From Bisporella sp. PMI_857 (lineage: Eukaryota; Ascomycota; Leotiomycetes; Helotiales; Helotiaceae): a DNA stretch of 64,000 nt. A model generated the notes under the pieces. That model had not been told where the DNA came from. It searched no databases and worked only from the letters and a program-made list of their open reading frames with translations. Every line of letters starts with the position of its first letter. The first letter of the stretch is position 1. Below are positions 1-64,000 of this stretch, piece by piece. The stretch spans positions 44,160-108,159 of the forward strand of contig JAJSPD010000109.1 of the NCBI GenBank assembly GCA_021307315.1, given 5' to 3'. The position numbers and the translations under genes are program-made.

Positions 1-12
1 CCAACCACAACC

Positions 13-766
13 ATGGAAAAACAAGACAGTGTCGACCACACAGTTGATGTGCCAATGGGCGTAGCATATTTTCGAGAAAATCGAAAAGCACCCGTCCGTA
101 TACTAGTATCTACCGCAACTCATCTTGTGCCTGGCAACAGTTTTATTGAAAGGATCAGACTCTTACAAAACTTTATCAGCCAATACCACTGGGGATGTGA
201 TTTTAAAAAAGGCGATCGTTTTGAATCATATAATGCTGAGTTTGATTTCGACAACCGCGCTTACTACTTTGTTCTTGACTATGGTCAATCCCCCGATAGT
301 AATGATGATAAGGTACCAATACTATGGTATCGGTGGACAGGTACCTCACTGCAAATGCTCTAAATATCATTTTGTTGCTTAACTAACATAACAAAGCATA
401 CGCGTTATCCAAGAGCTTCCATCTCGTATACAAAAGAAATTGAAAACATACCCATTTACACCCCCTACACCCATAGCGAGACCGCGGTGCCAGCTTGATG
501 CTGTTCAGAGACGCGAAGATATCTGTGCAAAACTTCGCTATAATATAAGGATTTTAAGTCAAACTTTTGACTTCTTAAAGGAGAATATGGAACATTTGGC
601 ATGGCTGGAACGCAATCTCGAGTCTGCGCTTTGGCTAAAGTTCAAGTCACTCAAAGCTATATATGACAAGTTTGAAAGCCCAGTTGCTCGCGGGATAATT
701 ACGTTGGTTCCAGCTCAAACCGGTCCAGGGAAGGGAGAGAAACCCAAAGATTGTACGGAAAGGTAA
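13..766 (+). CDS. Hypothetical two-exon protein, 227 aa
   Basis: I do not recognise this family. The best model joins 13-326 and 397-766 through a 70-nt intron: donor GTATCG at 327, a near-perfect branch site TTAACTAAC just upstream of the acceptor AACAAAG ending at 396, and matching phase 2. The N-terminal half is mixed alpha/beta with many aromatic residues. The second exon opens with a Pro-rich segment (residues about 120-137) and then a Leu/Glu/Lys-rich stretch likely to form two helices (LRYNIRILSQTFDFLKENME region). No signal peptide or membrane segment is visible. The start is the first ATG in the window with a usable context (ACAACCATGG), so an upstream exon outside the window cannot be excluded. 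The following DnaJ-related genes are decayed, but this frame is intact. Confidence 0.5.
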
Positions 767-1587
767 AACTGCCTGGGTTACTCGTATATGGCACCAGAAG
801 AATTCCAATATTTCTACTTTCATTGAAAAACGCCTCCTACACTTATAAGCGGTGACCCTATGTGAAGAGTGCGGCGTGGAATGTGAGAGAACGTGTGCGA
901 CTAGCCATGCCGAACGTCTTTGTGTTCATGATGGCTAGCTGCGTTGGCGATGATACTTACCCTTCCCCAATGCCTTATCCGGCTCACATCTTAATCAAGC
1001 CATATCACCAATCTATTTGCCTATTAAACCTCGCATTGCACTTCCCTCGGATAAAAAGAACCGTAGGCCTGACTGGGTGCTAATCGCAAGCAAACAGGTC
1101 GGTGGTGGGAACCCTAGGCCTCCAGACAAGCGGCAGCTAGGCAAAAGGCAAGGGGCGTTCCAAAATATTGCTTTTTTCGATATAGAAATTATATTACTAA
1201 TGTAAGACGTTAGCCTGCTTATGGCTGGGGGGAGTCTAAAGAGCAGCTGCGCCTATACGCGCCGTATGCGACTATTACAGGAACACACAGTTGCTTGGGC
1301 TGGAATTATTTATGATGGTGAGACTAAAAGCCGTTTGTTTGGGTGTAGCAGTCACAATGCAGTTGATGTTCAGCTAGGGGTGTTAGGATAGAGTGTGTGT
1401 TGTATAACCTTCGTGAGGATATAAAGGAGACCTACACGCCCGAGCTCTCATCAGTCCTCCAAGCTTCACCAGTCCTCCAAGCTTCATCAGTTCCAAGTCT
1501 CATAATGAATAACAACCTTTACCCATGTAAGCCGATATTGCTGCCCATGAGAGTCATATATTAATCCTTCGTGTTCTACGGCATACA
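767..1587. other. Intergenic region with possible LTR remnant
   Basis: No supported gene. From 1381 (TGTTAGGATA) to 1514 (ATGAATAACA) the sequence has the TG...CA ends and internal TATA-like box of a short solo LTR, but no second copy is visible, so this is only a suggestion. Reading 1265-1370 gives a short AWAGIIYDGETKSRLF-like string faintly resembling a transposase, too short to call. Confidence 0.25.
1449..1494. repeat. 18-bp tandem repeat, about 2.5 copies
   Basis: The unit CATCAGTCCTCCAAGCTT occurs at 1449-1466, again with one change at 1467-1484, and partly at 1485-1494. It lies about 95 bp upstream of the broken Cys-rich gene, either in its leader or in an LTR remnant. Confidence 0.8.
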
Positions 1588-2070
1588 ATGAGCTCCAGAG
1601 ACTAGCGAAGAGAATACCGCCACCACCACTGTCGACGTCACTATCGAGAAAACAGGGACGGCGGCGGCTCGCATCACGAGTCTGGCTCTAGCTCCGAGCT
1701 TTCCTCCAGAAATCATTCAGACAGCTCCGGAGACGACTCAGGCGGTAGCTTTGGAAGCGGCGCTGACCAGCGCAAGGCCCATTCAAATCCAACTTGTGAG
1801 CTTTGCAGAGGAACAGGAGAGGTGTGGAAGCAGGATGTGATGCCCAAGCCAAAGGCTTGTCCAACGTGTTGGGGGGAGCCAAACTTCATCAGTAAAACCG
1901 CCGAAGAGACTTGCCAACAATGCAATGGTAATGGATGCAATAGATGCAGTTGGTGGGGTCGCGTACGAGTTAATTATCCTTGCAACGAGTGCAAAGGATA
2001 TGGTGCCGTCACGCGTATAGTAGCTAGTAAACAGTTGGCGGAATGCTCGTGCGCCAGTAGAGCCGATTAA
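1588..2070 (+). pseudogene. Cys-rich protein with DnaJ zinc-finger-like CxxCxGxG repeats, broken by an early TAG
   Basis: From the ATG at 1588 only five codons precede a TAG at 1603; the same frame is then open to 2070. The first half is His/Arg/Ser/Gly-rich and probably disordered. The C-terminal part holds four cysteine pairs spaced as in the DnaJ central zinc finger: CELCRGTGEV, CPTCWG, CQQCNGNGCNRC and CNECKGYG. In type I Hsp40 proteins such pairs bind two zinc ions and help hold unfolded clients. No J-domain or HPD motif is present. The neighbour immediately downstream carries a DnaJ C-terminal peptide-binding domain, so the two adjacent genes may once have worked together. An alternative is an undetected first exon splicing into 1606 (the TAG would then be an intron 3' end), but no donor with fitting phase was found. 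Confidence 0.5.
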
Positions 2071-2241
2071 GACACGATTAGCTGCCCATAAACTTCTTTT
2101 TTGCGTCTCGACTTCTACCCAGCTAGAGAGCCTGAGCGTGCTGAGCTAAGCCTCACAGCATTGCAAGCTTCCGTCGATATCTGACGGATTCCTGTTGAGG
2201 GAGCAAGTCCAGCAGACTGTGTATATACCACCGCCGCCTCA

Positions 2242-5093
2242 ATGTCCTTTGGCTTCTCCATTGGAGATATCTTTGTTGTGGGCCAGTTCGCATAGTCGGT
2301 ATACAAATCATGTAAGCGCCATTCAGAGGTCAGGTCACTGTGGAGAACAGAACTGATTGCAGTGAAATTGTAGGCAAAGGAGCCGGTGAGGCATTTGCAG
2401 AGGTCTCTCATGAAGGTAAATCATTTGCCAGGGTCGCACATCCTCTCGTAGAAGTGGCATGCTAATGCCTTTTCTACGATAGTCATTTCGCTCCACGCCA
2501 CGATAAAAGAACTTGAAGATGAAATCCAAAACCCAGATTCAATATTTAATCGAACCGGCGCTGGGAAAAAGAAAGAGCTGGGCGTACTGGTGCACAACTG
2601 CAATGGGGTTCTTCAACAGTTGAACAAGCTCCTCATAAAATACAAGTCCTTGGGGACGGGAAGCAAGCGAGCCTAGGACAGGTTAAGATGGGGCAAGGAG
2701 AACGTGGCGGAAATAAGGGAAGAAATCATGAGCCATTCTTCATCATTGGCTCTATTCTTGACGACTCTAAGTACCAGATCTTTAGGTCGGATTGGGAAGA
2801 AGCTGGATCAATTGATTGAGGACGTGAGGGCTGGAAGAAGAGAGGAGACTGTTCTCACGATGGCTGATAATGACGAGGATGAAGCTGAAATACAGTGGAA
2901 TTTATGGAAAAGCGAGCTAGTTGATGATGGCTTTACCAAGGTGGAGCTCGAAGCCAATAAGCACTGGATCAAAGCTAGATTGGTAGGGCTTATCGAGAGT
3001 GGAGGTTTACATGAAGAACCGTTACCAGAAAAGGGAAAGGCCAGCAAATCTAGCCCTCAAAATCAAAAGACTAGCAACATCTCGCAGAACTTGAAGAATC
3101 CCATTCCTGTGTACCTTTAACGAAAAATCAAAACTTGCAACCTTTCGTCGAGGATGCGGAAGACGAAGGAGAAGATGATGATGAAATTATAGGGGATGAG
3201 ACATTCGATTCGCAAGAAAGTAGGCATCCCGGATCAAAAGGCCCCTCCCGAGAAGAGGCAGCTCAGGAGGATCAAGGAGAGAAGTCCAACCAAGACTTTC
3301 CATCCCAACAGACCGAAAAATCTGACATGTCTGATTCTAGCGACGATACTTTTTTACCATCGGACTTGATCTCAAATATCGGTATTAATATCGCGGAGAC
3401 TCGTTCAATTTTAGACACTCGAACGGCCCGGCCCCTACTCTCCACAACCTAGAAAAGGTCACGCCACGAGGGCAAAACAGACCCACCACCAAATCTACGC
3501 CAATATAGTTCTAATCAAGGACCTCCACCTTCGCCTCCACCGCCGCCACCGCTCCAGGGGAGTCAGGAAACGGGACAAAGACGGCTTCCGTTGGCTTCAA
3601 CTATGACAGCGGTGGTGACCAAGACTTTCGTAATGAATTCAATACTGGTGGTGATTCTGAAAATAAAACTAAGACCAGACGCAGGCAGGCAAGAACCTCG
3701 GCGGACAGTCCTGGTAAGCCGGAATCGGAATACGTTGAGCAGCCTAAATATCGGGTACGACATGAACCGCCAGAAATGGCACAACCAGCAGAAAACCACT
3801 ATTCCGGTGCTCCGCGGCGCGAGAGATCCTACCATGAGTTAAAATATAATAAGTCTTCCCGCGATTATAAGTCAAATGAAGCGAACCAAACTTTGCCACG
3901 AAAAGATCCGCCATCAGATGATGATTACTCTGACTCTGACCCATCAGACGTGGGGAGGCCATATAGCAGCGGGGTGTTCGAAGAACCCCTCCAGGCCGAC
4001 CACTGGATTGAGAAGGATCCTATATTTGACTCCAGCCGTGTTCACAACTTACGCTCTCGACCTCTTGACCCTTATATTGACCGGAGGTATGATCGTTTTC
4101 TCGACCATATAGGTAGGCGTTACATCGATCCAAGGGACGATCGATCCATTGACCCGAGGGCCAGTCGAGGTACATCAACTCCAACTCGTGATCCAAGATA
4201 TTTTGTCTCAGGAAACAAACAGGCCTCAAATTATCCTCCTAGACCAGGATCATTTGATGGGTACCTACCTACGAATACAATCCCCACTGACCCAGATAGA
4301 TCGAGTGCCTATGGGTTTCCAACTGGATCTGAGTCTGGTAGGGGGTTTTCATTATCGAATCCGGAGGAAATATTTTCCGAATTTATTCGTGGCCAGGCCG
4401 GCATGGAAAATACTAATGGTTCGAATGATGACTTCGCCAATTTTGGACCTGATACGGGAAGAAGGGGTCCCATTCCTCGGCCTCTACTCCTGAGGCCGCG
4501 ACTATTGAACGGCCCCTTCCGTTAACTCTTGGGGAGGTCTTCAAAGGTACGCATAAAAAATTTAAGATCAAAAGGAAAGCCATTCACCCAACCACCGTAA
4601 AGAGGGTAACTCAAGACAAAATCTTGGAGATGGACATTAAACCTGGCGTTAAGAATGGCTCAAAGATCAAATTCAAAGGCGTTGGCGACCAAGAAGAAGC
4701 CGGGCGGCAAGATTTGCATTTTATCATTGAAGAAGTCAGTATTTAAATTCAGAATGGCCACCCTGCAATTACTGACACCATCTCATTGTAGAAACCTCAT
4801 CCGCTATTCACTAGAGATGGCGACGATCTCCATCAAACTGTGGAACTCGATTTTCGTTAGTCGCTCTGTGGTTGGAAGCGTGCTATCACTACAATTGACG
4901 GCAAGCAATTGAACATCGAAAAGCAGGGTCCGACACAACCCGGATCTTGTGAAAAGTACCCGAACCTAGGCTTGCCTCTACCTGAGGCTTCAATAAAAGG
5001 AGTGATTTCATAGTCACTTGTGCGGTCAAGTACCCGGCCTCCTTGACACCAGAGCAGAGGTCAAGATTAAATGAAATTTTTGGCTGGACCTGA
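2242..5093 (+). pseudogene. Decayed fungal N-terminal-domain plus DnaJ/Hsp40 C-terminal-domain gene
   Basis: The start MSFGFSIGDIFVVGQFA is the usual opening of a fungal N-terminal domain found on STAND, ankyrin and other proteins. Recoverable pieces: 2242-2311, intron (GTAAGC, branch CTGAT) to 2373, 2374-2415, intron (GTAAAT, branch GCTAAT) to 2482, then helices from ISLHATIKELEDEI to about 3045, an acidic linker, a Pro run near 3530, Arg/Asp/Ser-rich disorder, a DnaJ G/F-like stretch (FSLSNPEEIFSEFIRG, 4351-4398), and a type II DnaJ C-terminal domain (PLPLTLGEVFKGT, KILEMDIKPG, KFKGVGDQEEAG, then after an intron 4735-4791 KPHPLFTRDGDDL, GWKRAITTIDGK). It is broken by TAG stops at 2293, 2674, 3450 and 4858 and by frameshifts near 3111, 3565, 4465 and 4999. 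The intact family would bind chaperone clients or Hsp70 partners; this copy cannot make full-length protein. Confidence 0.8.
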
Positions 5094-5400
5094 GATAAGG
5101 TATGTTGGGTATGCCGAGTTCAAAGAACAGCAATTTCTTTTTCTCGTATTGAATATATCTCGTTGAGAAGCTTCTTAATGGGATCGGTTGGGAGTAAATA
5201 AGTGGTTGGCGCGCAAAATCGACCACTGCGCCTAGTATATTAAGGGAGCATACCTCCCGCCAACTCTCTCCTTCTCTCTCTAGGTTAGTATTCTCGTAAT
5301 ACATGCCGTTCTACGAGTACTCCCTTATAATCTTCTCGTGAGGTGTCAAACAAATCCCTTTCTTTCCTTTCTGCTCTCTAAAACTATACCCGTAGCTTAA

Positions 5401-5905
5401 AATGGATGCAAAGTATTGCAACATTTGCCCTCAAAAGCTCCCACTCTCCTTCTTTCTAAAAGATACTATATCTTGCTATCCTTGTAGAAAGCGGTGAAAG
5501 GAGAACTACGATACTTTTAAACCGACTCGCGACAGACCTTCCAGACCTACCACAGCCTCTACGAATCCTAACCCCTCCGTTACAGTCCGTAGCTCCTGCT
5601 CCTCCAAGAACCTGCTCCCGCGAACGGGGGAGTCCTTCCTACGACCGGATGGGACTTAATTCAAGGGTTTCATCAGTATATAGATACAATACGGATAGAG
5701 AAGTGTTCGCGCTGCAATGAGCGTTGGTTTGATATACGGCTAAAGGATCACGTTTGCCACGGGTGCATTCTACGAGACAAAGGCCGGGATATGTATTTTT
5801 TTAATGTCTTCAGAGAATAATATGGACCCAGGAGAGGTTGTGGACTAGCTTCCGGCCCTCATGCTGGTCGAGGAGATGGTAATGGCTCGGTCTCATGTGG
5901 GTTGA
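5401..5905 (+). mobile_element. Helitron-type element relic (N-terminal Cys motif region)
   Basis: Two disconnected pieces match the start of fungal Helitron-associated proteins (the DUF6570-like part upstream of the Rep/Helicase protein). At 5660-5800 one frame reads FHQYIDTIRIEKCSRCNERW followed by FDIRLKDHVCHGC and a C-terminal RDKG. A shifted frame at 5807-5905 then gives MSSENNMDPGEV, a TAG, LPALMLVEEMVMARSHV and a TGA. A small upstream ORF (MDAKYCNICPQKLPLSFF, 5402) adds another CxxC pair. There is no helicase region, and stops and frameshifts mark it as dead. Confidence 0.65.
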
Positions 5906-7600
5906 TTCTATATTGTCAGCTATGTACTTGAGCTCCTTAGCGATATAAGCGGGCTTTTTAATCGTGATGGGTTGGTATATGGCTACAACCAAAGCCAGTA
6001 TCCGCTTACAGAGATCAGCATCTTCTAAGTCACTTATCTGCTACACCACCCGCCCGTAAAGAGAGTCCAGGATAGGGGGAAACGTGTAATTTAACTTCCT
6101 CAGCACGCTCCACTGTGGAATATCTTCAAGATTCTGGCAAACCAACGCTATCCACAGGAAGTGTCGTTTGAATTTGACGCTAGATGCTCCAGCAGGGCAT
6201 CTAGCGTTCTGTTGCCGTACTTCTTCCTCTGGGCAAGCTGAGGCGCCGTTCACGAAGAGCGCGAAGGCTCGCGAGGTCAGTGCTATGGGGTCGATTGTCG
6301 TGGGAGAGCACCGGCGAATTCGAGCATCGCACATGGACATGGATGAGTATGGTAATGCGGGGCGGGGAAATGGTCTGGGAAGGGTGGGGAGGGTACAGGT
6401 GGGGCGGACACTGGTGGGTTCTTATGCGTGTGGGAGCCATGGGTTGCGGCGTAGTTGGTGAAGAGCACTGGATGCATGGTGCGTCAAATGGTGGTGAGCG
6501 CCATTTCCTTCCCCATTCCTGAAAGGCGTCGCTTAAGCAAAGACAGCTCTATCGTTGCCATTCTCACTCTTTTAAAAGTGTCGGGACGCTCTGGGTCTAC
6601 TGGCAAGAATGCAAGTTAGGCAGACCGTGTCTCATCATTGGCAATCCCCATAAGTAGAGTATCTTTAATCAATTCGCCGTCAACCGAACAATCGTAATGC
6701 CATTTGTAAGGTGGAGTTATGTTCAGTATCTCGCTTGTCATGTCATCTGTTCGTTGAAGCGACAATGCTCTCTGGTAGCAACAGGGCTGCTCCAGATCGC
6801 TTATCCCTCTCGAATATCGTTCCATCAAGCTCATAGTTTCAACCAGGACTAATTTCTCGGCCGCACGCAGACATCATCCCTGAGTTGATTTCACCTAATG
6901 GATCGCTACCTACCGGTATGGTCGAAACAGAGATAACACAAGCCTTTTCTTCCGTGGCCATCGAAGAGCCAGACCAGTACATCTCCCGATCTCTTGATTC
7001 TATGGCTTGCCTGCCTGCATCTGTTGGTTAGTAATTGGACGCCCACGACAAACTTGGCGCGCGATATGGAACAAGCCTGCCGTTCCTTCTTTATGGTGCA
7101 TAGAAAATGGTACAACATGGTGTCTCCCATAGTCCAGCGTAGTATGCGCAGCCTCGTTCAGCTTGGAAGAGTTTTGCGATGCTTTGGATGGCAGGGAATA
7201 TATCCTTGTTGTATGATAGCGAGCAAAGGCAATAACATTTGACAATTTGGCGCCATCGATGCTGTGGAGATTGCACTGAAATTTTTTCCTCCATCTACCC
7301 CCTGTTGGGAGCAGTACCAACCTTCATCAACTCTATCTTGGAGAATTTACTGGGCGTATAATTATCACTTTCACACTTTCCCTTGCTTAGACATTCCCAA
7401 TACAGCTCACAGCGAAGTGAACAACGGGTGGCGATAAGAGACGCTCCTGAAAGGTACACGCTCTTGTATATAAAGCACTGCTTTCCTTCTTTTCTTCTGT
7501 CTGTAGCTTATTCTCTTCGTTATAACAATTGACAGTCGTTCACACTTTTGAGTCCCTCTTCGTGAGATCTACGGATCGAGATCCCTGTTCGTCTTGAGTT
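5906..7600. other. Gene-poor stretch with unsupported short ORFs
   Basis: Only short overlapping ORFs occur on both strands (the longest about 100 codons on the minus strand at 6041-6340 and 7000-7320). None shows a recognisable family, codon continuity over an intron, or a start context that would support a gene. A G-run-rich segment lies inside and is listed separately. Confidence 0.5.
6357..6427 (+). other. G-run cluster with G-quadruplex potential
   Basis: Within 71 bases there are at least seven runs of three or more G separated by 1-10 bases (GGGGCGGGG, CTGGGAAGGGTGGGGAGGG, GTGGGGCGG). The plus strand can fold as a G-quadruplex. No flanking gene gives it a clear role. Confidence 0.6.
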
Positions 7601-7645
7601 GTTACACAAACCACCTTTCCAGGCTTATAGGACCGTGTTCATGAC
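7601..7645. repeat. Stand-alone end of a TIR element
   Basis: GTTACACAAACCACCTTTCC followed by AGGCTTATAGGACCGTGTTC and ATGACA closely matches the right terminal repeat of the element ending at 24194. The left end was not found nearby, so this is a truncated copy. Confidence 0.6.
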
Positions 7646-8055
7646 ATCGCGCCGCCAATTTCCGGCAGCCATGACGCACTATTCGACCATAGCTCTCTTG
7701 AAAATCCAGATATCTCTCATCTAATAAAGCGTTTATTGCGCCTTGGCATATGAAGGATGCAACTAAATGCAAATCCATCATTTGATTTGACTCCTGTTTC
7801 GAACTTGTTATCCAGAATACAGCAACTAATGTTAGTATCTGATCCTATCCTCTCTTCTAATTCAAATCCTATCGGGAAGATTTACGCGTCGTGGTACTAG
7901 GGTAGTACTGCGATGACCTAGTGGCTTCGCGAAAATGATATCCTAAGGCATCGGAGGACCGTGGAGCGTATGGATCTTTTATGCCTTTTTGGTGATTTAT
8001 TACTTCAACTGACCCACGCGTAGTCGCAGTAAGGTACTTTTGATCTGGATGATTG

Positions 8056-10314
8056 TTAGCCGTATATTGGCGATAGACCATACCAAGGCTTACTATTAGC
8101 TGGTACTCTGTATCGAAGATTCGAGGCAGAAGGAGTCTCGCTTTGCCTGGATTCCTTGCCCTTAGGTGCTTTCGATAGGTCGCTTACTTCTTCATCCGCC
8201 GGCAGATCCGAGCTATTTTTCCGGTCATCTATCGCCTTTGCCTTGTTTTTTGTTCGTTGCAGCATTGACTGAAGTATCGGATCGTTCTCAAGACTCTCTG
8301 TCGATTTCCGGGACGCGAGCTTATCAAAATTCCAGCTAGCCATCCAGGCATCCTTGTGACTTAAATCTAACTCAAGGTGAGCATTTCCTAGAAAATTTGT
8401 GGAATTGGTTTCAGTCAGCTGAGGTTTCCAATGGTCCCAGAAGTGTTCTGTTCCAAGTGCAACCATGTCCTCGTCATCCTCCAGATTCTTAACCGTACTC
8501 CTGCTCTGCGGCCGTGAAGCGTCAACACTATCCTTTCCACTTTCAGCGTTGTCTGGTATCTCGTCTTGGTGGCTTGGAAGGGACTTGAGGGCGAGGGATC
8601 TCAAATGTCCGGTGATGTGATCCTCCAGACGACCATCGACCTCGGTCTCATCTTTGCCACACAAGGGGCATGATAGAAACAGCTTCACCATCTTGCGAGT
8701 GTTCCTGTTTGCCAAGGTGCGAAGTTGGGTGTCGCTGAGTTTGGTATTATGGACTTCCCGCATGTGTTGGATGTACTCTTCACGGGTCGAAAATGGACCT
8801 AGCTCGCGGTGAGAGGAGCAGCGCCATCGCTGACTGTGCTGATGTAAATGGCTGAGCCATCCATCGCTGTGACTATAGAGCTCGTCCGCTTGGTCGCAGT
8901 CCTCACAGAGGCACACATAGGGGTCTAGGTCATTCTTGACGTGATTTCTTGAAGTCTAATCAGTAGTGTGCTACGACGGCAAGAACTTTGCAGGTATGGT
9001 AATTTTTCGTTGCGAGCTAGATAATTACTCACTGCCACTTTCGCTCGTCGAACACCTCTTCAGCTGGTAGAGCGTAAAGGCAATAAGGACAGGTGATCTC
9101 TCCTATTGCCTGGAGGTCTGACTTCAGAGTGTCTTTGAGCTTTGCCTCTATGGAGGCTATGTCTTACGTTACCTTGTCAGCAACACTCAGCCTGGGTGGT
9201 GGGTGCTTACAGGAGTCCTTCGTGGCACATAATTCCAGTTCATCAAGCACAGTCTGGTGAACAGCTAACCGCTGTGACTTAAGTTGTTCGTACTTTCGTT
9301 TGGCAGCGAGCCCAGGGGCGGGTGGGAAATTGAGAGCTTCATGGTTGCCCAAGGCGACTGTCTTGCTTGCTGAAATAACGGATGGACTTGATGCGGCCGT
9401 TTTGAACTTTTCGGGGAGTAAAGTTGTTGCGCTTTTGATCTGGGAGGGTACAACTGTGGTCGCTGCCACGGCAACAACCTGACCATCATCCTGTTGTGGA
9501 TTGCCTTGCGCTAAGGGAACCGTTGGTCGAGCAGCTGGCAATATAATAGACGCCTTGAGCACTTCTTTTTGTGGCCGGGGAGCCATCTTCCCTTGACGAT
9601 GTCTTCTGTATAGAATTCGTTTCCGTCGAAGGAGCATTGCGCAGGCGAGTCTCTCTTGGATAGTGTTGCTGATGTTGGGAAACCGATCACGGATGTAACG
9701 TTCAAAATGACCGAGCAAGAGTGGCTCTACGTCATAGCCGTCGTCGTCTTTAATCCGGAAATCGCTTGCTTTAAGAATTTGAGCTTCTTTGCTGGCTCTT
9801 TGAATTGTGTTCGACATCTTGTTTAAACGACTGATCTCAGTCGCAATATCTCCAAAACACCGTTCCAACGCTTCTCTTGGAATACCCAGAGTATTCGTTG
9901 CTGGGGACTCGACAATGATATCAAGGACGTCCGAGTCTGTGTGGACGTTAAATTGACTTGTCCAATTTTGGAGGCGAGAGGCCGGCACAAACTGAGGCCA
10001 TGAACTGCAACGAAGGGGCGAGACCTACAAGTTCGAATGCGGTAGTTCAGTGACTCCAGCAGACCAGTGACAACACTATGCACCTCCGGGGCATATCGGA
10101 GCCGATGATCCATCGATGCTCGCCCAAGAGCAAAAACTCCGATGCCCGTAGTCCAGGTGGAGAACCTCGCGACTTGGTCCTCTACCATTGAGAGCTCCCG
10201 GGGATGGACGGACGAGGCACGGAGGAGGCATTGTTGAAACGATTCCAGGCACTGGTTAGCGGAGGCAGCAACGGTTGATCGCTTTGGCTCTGAGGCCGTG
10301 TCAGCGTCAGTCAT
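8056..10314 (-). CDS. C2H2-type zinc-finger-domain protein (fungal family), about 689 aa
   Basis: Model: 10314-10055, 10004-9211, 9156-9033, 8947-8056 on the minus strand. The 54-nt intron 9157-9210 (GTAAGC, branch CTGAC) and the 85-nt intron 8948-9032 (GTGAGT) are firm. The first junction (intron 10005-10054) fits phase and length but has a weak GTCACT donor, so it could instead be a small frameshift. The N-terminal half has the helical core typical of this fungal family (GIGVFALGRASMDHRLR; LRRKRILYRR near residue 200). The C-terminal part has CPYCLYALPAEEV, HVKNDLDPYVCLCEDC, the HLHQHSQRWRC cysteine/histidine motif, and SCPLCGKDE...HITGHL, that is three degenerate C2H2-like fingers. The last 120 residues are Ser-rich. 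Such proteins are common near fungal NLR and HET genes; DNA or RNA binding is possible but unproven. It is transcribed away from the subtilase gene, with 504 bp between start codons. Confidence 0.8.
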
Positions 10315-10818
10315 GGCGGCGAGTCTGTAAAGCGATCGAATGAGTGTTCATATATCGGCTGCTTGTCACCATAGATGGAGAATGGAGCAGGTTGATGTTG
10401 GCGTGCGTCTGTATCAGGCACCAAGGCAAGAATCTCGCACGCTGCACCTTGGGTCGTCTGTAATTGGTGGGGCTAATAAACGGTGTTGCCATGCCTACTG
10501 AAAGAATGCCGCAGAACAATTAAAGAACTAAAGAGCCTTGTAAGTCTTTTATTCTAAACAAGAATGAATTTTGCTGTAAGTATCAGAGAGAATCTTTCTA
10601 AAATTTTAATAGCCGGAGCTGGTTGCTATATGACACCGAATTATCCAGTATGTTGGGAACTAATGTGTTTTGTTTATTAAAGACAACTTCAGGCGGCTAT
10701 GTCCCACTTTGTCTCAGCCGCGTCAGCTGAAGATCCCCCCATGGATGTTCACGATCCCAGACTTCGTCGAGCGGTATTCGAGAAGGTGTCGTCGTGACTA
10801 CAGTCGAAGGCTAGTAGG

Positions 10819-13800
10819 ATGGTCACATCCTTGACCCCCGATGACAGGGGCGAAAATGACTTGCTCCTGAAAACGTCCGAAACAGTAATGCAGATGGCAG
10901 AAATTGCTCGAATCAACGAGGTCAACGAGGAAGCAAGAGTCTTCTACTGCCACTTGGGGTTCCATTGCGTCAGATTCCGAGACCATGTAAGGCGCACATG
11001 CCAGACTTCGTCTCTACTCAATAGGGAACTGGTCAGCCAGGCTCTGCGCCAACTCGGCTCTCTGGTTCCTGAAACTGGCCTCCAGAAACTGCAATCATAC
11101 CCTGTCACGTTGGAATTTCGTCTCGGCGCTCTTAACCTTCACTGGAGCGAGATACGAAAGCAACACGAGGACGCGAAACTCGAATTCATTAGAAGATGGT
11201 TGAAGCTTGGAGCGTCCGACGAGCATCGCAGCGAAGTGGACAAAGCACTGGAAAGTTGTGCGGACGACCTCGACAAGCAACAGCCCAAGCACTCTTTCAA
11301 GAAACCCGCGGAGATAATCGCATCCCCGGACATCAGCGAACCATCATACACCGTCGGGAAGGTGGCTCAATCGATATTCGACGCGCTGTTGGATTGCAAG
11401 GGATGCTCCTGCTCGAGCCAACACAAGTTTGGAGCCAAGCTCGAATTGGGCACTTACCGGAAATCCGAGAAGAAAATCGATAAGAAACCAGTCGCCAAAT
11501 ATATTCGAAACCGTAATCGAAAGCTCTGCGGCTATGACGATGCAGCCGGAGAGGAGATCAATTTCGACATGTTTCTTTCTATGGAACAGGATTGGCACGA
11601 AGTTCGCGTTCAAACCGTCAAAGAGAGAGTCGTTAGGTTTGCTATTTCTAGTGAAGTGGTGCTGCCCAGTGGAGGCAACGCTGCTGGTGCATCTACGAAG
11701 GTGGAGAAACTCTGCAGACCAATTGCCAAGATGAAAACGAAGGCTTTGCAGCGCCTCGTGTTGAAGCTCACCAGCGGCCAACTCTTTGAGATAGGATTTG
11801 AGAAAAGCAATTTCCGGATCGACAAGATTGCTGAGCCTATTTCTCTATCTCGGTGTTTTGAAGAGCGGCACGAATTCTTCACAGAGAAGACGAAACGCAT
11901 CCTTTCGCTCATCATTGGCTACACAGTTCTCCACCTGAACGACACTTCCTGGCTTCAGCCAGGGTGGGGTTCTACAAACATCAAATTTTTTCAGACAATT
12001 TCTTGCAAGACTCCTTTGCGACCATTCATCCAAACCCAGCTGCCCAAGGCCAGTCCCGCCGGCGCGATTCCCGATTTCCAACTCGTCGTGAACGGTGGTG
12101 ACGGCGCTGACGATAGCTCGGACGTGCTAGATTCAGGACATCGCTGTCCGGCATTGGTTGCCTTAGCAGTGGTGCTGATGGAGGTTTACTTTGTCAAGCC
12201 ATTCAAAAAGCTAGCTGAGATGCATAACGTCCCGCTAATTGAGGAGTCCAGTGGCCGTATCACACTCATTGACGTCGATCAGGTGTTCAATGGCGTTGAG
12301 GAAATTGAGCAGGAAGGATGGCGGGCCCATATCCCCGAGGACTCTCCTCTACTTACCGCTATAGACAACTGCCTGGATGGCGAGCTCTGGGAAGACGACG
12401 AAGGCGAGGCCCTCGACAGTGGAACGCTCATGTCGCGGATTTATCAACAAGTTGTTCGGCTCCTGGAGCTCCACCTGACTTGCGGCTTCAGCCAGATACC
12501 TCTGGACGGCATCGACAAGTATGCAAGGGATTTGGATGTTGGGAAGTGGGGTCAGGTCATAACCAGCCATGAATCAGATGGCCACGCGGCTACTCTGCCT
12601 CCGGGGGTGCTCACACCTACACACACCCCGCCATCCGCGCCTTTGCTGCTTGTTCCAAGCCAAGCCGGCGTCCAATATTCGCAGTCCAATTCTCTGGTCT
12701 CATATCCGGCACAGTATCCGGACTCCATGCGGAATCCTGAGGTCGATTACAAAGCATCTCAGTTCTTTGATGATGAGATGGGTGACGGGGAGTATTCTGT
12801 CGCTAAGTAAGTATCTCAATCGCAACTCTGTGAGCTCCCTGTAATGGCCTACATTTGTTTATGAATGAGATATGCCTGCTGACTTCCCATTCAGTAGAAT
12901 CGAGAGATACCTGACATGGAGATCAGAATACGAAAAAGTCTATGAGAGGTTCATTAAGGCACACCTCCCAGGCTCTCCATCACAACCTGTTAAAATTGCG
13001 ATTCTGGACACGGGTATCGATCGAGATCACTACGCCTTCGAAGCTCGCGAGGTGAACCTCAAGGAAATGCGCAACTGCTACAACGAGTCCCAGAAGAAAG
13101 TTCCAGATCGAAATGGACATGGCACTTTCGTTACGAGCCTGATACTCGACTATGCCCCAGACGCAGAACTCTACGTCGTCAAAGTTGCGGACAAGGAGAA
13201 CTTGAGACCCGACGCCAAGATTGTTGTGAATGTAAGCGGCTGGATTGGTATTGCTTCCCTACACAACATTCAGAAACTGACATACACAGGCGATCAACCA
13301 CGCAGTTGACAAATGGGATGTGGACATCATTTCGATGTCGTTTGGGTGGCCCTCCTCTAATTTTGAAGGTTACGACGCCCTCGAAGCTGCTATCGGCAAA
13401 GCATACAGCAAGAAAGTCCTCATGTTCGCTGCTGCTGCTAATAGTGGTGGCCGACTTGGTCGAGCGTATCCTGCCAGCAGCTCGGAGGTCATCTGCGTCC
13501 ATTCGACCGACACGTATGGGGGCGCATCGAACTTCAGCCCGACCGCCGAGCCTAACTCCATTAACATTGCGACGGTCGGCGAGTGGGTCCAGTCGGCATG
13601 GCCGATGCTGCTTTGTGGCGACAAGTCGAACCCAAAGTGCGTCGAGTCCCGGTCAGGGACGTCGTATGCGACGCCTATTATTGCGGGGATTGCGGCGTTC
13701 CTGCTGCAGTATGCGCGACTGCATTTACCGGGGAGTGCGGCACTGGCGTTGAAGCGGAAGGAGAGGATGGAGGCTCTGCTAAGGAGATGTGCCGAGCGGG

Positions 13801-13922
13801 GCCCCAATTACAATCCGAGGGATGGATATTTCTACGTTGAACTGAGTTTGAATCACCATAATCTTTTTGGAGGGAAGTTGGAGTGGGTCAATTATGAAAT
13901 TTCGAAGACATTGAGGACATAG
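10819..13922 (+). CDS. DUF7580-like plus S8 subtilisin-like serine protease, 985 aa
   Basis: Exons 10819-12806, 12895-13231 and 13290-13922; introns of 88 nt (GTAAGT, branch GCTGAC) and 58 nt (GTAAGC, branch ACTGAC) keep phase. Residues 1-660 form a large N-terminal region starting with LLLKTSETVMQMAEIARINE and FYCHLGFHCVRFRDHVRRTC, followed by a DUF7580-like module (FDALLDCKGCSCSS, IIGYTVLHLNDTSWLQPGW, CPALVALAVVLMEVYF) with a helical C-terminal end. The S8 domain fills the last 310 residues with all catalytic motifs: Asp in ILDTGID, His in NGHGTF, the SMSFGW segment, and Ser in SGTSYATP. There is no signal peptide, so it acts inside the cell. In fungi this architecture is linked to cell-death and allorecognition circuits. 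Its stop lies 114 bp from the stop of the convergent gasdermin-like gene, a candidate substrate. An in-frame-unrelated ATG at 10699 (MSHFVSAASAED) could mark an upstream exon; I kept 10819. Confidence 0.85.
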
Positions 13923-14036
13923 CAAGCATGTTTCGGATACATGTATTTCAGCGTAGTGACACAAGACCAGTACTGAAACCTTTTCGTCCTAGTCACAATT
14001 TACGAAGCAAACGGACTTCCTTCTTCTGCCTGTGTG

Positions 14037-15038
14037 TCAATCATCAGAGTCTTCCTCCTTTGGAATCGCGCAGACCACCACATCGCCATCATCCACCAGC
14101 TCCACTGTGTCAAACCCTTCACTCTCCGCATCTGGATCTTCGACCTTCAGGACAGACAGTTCCGGGCCTTTGACCTGCTCCTCCTCGTTGCCCAACATAG
14201 CTCCCTTGCGGTACTCCTCCTCGCTCACCACCTGCCCCGTCGCCTTACCCACAAAGATCTTGCTCACGCGAAACGCAAACACAAAGTCGTCGCTGCCCTC
14301 CCATTTTGTGATGGCTTTTTTGCCTGCTTTGCCCTCTATACCCGGACCGCCACCAATAGGTAAGATGCCGCCGCTCCATAATGTGCCATCGACTTCAAAG
14401 GCAAGAGCGCCCCCAACGGTGCGGGACTTGAGCGATTTGGCTTCGACGCCAGTGACGACTTTGAGGCCGGTAATGATATAGACTGGCTTGCGGTAGCCAG
14501 AGATTTGGAGGAAGCGGCGGACGTCGTCGGCTTCGATGCACCTCTGGAAGTAGGACGGTGTTGGAAAGAATTGTGTGGTCTGAATGGTTTCGAAAGAGAA
14601 TGTGTCCTCATCACTGGTATTATCAACGAGATATAGTTAATTTCCACTTAAATAGCACTAAGAGATACTTAGAGAGGAGCAACTCGGGCTTAAAGAGAGC
14701 GCATTAAATCATAAGTTACGTTCTTGATGGTGTTGGGTGCTCGTAGAGGCAAGGCTCGCCTACCTATTGTCCATTTCGGCGTCGACATCGACACCAAACC
14801 CAAGAACGCTGAGGAACTTGGTCAGGATGGAGAACTTTCCGCTCCGCCACTTCTCTTTGGTGTATTGGACAGTCATTTTTTTCGTCGAGAAGACATCAGA
14901 GCCCTCTGGCGGCGGAGCGCAGTGGAGGGGTCGTTCAGGCCTTTTGACCGAGGTGATGACGTTGCCTAGCTTGATTGGACCACCCGGGGGATAATCCCAC
15001 GTCGGAGCGTAGAAGAAGAAGCATTGGCAATTGGCCAT
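14037..15038 (-). CDS. Putative fungal gasdermin-like pore-forming protein, 283 aa
   Basis: Exons 15038-14764 and 14613-14037; a 150-nt intron (donor GTAGGC, acceptor ATACCAG) joins ...DAEMDN to SDEDTFSFET in phase. I recognise the family as a conserved fungal protein beginning with an aromatic/Pro motif (FFFYAPTWDYPPGGPIKLGN, residues 7-26) and ending in an acidic tail. Length, motif, beta-strand pattern (YRKPVYIITGLKVV, DDFVFAFRVSKIFV), Gly-rich centre (ILPIGGGPGIEGKAGKK) and charged C-terminus agree with fungal gasdermin-like proteins such as HET-Q1 as I remember them. In that system a partner subtilase removes a short C-terminal piece and the N-terminal part then permeabilises membranes. 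Here the neighbour is an S8 protease. There is no signal peptide or stable transmembrane helix. The assignment rests on memory of the family plus context. An alternative is an unrelated beta-rich fungal protein of unknown function. ATG 15038 is preferred over an in-frame ATG at 15146 because homologue-like sequence begins at the former. Confidence 0.6.
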
Positions 15039-15186
15039 GACTATTGTCGTGTCTCTACCTTGGGCGATTCGGAGAGGTAAGACTCTTTGCTCTAATAGAA
15101 CTCGGAGCGTTAGGCAATCACTTCTGGTAGAATGGTATTTAGGCATCCATCAAATGCAGTGGTTCGCAACCAGGCAACATAACTTT

Positions 15187-15345
15187 GTTACGACACACGT
15201 TGTGGATCTACAGACACAGAGGGCAACAGTGGTATCATACAGAGAATCTAAAGCTAAGCAAGGAAAAGGAGCTCGAGGAGAGCAGGCTATATACACGAGT
15301 GGCTCTGAGAGCCCGGCTAATATAGGTCACGTGTGCTCCAGAGCA
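15187..15345. repeat. Dispersed repeat fragment (copy A)
   Basis: From GTTACGACACACGTTGTGGA through a GTGGTATCATACAGAG stretch, GAGCTCGAGGAGAGCAGGCT and GCTAATATAGGTCACGTG, this matches 23730-23860 and 23996-24020 inside the TIR element at 23696-24194. It lacks about 130 bp of that element's middle and both ends. The GTGGTATCAT string resembles a Copia primer-binding site, so an LTR origin is also possible. Confidence 0.6.
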
Positions 15346-15440
15346 CGGGACGTGACAATTGTTTTTGAATTTTAATTTATTCTTTTTTAATACTTTCTCT
15401 ACGTTATTTAATAAGTTAACAAAATACAAAAAGCGCGTGA

Positions 15441-15514
15441 TGAATCCGATTTAATCTGATTTAATCTGATTTAATCTGATTTAAAATCAAAAAAATCAAA
15501 TCTGATTAAATCAA
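15441..15514. repeat. TTAATCTGAT tandem repeat with inverted partner
   Basis: Three perfect copies of TTAATCTGAT (15451-15480) follow a diverged one, and the string TCTGATTAAATC at 15499-15510 is the inverted counterpart. Together they can form an AT-rich stem-loop. No gene depends on it visibly. Confidence 0.75.
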
Positions 15515-15554
15515 ATTGTAATCAATCCTAGGCGTCGGAATACCTACCACGTAG

Positions 15555-15586
15555 CAAAAGGCGTAGTAGCTGTGACTACGCTTTTG
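15555..15586. other. Perfect-arm hairpin
   Basis: CAAAAGGCGTAGT and ACTACGCTTTTG pair over twelve bases with one bulged G around a 7-base loop (AGCTGTG). It sits in AT-rich intergenic DNA between the gasdermin-like gene and the kinase pseudogene. It could be the tip of a small palindromic element; no open reading frame surrounds it. Confidence 0.6.
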
Positions 15587-16591
15587 TTTGTGTGGTTCTG
15601 GTATTGATTGATTCTTTTAAGCTACCGCTTATGGCCAGGTAGATATATGTGATAGAAGGCCCACAATTCCCGCGATCCGATGGATCGCGTGAGCTATATA
15701 TATGCACCCCAACACTAGGATTATATTTTGGTCACACTGCGCATTTCTTAAATTCAGAGTTTTTTTCGCAGCCGCAAATGTGCTTAATATACACCTGTAC
15801 ACACATGGTCGAACTAAGGTTTGCTAGGCAGAGTACTATACAAGTTGGCTTGAAAAAATTTACCTATTTTTAGTGGTAAAGATGTATAATTTAATTCAAG
15901 TGAAGAACGAGATGCGAATCTGCCTGTGAAATTCTAGATAATCAGACTTCTTCAGGATACTCGTGACTCGATTCTAAGCACGCACCACTTGCAAAATCTG
16001 GTTCGCGGTAAAAAAAGTTCTTGACGCGTCTAGGTAGTTTTGGTAACCGATAATGATCGGACTTCATGGTGCACAAGAGATATTATACTTGGAATGCTCT
16101 ACGTCTGGCCTCGGGAAAAGTCACGAGTAGCGCGTAATTGAGGTCTCGATTGGAATTCCAGGTGGCGCTTACGGGCGAAGAACAAAACCGCATATAGATT
16201 CCGACATAGGTTAGTTGAACTTAAGATGGATCAACTGGATAACTGTCGAACAAAACCAACAGTCGAGGGAAAGGATGTGTCAATTGGCGCCGTGGGTAAT
16301 TTCTATAAATGCATAGTAAGCGCGTTAACTAAAGACCGTTGCCCGAACTTTCGGTTATTTTTTTATACAACGCTCGCTTTCTGCTACAAACATCCCCAAA
16401 CAAAAGTCTGCCCCAATCTACCACAGACCTCAATATCAACTTCTAATCGAGTAAGCCAGGTCTTATTATCAAGAAAACCCTTCTTCGGTGTGTATCAGAC
16501 GCATCACCCCAACCAAAGCTATGCATTCTACCATGATCGAGATCTTGTATCAAGATATAGATACTCAAAGTAACACGTCTAGCTATTACAG

Positions 16592-17278
16592 AATGCTGGT
16601 GAACAAAAGTACTTCACATACATTACTATCGACCCAGGAGTCTATGAAATTGATGACCTGTGCTTCCCGCAAGGGACTGGAACTATGGCTGCATCTCGCA
16701 AACCGTGGGAGGTCTGACATCGTTCTTCGCGAAAACCGCTAAGAAAAATTTTCCTTCAATCAATACTCTGGCATAAAAAGTCCTACGAATGCCTTTCTTT
16801 GAAAATTGGAGAGAGACTCAGGTCAAACGTCTACATAGCATCTTCTCCGCAATCCGAGAAACCAATAGTTGCTAAATTTGCAAGATTCTACTGGGAGATT
16901 GGATACTATATCGCCGAGACCGAAGCGTATTCATGGATAGACGGCCACAATGTCAGCCCAGAGTTCCTAGGGCCCTTAACTGAAGATGGCTGGGTTGTCG
17001 GGTTTCTTATCGAACACGTTGATGGTCGCCATGCTACCATTTCAGGCCTTCCTGCCTGCGAGGTCATTTTTAAACGATTGCATGGTTTAGGCATTCTTCA
17101 CAGCGATCTGAACAAGCACAATTTTTTGGTTTCGGAAATGGGCGCTATTCTCATTGATTTTGAGACGGCAAAGCGGTTGGATAATAGCGAGGCTATGAAA
17201 ATGGAAATGGAGGGATTAGAGGCGCAGCTGTTGGACGAGTCTGGAAGTGGTGGAGTGGTTTTGGAGGACGACACTTGA
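16592..17278 (+). pseudogene. Kinase-fold protein (often annotated alpha-galactosidase A in fungi), disrupted
   Basis: One frame is open from an acceptor-like TTACAG at 16591 to 17278 except for a TGA at 16715. Before the stop it reads YFTYITIDPGVYEIDDLCFP; after it, SLKIGERLRSNVYIASSP, VAKFARFYWEIGY, WIDGH..SPEFLGPLTEDG and the catalytic loop LHGLGILHSDLNKHNFLV with metal-binding ILIDFETAKR. These are the nucleotide-binding Lys, HxDxxxxN loop and DFE motif of the protein/aminoglycoside-kinase-like fold. Despite the common label, glycosidase activity is not expected. The premature TGA and lack of a good first exon argue for a pseudogene; a shorter protein from 16799 would lack an ATG. Fungal genomes usually carry many copies of this family. 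Confidence 0.65.
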
Positions 17279-17397
17279 AGATTTTGGATAAGCCTAACAG
17301 GGGTGAGATTTGCTAGATGGTGAGGTTGAAGCCGCTTCAGAGGCGGTGACGCATTCGCCATAGGTTGTTGAACAGGCTAGGTCTAAGGATCATACCT

Positions 17398-17460
17398 AGT
17401 CTGTTGTAGGCACCGGTAGGTACCTGTAGGCAACGGTAAGCAACAGTAGGTATCAGTGTG
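17398..17460. repeat. GTAGGYA-type minisatellite
   Basis: GTAGGCACCGGTAGGTACCT and then GTAGGCAACGGTAAGCAACA and GTAGGTATCAG repeat a 10-11 bp unit about five times. A second short array (GCAGCGGGTAGGCAGCGGGTAG) occurs at about 17759-17780. The surrounding 17279-18170 contains no supported gene. Confidence 0.6.
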
Positions 17461-18170
17461 ATGACATGTGAGTATCGTACCTCTATAAGTATAGGGATTA
17501 TCTCCTGTAGTATTAGGTTCTATAACCTTCAGCAATTGATACTTGTTTGCCCTATACTCTCTGAAGGCCACGTGACTTTCTTCCTCTATTTGAACATAGG
17601 TCTATGCGCTTTCCATCAAACTATTAAATGCTACGGCTTCAATACAAAATTAAGCCCGGGGTGGGTGGTTGAAAGAGTAAGGTACTTTACTAATGAAGGC
17701 TCGCTCATGTGCTTGTACTTTTGGCGGCACGAGCAGCGTTGAAGTGAGGCATTATTAGCAGCGGGTAGGCAGCGGGTAGGTAAGTGGAACACCATAGCAA
17801 AAGTGTGACGATCGAAAAGAACTCAAGTTGTGTGAAAATAGCGCCGGTAGCCTGCATAAATATATCGATTTCTTCATCTCTATTTCTATTCCTCAAGCTG
17901 CATGTACAGTCACTAGCAGCAAGCGGAGAACTTCTTAAATCTTGCTTTGGATTTGAGATGACCGCTTTGTCTTATTTCTTATGGTACAACCAGCTTAAAT
18001 ACTGTGGTACCCCGGTAGTTATACAGTCCTAGACAACAATACTATCGACAAAAACTCCTGAAATTGCGTCAACCACTCGTTCAAAGAGTATTCACCTGCA
18101 ACTCTGATCAAGGGCGAAGGAATACAGCGTCTCCATGATAATGGATAATTTATGCCATACTAAAGTTCAC

Positions 18171-19416
18171 TTATCTTCTAGCTACAACAATGCACCCTCT
18201 GACAATACCACTGCGAGCCCACCATTTGAACACCTTTCCAGCTCCTTTGTACCTCCCAATAGTCATGCCAGTATTTTTCAGTTCTCCGTCTCGCCTTTCT
18301 ATGAAAGATGCCATCCCGGCAAAGACGTGATCGGATATATCTCGGATCTCAATCTTGTTCCTGTTATACCCAGCGGCGAGTAGCTGATTCCTATACTCTG
18401 TGATTGTAAGGAAATTAGTAAATGGAGTTGCGGCAAAGAAGCAGACAAGGCGAAGAAGGATGAGGCCCCAGATAGATGGCGTGTCAGACAGGAGAAGGTC
18501 AAATGCCATTATAGAAGCGTTTAATTCTCCAAAGGCATGGCGGAAGATGGGTTCTCGGGATGGGATGAAGTGATAGAGCGTATCGAGTGCAAGAACCCAG
18601 GTAGCTAGGTTGGGTGTTGTTGGGGCAACAACTGTGCCGTCTTCCTTAGTTGACGTATCGGAGGCAGCCTCGTGAATATCCTTGGTCCAAGTGCTGGGCT
18701 TTGCAGCGTCTGCACAAAACAACTTAACTCCGCTTCCATTTGTATTGGAGGATGAATATAACCGCTCATTCGCAAAGCGAAATTGGGATGGGACAATTGT
18801 CAAGCCGACGTAGCTATCCAAAAGATAATGCCTAGGTGAATCGGTAGCGCCATCCTCAGTTCGTCGTATTTTACGCGCCAACTGTGCAAGATATATACTT
18901 TGGTCACCGCAGCCGAATCCAAGATCAATAACTCTGAACTTGGTAGTATTCGACTGACCAAAGGGCATCCTATCTGGGCCCAACAGTCCGGCTGCCATTA
19001 GCACCTCGTCAAGAAGAGCACGGCAAGCAACTGGGAAACTCGTTGTTTGCTAAGGAAGAATTAGAACATCAACTTCAACACCCGATGAGCTGTCTTACCT
19101 CCCAAAAGCCCATGTTCATCCACATTGACGCCGGGGGCACCTCAACATTAAGTATCCCGTGATCGAGTCTGTAAAGATCATGATCACCTTCATCTTTTGA
19201 GTGGAAAAGATATCCTGCAACCCGTTTGAGTGCGTGTGTTAAAAATGGCACTAGTATGGCTCCCGATATGCATCCAGCAACATAGACATATACGAAATTG
19301 GACATTCCATCTTGAAACATGTGATCAAACCTCTCCATGCTGCTAACGGCAGGCCATATGGATATCGTAAAGCAGGCAGCAATGACAAGGCCAACAAGCC
19401 ATTTACTTCCATTCAT
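18171..19416 (-). CDS. Membrane-anchored SAM-dependent methyltransferase, 398 aa
   Basis: Exons 19416-19099 and 19049-18171 with a 49-nt intron (GTAAGA, acceptor CCTTAG) in phase 0. Two hydrophobic segments open the protein (residues about 5-24 and 38-60: LVGLVIAACFTISIW, VYVYVAGCISGAILVPFL). The class I Rossmann methyltransferase domain follows, with the SAM motif VIDLGFGCGDQSIYLAQL, an acidic end to strand 2 (DSYVGLTIV), and WVLALDTLYHF as the post-I/II region; a second hydrophobic patch occurs near residue 310. The gene is divergent from an FAD oxidoreductase across 279 bp, so both are probably driven by one bidirectional promoter and act on the same metabolite. The substrate is unknown; a lipid or polyketide/terpenoid is plausible given the membrane anchor. 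The bacterial analogue would be the CFA-synthase/FAD-protein operon, but CFA-synthase signatures were not evident. Confidence 0.8.
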
Positions 19417-19695
19417 ATTACCGCATGCCCCAATAGGTAACGATCTCGGCTTTGTATGCCAGACAGGTATCTTTTGATTCTCAAGTCAATCACGAGAGAA
19501 GCGGCCCAGTCTTGGCAAAAGTAGGCTTGGTGCTCGCTTGTGGCCGTAACCTCGGCTGTTTTGTGCACAGCCCCAACTCCTATTTTTGCAAAATGAATTC
19601 TCGATGTGGTTCTGGATTGCGCTCTGCATCACGTACAGCTTTGCAGTATCTTTGGTTGCCGTCTTGAGCCGCAGTGTGGTTCTGTTGCAGCCAAT
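19417..19695. promoter_or_regulatory. Putative bidirectional promoter
   Basis: This 279-bp gap separates the start codons of the divergent methyltransferase and FAD-oxidoreductase genes. No clear TATA box is present. Shared regulation is inferred from the arrangement only. Confidence 0.45.
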
Positions 19696-21204
19696 ATGGA
19701 GGGAGACACGAACGTCAAGTGCCGGGTGGCAGTCGTCGGGTCCGGCATGGCTGGATTAGTAACCGCATACCTTCTGAATCAGGACCCTGAACATCGATAC
19801 AGTGTTGAGGTTTTTGAGATTGTAAGACTCCGAAGGGATTTATTCTCCGATATAGATCGATCTGCTAATGCAGTGCCTTAGGGAGGGCAGTTGTCTCTTG
19901 ATTCCGGCTCGCTGTCTGTCCCAAACCCTGAGACGGGAAAAACTGACCGTATCGATCTTCCAATGCGTGCGTTCTCAGGTGGATTCTACAACAACCTGAG
20001 GGCCATGTACGATTTCCTGGGAGTTGAGTACCAGCCACAGCGTTTTCTATTTGGGTTCTCAGGCGTCGCATCTAAGCTCAGCTGGACGTCCCAAAAACAA
20101 CCCCAAAAGCCCCAAGAGCGTTTGCATTTTGTACACTCTTCCAATAACCACATACCATTCCCAATGCGGCCCCAGACCGCGACCCTTATAAGCCACTTGT
20201 TTGAAATTGGGTACCTAATAGTGTGCTACGCATGGTTCACGATATGCTGTTTCTTTGTGCCACCCTTGCCCGCCACGCGAACCATACCCTGCGAGTCCTT
20301 TAGGTCATATATCCAGAGAATCCGCCTCCCCAGATACTTCGTCTCAAGCTATCTCCTACCATTGTTCTCTAGCGTGGCGACATGCCCCCACGAGGCACTT
20401 TTGGAATTCCCAGCAAACGACCTGATTGATTACAAGAAGAAGACAAATGGGGACCAGCATTATACCGTCTACGGTGGTGTCAACGAGGTCCAGAGAAAAC
20501 TGTCGCAAGGCTTACTGATACGAAAGTCGGCAAAGGTGGTTTTAGTGGAACCCCAAGCGCAAGGAACCAGAGTCTGCTGGGAAAGTACACTGGACAACCT
20601 CAGATCCGATACGTCAGAAGCTATATTCGACAGGATTATCCTGGCCGTGCCACCAAATGTTGTGCAGGCAATCTTTAAACCCTTGCAATATGAAATGTCA
20701 CAAATACCGACGATTTCCGTTCAGAGTATCGTTCATGCCGACGAGACTACAATTGGACGGTTAGCCGGCACCGATACCCTGCATTCATTAAGCGCCAGAG
20801 CTTTGATGAAGGGCTCCGATGCGCAGATTATCTACCTGAGGACTTTCGCTGAGGACGAGCCTCAAACGGAGTCGATCCATGTTCAGCCATCAGGCTTACT
20901 GGTCACGACTTGCCCGGTTTCTGTGATTGACCCTGACAAAACAACGCAATGTTCAACTTTTACCCGTGTACTACGCACGCCACAGAGCCGGCAGATAATC
21001 ACAGACGTCTTCAACCGCACATCCTCAGGACCCCAAGTGCTTCAGGAGAAGAGCAAAACCCAATGGAGAAATGGGGACGAAGGAGTCTGGCTAGTGGGGG
21101 GTTGGTGCTGGGATGGAATGGTCTTGCTGGAAGGATGTATCGTCTCGTCGATGATTGTTGCAGATGCATTTGGTGTCGAGATACCCTGGAAATGCTGCCC
21201 GTAA
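19696..21204 (+). CDS. FAD-dependent amine-oxidase-like oxidoreductase, 482 aa
   Basis: Exons 19696-19821 and 19882-21204; the 60-nt intron has GTAAGA, a CTAAT branch and CCTTAG. The N-terminus holds the dinucleotide-binding fold (VAVVGSGMAGLVTAYLL, GxGxxG), then MRAFSGGFYNNLRAMYDFLG, a single strong hydrophobic segment (residues about 150-175: LFEIGYLIVCYAWFTICCFF), HYTVYGGVNEVQRKL, a second nucleotide-strand-like IFDRIILAVPPNVV and a C-terminal GVWLVGGWCWDGMVLLEGC FAD-contact motif. This matches the NAD(P)-binding/FAD amine oxidoreductase group of about 480-520 residues. The start at 19696 directly precedes the Rossmann motif; an upstream in-frame ATG at 19594 is possible but adds low-quality sequence. 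It likely oxidises the product or substrate of the divergent methyltransferase. Confidence 0.8.
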
Positions 21205-21794
21205 AGATGCTGGATACATCTATTCCTTTTAGCATTTCATTGTCCATATTTAACCACATGCGGTAACGTAGTACGATCTCTTGGATATACTAGAATCATT
21301 GGCTATAAGCTTCCGCAAGCCCTGAGCCTATGCTACTACTTTATTATAATACTTAACTATTCGGCCTACTTTACGTAAATCATCCAACTCGAGCTAGCAG
21401 GGACGTCTCCTTCGAAACAAAGATCAGCCTGTCTATTGGGTGCGTATTTGGTTCCGCATATGGATGCTGATATCCGCTTATCATCTGATGGCAAGAGCCA
21501 CCCCAGCCTCTTCATTCTTGTATATATAGAGGGACCTCTAGTCTAGCTCCTAAGACAGTTATCTCTTCTACCTCTCATCTTAGAGTATGTGATTTCGAAC
21601 TTGTGCAAACTCAGATGCGCATATTAAAGTATGTGCATTCTTCAAACTACGATTTAAGCTTACACGCCACCCATGCATACTCAGTTACGTTATATTTATT
21701 AAAGTAATATAGTAGGTAGAATTGCTTAAGTTAAGTTAGTCACAAAAGCCTTCATAGTTTGATGTGGGTTATGATAGTTCTATCAAAATCGTAT

Positions 21795-22202
21795 TCAATT
21801 ACCACCAATGAGACGAAATTCACGAGCCATGTTGACGTTCCAGAAGTGCTCTGTTCTTTTCGGCTTGCTCCTACTCGTCCGGTCCAAATGCTTCAGGGGG
21901 GTCAATCCCGTTAATCCGCCACGAAGATGCAGGCCCTTCCATAATACGGCACTCGAGATGAAACCCTTGTCAGTTGTATAAGGCTTCATGGCGGCATCAA
22001 TGGCATCTCTGAATTTTGCATTGCTAAATTTTTCGGTAGGATCGATGCGTCGTGCAATATAATCAATTTTGATACCGACAGTTTTGGATTTCGATTGACC
22101 ACCCGTGAAGAAGTTATTATCAGATATCTTCCTAAACTGACTCCATAGGCGCTCTGTGACATCCTGACCACTGATAGGTTCGGTTCGCATTTTCTTCAAC
22201 AA
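21795..22202 (-). CDS. Hypothetical protein, 135 aa
   Basis: A single-exon frame starting MLKKMRTEPISGQDVTER and rich in Lys/Arg (pI clearly basic). No family is recognised, and no signal peptide or membrane segment is visible. Its start codon abuts the 5' end of the next gene on the other strand, an arrangement seen with true divergent pairs but also with chance ORFs. The intergenic stretch 21205-21794 shows nothing else. Confidence 0.4.
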   Translation of the reverse strand: MLKKMRTEPISGQDVTERLWSQFRKISDNNFFTGGQSKSKTVGIKIDYIARRIDPTEKFSNAKFRDAIDAAMKPYTTDKGFISSAVLWKGLHLRGGLTGLTPLKHLDRTSRSKPKRTEHFWNVNMAREFRLIGGN

Positions 22203-22372
22203 TGTGGATCTGTTATCGGTTCTATATTCTCCCGTGCCGAAGTATCGGCTTGATCATAGTCGCTCAAGCTCAAAATCTAACTGCCTCAGGCCGCTTCAGG
22301 CCTTGCTTAGTCCGGCTCATGATCTGCATGCCTGGAAAATGTCAAGTCTACGCCACCGATATTGCCCATCTC

Positions 22373-23227
22373 ATGGCTATCTCACCACCACATACAGTGC
22401 TTGAGGCATACATCGATATCCCATTCAACGTATGGCTCAGTATTATTCTCATCCTCACCTATGGGTGTGCTATTCGAAACCGTGGACTGCTTTTGCTCGT
22501 AGTCCTTGGGCTCAGCACGACTATTGTCGTATTCGACAAAACGTCTACTGTTGGCGAAATGACCAAAATCATGTGTGAACTTCCCCTCGGTCTCGGCTCT
22601 GTCCTGGCATTCCTCGTTGCGAATCGATCCTTTCAGACTAGATTTCTATCAGCCTTTATGACTTACGTTAACTTCGCGGTGTATGGCAATATTGGCATGA
22701 TGGTGGGGACTCCAGCAGATGGCACCCTTCGGGGAATGTGTAGCAAGGCCACTTGCGCTGTACTCTTCATTTGGATCGTCCAACAAGGGCACCGCGCTGG
22801 ATGGAAGACAATCGTTCTTCACGACGATTTGTTCGTTTTCACTGCCGCCAGCAAATCTTGGATATTTGCACACGCGATCTATAGATTCGTTCTTTTAACA
22901 CTGCCGTGCTTTGGATCTGGACGCCGACATCGTCTCCTAGAGTTGTACTCTCTCACTCTGACGTTCGCCCTGTCGTCGAGGTCAAACCTTCCATTCGAGT
23001 ATTGCTTTGGAATGGCCGATACACTGGTTGTTCCGGCGGTTGCGGGATGGTCGGCGATTGCAACAACATTCAATCTAATACCACGCGATGCGGTAAACAA
23101 CGACTTGCTCTCAAATCGCATCGGGACTAATGCCGATGCATATCTGAGCGCTGTGTCATTGGCTGTTGCCATTTTCGCTTGTTTCAAGATAGCTAGCGCG
23201 CCGCGCCGAGGGTTGCGAGGGGTATAG
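22373..23227 (+). CDS. Multi-pass membrane protein of unknown function, about 284 aa
   Basis: The frame is open from 22202, but the membrane core begins after MAISPPHTVLEAYID at 22373, which I take as start (22202 and 22319 are alternatives). Seven or so hydrophobic segments can be counted: FNVWLSIILILTYGCAI, GLLLLVVLGLSTTIVVF, LGLGSVLAFLVA, FLSAFMTYVNFAVYGNIG, MCSKATCAVLFIWIVQ, SWIFAHAIYRFVLLTL and YLSAVSLAVAIFACFKI. A conserved-looking polar motif LPFEYCFGMADTLVVPAVAGW lies before the last segment. No transporter signature is recognised. Its position beside the methyltransferase and FAD genes suggests it may belong to the same small cluster, as an integral-membrane enzyme or exporter. Confidence 0.6.
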   Translation: MAISPPHTVLEAYIDIPFNVWLSIILILTYGCAIRNRGLLLLVVLGLSTTIVVFDKTSTVGEMTKIMCELPLGLGSVLAFLVANRSFQTRFLSAFMTYVNFAVYGNIGMMVGTPADGTLRGMCSKATCAVLFIWIVQQGHRAGWKTIVLHDDLFVFTAASKSWIFAHAIYRFVLLTLPCFGSGRRHRLLELYSLTLTFALSSRSNLPFEYCFGMADTLVVPAVAGWSAIATTFNLIPRDAVNNDLLSNRIGTNADAYLSAVSLAVAIFACFKIASAPRRGLRGV

Positions 23228-23695
23228 GTAGCTTCTTTTGCAGGGTGGACTAATCTATTGATTAATTCGTAGGTTCCTTTGCTATAGCTTAACGCTTTCT
23301 CTGGTGACGCAGCTGGGCCATTGGGGGTAAAGATCAGTTGTACACGAGAGGTGATAATCATGGGCGATAGACGTTCGAAAAGGCATTGCATAAATGACTA
23401 TAGGGACGCAATATAAGTAGACGCTGTTAGAATTCTTCCCGTTTAGGAAGACTACCGGTCTGCTCCTAATTATTCACTGTAAAATGTGGTACGATGACCA
23501 GGTGTTGCGTTGCATACGTGAATTCAATAGAGCGTAGCAGAGAGTGTATTGTAGCTCGTAGAGCTGTAAGTCAATACAGGTAAAGTGGTTGAATTAAATT
23601 CTAAGTACAAAGGAATCGCATCGCGTAATATAAAGCTTCCCGCATGTAATAACTAATCGTGTAAAGCTCCACCCGTTTTGGCGGTAACTTAAGTC
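23228..23695. other. Intergenic DNA without supported features
   Basis: AT-rich sequence between the membrane-protein gene and a TIR element. No ORF, RNA gene or clear repeat was seen. Confidence 0.5.
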
Positions 23696-24194
23696 TCACG
23701 AACACGGCCCTACGAGCCTGGAAAGTGCCACGACACGCGCTGCGGATCTACAGATACAGAGGGAAACGGTGGTATCATACGAGAATCTATAACTAAGGAA
23801 AGAAAAAGAACTCGAGGAGAGCAGACTATATAGTAGTAGTTTTATTACGCCCGGCTAAGCCTAGAGGGGCTCTAGTCTATATTACATAATACATTTCCTC
23901 CAGTTTCCAATGCCTCCCTCAGCCTATACAAATCTGCCTCTGCCAATATCTTCCAATTTCAGTAACACATAGTCAACGCAGACTATCTGAAAGCTTGGCT
24001 AATATAGGTCACGTGTTACGACTGGCACATGATCAGCTCGCCTGTGTTCCTTAACTGGGACTAGTGGCTCGTAGTCTGAGAACTTGGCTTAGCCGACAGC
24101 TCCCAAGATTTTACTTTTTCTCTCCTTAGTTTAGTATTTTTGTATTGAAGCACCTACAAACCGCCTTTCCAGACTCATAGGACCGTGTTCGTGA
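23696..24194. mobile_element. Non-autonomous TIR element, 499 bp
   Basis: The left end TCACGAACACGGCCCTACGA plus GCCTGGAAAG is the inverted complement, with three changes, of the right end CTTTCCAGACTCATAGGACC plus GTGTTCGTGA. The inside carries no coding capacity. Related pieces occur at 7601-7645 (right end) and 15187-15345 (internal part), so this is a dispersed family. A second GCCGTGTTCGTGACA copy directly follows the right end. No clear target-site duplication was identified. Confidence 0.7.
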
Positions 24195-24621
24195 CAGCCG
24201 TGTTCGTGACACCTGCCACACTTTCATTATTTTTCTTATCACACTGGTTGATAGATTTTATTTCTAGTAAATCCCCATCCCTGGCCAGTGTCCCGTCTAT
24301 ACCCACCTAAAATTTTGGCGTAAAAAGAAAACGAGCTTTTTAATGGGCTTTTTCTGTGCGCAGAATGCAGTGTTTCCAGTGCTGGTCACGTGGTACGGGT
24401 TTTACTGCTGTTTCGCTATATACTAGAGTTTTCATCCAACTTCTACAGTTCTCTCCGTAATCGATTCTACACATTTGAACATACCAGCCTTGACAGATGG
24501 AAAGCAAAAAGACTGGCGATGTTCCTGGTAGATCGTCGACTATTGGAGCTGCTGGCGGTTGTTAGGATTGTGGGATGAAGCAAGAAAGAGCGAGAACGAG
24601 TCTCGAATGTGCGATAATGCA

Positions 24622-25714
24622 TCAGTTCGCAGCCTTGAATGCTAGCCATACTTGAAGCCCGCCTTCTATACATTGAATCAAACCGAAGACAATAGTTAAA
24701 GCCAGCACAAGTGCGGCGACCCAGAATGTGTACCACTGTACACGTCTTCTCCTATCTCGCCACCATTGCCTCATGTTCTTTGGTTCTGCTTCGTCAAAGA
24801 CTTGTTTCAATATCACAAGTCGGTCGTGCCAGTATTGGAAACGATCGATTTGTCGCTCCTCAGCCTTCAATTGTCCGCATTCTCGGGCAAGTGGGTCTAG
24901 AGGTAGTCTCCCCCGTTTTTCGACTTTCACTTCATGAGCGTGAAACCATTTTTCCACATCTCTGTCGTGCTCTGGGAGGAGAAGTGCGAGCGTCCGTATC
25001 GTTTCTTCCACCAAGGCTGCGGGGAGAACATCGCTTTCCAGGATCAGCTGTGGTATTCAGATTTCAAATATTGAGCACCTACCAGTTCTGGTGGAGTTTT
25101 AGGAATGTTGCGTAGTGGAATATCTCCACCACCTTATCGTCATCTCTCATCCTCAAGTGATCTGCAAAATTACTGGTCCATCTCACTTTGATTCCCGCAA
25201 TCTGCTCCAAGTTCGTGGCATTGAATATTCTCTCCAGCTTTACCGGCTCTTTCATGCTATTCTGTGCTACAAACTCTGTGCGAATTAAATCTCGAATTGT
25301 GCCATCATTCCAGCTGAGCTTAGTTTCTCCAGATAAGGCGATGGAGCGACCAACGGTTGCAAATCCTCCGGTTGGCACCATCAGCAGAAGGCGGACAGCG
25401 AGACTTATCGATTCTTCCACAATATCGTCACTGTCGTCCAGTTCATCTTTTTGCAATCTTTTTGGAAGAGTTTCTTGGATCGAATTTCGAGTTTCTTTCG
25501 CGTCCTTGAGAAGTGTTATGAGTTCTGCGATTTGAAGGTGGGATTTGGTCAGACTATTGTCGTATTTCTCTATCGATCTTTGGTAGTACGCAAAATAGCT
25601 TTGGATCGCTCCGATCAATTCGTAATTGAGGTCGGAATTGGAGTCGCAACCAAATATTTTGGATATTATCAGCTGTTTAGTTTGGGATGATAGAGGGAAA
25701 TTTCGCGAATCCAT
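24622..25714 (-). CDS. Fungal protein with C-terminal membrane anchor, 347 aa
   Basis: Exons 25714-25083 and 25033-24622; the 49-nt intron has donor GTAGGT, branch CTGAT and acceptor GGAAAG, chosen because it alone keeps phase. This belongs to a widespread fungal family without known function. The N-terminus is helical and charged, a Gly/Leu-rich segment follows (SLAVRLLLMVPTGGFATVGRS, residues 105-126), then the hallmark IKVRWTSNFADHLRMRDDDK, a FQYWHDRLVILKQVFDEA helix and WWRDRRRRVQWYTFWVAALV leading into one transmembrane segment of about 22 residues at the C-terminus. The bulk is expected on the cytosolic side. Such proteins often occur beside HET and STAND genes, which fits this neighbourhood. 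Confidence 0.8.
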
Positions 25715-26081
25715 ATGCTTGTGAAGACTCTACACTTGTTGGAATATATTAATATAAATACAATATCATTGTATTAAAATTGCGACGGGGCGCTGTCTTT
25801 TAAAGATTTCGCCCTGTGGCTGGTACGCTTTTTCTGCAATACTACATTGGCATTCAGCCTCAGCCACTCGATCTCAAGGACGGGCTATATTGATTGGCTA
25901 ATCCGCACTATGTCAACTCACAAATGGCCGAAGACGCAACACAGCCCCATCTCCATATCCGCGCAAGGCTCCAACCTCTTTCTTGCAACAATTTATCCCA
26001 CTCGTATTATTAACCATGGGTCCAGAGACAAAACCATTTCCACCTAGCTATTAGGGCATAAGCGATCAGCCTGTGATCTCC

Positions 26082-29003
26082 ATGCCGCCTCAATCATCGT
26101 CTACACTCTTAGTGGTTGCGCAGCCGGCTGCTAAGGTGCCGTGGCAAGTCATGCCTCAATGTCGTTGGGAAGAGCCACAACTTTCCGTTGGTGTACCGCG
26201 CGCCTCTCTTGATATCTTAGGCAGATACAAATGTTGGTCGCTCAAAGACAAGAGTCCTGCCCACCTTGTGTGGAAGACGGCGTCCAAAGCCATCAACAGT
26301 TTGCTTGAAGATCGATTTGAACACCTCGGCGCCGGGGGCTCGGACTTGATGGTGGAGATGTTTATGATCGGCCGCAAACCGGCAAGCTCTAGCCCGACGA
26401 TTCTATTCAGTTGCGAAAGCAAAACTTGCCGTCAAAATGCCATGGGGTTGGTTCAGAAGAAAGGGATACTAGCAGACCACCCCGGTGTTCTGATGGCAGA
26501 GTGTTCGCGATTACCAAAACCCCTAGCTTTGGACAAGGAGCCTGATTTGCCGCTACTACCTCCTGGTGTTTATCTGAACGGACCACTGCGAAGTTTCGGC
26601 ACTTCCGTCCTCATCTACACGGAAGAGGGGAAACTGCCAAGAAAGTCAACTATCGGCGGCTTCATCACCATCGGCCACGAACTCTTCGGAGTTACAGCTG
26701 CACATGTATTCTTTCCGGCGATGGAAGAAGATAGTAGTGACGATAAAGACCTCGAATTTGCATTTTTTGGTGATGAGCCATACGACAGCCAGGATGACGA
26801 GGAAGAGCTTGTTGAATTGACAAGTCAAGGTGAGAGGCGGCTCTAACTAGTAGATTATATCAGTTGACCAAATCTAGCTAGCATGTCGTCCGGGTCAAGT
26901 CAATCGCCTGGTATGGATGAAAGCGAGTATAATTTCCAGGGATCGGTCACCTCAAGTTCAGATTCAACCTTCAATGAAAGGATTCAGCCGGCGAGGCATA
27001 CGGCAGTCATTGGTGAGCTTCTTTTTAATACACGTCGTATTATTTATTGACTCTATATAGACATAGATGGTAAGAAGACTGCAGTGAAGCTTGGTGAACT
27101 CTTCGTCTCGACAGAAACTGGCAAAAGTCTCGACTGGGCACTGGTGAAGATCAGGGCTTCGTCATCCACGCCACAAGCAACCCATCTCCTTCACCAAAGC
27201 AATATCATGTGGGCAGAAAAGTTAATATACCCAAGCTGCATTGAAAATGCCACGTCCGATGTGAAAGTTCTAATTCTTACTGGGTTAGATGGTATTGTTG
27301 AAGGAACACTATCAGCTGTCACCTCTTTTACGATTAACTCCAAAGCTCACACTTTTCAGTCATTGTTGACAGTGCGACGTCTAGTTGGCAAATTTTGTAC
27401 GTATAGAACGACCCATATGACCCTTCATTCACTAACGGTCGTAGCTGATGGAGATTGTGGATCATGGGTTTTTGATATGGAAACTGGAGATGTGTACGGA
27501 CACGTTGTCTCGGGATATCCTGGAACAGAAACAGCCTATATTGTGCCGTCGCTGCAAATATTCCAGGACATTCAGCACCGTGTTGGCAAGCCTGTTGAGC
27601 TATTCGCGCATGCGGCAAATAAAGCGCGAGATAACATCTCAGAATATCCCGGCTCCACGATACGAGGGACAGTCGTTCATGATTTCGACGCCCTTCGACC
27701 GGGGAGGAGCACGGCATACACATATATCCATGCGAATGAATTCACAGGTGAACCCTCAAACCCCTACGAGTCTGGTGGAACAGAACTACCTGCTCCTCAA
27801 GTGTCTGCTGAAGCACCTGTCGTAAGTAGAGGAAGTGCCAGTAGAAAGAAGCAACAGCCCAGGCCAGCGATGCACTACACTAAACCAGAGATTCCTCGGC
27901 ATGACACTCGCTCGAGATCATCAATTGCCTCCAACCGAAGCAGCGACTCTGGATATGCGTCTTCACTACACTCCACCTCTTCATTCGTGTCTATACCAAG
28001 TATACAAGAGGACGAGGTTGAGTGGGAGAGAGGAGGGAACGAAGGCCGATTGAGGAGAGGAAAGAGACCACCATCCGCTCATAGGGATAGATTGTTTCCA
28101 AAGCTCCAAGTACCTGGCACAGTCAACACCGACGACGCTCTCTGCTATGGTATCCCGACATCACTCAGCACCGGAAACCAAATGCGTCAACCAGTACCTC
28201 TGCGTCCTCGAGCAGTGACTACACAGAGATATCCAGCACGCCCATTAAGCTATCACGCTTCCCTGACTACGGGTGGGTATGGGCCACCTTTGTCGGCTTC
28301 TACATGGTTCAATTACCAGTCCACACCTGCAAGTGGGAATGCATACCCACCTCCCATAACGTCTGATTATTTTGCCTCCCCTATCGTAGCACCCAGCTAC
28401 CCCCCACCTTCGTATTATGTTGACAATTCTCTCGCTGCTAAGGGAGGGACTAGCAACCCAGATCGAAGGCCAGAAGCTTCCCTCGCGTCTCGATTTGAGG
28501 ACGTTATTGCACGGCCATCTGCACCTTCTGGCTTTCGAGAAATTCCGGATTTGGGATACTCGTTCAGTGAAGAGGCGGACCAGGATGGTGGATACGCTTC
28601 TGCACCAGAAGGATCTACACCAATGCGATCTCGGACACCGCCGTCTCCGATATTGTCCAATAGCGTGGCAGACGATGCCGCTATCCCACATCCTCCACGG
28701 AATGTCATCCGAAGACGCCCCGCTATAGCTCCCGAAAAATCTCAGGGAGAACAACCAGCGATACCTCTGCGAAGACCGGGAATTTTAAGACGTCCAGCGA
28801 CGGACTATCCAGACTACTTTGGTGCACCCGGAGAATACAGCGAAGAGGGACACACACTAGCCGGTGGTGAGGAAAGGCCACGTCATCCTTCCGCGCACCG
28901 AAACTCTGTGTCTTATGACCTCAATACGGTGGGACAGGAACGAGTTGCCAACAACGACCGAAAACGGCAGAGTTCCGATTCGGTTCCCACTCCTACCCCG
29001 TAG
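26082..29003 (+). CDS. Trypsin-fold protein with Cys at the Ser position and disordered tail, 925 aa
   Basis: Exons 26082-26829, 26878-27012, 27061-27396 and 27445-29003; three 48-nt introns with GTGAGA, GTGAGC and GTACGT donors (the last with a perfect CTAAC branch) keep phase. The central part has the elements of a chymotrypsin-like serine protease: GHELFGVTAAHVFFP (His), LDWALVKIRAS (Asp) and SDGDCGSWVFDMETGDVYG, in which Cys stands at the nucleophile position of the usual GDSG, followed by TAYIVPSLQIF. An acidic, Ser/Asp-rich insert lies between His and Asp. The last 430 residues are Pro/Ser/Arg-rich and repetitive in composition, probably disordered (several RRPA/RRPG motifs). It may be a Cys-protease variant or a dead protease used as a sensor. 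ATG 26082 is the first in the open frame. Promoter-proximal DNA holds no further gene. Confidence 0.8.
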
Positions 29004-31262
29004 AGGATAACTTTCGGCTTGCTTCAAGGGCTCCGGGTACGAGTCCATCACCCTATATCTCTCCATCTACCAAGTGTACTCTCGCTCCCTAATTGCAAAC
29101 TAACACTTGTTAGACGAGCAAATGCTGCCTTCTCTATTCGCATCCATGTCCCGGCTCCATAATGATCTCGATTGAACAACCGCTGGTTAGCGCGGCCATC
29201 TCCTTGCATCGCCAATAACTCCTCACTCCCTCTGCATTCATAATCTTGTTCTGAGCCACTTAGGAGGCTGAAGGCCGTGTATCATGCACCACTCTCCTCT
29301 CTAGAAATGCAACCGTCCAATAAGGCTATGTCTACCAACCCAGCAATGGCATTTGTCTCACGACAGTTGCTCCCAAAGGTAGGGATCTTGCCGCTATCTT
29401 CAGCAATAAAAGCGCACAATTTTCAGACTTGATACTGGAAGCAGAACTTGAATTCTTCCGAGCTCACACTATGTATATATCGAATTGTCCTCCCTACCAT
29501 ACTCACCCAGCCTAGCAACTTTTTAGACTCGTGGTGATTATGGCATGCCAGTGCCTGTAACAATACGGTTTGAGCCGCTGGGACAACTTTAAGAAGATCT
29601 CTGGATACAATACAAGTTGTTGCAGTTCTACAAGAAGTTCTTGCAGCAGCCCCGACTAGATTCGGTTTCGGACCAGGTCGAACTTATGGCTCTCGTTGTC
29701 GAACTTATCGGTACGAAGCGTATCGTGCATTCGGGACCATTTTTTTCGGCGGCATATCTTAATAGCTTCTCGTCTTCAAGGGTATTGTTGATGAGTATAC
29801 GCGCCGTTGGCTCAATGCAATCAGGAACTTTGACTACGTTAACAGGATTTCCTTTCTAAAATGTTCAAAGTGAGCCTACCTTTATCGACCATAAGTTGAG
29901 CATATATAGGGGAGATCATAAGGATCCCGGATTATACCCAGTTTGTATCTTCTCTAGCGCATTTCTGGACGGCTTCCCCCCAAGCGGAACAGCCTTTCAA
30001 TGTTGCCAATGTATTCGGAGCGGAGGAGGTGAGGCTTGCAGGCCGGCAAGTATCAATGACGATTATGTCTTACATCTCCATACTGTTCCTGAGGGGCTTA
30101 GCACTTTCTGATAGAGATCCTCTAGCGCAATAGAATTGACATCAGGCACTAGCGGCCGTCCTGCGCATCACTGTAAATCTAGCGATGTAACATATTCTAC
30201 CGGTCTTCGTCTCTTAGCTGGAAGTTCTATTGATCGCTGTCCTTGTATAGAATTTAGGAGCAGGTCAAAGGTTGGCATAAAGCTGGAGGAATTCACTTTT
30301 GAGAACAGAGTTAGGCCCAATTCGATGACATGGTGGAGAGGCTCAAAGATAATGTCGTGGCTGATCTCTGGATCTGAGGCATACTCTTTGGTATGGAAAG
30401 TAGAAGTGACACTTTACAAACTCATAGCAGGCGTTAGGCCGCACCACCCAGCCCTCGTCTCTGCTACACGGCATATTAGTAGGATCAAGAAGGAAGGCAG
30501 CTGCGGGACACGCACTCTGTAGGAGATGCCGGCCGACTGGCGTGTACTATCCTTTTTAATCCCAAACTTATTCAAGGGTTGCGGCCACTTGGACAGCACG
30601 CTAGGAAAGAGCACCTGAATAGAGAACAATGCATGCCATTCTATGGTAGAAAGCCGTTCCTTCTTCAAATGTGGTAGAGCCTCTACCGTTCCAGTATGGC
30701 AAGCCAAGCTGGAAATAGCGTCAAGAAGAGTCACGTGGGGGTTTTTTGGGGGGCTAACTGTTCTTGGAGTACCCAATTCCGCCAGCGGTGTTATTGTGTG
30801 CTTTTGGGTTTGGGGGAGGAAGAATTCGCCTCTTTTCTCTTTTTCTAGAAGGCTGTCTTCCACGTCATCTGGCTCGGTCGCTTGATGGGAATACCGCATC
30901 TCGAGAGATAGCTATGAGACATTTCTTCAGAGACGACGGCCATGCGCCAGGAACAGACTTCCCTCTTTATAGGAGCACGCTTGCTCGAACTGGCTCCCTG
31001 GATCCGACATCAAAATCCACTGTCATGTGGGAACCACGTCCACCGAGAGTTTCTGATCGCCCGGATTTCGGCACGCGCAATTTATTACAGAATTCCGATA
31101 ATCGAAATTCAATCTGTCAGATTACGGCGATATTCGGATTACCGGAGTCTACATATGCAGGCTTACCACTTCGTCCCCACTACATGCTGAGGCTTCAAAA
31201 GTCGGTATGGCCTTAGATGGTAAGATGACTTCCCTTGTCTTGTAGATTATGACCACTGCTCG
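29004..31262. other. Long gene-poor stretch
   Basis: No gene is supported. The largest frame is on the minus strand at 30414-30899 (161 codons), with weak continuity to about 30136 on the same frame; no family is recognised and stops break it further downstream. Much of the plus strand from 29280 to 30130 contains stops in all frames. The region may be an old, decayed gene or element. Confidence 0.4.
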
Positions 31263-31268
31263 TATTAT

Positions 31269-31688
31269 TGGAATCGATTAAAACGTGCACGAATAGCGCC
31301 AACACACCAAATATTATGGCATGCTGCTTTTATTTCCGCAAGTGCGGAACTTGTGAAAGTTTCGTGTTGCAATTTGGTACAATTTTACAACATAATACTT
31401 ATATTAAACAACAACCATTAAAAATAAAATTTAGTTTATTGAAATCTGATAGATTTAAATTAAACAAATCGATTAAATATATACTTATATATTTGATGAC
31501 GCGGTTTATTTCAAAAACAAAAATCCGATTTCAAATACAATTAGGCTTAGCGTAGTTCGCTTAGTACAGCAGCATAGCAAAATTCTGAAAATAGAAAAGC
31601 GCATATGCAGGTTTCGCTTAAATCCCTTAATAAAGGAAATAGTGGGCAATTGTGGAGACGCTATTCGTGCACGTTTTAATCGATTCCG
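31269..31688. mobile_element. MITE, 420 bp, with 6-bp TATTAT target duplication
   Basis: Termini are near-perfect inverted repeats of about 29 bp starting YGGAATCGATTAAAACGTGC and continuing ACGAATAGCG. The element is flanked on both sides by TATTAT (31263-31268 and 31689-31694). The inside is AT-rich without a transposase. The clean ends and duplication indicate a fairly recent insertion of a non-autonomous DNA element. Confidence 0.85.
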
Positions 31689-31694
31689 TATTAT

Positions 31695-32428
31695 TTGATT
31701 AACGTCAATCATGAGTATCGGGCGAGGTTCTATGTGGATTATTTTCATCGTGGGAGGATAGGGAGGTTGGTTTTAGGCAGACGTATTGGATAAGGGGCAT
31801 GAATCCTGGGATAGATTGATCATTAAGTCGTGAAAACCAAATATGATCCTGTAGGCAACCAAATGGTTTTTCCAGGTGCACTTTACGCTCTCCGCCGCTA
31901 AAGCTTCAGGGGGCCATACCCCAAAGATAAGCCCGAGATTTCCTCCTGTCGAGGTACCGAGAAAGCTGCAAAATTATTGAAAGAGCTTCAAATAACCATA
32001 GAGCCTATAAATGTCATCAAATTTTTCTTAAAGTCTCTTGCCTCCCAGAATTTTGAAGTGATTGCTGCTGCCTGTTGTTGGTTGCCCAGGGGTTAGCGAA
32101 CAGGCCCGACACAACCCCACTCCCGCATGAACGACACACCTGTATTTACCATTTTGCAATTTACACAGACAGGAGCCACCAACGCATTACTTCAAACGTA
32201 TTTAAAGCTCCGCGAAAGCCTCAGACATCAAAATTTGTTAGACTGTTGATTCTTCGTGTAATTTGGCACCCCATTTTGGTTTTTTTGGGCATCGAGAGAC
32301 CGCCGGCCGGTACCATTGAAGAGTGTGTACAACCTAACGCGGACTCACTCCGATATTGATGATCGGATTAGATTGTCCTATGAAGTTTAAGCCTGCCAAG
32401 TTCCTGCGACTCAGTCGCTCCTGGCAAA
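31695..32428. other. Intergenic region upstream of the kinesin gene
   Basis: No supported ORF or RNA gene. The last 100 bp (CCTGCCAAGTTCCTGCGACT and following) form the leader of the kinesin gene. Confidence 0.45.
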
Positions 32429-34402
32429 ATGGAGCATTTCTACCTCAAGAACGTCGCGAAATACCACTCGCTCGTCAATGCGCTTGATCCCACGCCAAAG
32501 CCACGAGTATCAACAGGAGAGGCTGGTCCGAACATGGTTGCCAGTGTTAGAATCAGACCTCTGTCAAAGGACGAAGGCTTCCCCTCCGCCATTTTCCCTC
32601 GGTCTATCCAGGAAAATGTGGTGGACATTCATGATCTCTACAATCATCCGAGAGGAATTCCAATACTTAAGGTACAAAACCCAGCACTAGTGAATATTGC
32701 TTAGTCTTGCTGATTTTGAATACTTGCAGTCTTTTGACTACCAGGTAGATCGACTCTTCAATTCAGAGTCAACTACGGAAGAGATCTACGAAGATCTCGT
32801 AGCCGACCTAGTCCCTTTTGCCTGGAATGGCGGCATCGGGACTCTCTTCGCCTACGGCCAGACAGGCTCGGGCAAAACATTCACAGTCAGTAGACTGGAG
32901 CAACTCGTTGCTGAAACGTTAATGGATGGAAGTCTCAAAGGTGAAAGGGAGGTCTATATGACCATCATCGATCTCGCCGGAAACGCCGCCTTCGACCTTC
33001 TGAATGAGCGTACGCCAATATCACTCCTTGAGGACTCCTTTGGAGTTACACAGATGGTAGGGGCAGATGAGCACCAAGTATACGACAAGGAAGAGATGAG
33101 GGACCTGATTGAGCATGCAACCTCTTTTAGACGGACGGCACCAACTCTCAAAAACGATGCTTCATCACGGTCACATGCTATATGTCGCATCCGGATCAGA
33201 GATCCAGCTACTGATTCGGATGGGCTTCTGTATCTGATCGATCTAGCCGGATCCGAAGGTGCTCGCGACGTTGCTGTGCATGGAGCAGACCGCATGCGTG
33301 AGACGCGAGAGATCAACATTAGCCTCTCAGTGCTAAAGGATTGCATTCGCGGCAAGGCCCAAGCAGATACCCTCACTTCCTCGGGCAGGCAGAAGTCGAG
33401 TCTGAAAATGCCACATATACCGTTCCGACAAAGTGCCCTTACAAGGGTCTTGAAGCATGTTTTTGATCCGGCTAGTGCCCGGGCGTGCAGGACGGTCGTG
33501 ATAGCTTGTGTCAATCCAAGTCTTGCGGATGTTGGGCCGAGTAAGAATACACTGCGGTTTGCGGAGATGCTGCGTGTACTGGTTCCGGCGACTGAGAAGA
33601 CGGATTCTGATCCGATGGCTCCCATGAATTGGACGAATGCGCAGTTGAAGGAGTGGATTAAGGGAAACGCAAGTCTCATATAGTCCCTTTCTATTTAGAT
33701 CTGTAAACATTAACAAGTGTATACATCTAGGCCGGTACTCCTCCAATATTACCAAATGTCTTAGCTCCTCGCGAATCAGGTGCCCAACTGCTCAATCTCT
33801 CAAGTACAGAGTTCGAGTACCGATGTCAAAAATGCCCTGGCGTCAGGCCCGAGCAAGCCAAGGCCATTCGTTCGAAGTTATGGCAGATGCACATCGATTC
33901 ACAGCACACTAGCGAGCCATCGAAGAAGACAATCAGATCGAAACCCATCACACCGACGGAACCTAACACCACACTAGAGCTGAGGAGCAGAATGTCCAGC
34001 TTGGACTTGGATCTCGCTCGCTCAAAGTTGCCATTCAAAGAGCGTCTTCGCCCGGGTATGGTCGTCAGCTATGTCATGCCACTAGAGCGTGGCGCAGCCC
34101 TCAGCTTGCCGGATAGCCTCAAGTTGGCGGTCCTACTTTGCCCAGCAGAGGCTATCCAAGGGAGTCCCAAAGATGCTCTTGGGAAAGTGGTCAATCCTAG
34201 GGAAAATGAACGCGTCAACACAGGGAAAAGCGGTGCTGATGACGGTGGGCGGTATCTGTGTGCACTTCTGATGCCTGGACAGACGGCCGATGCCTACGAG
34301 CTGAATTTGTGGAGGCAGATTGTGATTGATGTCGATTCGATGAATATAGAAGTGCATCTAGAGTATGATGCTGCGACTAGATACTATTATATTTCGGTTT
34401 GA
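32429..34402 (+). CDS. Kinesin-13/KIF24-like motor protein, 617 aa
   Basis: Exons 32429-32671, 32730-33668 and 33731-34402. The first intron is GT-AG (58 nt); the second is GC-AG (GCAAGT donor, TTAAC branch, ATCTAG acceptor, 62 nt), the only option that keeps frame and joins WIKGN to AGTPPI. Motor signatures: VASVRIRPLSK near residue 40, P-loop GQTGSGKT, switch I NDASSRSHA, switch II LIDLAGSE, and NKT-like GPSKNTLRFAEMLRVL. The motor begins almost at the N-terminus, without the long neck of animal kinesin-13. The C-terminal part has a SAM-like WTNAQLKEWIKGN helix pair, SSTEFEYRCQKCPGV and a beta-rich end (RPGMVVSYVMPL, YELNLWRQIVIDVDSMNIEV). Expected role: ATP-driven microtubule depolymerisation or regulation in the cytoplasm or spindle. 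Confidence 0.85.
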
Positions 34403-36165
34403 GGAATAGATAGCTCTCTTTACGGTGTTGGATTTCGAGTATTGGTGGAATATGGATACCCCTAAGATTACACTACACTTACCTGCCATTAGACATTAGA
34501 TCGATAATTTCTCCTTGGGTTCTTCCCACAGCTCGACATTGCCCATGCTTCAGGTATGTCACAATCGATACATTTCATGGTTTCTTTAAAATTTAATTCT
34601 ACCGTATCCAAGACTCCACATTACCCATCCCAAGGAGCCACCGAAATCAAAGTCCCATCATAATCATATATCTTTCTCGCATCTCTATATTCATAGAATT
34701 TCGCAGCAGACCCACAAGACCGCAAGTCTTAATATCCGCTAATGATTAACCAATGTGACTGTTCCGTAGTATGGCGCTCAAGCATGCCATCTGCAGTACA
34801 CAGGACTGCCTTTCAAAGTCAAGTCAGCAAGAAGTTTTCAAGAATTCCAGACTGTTAAGATTCCTTGTAAACGAGGCGGATTGACCTGTTTCGTTCCGCA
34901 AGCCGTGCACGCATGGTCCAGGGATATACACGACGTATTGCGATGCCATCTCTTCTCGACCAAGCTTCCGTTTCGTGAGGTGGAGGTGAAACAGCTTTGG
35001 CTCGTCAACTAGAGCCATATGATGAAGAGCGACTGAAGGATTAGGAGGAGGATCGTCAATGCCTGCGTATACAGAAAGCTTCGCCTCCCACGAGCTGGAG
35101 TAACGCTCCAGCCATGGTCCTGTTTTTCTTTGTCCGGGGCATCTTGGGGCTTTGCCATGACTCAAGGGGCAGTTTCATGGAAGCCCGCTCGACATCACAG
35201 TAAAAAGTTATTGAGCTTCAGGTTGACCTGCCGCGAAAATAGCCTCAACGGGGGGAGTGGGAGAGGCTCAGCAGAATTAATTTTGGAATAACAGTGTAAT
35301 TCCCGAGCATGATTACACGAAATAACAGTCTCGGATCTTTAGGGTTAGCTTCACAAAGACCTAGACCTTTAGATATTCCCGTTATACCCGATTTGGTTTC
35401 TTCCGAAGATATCACCAACAGAAGTCTGACATCCATGGGGGGGATTTCTTTTTTTCTATGTATAAGTATTCGGTGAATATCCAACCCGGACTCCGCGCTG
35501 TTGCTGTTGATGTTTGCCGCACCATCACGTCAATAGTGGGGTTGGCGTGTAGCGGGGGAGGGCTCGCCATACAAGCATCGCACGGCCTCAGGGTTGGATC
35601 TTCGCCTAAGCTAAGCTACAGCTCTTCAGCGGGGTTGTCTCCACACACAAGCTCAGGTTTAAAGATGCAAGGAAGTCGGTCCAAGGTTGCAGGTACTTGG
35701 ATAGTCAGGATCTCTGGCTAGAGCTTCTCCAGCACTATGACTTGAACGACTCAGGCTAGGTTTGAGAACTGGATAAAGACCAATTAAGCTTCCATAAAGC
35801 GGTGCGGCCACTGATTAACCACGGGTTCGTGGAAGCAGACACGTTTTCTCAAGAATTGGTTTAGCGGCGAGGTACAGCATGCATGGATGCGTTCGATCGT
35901 GGGAAGTTCAAGTTCTTAACCAAAACGGGATTACAATCTAGCTAGGCTAGCTGTGAAGTTAGTTGCATCACACGTCCCGGGATAGTAGGCTGTTCGGCTT
36001 TGGCTGACACAAAGACGGCTTCTCCAGTATGCAACGAGATACACCGTGTATATGGTTTTGAATAGCTTGGTAACAAACTAGGCAATCATTTTTTGAAACA
36101 GCCCTGGCTATAAGGCATGAACTAATGATTTTATAGTACATATCTAAACACATTTCCAGCCGCTC
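34403..36165. other. Intergenic region with one unsupported ORF
   Basis: A 113-codon minus-strand frame at 34824-35165 (contains ASQYVVYIPGPCVHGLRNE) starts with ATG but matches no family I know. It is the only candidate; the rest of the stretch is empty of features. Confidence 0.35.
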
Positions 36166-39100
36166 CTAGATCTCGTCATGTTGCGACTTTGGGTCAGCCT
36201 CCACAACTTGCTTCACAAGTGCCTGCCTAAACTGCATACTCCTGGCCCCATCGGCGGCAAGTTGCACCTTAAACGCCTCATAACTATTTCTCATATCCGT
36301 GTATTCGGCATCGGTATAGAACCGGGTTCGATTTGCCTTGAACAAATGAACACCAATATCTAGAAACGGTGGTCCTCCTCCTGAGAAAGTCATCGTCTCA
36401 TTAATGTGTGCAAAACACGCTTCTATAGCTGCTGGAATACCAGCACCTTTTTGTGACGCTTTACGCAGGTTCTTTGCTTCTTTCATTAGGGTTGGGATTT
36501 GGGCTTTCATGGCGGTACTTAAGGATGCGGCATTACACGCACCGAAGTGGGTGGTTAGGGAGTTGCTTATCAGGTTTTTGAGGTGTTTGGAAAGGAGCTT
36601 CTTGCGGCTGTGAGCTTTTCCAAACAAATTGGAAGACGTGGCAAGCTGTATTTGAGCCATTGTCGAGGAGAACCATGTGAGGTTTCCTGGAGTAGTGAGA
36701 GGTTCAAGGTTCAGATTTTCAGGCGACAGGCTGAAGAACTTAGAAATTCGTGGAAGGCGACTGGAGAGTGAGATTTTGCTCAGTGGATCAGACCAGCGGG
36801 GGCCACCCTTGCCGAAATAACAAACCTCTTGGATGAGATCATATTGTATGGAGTTGTATATGGTTTGCTCCATCTGGTGAAGCCTTTATGTTAGTTTTAG
36901 GTCGTTTGGCAAGGTCTGGGTGACTTATTTGTTGTGACTCAAACGTGGCTAGACTGGGATCAGGTACAGGGCCTTCATCTCGCACTTTTGCTGACTGGAG
37001 AAATCCTGATGCAGGTCTCCCTCCTGAGCCGAGAAGGGAGGCAAGCTCCCAAAATAATCGGGCGCGGTGTTCAAAAGGTAGCGATGCGACTATCAGATAC
37101 TGGAATCTTGCTTCCAGTGAATTTGTGACAACATTGCACGATATCGGGGAAGCTAGGATGCGTGCGGAAAGGGGAAGCCCTTCGTGTATGATCATTACAA
37201 GCGGCGGCTTTTTTGATCCATCCAGAGGCAATGCCCTACAAATAAAATTTTGCAGAGGATATCGTAGCGCAAGGACTTTGGCCAGCTTCTTGGCTTTCGA
37301 TTGGACTGTGCTCTGACCTTTTCTCATAAAACGTTTCTTGATAGTAATAGAGTGCGTCCTAAAGGCCCCAGGTGTTCCATTCCCGGAATATTTCTGTTCT
37401 AAGGTCTGAATAAAAGGTTTGACAGCCAGGCCGTGTAGAGAGCCATCGCTTCCTGTCTCATCATGGGGAAACAGGGGAGTCTCTACCATCCGGCCCCAAT
37501 TGTGGGTGAGTTTGGCGAGATCTTCAAGTCCGAGGAACAAGCATGTTGTACCAGAGCTCAGTAAACGTGATACCATAACTGGGTCCATGAAGTCAAGTAT
37601 CGAGCGACCCGGAGTCCCAAAGAAGGTGAATAGGTTGCCAAGTACGATAATAGTTTTCTCAGAATAGTATTGGAGCACATTATCTCCTGATGGTTGCAAC
37701 AGAGTTCCATGGAGGTTGATGTTATAAATGTCCAATTCTAGCAACAGGTTCTGTTCCACAAACGCCGAGAGTTGGCGAATGAACGTGCCTGGGGTACTAG
37801 CATTCACTATCAGGAGATATGAAGACTGGTGGTTGAATTTGTATTTTGGTGACACCTGGATCTGTAGGTCGGAAGACGAAACAGGGTGCAATATTGCCCC
37901 AAGTGATGACGGCCGATCGAGCGGACTATGCACATAGCTGGGAGGAGACAACATCAGGCAAAGCCAGATATGGCTTTCAGTAAATGGCTTGGTTGTCTCA
38001 GATACCTGGAATTCCTGATGGAATATGACCTTTTCCAAAGGGTCAATGCTTTCAAGGTTCCTCAAGATTTCACTACTAGCTGCGTGGTCCTTGAATTCGA
38101 AAAACGATTTGTCCGTACATATTCGAGTACCGCATGTACGGCGAAGTTGTGAGTTGATGCCATGAGGCCGGGTAGAAATATTTAACACCTATGTAGAGTC
38201 ACTTAAGAACTCTGTAATAGCATATAAGAGTATGCTTACCGTCCATTGAATTGTAAAACAGTCACCCAGTGTAACAGCTTCCACATAAACAGGATTAAGA
38301 AGCTGGAGAGGATACTGCACCGTGAATGGGCATGTAGCTTGAAACCTTGACAATCGACGGTTAATTAATGGCATGGTGCTAATGAGTTGAATTGCTTCGT
38401 TGACATGCAAACCTTGAGGATGGCGTAGGCCACTGCCTTCTGGTTTGATAAGCCCGATGATCGCGCCCGTGACCCCAACAGCCGAGAATCCTTGGACTGA
38501 CTGTACGTAGACGCCCTCTTGTTCTACATTGGGGTCTACCCAAGCGCTAGGTAGTATAGAAAGAGGTATGGGTGGATTGGTTGGCGAAGGCATCTCACCT
38601 AAAGACCTGTCAGTCGCTTTGCGCAGTGAATGTTATTTTTCAAATTACCATAGTTCTTGACTACAATATCTTGTATCATGATGTGCTCCCCAGGTTCGAA
38701 GATACCATCATCGTTCTCATCCTGCAATGCCCAGCTTTCTATCCGGAGATCATAAAGGGACTGATATGTTGAAATTCTTTCATCATCCCAAAGGACAGTA
38801 AAGCGAATAGAGCCATCTCTCCCAGGGGCGCCATCTTGCAAGAATGTTGAAGCAGGAGCACCGTCTCGCCCATTCTTGCCACCTTTTCCAGGTTTTTTAC
38901 TACGATATTGTTCACCATAGCTATAGTTTGAGCTATGAATTTCGGTGCCGTCTACATAACTATAATTGCAATAAGATTTCGAATAGCCTCAAACGATTTT
39001 AGTTCTTGAGTGTGCCGACTCACCTTGTAATTCCATCGCCTCCGCGACCCCCACGCCCACCTGCTCCTGGAACGCCATGGATACCTCGGGCTCCACCATT

Positions 39101-39740
39101 ACCACCCTGGTAAATCCATTCAAGGGCCATTAATAAACTCATATCAGCTTCTCGGACGGTGATCTCGATGTTTCCTCCATTACCACCATTACCACCATCT
39201 GTACCGTAGCCAGCACTCTATTTGTCAACTAGTGTTTAGAGTATCTGAAAAGAATTCGGCTCATACTTGCCCCCATTACCTCCGCTTCCGCCATTCTACC
39301 AAAAGAGTTATTAGCAAGAGTACTCTATACCCCCAGAGTATGAGTGTAGAGAAGAGATGGTTGCTAACTCCAGCGTCGCTCCATTGGGTGGCATCGGACC
39401 CCGAACTGCCATTCCCACCGTTTGTACCGCCTTCACCCCAACCACCGTCGCCGCCATTCCCCCCACAGGCGCTGACAAAGAGGTTATGGCCTGGTGGGAC
39501 TTCTGTTGTGTAGCCTGTCCAGTTGGAATATCCACGAACGTCGAAATACCCAGGGTTCATGGAGCGAGAAAGTTCTAAGCAGATATTTCCACTAGCCGCT
39601 CCATGGGATGGAGCTGTTGCATTGCAACCATGCCTGCCCGATCCACCAAACCATGCAGAGCAGCCGTGCTGTGTCTTGAGTTTCGAGCCATGAAAGCCAT
39701 TTTCGCCATCCGATCTTACTACCACGTGTGGGAAAGGCAT
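36166..39740 (-). CDS. Large glycine-rich DUF7932-like protein, up to 1076 aa
   Basis: Exons 39740-39369, 39295-39267, 39215-39024, 38959-38649, 38598-38240, 38188-36929 and 36873-36166. Introns of 73, 51, 64, 50 and 51 nt have GT donors; the last, 55 nt, has ATAAGT where GTAAGT is expected but keeps an ACTAAC branch and CACCAG acceptor. Without that splice the frame ends at 36839 (about 870 aa). The N-terminal third is rich in GGxGG repeats (GGNGGDGGWGEGGTNGGNG; GGNGGARGIHG) and resembles collagen-like glycine helices of the DUF7932 group. A beta-sandwich region follows (RFTVLWDDERIST; DDGIFEPGEHIMIQDIVVKN), then a large globular part (LLELDIYNINLHG; HNWGRMVETPLFP; MIIHEGLPLSARI) and a helical C-terminal end. 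There is no signal peptide. Function is unknown. The start is the ATG just before VVVRSDGENGFHG. Confidence 0.75.
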
Positions 39741-40592
39741 CAGGGGAAAGTACACTTCAGCAAACAATTGATAAGATTGAACGACGGCGCATAGATTCTG
39801 AAGTAGCTTAAAAAGTCTACTCCCTTTCACAAAGGCATATCGACGACTATCGGAGACATAATTATTTCAAAACGAATACAGAAGGGAGGAAGTTCAAATA
39901 AAGATTAGAATGTGGGGATTTACTAGTAAGGCGGGATGATCCTAAAATAACGTTTCAAAATAAGGTTGGGCGGCCTGGTCAGCTGCAAGTGCCAGGTTTA
40001 ACGGAGAGCCCTCAGACGTAAGAATCGGCGTCACATTTCACCGCTTTCAAACTATACATTGGAATGCAGTAAGTAGTAGGTAATTCAGGAACAATAATTA
40101 GCGTTAAAATTATCTTGTTCAGCTTGTTAGTTTTAATTAAATCACTCGCGCTTTTTCGTGTAGGATACGTCGAGGGCATCAACTATTATGTTGACGCCTG
40201 AGTAATTTGGGAGACTAATTCTGCGATATCTTCCTTTTTGATGGTGTTGCGGGCATCCTGGTCAATTGTAAGTGCTCGGTTTGAAAATTGTTTGGTGGGG
40301 TGTTCAGGTTATTATTATTATTTCTTTTAACGTGCTGTATCAGTCGAGGACTCTGTAGCACGGCTAGGCCCCAGACCGGCCATTTTTGAAATGCTTTTTT
40401 AAATACTTTTTGTGTATTTTAAGTAATAGCAAAATTAAGTTCTGGCAAGGCGTGTGCATAGCCCCACCACCGCTCTCGCGGGAAGAACGTCGCATTGTCC
40501 ATCAACTAGTTTCTTATCTACATGACACGCCCGCGACGATTCTTTTACAACAGACATCTAGAATATTGCACGCGTCCATTACCTACGCCACC
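39741..40592. other. Intergenic region
   Basis: AT-rich spacer between divergent genes (start codons 852 bp apart); no features beyond short poly-T/A runs. An open frame runs in from 40386 ahead of the next gene but lacks protein-like composition. Confidence 0.45.
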
Positions 40593-41720
40593 ATGCCTTC
40601 TAAAAAGAAAAACAAAAAGAATAATAAGAACAAGAACAAGAAGGTGGCAAGCAAGTCGGAGACGGGAAATGCTAATGGTCCAACATTTACATTTACCTCG
40701 CAATCAGACTGCCGACTTCTCCAGCTTCCTCTAGAGCTTCGCCGCGAGGTGTACGATTTCCTATTTATGTCAACTCGGGTCACATTTGGTAATAGGTCTA
40801 CTGGTCGAATCAAGCACAAAAAAATAAAGCCCGCATCGCATTCCCTGGCTCTGCTCCGCGTTTGCCGTCAAATCTTTGAAGAAACTAAATCTCTCTGGTT
40901 GGGACTGCTCCTCTTCAACTTTGAAAGAATCGAATACCTTCTCGATAAGCTCTCCTCTATTCCCTCACCCACGCTGTCACAAATACGTCATCTCCGCACC
41001 AGAGGACACCCTTTGATTCTACCATTCGAGGATGACGATGTCTATTACAGACTCGCATGGGCGCTTAAGTTGCTTCCTGGTTTGCGACTAGACACACTTA
41101 CGGTTCTTGGTTCATCAAGTGGCATGATCAACTATGATAATCTGGGAGGTCTGATTCAGCATGGAAACGGATGGAAGGAGCTACACTACATCACTAAAGA
41201 CTCAAGTATGCTCGGCTTCAAGAAGGAAGAACTCTTCGACGCCGACCCTTACTGGCGTCGACCTCAGCCCAGTACATGGAAGGAAATCTTACTCTCCGGC
41301 GACGGTGCCGATTCCAAAGTAGCTGTCGCCGTCTACCAAGCAGCCGAGGACAAGGCAATCGGAGCGCCCTTTAATGAAAAGAACAGTCGTCCTCTGGATC
41401 AAACTGTTGTTCCGCCGGAAACACTGGAGACTTTTGGGGTACAGGAAGATGCGCACCTTATGAGCGACGGCCAGAGAGAGAAGGAGCTACTGGTGGTTGT
41501 GAAGCGAGACCATTCTGCAGATATTGCAGAGCGTGATAGAGGTCCATATCACCAGCATGACATCAGAGAGTGGACGGATGGGATGGCGTGGCCAGCGATC
41601 AAGAGAAAGCACGTCGAATTCGATAGCGAATATGAGGACTCGGACGATGGGCTCTTCCAAGAAGAAGAACCTTTCGAGGCGGATACCTTATCATGCAGTC
41701 GACGAGTATGTTTGGGATGA
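40593..41720 (+). CDS. DUF7730/F-box-like protein, 375 aa
   Basis: The frame is open from 40386, but the ATG at 40593 lies in a near-ideal context (ACGCCACCATGC) and opens a Lys/Asn-rich, nuclear-localisation-like segment (KKKNKKNNKNKNKK). Residues about 38-110 carry the hallmark CRLLQLPLELRREVYDFLF and LALLRVCRQIFEETKSLWL, typical of fungal DUF7730/F-box-like proteins, followed by LSQIRHLRTRG. The rest is mixed with an acidic C-terminal end. The annotated frame ends in an odd Cys/Arg tail (SCSRRVCLG), whereas the +1 frame across 41679-41736 ends in PYHAVDEYVWDD, the acidic/aromatic ending common in the family. A one-base slip near 41670 may therefore have replaced the original C-terminus. 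Role unknown; protein-protein interaction is likely. Confidence 0.7.
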   Translation: MPSKKKNKKNNKNKNKKVASKSETGNANGPTFTFTSQSDCRLLQLPLELRREVYDFLFMSTRVTFGNRSTGRIKHKKIKPASHSLALLRVCRQIFEETKSLWLGLLLFNFERIEYLLDKLSSIPSPTLSQIRHLRTRGHPLILPFEDDDVYYRLAWALKLLPGLRLDTLTVLGSSSGMINYDNLGGLIQHGNGWKELHYITKDSSMLGFKKEELFDADPYWRRPQPSTWKEILLSGDGADSKVAVAVYQAAEDKAIGAPFNEKNSRPLDQTVVPPETLETFGVQEDAHLMSDGQREKELLVVVKRDHSADIAERDRGPYHQHDIREWTDGMAWPAIKRKHVEFDSEYEDSDDGLFQEEEPFEADTLSCSRRVCLG

Positions 41721-41736
41721 CACGGTCTCATTCTAA

Positions 41737-42681
41737 GGTTTGCACTGAGACAGCCTTATCTGCTTTTCTCTTAGATGAAGGATATATATAGAACGAGCAG
41801 TTACTTTTTATAAGGAATGAGCCAGAGTTGCTTCTCGAGAAAAAAAATGCTTCTTTTTATGCTCTGCCTGCATTTTCACACATGTTTTATGCAAGGACCG
41901 TGACCGGGAGGCGGATGTCAAGTGGAACTATTCGCGGCGTTTATAAATAACATTGTAGTATAAACGTAGTTCTTTAAGTGATGACTTAATCCCACTTCGT
42001 TATTTTCGTGATTTTTTCGGGGGGGCCTTGCTGCCGTAAGTTTTGTTTTGGTAGTGTATAGTATTGTAAACTAACAGTTTATAAAGTATTTGCGTTTTGT
42101 GTACTACAGTACGTGTGCTTTCGCAAAAGTTATAAAAAACAACAACAACTACTACTACTACTACAATGATGGTAATAATACACTAAAAGGCGAAATAGGT
42201 GTTGCGGGTTTGGTTAAATAACGTTAATAGTGGGGTCCATTTCTGGTCTCTTGTGGCTTGACCCCACTAGTCAGCTTGTACTGTACTACCTTCGAAGTGC
42301 CGTCAGCAATGCTTACAGGTCCTTTATTGGCCGGAACCACGACGTCGTTGTACAGAATTCAACAGTCGTTCTAGGCTTCCGTTCAAGCTGTAGGATTGGT
42401 TATGAGTAATCAGCAAAAGACTGGAATTCTAGACGGTCATGTGTCTATTCATCATCAGCGGCTTCGAGGGGGGACGCTGATCGCCTTCGTGCACGTGACG
42501 CCAATTGTTAGGAGTCACCAGGTGGGTTGTTGGGTTTATCACTTGAAGGAATCTTGATGCCTAACGTGAAAAACCCAATCAACTTAGCACATCAATCAAG
42601 AAGGACTGCTGTGGAGTGCCTGTACTGCAGTTTCAAGACAATATCAACCTTTTAAATCTTAGAGATAAATTGCGAGAGATC
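41737..42681. other. Intergenic region with AAC/ACT microsatellite
   Basis: Contains a simple repeat of AAC and ACT triplets at 42139-42163. From about 42600 the frame leading into the dynamin-like gene is open, so an undetected first exon may lie here. Confidence 0.5.
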
Positions 42682-44951
42682 ATGGATGTTCTGCCTAGCC
42701 GTGCGACTATGCTGCTCGCGGACCAGGTCCCAATTCTGGATGCAATTGACAAACTTCGAAGCTTCGGGATCGAGTCCGGAATCGACGTCCCGCAGCTGAT
42801 CGTTATAGGTGATCAAAGCAGTGGGAAAAGCTCGGTTCTAGAAGCAATTTCTGGAGCGCATTTTACAATTGACCACAAGCTCTGTACTAAATTTCCGATT
42901 GAGCTGTCGCTCCGCCAATCCAAGTCTAACAACATCAATGTTAAGGCTTCTCTTGTCTCTAGTACAACCATCAAGAGAAATGACGAAGAAAATGCTACTA
43001 TAAAATCATTCGAACGATCCGACTCTCAGCCTAATGATATCCCCCAAATCATTTCGGATGCAGAGGCACTCCTTGGGGTATCACATAACGTGGAAAGGCA
43101 GTTCTCGGACGACATTCTTAAAATAAACATTAGTGGCCCTGGATTGCACCCGCTTACAATCATTGATCTTCCTGGATTAATTCGCGGAGACGGACTTGAG
43201 CAACGCGGGGAGGCCAGGGAATTTGTTCGTGGACTTGTTGAGCGGTATGCAAGTGACAGCCGAAGCATTATCTTGGCAGTAGTTCCAGCGTCTTCGGTTG
43301 ACATTGCGACTCAAGAGTCTCATACTATAGCAAAGATGCACGACAAGAAACAGGAGAGGACGCTGGGAATTATAACGCGCCCTGATTCTGTTTTGCCCGG
43401 CCCCGAAACTGAAACCATTGTGGAAGTTGCATCGAGTGGACCGAAACTTTTGAAGAGGGGCTGGCATACAGTGAGAAACCTCTCCGCAAAAGAACGAAAA
43501 GATATATCTGGCAAGAAGCTTAAATATTCCGAAATCAGTCGTATAAGGGATGAAAAGGAAGAAGTGGACCTGAACCAAGGTTCATGGGCAAAGGTGCCGA
43601 CTTGCGATAAGGGAATTGTAACACTCCGAGAAAAGCTTAGTCGTATCTTGTTTGAGCAAGTACAAGCAAAACTGCGGGATCTCATCAAATCTGTGCGAAT
43701 ATTTAAGGAAGATCGAGCATCGCAGCTCAAAGGGATTGATAAGCCAAGAACGACACCAGAGGAGCAACGAGCGTTTCTTGTGCCAATGGCTCAAGAATAT
43801 GTTAGATTAGCCAATGCAGCAATTACAGGATCATACGAAGACCCATTCTTTGGAAAACCTGGAGATACATCCCTGCAATCGCAGAGTGCACGGCTTCGGG
43901 CTACAATCCTAGAGATGTCTAGGTTATTCAACATCGTCCTGGTGGCCTGTGGTCGTAAAATGGATATTTATGATGGAATGTCAAATGGTGACGCGTACAG
44001 TAATGTCGTTGACAAACTAGACGAAAGGGAAGACATTTTTGCGCCGGACTATGTCCCAGCTTTGGCTGAGAAATCATCGGCATTGTTTCAAGATATCAGC
44101 TCTCCCATTCTGGGTGAGAACGAGCTCCAAAGGTACCGTACTCACAGAAAACCTTTCTTAGTGAGGTGGAAAACCATAGGGGATTTTATGTGCTCGCAAG
44201 TCACTAGTTGGAGCGGGCGTGAAGGGCCTGCTGACGCAAATCCAAGTCTGGCAAAAGCACTCTTCCAAATGCAATCCAACGCATGGGTTCCGATAGTTGA
44301 AGATCACAGCGAAGCCGTCTGGACTGCAGTCGAGTCATTCGTTACTGCAGCTTGTCGTACGACCATCCCTGACTCTGTGCGACCTGGGGTAGCAGATCAC
44401 ATAATTGGACCTTCGCTTAGAGTACTTGGAGAGAAATTCAAAAGTAAATGTAAAGAAATAGTTGAAGGATTTCGACAGGTTGATCCTACGCAATTCGTTC
44501 ATTTTGAGAGCGTATCGGAAACTATATATGATGAACTTCCCGGCTCACCCGATGACCTGCTCACAAAGAACGTGAATAACAAACTCAATCAAATGCGGCT
44601 GACGTCTGCCATGAAATCTTGGCATCTTGCAAACGCTTGCCGTCGTGTAAGCAATTCCATAAGAATATAAGATCCAGAAGTCAGAAATTGACCTAGAAAT
44701 AGGACACTAGGGACGCAATGGCGCCGTCGATTCAAGCTCTTGCCATTGAATTGTATATTCGCCAAGTTCCCAGTCTCTTCTCTCCCGATACAATCATGAA
44801 ATTGACAACTGAGATATTAGCTATGGCTGCAGGAGACTCTAATGATGATATTGAACGTCGGAAAAGTTTGGCTAAAGACATTGCGGACCTGGGTGAAGCT
44901 GAAACTACGCTGACCAGACTGCTCCTTGCCAGACGTTTTCATACGTCATAA
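42682..44951 (+). CDS. Dynamin-like large GTPase (Mx/DLP type), 737 aa
   Basis: Exons 42682-44646 and 44703-44951, joined over a 56-nt intron (GTAAGC, branch TTGAC, acceptor AAATAG) that puts ACRR and DTRDAMAPSIQALAIE in phase. All GTPase motifs are present: G1 GDQSSGKSSV, the G2 threonine in CTKFPIEL, G3 DLPG (IIDLPGLIRG) and G4 TRPD in place of TKPD. The middle region and a C-terminal GED-like helix (IQALAIELYIRQVPSLFSPD) follow; there is no PH or Pro-rich domain. This is the common fungal dynamin/Mx-like type thought to remodel or tubulate internal membranes. The frame is open upstream to 42616 without ATG, so the true start could be in an earlier exon. Proximity to HET genes is typical of fungal conflict regions, but a housekeeping role cannot be excluded. 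Confidence 0.85.
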
Positions 44952-46170
44952 CACCCGCGAGAAGGTAATACGAGGATATGATAGTGATCATAGAAAGAGC
45001 ACCGTTATTATAATCTCATTCTTTAAACAATCTAATTCAGCACTACTCTTTTGAAAGCCAGTGTCCTAAGAATAATGTTTTCAAGAGGTCAATTTATGTC
45101 AGAGTCCTTCTGCACCTATTTGAGTGAAGTCCTCCGGTGGATCACGATGAAAGAAGACGCGAGACTGATACAAAGGCTTCTTGTGTCATAAGAACTACAT
45201 TACTGTACCTGCTCTATAGTAGAGATACTAGGGAATTGTGGTCATTATCTAGAGCATGTGTTTAGTAAGTGAAAGGAGTTTTCATATAGTAGAATCCAGT
45301 AGACACCTATGAAACCTCGCAACAAGTTGCCACCACAGCGCTGGCAAGTATGGCTAACAAACTGCCTAGGTTCGGTATCGATTATTGTTCTAATAGTACG
45401 GTATCACGATTACGACGATATAGCCACACAAGCCACAGAAGTCACAGCTGTACCCCATTCCTTTAAAAAGGTTATCTAAATTTTGCGACACCCATTTCGC
45501 CGATTAGAAGAGTAATAATAATAACAAAGAAACACCAGCGTCCGGTAAAAACAACGCTTTTGGCTCTGTTTCGTGCTTTCTTTCAGCCGTCGGCGTATAC
45601 CACTATCTGATTTTCCGGGATTGAAGCGATCTGGTTGGCGAATATCGGGGCACGTTGACCTTCGGTATGTGCGGGCCTGGGGTGATGTCTCTCGGGCTTC
45701 TGCTACAAACCAGGAGTCAAGGCCAGCATATCGAGCTGTCCAGGGGAGGGATAGAGAGAAGTCTCCTTGTCAGGCGTGCAGGGAAACGGTTTCTTCGGGT
45801 CAGGGTGAAGGATTCTTGGACTGCATCTGCTCGTGCTCGAAGAGGGTGTTGGGTGCCAAGCCGTCGGATTCGGACCGCGGCGTAGCACTATTCAAAGTCA
45901 AACTTGGAATATGCTATTTAGATAAATCCACCGCTGTTCTTTTCTCTTTGGATGCATTCATTAGAGAGGGAATTTGATTCTTGAAATTGGAGAAGATGCC
46001 CCATGCAGCTTTTCGCAACGGATCCGTGGCAAGCAGTCTCTTGTAGGCTGGACTGTGTTAACTGTGGTTCATAAATACGCCCCGAGGCAAGATTCTCCTT
46101 TACGGAATAATGAGCCTTATACTCCATAACATCAGCACAATATCCAACGCCGCTACATACATGTTCACTG
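44952..46170. other. Intergenic region with a Cys-rich candidate ORF
   Basis: A 134-codon plus-strand frame (45573-45977) contains KSPCQACRETVSSGQGEG and CICSCSK, a cysteine spacing faintly like the fungal DUF3716 zinc motif, but the rest of that domain is missing. It is left uncalled. Nothing else was seen. Confidence 0.35.
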
Positions 46171-48591
46171 TTACAGAAGGACAACGGCCTTTATCACAGG
46201 CTGCGCCTGAATGAAGGCGTCAATATGGATTCTCCCAATCGCGACTCTGAGCGCCAGCCCCTTATACTCCCGCCTAATCATCATAACATTGAAGAGGCAC
46301 CATGGCTTCGTCCGGCCGTATGCCTTTGTATCAAACTTTGACATTTCTTCAATCCGCCCTCCTTCCATTTCTTCAAACGCTCCTGCCTTTTTTTTCCCCA
46401 CTGGACCATCTCCTCTTGCCCTCTCTCCGCCCACCCCACTCTCTGATCCCGGACCAAGGGTTGGCAATGGCCCTGGTGCCTCTTTCGTCCACGGATCCAA
46501 AGAAGCTCGAGACAGCACAACGAACTCTTGCTTTGTACCGAGCTTTACACGAAAGTCGGACTCTACAAATTCCGGCCCCGGTGTATCAATGTATCCAACG
46601 CCACGCCCGCTGTTATCTAGCAACTGGACGTAATATAATTTGTGGACGATGTTGTACTGCTCACGGTGCTCGCAAATATCTCCCGCAAGAAGGAAATCGG
46701 CAACCCAGGACCTAAACTTCAAATAGGAATGGCCGCTGGATCGATACGAAAAAGGTCGCGGATCCATAAACTCTATCGGCTGAAAGCACGGCTCAGAGTT
46801 AGGGTTTCCTTTCTCGAGATAGCCCCATTTTCCTTCCAATTTCGCCCATTTCCTCTCGACTTCGGCAGCTGAATGGGACCTAGTTCTCATGCTCTCCGAC
46901 CTAAAAGACACATTTTTCTCCATATCTACCCAAAGGAGCGGAGAATGCAGAGTAGAAAAGGCAAACATCCTCCCAATGACCCAGGGATACGCTGCATGCC
47001 CGACCCAACCCAACCAACTCCAGCTTGGAAACAGATGAAAGCCTGTCGTCTTGTTTCGACGTTGGGTGCTTGCCCCGATTGGGGACCACAGCAATGCAGC
47101 GTCAAACTCTGTCTCCGGCAGGCCCCATAACAAGCGTCCGCGGAAGTGTGACTTGATTATGCTGCTCATGCCCCTCATGGCGTGTGCTGCGTCTTCCTGG
47201 TGACTTAAATCACGATTTGAATATTCGGAAACCATGTATGCGTACATATCAAGGTTCGTATCACGACTGTGCTCGTAATGGCTCAAGCGATCGTGCGGAC
47301 CAGCGTAGAAGAAAGAGCTCTCAGGCTCGTCTTCACCCTCGGGCCAGTCCAAATGAGAACAGTGTTCATCTTCGGGCGAATCATTGTGCCAGCACCAGTA
47401 GAACACTACTCGATCAGTAATCAGAAGCTTTCGGCGTGCTAGGCCCTTTTCTTGGAATGTCCAGGCCCGACTATTCCATTTGGAAGGTAGGACTACTTCT
47501 GATTGAGACGGGAGCATGTTCGAAATCAACATGGAGCCAACGCGTTCGATCACCTGTTCAATCTCGCGGGTGCCAGGGAACACGCCAGGTAGGCCGTAAT
47601 TCGCATCATCCCCGCATGCAGCTTGGATGGAGAGTATGGATGAGTTGTAGATGAGTCCCATCGCATCTATCTGTTGCTCCCGGTCTACGGGGTCGTCTTG
47701 CCGAATGCAAAGACTATCCACCCAGAGAAGTTTCTCTCCAATCTTCATCGTCAGGTGGATGGCGTCTTGGATCGTCCTTGGTATAAGTCCAAGATTGTGA
47801 TACAGGCTTCCCGGTCTGCGGAAGTAGGTTTCATTTTTTTGTGTAAGTTTCAGCTGCATGGTGTCCTTGCCCCACGTGTAACTTAACGTGACATATCTCG
47901 CAACGGCATCCACATCAACAAGACAAAACTCGTCCACATCGATTGCTCTGAGAGTAAATTTGTGTGTCCTCTCCCTCTTCGGCGACTTAACATCGCAGAG
48001 CCTGAGGGTTTCTTTTACCCACGCGAAATCAATGCGGTCCCGCAACACAACCCGCCCAAAACCTGGATATCTATCCACCAGCCGAATTCCTAAGCTACGC
48101 TGTGGTATCTCAGTGGATATATTCAAGTCGGCAGTACTGAACGGGACCGCGGCAGCTGGTCTGAGATTACTGGCGTGGCAAAGGTAGAGTCTAGGGAATC
48201 TGTCAAATAAGAACGGGTTGAGGTAGATGCTCTCGAGCAGATATGGCATGAGTAGGCGCATAAAATGCTCCATCGACGCACCCTGGTCCAGGTTTTTCGG
48301 CATCTTTGATTTCGCGTCGATGACAAAGATTTGTCTGACCAGGCGACAAAAGCTGCAGTATGTCTTCCGAAAGATATCTACTAGAGACCCGAGAGCAATG
48401 TAGTCTTCCCGTTTTGTTGGGTATACTGGTGGCATCGTTGGTCGAAAGAGGAGTACAAAGTTGATCCGTTGGCATGTCGCACACAAATGCCGTTGGCCAT
48501 TCTCCTCCACTTGCTGCCACCGCATGTACCATCTCGGCGCGTTCATCCAATCTTTTCTATGCCCCTGATTGTGGTCAATGTTGGGGACCAT
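46171..48591 (-). CDS. HET-domain protein A, 806 aa
   Basis: Single-exon frame; ATG at 48591 (MVPNIDHNQGHRKDWMNAP) is the first in the open frame. The heterokaryon-incompatibility (HET) domain lies at residues about 235-420 with its three hallmark blocks: RYVTLSYTWGKD, LIPRTIQDAIHLTMKIGEKL followed by WVDSLCIRQDD, and SRAWTFQEKGLARRKLLI. An N-terminal Cys cluster (HLCATCQRINFV; TYCSFCRLVRQ) precedes it. The C-terminal region has the WSWLGWVGH motif seen after many HET domains. HET domains are TIR-like and trigger cell death when non-self is sensed. There are no fused sensor repeats, so the trigger is not visible. The C-terminal end is Gly/Lys-rich (GERARGDGPVGKKKAG). Confidence 0.9.
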   Translation of the reverse strand: MVPNIDHNQGHRKDWMNAPRWYMRWQQVEENGQRHLCATCQRINFVLLFRPTMPPVYPTKREDYIALGSLVDIFRKTYCSFCRLVRQIFVIDAKSKMPKNLDQGASMEHFMRLLMPYLLESIYLNPFLFDRFPRLYLCHASNLRPAAAVPFSTADLNISTEIPQRSLGIRLVDRYPGFGRVVLRDRIDFAWVKETLRLCDVKSPKRERTHKFTLRAIDVDEFCLVDVDAVARYVTLSYTWGKDTMQLKLTQKNETYFRRPGSLYHNLGLIPRTIQDAIHLTMKIGEKLLWVDSLCIRQDDPVDREQQIDAMGLIYNSSILSIQAACGDDANYGLPGVFPGTREIEQVIERVGSMLISNMLPSQSEVVLPSKWNSRAWTFQEKGLARRKLLITDRVVFYWCWHNDSPEDEHCSHLDWPEGEDEPESSFFYAGPHDRLSHYEHSRDTNLDMYAYMVSEYSNRDLSHQEDAAHAMRGMSSIIKSHFRGRLLWGLPETEFDAALLWSPIGASTQRRNKTTGFHLFPSWSWLGWVGHAAYPWVIGRMFAFSTLHSPLLWVDMEKNVSFRSESMRTRSHSAAEVERKWAKLEGKWGYLEKGNPNSEPCFQPIEFMDPRPFSYRSSGHSYLKFRSWVADFLLAGDICEHREQYNIVHKLYYVQLLDNSGRGVGYIDTPGPEFVESDFRVKLGTKQEFVVLSRASLDPWTKEAPGPLPTLGPGSESGVGGERARGDGPVGKKKAGAFEEMEGGRIEEMSKFDTKAYGRTKPWCLFNVMMIRREYKGLALRVAIGRIHIDAFIQAQPVIKAVVLL

Positions 48592-50018
48592 CTCAGCTGC
48601 TGAATATGCTGGCAATAGCAAAGATCTGCAGCCGGGAGGCGTTTAGCGAGCAGTAAAATGATGCTCCTTGCCCCGCTCGTTAGTCTTATTATTGAATCCC
48701 GGTGTTCCCAAGTCAAGAGCGAGTTATGTGCAGGGGTCTCTATTTAGTCGTATGGATTTGTCCCTTTCGAGATTATTGCAGGAGTATAAAGTAGAGTTCC
48801 ATCAGTCTGATCAGGCTCAAAAAGTAATCGCGATCTTGGATCAGCCTAAGTAGACGAGGAAGGGAAGATGGAAGGCCGAGAAATGGCAAGTTCCGTTCTT
48901 CTGAGGCTTTCGAACCTCATCAATCGCCTTCTCGAGCTTGTTTGCCTCTTCTTCAGCCTGAGGCTCACGCTCGCAAAAAGTAGCATATAAAATACTAAGA
49001 AATTCACTTTATTTGCGATCGATATCAAATAAATTGAATAAGTGGTTGTACGTTTTTTTAATAAATTGGTAGGAAGTGTCGGAATTGATTTTGGTGTTCC
49101 GCAAAGGCTTTTGGGCCGGTACTGTAGATGTGTTAGCTGCTGTTGCACAGAGCCAAGGTTGATTTTCCTGGGGTAGTGGGGCATGAGGAGTTCGTTTAAG
49201 CGACTACCCCACAGCAACGCACGGTTCTCATTCTATTCTATCATGCTATTAGGCAGGCAGGGGTTTACATAAACGATTATTACCCGAGGAAGCAAACAGT
49301 GCTCTCACAATACAACGATGAGATGAGATGAAAGTAGTGAATCGATGGTGGATTTAAAGGGTTGACGAGACTCGTTCTCTTCTACTGCTCTTCGTAACAT
49401 TATGCGCCTAATTGTGACAGGTTCGCGAACATGCAGAAAGTAGAGTAGCTTTCAACTTTCTCTATTTTAGTAACACTAGAATTCGGCCAGGTCTTTTTTC
49501 TTGGCTCATAGGCGAGGGCAAAAAAAGGGATACCGTCAACTTCTTCTCCAACAGAGAGAGATATAGCTAACAAAAGAACGTCCGCTAGGTAGAGTACAAT
49601 GGGTCAATTAGGCTACAGGCCATACCGTCGCCCAACAATTTTTATCTATCACACCGACAAAAATATAGTTCATCCACAGAAAAATTGGTTGACCTTCTGA
49701 TTGCTGCGTGTCCCGTTATCGCCTTGCACTAGACAAGCCACAAGCGAAGTTCTGTCCAAAACGGGAAGTGAGCAAGGCATTTCTGCCACGTTGGCTTTTG
49801 TCATTGATTAACTCTCAAGCTACTCTCAAGCCATAAAGCCATAATTATTCCTTTCACTCCGGAATATCTAAGCTCAGGTGACTAGCTCTGTTGCAGATAC
49901 TGCAAGGCAGAATCCTAACAGACTCGAGACGGCTAATATATGAAATCGCTTTGGTCGTGATTTCTGGTGTATTCCCCCCTATAACCTTTCACACAGTATT
50001 TATTAGTGTTCGGCAAAC
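48592..50018. other. Gene-poor AT-rich stretch
   Basis: Short ORFs on both strands only (longest 123 codons, minus strand, 48846-49217); no family recognised and no clear repeat. A secreted-protein gene starts at its right border. Confidence 0.45.
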
Positions 50019-51064
50019 ATGGGCCGCTTCCACTCAGTCTATACTTTATTCGTCTTGCTTCTCCCATTAGTTGTGGGAGATAGTTCACTCCAATCCATAT
50101 ATTCAGCTGACGAGTACCTAGCCCTAAAGCCTTGCGCCGCTGGCTGTATTTACTACCCAGGGTCAGATTCCTGCTGGCATCATGACAAAATTGGTGCCGC
50201 CGTCGGTTGTGATAAGGAATGCAACATCGCAAAGAACGACTGCTACTGCAGGGCCGACCTGATTCCTGTTGCCAACTCTTATATTACAGCATGCGTCAAA
50301 GAGGCATGCACCATTGGCAACTACCAAATCGATCTCACCAGCGCAGCGAACCTCTATAATGGGTATTGCAACAAACTGGGATCCTTCCCTGCCACAATAA
50401 CAACAGTTCAAGTCACTCCATTAGTAGTGGGTCCTGCATCAGCTGTGGTGGTGACGGCCACCGTCACGGGTGTAACGCCGACAAACGTCGTTACTCAGAC
50501 TCTGTACGTCAGCACCAAGACCAGTGGCAATAGTTGCGCAATGAGCCATGTAGTTGCTCATAGCTGCGGTTTGCTTTTCATTTAGGTGTAGCTGTCTTCC
50601 TATTCGTACTGCCATGTTTAATCTGTTCTTGACTATTCCCTGGTAAACGAACACTCATTTACTTCGCTAACAGATCATTTTCTACAGATTTATTAATCTC
50701 TTCAGTATTAGCCTCCTCGAGCACTAGTAGTATCGTCACTGTTGCCATAACCACAGCCGTGCTCAGCAACCCATCGCCGAGCACCAGTAGTACCGTTATC
50801 ATTGGTTTAGTCTCGCCTGCCGATTCTCCGACTCAAAGAGGCGGACTGTTTGGAGCAGGGAAGTTGGCTGTCGGCCTTGTCATTGGATTTGCGTCCTTGA
50901 TATGCATTCTCTCTTCCCTAGTATATTACTGTCTTGGATTTCCCGCACTACGATGGAGGACGACCAGAGTGGCTAGTAGCAGAGGTTCCTTTCCCCGGTC
51001 GAGGCTTATGTCGCTATACAACCCGGATCCTGATAGTCCGTTAACACAGCGACATCATCGTTGA
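50019..51064 (+). CDS. CFEM-like secreted/cell-surface protein with C-terminal membrane segment
   Basis: The first exon encodes a signal peptide (MGRFHSVYTLFVLLLPLVVG) and a ten-cysteine domain: CAAGC, then GCDKEC, CYC, ACVKEAC and a last Cys in NGYC. Spacing is close to the CFEM pattern, although the usual PxC opening is PC here. A Thr/Val/Ser-rich stretch follows. The first exon frame runs to a stop at 50585, but a second open frame (from about 50688, SSSTSSIVTVAITTAV and onwards to 51064) continues the same Ser/Thr-rich composition and ends with a transmembrane segment (LAVGLVIGFASLICILSSLVYYC) and basic cytosolic tail. An intron with branch GCTAAC and acceptor TTCTACAG at 50687 must join them; the donor (near 50534) is not certain. 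CFEM proteins act in haem/iron capture, adhesion or host interaction; the role here is open. Confidence 0.65.
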
Positions 51065-51586
51065 AGCACGACAGTGACGTGATGAATTCCTGGTATAGAA
51101 CCTTCTCGATTGATCGTACCTAGCATTTAAAGACCTTACGTCCTTTATCCCTTTAACCGGAGGCCCCTGTAATTAGGCACATGATCCTACCCCGTCAATA
51201 TAATAGAAATTCGCGTTTTCAACCTTTATTCAACAACTTTTATCACAGCACCACAACCATGCCTATTAAAGAGACTATTCCTAGTTCTACTGATCCAGGA
51301 ACATTACGGCTTGATGTTTCTTCTACTACGACAAATGGCAACAGTCTGTGCCTTTTGATTGTTTTAATTCGACTTTAAAATTACTCCTTTTTACAGACTT
51401 TGCACCAAACGACACATTCGCTATTTGAAGCCTTTTTTTTGCTCGGAAACAGCTAGAGATAATAGTTGAAAATATGGACGATTAAATATCAAGAAATCAA
51501 TTATATAGCCTGCGTACGAAACGTGTACGCGTTATACGACTTATAACAATAACTGAGGTATATGGGGCTCATTGAGTTATGATTTC

Positions 51587-51680
51587 ACCCTCAATATCCC
51601 TTGCTGAAATCCCTTGGCTAAACCCCTTATTACCAAAAAAACCTTCCCAGTAAAACCCCTTGTTCCTGAAGCCCTCGCCT
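51587..51680. repeat. Degenerate CCCTT-spaced minisatellite
   Basis: CCCTTGCTGAAAT, CCCTTGGCTAAAC, CCCTTATTACC and CCCTTGTTCCTGAAG recur about every 13-16 bases. It lies in a stretch (51065-52056) with no supported gene. Confidence 0.5.
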
Positions 51681-51930
51681 GCTTCCCCTCTCCAAACACA
51701 TCCGCCATGGGGGAAGACGCTACTAGAAAATTTACACCTGCAGACCAACTCTTCAAGCCTGGACAAGCACCCTCCCCACCTTAACATATGCTGATCGGGG
51801 CTGGAACTCGCTGCATCTTGGATATGTTATTAGCATTAATCACTCCATTGAGTGAGGCTCGGCAAATGCGTCGAGGCAGATTCTTAGGCTGAGCGGTAAA
51901 CGCCCGATTCCTTTGCAGCAAGCGCCTGAC

Positions 51931-51934
<4 letters not shown>

Positions 51935-51963
<29 letters not shown>
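51935..51963 (+). repeat. Poly-A homopolymer, 29 A
   Basis: An uninterrupted run of 29 A follows an AGGCTGAGCGGTAAACGC string that resembles a tRNA A box. It may be the tail of a retroposed SINE-like copy; a B box on the same strand and a target duplication were not found. Confidence 0.7.
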
Positions 51964-51965
<2 letters not shown>

Positions 51966-52056
51966 AGGCTGTCACTGTAACTTATAATAGAATTGCAATG
52001 GACGTTGTCTCATTTCCTTTTTTCAAAGGTAGAATTCTTGCCTCTTACGCTATACG

Positions 52057-53238
52057 ATGCCCATAATTCCTACTACGCACGATGTTGAGGGGCAGATGGC
52101 AACGCAGGATGTTCGAGCAAGAGCACTGTGGGATATTCTAGGTCGCAAGCAGTCAGATTCTTCAATTACTTTCCAGGTTAGCCTTACATTGGCCTTTAAA
52201 GGGCATGTGAGCCTTTCTGATCGAGCAGGGCAGTGCTGCTTCCTTTGTTTTGAGAGAAGGAAAACTAGCCAGTGTGCCGTTCAGGTTCACTGCCTCCGAC
52301 CTACCAAGCCACGCCGCATCAAGAGAATTCGACGTAGTAAGCATGGGAAAGCTATAGAAAGCTATGCAAAGCTCCACCCTAGGGAAATGGCTTGTGAAAG
52401 CGACGCCGCGATTTACTACAGACTGAAAGACATGTATTTCCAATATCAGGGCAAATGGAAAAGTTGGCTTCCTTTCTACGGAATCACCAACGTGCGAGAG
52501 GTCAACGTGAGATGATAGAACCACTATTGAGTATGCGTTGCTAACTTCAAAATTTTCAGTTCCAGTTTATAGGAGAAGTAGAGCGAGATGGCCGGTTTCC
52601 CATCCATATAACGCCCGTCAATATTGACGAAGTTCGGAAAGACGCAGATGACAAAATTGCGCTGAAACCCGGCGAAGTCGATATCGCATTCATAGACGTT
52701 TGCGTTGACAATTCGCATATCCAATCCTGTCAAGATAGGATGGAATATCTATCAGAGCCATGTATTAGGGTCCAAATCAAAGATGCGGAGCGGCGTAAGG
52801 AAAAGCTCAAAATTCTTCATCGATTAAGAGATTGCGCACAAGACCCATATAATGCTAGTGGGTACAGAACTTTAGAGGGCATGGCACAAGACAGCTGCAT
52901 CTTCGATATAGAGTAAGTATGACATCTCCTTTCTGGGGCAATCGTGGTAATTTAATAGCGGACCGAATGGAATTCCCGTACCACGATCCAACCAGCGGTA
53001 CGAATCGCACCACCAGACTGTTAAGCGACGGGGCCTGCAGTTTATTTCGGGATGGCAGCTTGATCGTATGGCCTACGTTTTGCCATTCAACATCGCCTGG
53101 ACCTGGCTTAGTCTTGTTGTGGCCTGGCTGTGTGTAGCTGCCTGGGCAGGGCTAACAAGAGATTGGGCCACTGCAATGGCATTTGGGCAGCTCATCGCGG
53201 CTACCATAACCCTCATATTTCTTTATGTGAGAGACTAG
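52057..53238 (+). CDS. Hypothetical protein with C-terminal membrane hairpin, 360 aa
   Basis: Exons 52057-52506, 52560-52912 and 52959-53238. Introns: 53 nt (GTGAGA, branch CTAAC, TTTTCAG) and 46 nt (GTAAGT, TTTAATAG); the second acceptor was chosen because only it keeps the third exon open through the membrane part. The N-terminal half is basic (RPTKPRRIKRIRRSKHGKA) and seems soluble, with WKSWLPFYGITNVREVN; the second exon is mixed alpha/beta (FPIHITPVNIDEVRKDADD; VDIAFIDVCVDN). Near the C-terminus two hydrophobic segments (AYVLPFNIAWTWLSLVVAWLC and AFGQLIAATITLIFLYV) form a hairpin anchor. I do not recognise the family, but soluble-domain plus C-terminal anchor proteins like this are common in fungal HET/STAND neighbourhoods. 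Confidence 0.65.
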
Positions 53239-55477
53239 ATGTTATGGTCACATTCGAACTGATGCATTTCGCAGTAGGCCCAATGGATACAGCGGTTTTG
53301 TTTGGAACCCAGCCAACTTTTGCCTGGAGTGTTATAGATTAAGCTAGTTGACACGAAGTTAGTATATCTATCCCTCACCGCTTCCCATAGCTTCCGTCTG
53401 GCCCACCAGTTCATTTTGTCCAATCGTCTCTACAAAGCCCACAAACTCGCCTGCGCGCCTTATACAAATGCAACGAAAAGATTACACTCTCCTATGCCTA
53501 TTCCCCTCTTCCCCCAAACCTCACGCTAGAATATCTCTGAAAAATGCACCGAACAAAATATATTCACCCCGAGAACTCAGCTTAACTGGAGACCATCACC
53601 CTAAGGGCACATATCGCCCAATAGCAATGGGGAAATTACAACACACGAAGGTTGAATATGGAACTTAAGTTAAGAAACGGGGGTGAAATGGAAACATAAT
53701 GAAATAGAGTTGGCGGAAAAAGAAATGCAACCCATTCGTTAATAGGTTGTTGCGAACTGTGAATGGGACAAGCTGTATTTTTACGATTTTGAGTTTGCAA
53801 CGAATGCTAGATAGTAGTTGTGGTCGTTTTGCGTTAAATACTATGCTAAATCCTTTTGTACGGCTCGCCATCCTTTGTTATAGTCTCGAATGTAATAGTC
53901 AATTTTATGGTAAAATTCAACGAATTTGTAAAAGCCAAACAGCTTCCTCAGTCCAATAACTCGCTGAGCAAGTTCGTTTTAAAATTGCGTTTTCTAGTAG
54001 AAAAATCAATGTATCGTCCAAGTATCCAATTTCTGCCGCGCAACGTGCAAACGTAGCATAAAAATGGTCAAAAGTTTTGATTCGCTACTCGTAATGTGCA
54101 TAACTCGTTTATTGCACGGCTCCGTCTGTTTATTCTCGTAAATTTTTTTCAAGCGCGGTCAACACTTTCTCGGCCGCCCAAAATGACCGAAAGTGTTCTG
54201 GTTGACACCAGGCTCGTATCTGTTAATTGTAATATTATCGATTTTGCTTTCAATATAAGCAACCTGCCGAAGTTCCGTAGAATATTAAATAGCACTGTTA
54301 TCAGCTTGTCGTTAACTTTGTCTTTCCAACTTTCAAATATTGCTCGGCCTCTAAAAAATACTGAAGCATCCGAAAACTTCAAGTTATCATAAATATGGCT
54401 TAAAGTTCCCGATAAGTTCCGTGGTATTGCTTAGTGCATAACTATCGTCATCTGTAGGTTCTTCGGTCAAGATCTGTCTTTTAAGAACCACTATTGTAGT
54501 TATCTTGTATTGTAAAGTCTCAGACTGGTTATCATATGTTATTTTTGTTGTAGTTGATAGATGTTGGCGTTAAGTAATGTGATGGATCGATTAAATAGCT
54601 ATAGCTAGTTCCATATACAAGGCGTAACGCGAGGAATCAGACTTATGCGAGACCTTAAAAGGGTCACCTCGCTTAGATGGTCTGTGACACGTAGTCACGT
54701 GTCATGGCAGTTACAGAGGAGATGTCAATCACCAAAGCCTGATCATACAAAAGATTGGCAGATATTGCTCCAGACTGAGGGTATAAAGGATTGTTTGAAC
54801 TCAGGATTCATTATAAATAAGTTGCGATGTTTTGTTTCGGGTTCGCAGATTCTGCACGGAGTGTCATTCTCGCCTAAAAGTAGCTCCCTACATAGAGCCT
54901 CCTAGCGCTCCGACTTGGCTGAATATGAATCTGGAGGAGTCTTCAGTGTAGGAAGGACCGTTAGGATTTCGTACCTCGAATATTAAAGTAGTTTTCAAGT
55001 AGCTTTTAATAATTTGGCAATATTGGATTTTATTACCAAAACATGATAAAAATAAAGTTTGCGCAACACGGAGGTTTCGCTAAGTAGGCCCCCAATCGGG
55101 GCATACAAAGATCTGAGTATTAGGGGTGGGTCGATCGCTAAAGCTGTCGCATGCTCTTGGCCCTGTCAGCATGAATATCACCACCATTGCGAATTTCACA
55201 CATCTCCGAGCACCATGGCTAGTTCAATTTGTTTGTGTTCCCGCTCTCTTTGCCTAGGAATTATCGGCTTCTACTATTATGGCCAGAAGCCATAGCTTTG
55301 AAACTATTTTCCCGGACGCCAAAAGTTTGCGTCAAGAGAGCCATTCAGAGATGTGTGGCTGCCGCCTGCGCCGGAACGTGCCGCCCAGCTGAACTCAATT
55401 GCATTTTCCAATCTCTCTTCTACTGTGCCATTCTTAATCACGTTTCTTCTTCATCTAGCTTCATAACTATCCACATA
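53239..55477. other. AT-rich region of probable RIP-decayed transposon DNA
   Basis: From about 53690 to 54400 the minus strand encodes stop-broken strings (for example GLRKLFGFYKFVEFYHKIDYY) that faintly resemble the end of a retrotransposon reverse transcriptase, but no motif is intact. The remainder to 55477 is AT-rich without genes; the last 100 bp are the leader of the HET gene. Confidence 0.4.
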
Positions 55478-57530
55478 ATGTCATATTGTAACGTTTGCAT
55501 TGAGATGGGCTTCCACTTCGACGAGATCTTCGGTCTCAAAAAGCGGCCGAGAGACGGGGATGATCTAGCTTGCTACATGCGCAATGAGGACTGGCAAAAG
55601 GACTTCTATGATAATGGGAAAAGGAAGCCTCATCGTGGATATCCGCACCACGACAGCCTAGCGTCAGCTATCAGATCAGCAGCACTGGGTTGCGAATTAT
55701 GTCGGTTGCTCATCACTCCGACTTCCCGAAGTACATCAAACGGTTATGGGGCCTTTATTCAAGCAGAGGACGCTGTTCCACTGGCCGAGAGACGGTTGTA
55801 CGTTCGTGGTGAAGTGTGGACGGGTAATAAGTATTCTTGTCGTCTCTATGTTGGTAAAGATACGGCACTAGATTTTTCAGTTTTCTGCTTCCCAGGTGAG
55901 CCTTTGGGTCGGTGAGCGCTTACATTAGGACTGGCTGATCAGGCTTGGAATAGTAGATGAAGCAATCTTGGGAGGCAATACAGGATCACGTCCCTTGTAT
56001 GGTCGGCACATGGCAGATGCCATCTCGATCATGCCTCGACAATGGATGGATAAGTGCATGAAAACCCATTCATGCAAAGCTCTACGTCCGGAGAAGTTGC
56101 CAGGTCGAGTCATTGATCTTGGTCCTAGTTCTTCGTCAACTCCCCGCCTTCTGGAGTCAAAACAACGAAAGGGCCACTGGGTTGTATTAAGTCATTGCTG
56201 GGGCGGAGTCGATACGGCATCAACGAAAAAATCGAATCTAATGACTAGGCTGGCCGCTCTACCCACAGGAAAACTTCCCAAAACTTTCCAAGATGCCATC
56301 TTCATCAGCCGCGAACTAGGTTTCCGGTATTTATGGATTGACTCGCTATGTATCATCCAAGACTCCCAAGAAGACTGGAGCAAGCAATCTGCGCAAATGG
56401 GATACATCTACAAAACAGCAGTTGTTACGCTCGCTGTCACCATGGGGGAAGACAGCAATAGCGGGATCCTTCGGCCTCGAGATTCATGTACATATTCTCT
56501 TCCCTTGCATGTCGAAAGTGAAATGACTGGCCTGCAAGGAACGCTTTATTTTAGGCGCGATGATGACTTCGGTTCTCGTGGTATTATAGGCCCACTCTCC
56601 AGAAGAGGCTGGACGCTTCAAGAGAAACTTCTCTCACCGCGTATCCTACATTTTGCGGAGCGTATGATATATTGGGAATGTCGAGCTACATTTGAAACGG
56701 AAACTGACAGCTCGCCTCGTCCAATGGATGGCGAAATAAGTATGTATCCTTGTAAATATCGGCCTTTTTCATTTATAAATGGGAATGAGGATATGTTCAG
56801 GTGGTGTGCTATTATCAATAATTATCTTTCTCGAAACCTCACTTTCTCCAAGGATACTCTTCCAGCTATCTCTGGTATTGCAAGGGAATTCGCTGCGAAG
56901 ACGCGGTACGAATATTGCGCCGGTCTATGGAAGCAGGATATGCTACGAGGCTTACTGTGGACAGCTAGAGGACCAGCAAGAGACGGTACGGCAAGACCAC
57001 ACGAGACATATGTGGCGCCTTCCTGGAGCTGGGCAAGCATTCGCTCATGTAATGAAGGGAGGCAGATTGTGGTGCATCACACTTTCGACGGAACGATGAA
57101 AACGAATCGGAAACATGATGCCAAGGTCGTCTCATGTGATGTCGCGCCTCTCGTGCCAGGAGATATCTATGGCCAAGTCATTTCAGGGACCTTGGTAATT
57201 GAAGGATATGTCCGAAGAGCTTCTCGTGACGGCAGTTTTTCAGTTGGGGCCATGTATGACAAGCCGGCAACCCAATTCCATATTGATAATCACCAACCTG
57301 ACCTTGAGAGAAGTGAGTACGAGTCTTATATTGCTGATCTACGTCGCCGTTGTATATTCCTCCAGATTCAAGCAGGTTTTGATGGAGTTTTCGGATTACT
57401 TCTGGAGGGAGCCGGGAAGTGGAATGCCTGGGAGTCTCCGTATGAGAGGAGGGGGCGCGTAGAATTTCCGCAGGGGATCGAAAGTAGTTACGAACGTGGT
57501 TGGGAAAGAAGGATAATCACGATTGTTTGA
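55478..57530 (+). CDS. HET-domain protein B, 664 aa
   Basis: Exons 55478-55895 and 55954-57530; the 58-nt intron has GTGAGC, branch CTGAT and GGAATAG. The N-terminal region (MSYCNVCIEMGFHFDEIF, AIRSAALGCELCRLL) is the usual Cys-containing lead-in of this fungal class. The HET domain starts at about residue 230: WVVLSHCWGG, LPKTFQDAIFISRELGFRYL followed by WIDSLCIIQDS and a GYIYKTAVVTLAV strand, then RRGWTLQEKLLSPRILHF. Downstream are YVAPSWSWASI and a beta-rich C-terminal part. It differs clearly in sequence from the minus-strand HET protein at 46-48.6 kb, so the two are not a recent duplication. Predicted role: incompatibility or cell-death effector. Confidence 0.9.
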
Positions 57531-60500
57531 TGTGACTGAACTACCGCCGGCTATTAACCTTTCAATCGACTATGATCCCCGATTCGGGACTCAGATATCG
57601 CTACATCAGGCCCATGGATACACAAACGCATGAGCTCTAGTGAAGATTCCAGGGCAACAGAGGAGACAAAGGTTTGGCTTATCAAGATTCAATCATTAAA
57701 ATCTTTTCGTTACATATTATATAACTATTTTTTATTTCGGGAAAGTTGGCACTAAGCTAATAAATGAACTAATCTAATAAATGAGCTAAACTATATACAA
57801 CAAGAGAGGAAAGTCAGGTGACGTGTAAAGTAAGCGCTAAAACACCAATATCGGATCTAAAACAAACTACTGCTCATTAGCCAAGGTGTCAAACCTGCTC
57901 CCACATTATACCTAACAATGGTGTCACGGTTGAAGAACGGCTTACGCTGAAACCAGTGCGAGAGATAGATGCAGATACAACATTCATCATATATGAAACT
58001 GTACTACAAGGCTGAATAAAAGCCATTTTTAACCTAGCCATTTACCACAAGCGTAGATGATTTAGTGTAACTGCCATTGATGACACCTCTAAACAAAGCG
58101 GTTTCCAAACTATTACCCGGCCTGTTTCTCAACCTTGCAGCCCACTCTGTTCTTCCACATCTTCAAGTAAGCTTAGGGTACGAATTCTCAATACCCGTAG
58201 TAGTTTAGCTAGAATATGCTTTTACTATAGTTTAAGCTCTGTCTTTCGTTTTCTGTGGACTTGCAAAGACTAAGTTTATGCAGTTTTTTGACTTTTGGAT
58301 CCAAGGTTGTTGGGAAAAAAAACTTGGATAGTCGCAAGTTGGCGACGCATTTGTTTATCGTAGTTTCGAAAATGACATGCATCAAAGCAAGTGGAAGGCG
58401 AGACACACCAGGATCCTCTGGGTAATCCGTCACGTCAAACCGAATTTATGATTGGGGTGATAGAAAAATGTGGATTGGACAAATGAATTTTGGTTCAACT
58501 AACGATAAGCATGACTGACTCCAAGATGGACGGGGTCAAAACCTACCGCAAGCTCAAAGGCAAGACCAACTTTATCGGCTGGAAGCGAGAGCTTGAGCCT
58601 GCAACCAAGCGAATGATATCTTTGAATGTTTCACCAGCGAAGAAGTCGCCTCTTCCAAACTAGGGTGAACGTATCCTGAAATACTAAGGACGAAGCGTCA
58701 ACTGAGGCTGAAATGGTAGCAGTATTCACGATAGCCTTGCCGGGCAAGCCTGTAGAAATGAAGTCCTCTCCAGCGAAGGTGGTGGAGGTCAGTTGGGATA
58801 GAAAAGATTTGCAGAGCGAGAGGACTATATTTTCTTTAGTTTGAAGTACAAGGGATGATTGGGGGGGGGTTTGGGCTGAGAAACGATAATGCAGCCAAGG
58901 CAGCAATCTAACTAGGAACTTATGATATCTAAGCCGGTAGAACTTGCACAAATGATGTGGCAGCAGAGCACAGGGAACTCGTCCGTGCGCAAGTTTTGGG
59001 ATACGAGCGAACAGGGACTGGGATGTTGTCACACAATTAGTGCGAATTATTTGGCCAGGTACCAGAGTACAGACAAGCGAGCCAAAAAGCATCTCACAAG
59101 GGGCCGCGATATTGTGGTCACATGACTATTCCGTGACCCAGAACTGTCATATATTTCGGCCTATGATGGGGCGAGAGTTCACGTAAGATCTGGAACCAAA
59201 AATACGATCAGCTGCTGTTACATACTCAGCCACAGCGAGGCCAAGATATAGCCTTATTTTAGCTTCAGGTGTGAAGGTAGCGTCACTCTTTGTTAGCAAC
59301 ACTACATTTATGTTCTTCTCACTTGAGTACGCTTCTGCGCTTCTAGGTGGCTGATTTATATATCATATATCAAGCCCAAAGCCAGCTGTAAACGCTAACA
59401 CAACCCTACTCCTAACTTCCTACAGCTTAAATGGAATAATAATGTGGAATTTAGTTCTAGTAGCCGTGATACAATTAGAGACACAAGTCATGTTTGCGTG
59501 CCGTGTGATGCAATAAATGCTCAGCATTACCTAGGAAGGCCGAACGCTCTTTATGGGGACAGTGAAAGCTACCAGCGATGGCATGTCGCTGAAAATGCTG
59601 AATTCGGACGTGGTTACTTAGGCTATCTTTACCCCCCAAAAGGAGGCCTTATTTGCAAAAGAGGAAATACAACATTAACCCCGAGTATAACTTTTCGTTT
59701 ATTAACATTTGTGTTTATTGATTCCTTTTTCCTAGCGTGCCTTTTTTGTCTTACGCCGTCCTGAGATATGTTGTTAGTATTATCGACATTGGTACTAACA
59801 TCCCATTGACAAGTCTTTAATTGCCTTTTTAACTTCGCTACTTGCAATTTTGCAACTAGTCTTATAGCTGTCACACTCTTGTGACACGTTTAATTTGGTT
59901 TAAATGCTTATTTACGGCTATCTGACACGTGATCCATACTCTTACTTAGTTGCAGGCTCTCTCGCGCTCTACCTTCATCCCTTAGCTTAGTATCCTCGTA
60001 ATAGGAACACCATATTATGCCCTACTAGGCACCTTGGGTGTATTTGTGACCAAAAATATTCTTGTAGAAAATCTACAACAAAAAAAAATTCAGTTACAGT
60101 AAAGCAAGTTAAGTTTATGATGGTTTGGTAGCCATTATAATGAAGCACAGTAGATTCAAAATCGGCTTTACATTAAAAGGATAATTTTGGCCACTGCCTG
60201 TTATCAACGGACAGAGTTGGCCAATAGGAAAGTATGAAGATATTGGGAGAAATTTGAAACAGAAGGTTATAATCCACGAGGTAGAGCAGGGCCATAAGAC
60301 AAATTAGGCTATCACATAGTAGATACCTAGGTAAACTTTTCATTAAAATATCAGGTTTGGATTGGCCAAATATAACTTCACAAAGCTTCATCGATGTGGT
60401 GGAAAGGCTGCATAGAACAACAGGGCTGTGACACAAATGTTAGCTACCAACACCCCGCTCCAATTTTTCGCGCGTGCAATGCATGTGTGACGGCCTGGCA

Positions 60501-60649
60501 GTTGTGCAACCGGAATGCGACAACTAGTAAATACAATAGAGCAAACACAACTGGAACAGCACAACCTGCAGCTGCAAGGGAATTACCGACTACTGTACGG
60601 GAATAACATGCAGCTACAGGCATAGAACCAGGAGGTGAAAAAGCAAGTA
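57531..60649. other. Transposon-rich, gene-free stretch
   Basis: Apart from a Copia-like gag scrap (listed separately) no coding feature is supported. The string CTTAGTATCCTCGTAATA (59988-60003) resembles one at 5284-5302, a hint of a shared dispersed repeat. Confidence 0.45.
58511..58663 (+). mobile_element. Copia-type gag N-terminal relic
   Basis: A 50-codon frame reads VKTYRKLKGKTNFIGWKREL, the L-x-G-x-x-N-x-x-x-W spacing seen at the start of Copia-type gag proteins. It ends at a stop and has no pol sequence downstream. Confidence 0.45.
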
Positions 60650-61172
60650 CAGTCAAACCTCGATATATCGGAACGCTCGGTTCCAAGCCAGTATTCCGAT
60701 ATATAGAGGATTCCGATGTAACGAGGTCTTACGTAATCGAGAATTGTTTGGATTCTAGCATTTTTTATAGTGGTATATACACCAAAATCGTCTGCGGCGC
60801 AACAAATCAGAAAGGTGAAAGCGGCACTAGCTTTGTTGACTCGTACTAAAAAATGAGATTTTAAATCAGCTTGTTTTGTAGATTTTTTTTCGAACTAACG
60901 TTTAAAAATCTTTTTCTTATAATCGAGCCAAAAAAGTAGAATTTCTCGATTTATTTGTTATATAATGTTACTTAATATCTGATATTTGAATTCTATTAGT
61001 AAAACTACGCGATTTTTATATCGGAATGCTACTAAAAATTGGCAGATTTATTCCGATCACGATATAAACGAGGATTCCGATATACAGAGCCAAAAATCGG
61101 CCGTTCCGAGGCTTTCTTCCGATAAATGGAGGATTCCGATATATCGAGTTCCGATATATCGAGGTTTGACTG
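60650..61172. mobile_element. pogo/Fot1-type MITE, 523 bp
   Basis: Perfect 24-bp inverted repeats begin CAGTCAAACCTCGATATATC, and TA dinucleotides flank both sides, as in Tc1/mariner-pogo elements. Sub-terminal ATTCCGATATA motifs repeat inside both ends. There is no transposase, so movement would need one supplied in trans. The perfect ends suggest recent activity. Confidence 0.9.
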
Positions 61173-61663
61173 TAATCAATTTCGTGTATTATCTTAACTA
61201 AGTGAGGCTTTTGTTTACCTGCGTGATAGAACTTATTTAGTCTCTTAGACGTGACTATAAAAACTTTAAAGGTTAATTTCGCACTTTTCAGTAAGGCTCT
61301 TATTATATTAACTCTAGCCAGTCAAATACAAAGGTTTGGAAATAAATAACATACCGCCGTTTTCTAAATCGCCGACTGATGACGTGCAAAACAACGAGGT
61401 ACAATATGTCGGAATAATATCCTTGCATTGCGCCATGCTTAAAACGGTAAAGCTCCATGCTAAAAAGGGGCTTCACTTTTAATGAGAGAGTGGTTGGGAA
61501 AAGACTTGTATTGCAACTTTAAGTGTAAAATTACTGCCATTTAGTCATTGTGCAGCGGGGTACAGTACTAGCGACTAAGTTTGAACCGAAAACACGAAAA
61601 TTCGCGTAACCTCCAGCACCACCTTTTTTAATTTTTTTAATTATAAACCAACCACGTATACTT

Positions 61664-61870
61664 TTGGGCCAGATTTCTGGCAATAGAAAAAAGAATACCC
61701 AATTAACCTTTTATGAGCGCGGAGAGATTATGGGAGCTTTAAAAATAGAGCATAAACTTATCGAAGTAGCTAAAGTGCTGAATTACTCGCCCGAAACTGT
61801 TATAATTACACAACGAAGATTTTTATTACGCACCAACAGCGAGACTTTTTGCGCAGCGGCCCGAAAATAA
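61664..61870 (+). mobile_element. Tc1/mariner-like transposase N-terminal relic
   Basis: The frame reads NRKKNTQLTFYERGEIMGAL and EVAKVLNYSPETVIITQRRF, resembling the helix-turn-helix DNA-binding part of Tc1-type transposases. The downstream frame to about 62040 is broken by stops, and AT content is high, as in RIP-decayed copies. Confidence 0.5.
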
Positions 61871-62178
61871 CATATACTAATCGAAATGTTCGAAAACTTG
61901 TACGATACTGCCGAGTACACTAAAAAAATACGTAGCAATAAATAAAAAATCGAAAAAGTTTTTATAGCATAAAGATACGCTAAAAAAAATGCTAAAGCTT
62001 TCGGGTATACTGAATTAGAAAACTAGAAGTCGGCCGGAGTTTACAAAAACTTATGCGCGTGCTAGACTTGCTTAAGCAATAGCTAGAAAAAACTGGACTT
62101 TTAAGTAATAGCAGCAATATATATAGTCTGACGAATGCTTTGCAAAGCGGGGCAAAAGCGAAGCACAAGTCTAGGTAT

Positions 62179-62381
62179 TGTCACGGCGCTGGCGCGCCTA
62201 CGGCTTCTATAAGGCCTGACGGCCTGTAAGGCACCCGTGGGGACACTCGCGTAGCACGTCACGTGATCCGAACTCCTGTATATAGGCTTCCCTTTCTACT
62301 TCCATAGTTCTGTAGTTCTATTATTCTCGATTCTTACCCGTATTACTTTGAGCCGTTGCTCCAATCCTACGTGCCGTAACA
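62179..62381 (+). repeat. Gypsy-type long terminal repeat, about 203 bp
   Basis: TGTCACGGCGCTGGCG at the left and CGTGCCGTAACA at the right form near-matching inverted ends with TG and CA. A TATATA-like box lies inside (CTGTATATAGG, about 62275). It directly precedes the gag-like region, so it is read as the 5' LTR; the 3' LTR would lie beyond the window. Confidence 0.7.
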
Positions 62382-62415
62382 TTATAATAGAACTCACATC
62401 ACATCACAATTCTAC

Positions 62416-64000
62416 TTGCGGAAGTATAACCTTTACCCTTACACACGGCTTGCACGCCCGTCGTACTCAGTTCCAGCCTTTATTGCGCTAAAGATTCAGG
62501 ATCTTTGTGAGACAGAGATCACACAGTTAAGCGTCGATACTCGAGAAGTATATACGCGCCCGTACGGCCCCGGAAACCCCGCTACGGAATTATTATTAAT
62601 TACTACAACAGTTACTGTTAACTCGCTTTGCTGATACTATAGCTGAAGCTATTTCCAGAGATAGAGTAAGCAGAGCAAAAAGCAAAAGAAAAGCAAAACC
62701 GACAAAAACACCAAGCACTGTGGATACTCCAGTTAATACCCAAAAGACTATAATAGTGGACTTTACAACTGTTAGTCAAGCAACGTTAATAGCACTAATA
62801 GAACAACTAGAAAACAGTCAAAAAAAGCAAGCTCGAGCTTAAAAACGAAGATTAGCAGCTCTGGAAAAAAAGTTTACTAGTCGAAACCGTTTTTAAACAA
62901 GTAATACAAAAGACAGCCTTAACGCCAACTGCTCTAGGCGCAATCGGGAACAGTTTTCAGAAGCTTTAACGCGCGGCGGTTTCAAAAGAACCAAAAACGT
63001 CAAAAAGCTTACGGATAGTGTAAACCCGACATACCGTTCTTGGAAAATAGCGCTTTTAGTTAAGTTTCGGAACTTTCGGAGCTAATTTTTTAACGAACAG
63101 ACCCGTATAAATTACTTGTTTATTAGCACTAGTAGAAATACACAGCAACACTTAGAAACACGTATAGAATCAAAAAGCGCGGATTTTTTTCGACTTCGTG
63201 ATAACATGCTAGCTTATTTCGACATGCTATTTGTTGACTCGAACGAAATTAGCGAAAGTAAAGTCGCTTACTATAAGCTAATAATGAAAAAAAAGCGAAA
63301 CGTTTGCAACGTTCCGCACTAGTTTTTGCAGCTAACAAACAAAAATAACGTGCTTAAAGAAGACTGGAAAAAATAACTTGTTTCGGAAACTTACAGTCAG
63401 CTTGCAAATAAGCTTTATGCCCGTAAAAGCTACTTTTGACAGTTTCTAAAAGCTAAGCGATCGAGCTCACAGCGTCTACTAAACTAAGCACATCTTTAGA
63501 AGCGCTTGGCTCGTAAAAGCAAGCGAAAAGCTTTCCCGGAAGCAGAAAGTAATTTATTTTAACTACAACTAATTGTAGCTCGTCAGAAAGCTTCTAGTAA
63601 CAGCAGCGACTTCAGGATCTTTTTTACGGAAACTACGCTTACAACCACAGCTACGCAAAAGCTAAACACTGCTTTAGCATTTGAAAAAGTATACTACAAC
63701 TGCAACAAGCAGTTACTACGCATTTTCGTGTTCGTTACTACGCAAGCTAACGCTTGTAAAAACCTTTAAAAGCAGTATCGAAAAAAAAGTAACAGTAAAG
63801 TTTGTTAGTAACTCGGAAAATCAAAAAAAACGAATTACTTTAAGCAAAGTTTTTTACTTAAAGCGAAAAAAACAAGTTAACTTCAAAAAAATAAAACTTG
63901 AAAAAGTTGATCGCGGGCCGCTATTGAACAAAGTATATACGTTAGTTAAAAATAGATTTGTTTATAACACTGTAGTTCTTTTTAATATTAGAGCGAACGG
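62416..64000 (+). mobile_element. Decayed Gypsy-type gag/pol, partial at window end
   Basis: Stop-broken frames follow a gag layout: basic RAKSKRKAKPTKTPSTVDTP, coiled LIALIEQLENSQKKQA, then YRSWKIALLVKF, RINYLFISTSRNTQQHLETR and MLAYFDMLFVDSNEISESKV, the conserved core of fungal Gypsy Gag. Later segments to the window end are even more AT-rich with many stops. The element is dead and continues past 64000. Confidence 0.75.

Follow-up and report, generated by a model that had tools for sequence, protein, structure and literature searches.

A convergent gasdermin and DUF7580-S8 protease gene pair in Bisporella sp. PMI_857 and its proposed role as a regulated-cell-death switch

The protease and gasdermin genes

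The window, by which we mean the whole stretch of 64,000 nucleotides that was analyzed, corresponds to C12:44160-108159 of the 55.6-Mb genome of Bisporella sp. PMI_857 (Helotiales, Leotiomycetes). It contains an S8 protease gene and a gasdermin gene on opposite strands, arranged as an earlier note on this DNA had described. The features of the pair are as follows.

10819-13922, + strand: protease gene, three exons, 985 aa (splice model)
10819..12806, + strand: protease exon 1, encoding the N-terminal helical region (aa about 10-153), DUF7580/predicted pseudokinase (aa about 181-560) and the start of the linker (open frame, Pfam, AlphaFold2 model, kinase-fold matches)
12895..13231, + strand: protease exon 2, end of the linker, S8 Asp701 and His738 (splice model, Pfam S8)
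13290..13922, + strand: protease exon 3, S8 Asn826 and Ser900, stop (splice model, Pfam S8 E 3.2e-30)
13923..14036, no strand: gap of 114 bp separating the two stop codons (coordinates)
15038-14037, - strand: gasdermin gene, two exons, 283 aa
14764..15038, - strand: gasdermin exon 1, with the start codon and the N-terminal portion of the pore-forming body (gene model equal to the deposited protein)
14614..14763, - strand: gasdermin intron, 150 bp, GTAGGC...ACCAG (gives the same protein as the deposited model)
14037..14613, - strand: gasdermin exon 2, remaining pore-forming body, linker (aa about 229-243) and acidic C-terminal tail, stop included (gene model, structure model, alignment)

The protease introns (GTAAGT..CAG and GTAAGC..CAG) are our choice among several open splice combinations. 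The deposited model, P0121, is 940 aa long and differs solely by a wider first intron within the linker, with both Pfam domains retained. In the 985-aa protein, Pfam places DUF7580 at residues 242-553 (E 4.5e-25) and Peptidase_S8 at 695-920 (E 3.2e-30), so that the large DUF7580-like N-terminal region and the intact protease claimed in the earlier note are both borne out. All four S8 catalytic residues are present, and an alignment of 38 relatives revealed that they are conserved (Asp701 38/38, His738 37/38, Asn826 38/38, Ser900 35/38); the exceptions are a gap in three cases and Lys in one. The 4 other gasdermin-linked S8 stretches of the genome likewise have the Asp, His, Asn and Ser motifs. 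The closest solved relative of the S8 domain is an intracellular serine protease, which fits an N-terminus in which inspection by eye found no signal peptide.

The gasdermin model is identical letter for letter to the deposited hypothetical protein P0001. As had been noted from the sequence, the protein has an aromatic/Pro start (FFFYAPTWDYPP), a beta-rich body and an acidic tail. Its identity as a gasdermin, whose absence the earlier note would have taken as a refutation, was checked by profile and fold and held up. Profile A1 matches RCD-1-1 (3.7e-15) and HET-Q1 (6.8e-7), the single sequence gives 9.8e-8 and 2.6e-6, respectively, and the bacterial gasdermin (bGSDM) profile match is weak, at about 1e-3. 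The predicted model is strand-rich but of moderate confidence (pLDDT 63.6, residues 152-199 below 50) and matches the pore-forming fold of RCD-1, which is the closest solved relative by both sequence and fold; the HET-Q1 pore was absent among the best 50 Foldseek matches listed. At E <= 1 the gasdermin has no Pfam family match, and family PF26164 is precomputed for 2 among the 120 of 182 gasdermin relatives listed.

Residues 238-283 (4.9 kDa) carry a net charge of -13, compared with +2 for body residues 1-235, and the acidic tail of about 46-51 residues is negative in 41/41 aligned relatives. In the model, residues 229-239 form a low-confidence linker followed by three strands. At position 232, 37/41 relatives have Leu and the others have Phe, Ile or Met; at position 231, Met and Leu predominate. 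In Podospora, HET-Q2 cleaves the 278-aa HET-Q1 at Phe238 and thereby removes 40 residues (PMC10989679). For the window gasdermin we predict a cleavage site in the 229-243 stretch, located at the conserved hydrophobic pair Met231-Leu232 or close to it. Cleavage directly after Leu232 would take off 51 residues, a length that resembles the loss from HET-Q1; an inhibitory role of the tail is putative.

The similarity to RCD-1 brings up a different reading, in which the gasdermin is triggered by a divergent allelic variant and the adjacent protease is a bystander or acts on a different substrate. Activation of RCD-1 takes two allelic variants and involves no cleavage (PMC12881547). However, the RCD-1 variants are 257 and 244 aa long (PMC12881547), whereas the window gasdermin has 283 residues and a long tail whose acidity is kept throughout the alignment, and the recurrence of the protease partner described below also counts against an RCD-1-like trigger. 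We regard this reading as quite unlikely.

Several other features were observed around the pair. A dispersed repeat at 15185-15717 lies upstream of the gasdermin gene, beginning about 150 bp from its start codon. It consists of a first stretch (15185-15360) and a second (15534-15717) separated by GATTTAATCT-type repeats; together the stretches have at least about 40 further copies at 80-94% identity (572 candidates), some of which retain both stretches close together. The divergent neighbor of the protease gene (8056-10314, - strand) comprises two overlapping open frames, for which Pfam gave only a sub-threshold, chance-level match; by eye, we take the product to resemble fungal C2H2-type proteins of STAND-rich regions. 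At 16799-17278 on the + strand, about 1.8 kb from the gasdermin gene on its upstream side, a frame of 159 aa shows similarity to kinases (Kdo/WaaP, APH).

Linkage in the genome and in other fungi

A search with the window gasdermin, by which very divergent loci could be missed, found 6 fungal gasdermin (fGSDM) loci in the genome. At five of them the distance to an S8 match is 0.3-2.6 kb and that to a DUF7580 match 0.9-2.3 kb, and at all five linked loci the DUF7580 and S8 matches share a strand and are 512-667 bp apart. The four pairs besides the window pair are known as search matches, and full gene models were built for the window pair only. The combination of 29 S8 loci with 18 DUF7580 loci in the genome yielded no further pair within 3 kb. 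S8 genes are common in fungi, and 29 loci would give chance adjacency of unrelated genes some opportunity. With that number in 55.6 Mb, however, a random point falls within 5 kb of an S8 locus with p about 0.0056, and the binomial probability for 5/6 fGSDM loci is about 3e-11. Together with linkage across genera, this refutes chance as the source of the linkage, and we give that explanation next to no weight.

The convergent layout emphasized in the earlier note is true of the window pair but is no rule, as the five genomic pairs comprise 2 convergent, 2 tandem and 1 divergent arrangement. Convergent genes are not co-transcribed, which weighs against reading the pair as a switch. The 114 bp between the genes is well inside the <10 kb of the criterion for HET-Q2-like (Q2L) proteases. 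One contig of 123,992 bp (G000:C7) carries two gasdermin/DUF7580/S8 clusters, at about 5 kb and 111 kb, and an additional DUF7580 match at 76 kb. The sixth locus is a lone gasdermin-like stretch (L020 5119-5749, on G000:C189) split into pieces over several frames, and the genome search found no S8, DUF7580 or CHAT match nearby. It is possibly a decayed copy; introns may also explain the broken frames. A CHAT protease as its partner was ruled out, with 0/5 CHAT matches on that contig.

The comparison with other fungi covered the 120 gasdermin relatives listed out of 182 and the 118 protease relatives listed. Among these matches, at least 11 gasdermin/protease pairs have consecutive locus tags. 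The linkage to S8 genes that the earlier note had made a check of its proposal thus recurs both in this genome and in other fungi. For 30 pairs, matched by eye (29 through contigs of equal length, one through locus tags) with three metagenome pairs left out, gasdermin and protease distances correlate with r 0.81, compared with 0.41 for the best of 5000 permutations (Mantel). The correlation is partly shared species history, and the nearest neighbors of gasdermin and protease are concordant in only 17/30 pairs. Two counter-cases were found. In Cephalotrichum the relatives (DNG_04526 and DNG_02418) are on contigs of unequal size, and in T. virens FT-333 they share a contig about 290 tags apart, the DUF7580 protein having no precomputed S8 domain. 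DUF7580-only proteins of about 650-700 aa from metagenomes were not counted as protease loss, because they stop near the first intron and look like unspliced exon-1 calls.

Such unlinked or lone genes, as in Cephalotrichum and on the C189 contig, would suit a reading in which the two genes are neighbors by descent and the pair is defunct or otherwise used, for example in regulated protein release, with the S8 protease perhaps cutting other substrates. Secretion is named in a review as a possible alternative role of fGSDM/protease clusters (PMC12881547). Against this, both window genes are intact with active site and tail conserved, and the closest relatives also keep both genes at full length. 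We consider this explanation unlikely.

Those closest named relatives, among the matches listed, both come from Diaporthe sp. PMI_573 (Sordariomycetes), at 87% and 82% identity. In a joint tree the window pair is nested among 23 pairs that we take to be Sordariomycete, and the pair may therefore have been horizontally acquired. Keeping 22 of those pairs together without Bisporella was rejected at AU p 0.003 with the deep Dactylonectria_b row excluded, a value that is optimistic since the tested group was chosen after the trees were seen; the AU p of 1e-40 obtained with that row included is uninformative. The grouping of Bisporella with Diaporthe has support of 81-88 only. As a single-gene baseline, the flanking amine-oxidase-like gene has its best named relative in Cadophora (Helotiales) at 87%, and Cadophora gasdermins among the matches listed are 50-51% identical to the window gasdermin. 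The 36-row gasdermin clade also includes one Aspergillus and one Golovinomyces row. The latter sequence, P0023, from the powdery mildew Golovinomyces magnicellulatus, is on a 2,070-bp contig, falls within a mostly Fusarium-type gasdermin clade and may be contamination. On these sequence comparisons we put horizontal acquisition at about even odds; old paralogy with losses may explain the trees instead.

The DUF7580 sensor part and its outputs

The part of the protease ahead of the S8 domain, about 690 residues, consists of the N-terminal region and DUF7580, and its AlphaFold2 model has a pLDDT of 72.3 and a pTM of 0.58. In Foldseek, the DUF7580 model gave a weak kinase-fold match (best E 5.4e-3, with no E below 0.001), and by Z the match is modest (9.1). 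In the mapped stretches, HRD-type, DxKxxN and VAIK-type letters are found in 0/48 aligned DUF7580 proteins. DFG-type letters occur in 6/48, at no fixed position within the segment that follows the catalytic loop, and are absent from the window protein. Based on the predicted kinase-like fold and the missing catalytic motifs, DUF7580 is probably a pseudokinase sensor, the fold itself being suggested by the models only. The literature searched, a set mostly without subscription papers, yielded no mention of DUF7580.

MLKL (4btf), which combines a four-helix bundle with a pseudokinase, ranks third in the fold comparison with a match that spans residues 11-551, and the window protein likewise has a helical region followed by a predicted pseudokinase. 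The rmsd of 17.7 over 278 residues means, however, that the domain arrangement does not superpose, and the output of MLKL is the bundle itself, whereas that of the window protein is a protease. Residues 10-153 are barely covered by the fold search, MLKL spanning the region once. No HeLo/HELL family is among the Pfam matches of the window protein at E <= 1; for the 48 aligned members the check covered the 25 families listed out of 31, and a bundle of this type may still be present.

A further property of the sensor part emerges from the protease relatives. In 13/118 of those listed, PNP_UDP_1 (nucleoside phosphorylase) replaces S8, and in the scanned PNP relatives it is C-terminal of DUF7580, at the position held by S8 in others; one sensor relative has a GTPase domain there. 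Examples with PNP_UDP_1, or in one case the GTPase, are P0167, P0170, P0230, P0235 and P0234. A tree of the N-terminal part, with 42 rows, assigns the PNP rows to two separate positions, a split forced by the starred branches; one of these positions lies among S8 proteins with >60% identity to the window protein. The tree is unrooted and shows no direction for the exchange. PNP_UDP is described as an effector domain in fungal NLRs (PMC9815663). The sequences thus support a DUF7580 N-terminus that may serve as a portable sensor with an exchangeable output. A more tentative extension, which we hold as possible but rather doubtful, is that DUF7580 proteins form a modular immune chassis in fungi, laid out like MLKL, with outputs (S8 acting on gasdermin, nucleoside phosphorylase, GTPase) that were swapped in evolution. 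In the window pair, a switch of the necroptosis type would then drive a pore of the pyroptosis type, and the cassette would move as a unit between fungal classes.

Proposed mechanism and comparison with known systems

We consider it very probable that the pair is a self-contained regulated-cell-death switch, an fGSDM/HET-Q2-like protease cluster, for which we propose the following mechanism. The cytosolic DUF7580-S8 protein would act as a sensor-protease, with the helical N-terminus and the pseudokinase holding it inactive. Some intracellular cue, perhaps non-self after hyphal fusion or a parasite, would alter the pseudokinase and free the S8 domain. The protease would then cut the gasdermin in the linker that joins body to acidic tail, and the released body would oligomerize in the plasma membrane and kill the cell.

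Reviews pose the stimuli and the control of fungal gasdermin proteases as questions, for which this genome offers a clean case, with five linked loci and a sensor whose relatives with a different output are available for comparison. Should DUF7580 be a pseudokinase switch, its ligand would become testable and fungal gasdermin control would be tied to MLKL-like switching. If the pair crossed classes, a death switch would be able to spread as a unit.

The closest comparison is with the known fGSDM/Q2L clusters. About 1900 fGSDMs are reported in 400 genomes, about 80% clustering with protease genes (63% S8, 19% CHAT), and the Q2L proteases have 18 architectures (PMC10197012). With S8 next to 63% of fGSDM genes, the window pair is an ordinary member of this S8 cluster type. 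In both, the fGSDM gene adjoins a multidomain S8 protease with an intact active site, and the gasdermin has a short C-terminal tail. The sensors differ, in that the reviews stress ANK, TPR, WD40 and NLR parts whereas that of the window protein is a helical region plus DUF7580, which may be among the 18 published architectures; the reviews also refer to fusions of protease domains with 'other predicted kinase-like domains' (PMC10197012, PMC12881547, PMC10989679).

The earlier note had proposed a HET-Q-type module. The two-gene cluster of gasdermin and S8 protease stands on family and linkage, but the fGSDM/Q2L cluster is the right comparison. HET-Q1 of Podospora anserina is of near-equal length (278 versus 283 aa), a cleavable-looking tail is present here, and the protease is S8 in both. 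HET-Q2, however, has 388 aa (PMC10989679), compared with 985 aa and a 690-residue sensor part for the window protease. The note was also mistaken in taking het-Q1 and het-Q2 for neighboring genes; they are idiomorphs, which occupy the same locus as alternatives in different strains (PMC12881547). The two window genes are adjacent on a single contig of one assembly and are thus not idiomorphs, and the pair is not the HET-Q incompatibility system itself, which is a special idiomorph case.

RCD-1-1/RCD-1-2 of Neurospora crassa belong to the same gasdermin family and provide the best solved match, but the window gasdermin has in addition its long acidic tail and a protease partner. The suggested parallel with bacterial gasdermin-protease defense operons holds for the gasdermin with an adjacent protease, and for the weak bGSDM match, but not for the layout, as the window pair consists of convergent, intron-bearing eukaryotic genes and is no operon. 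For a pair of a known kind, the interest lies in the probable pseudokinase sensor, its probably exchangeable output and the possible transfer of the pair.
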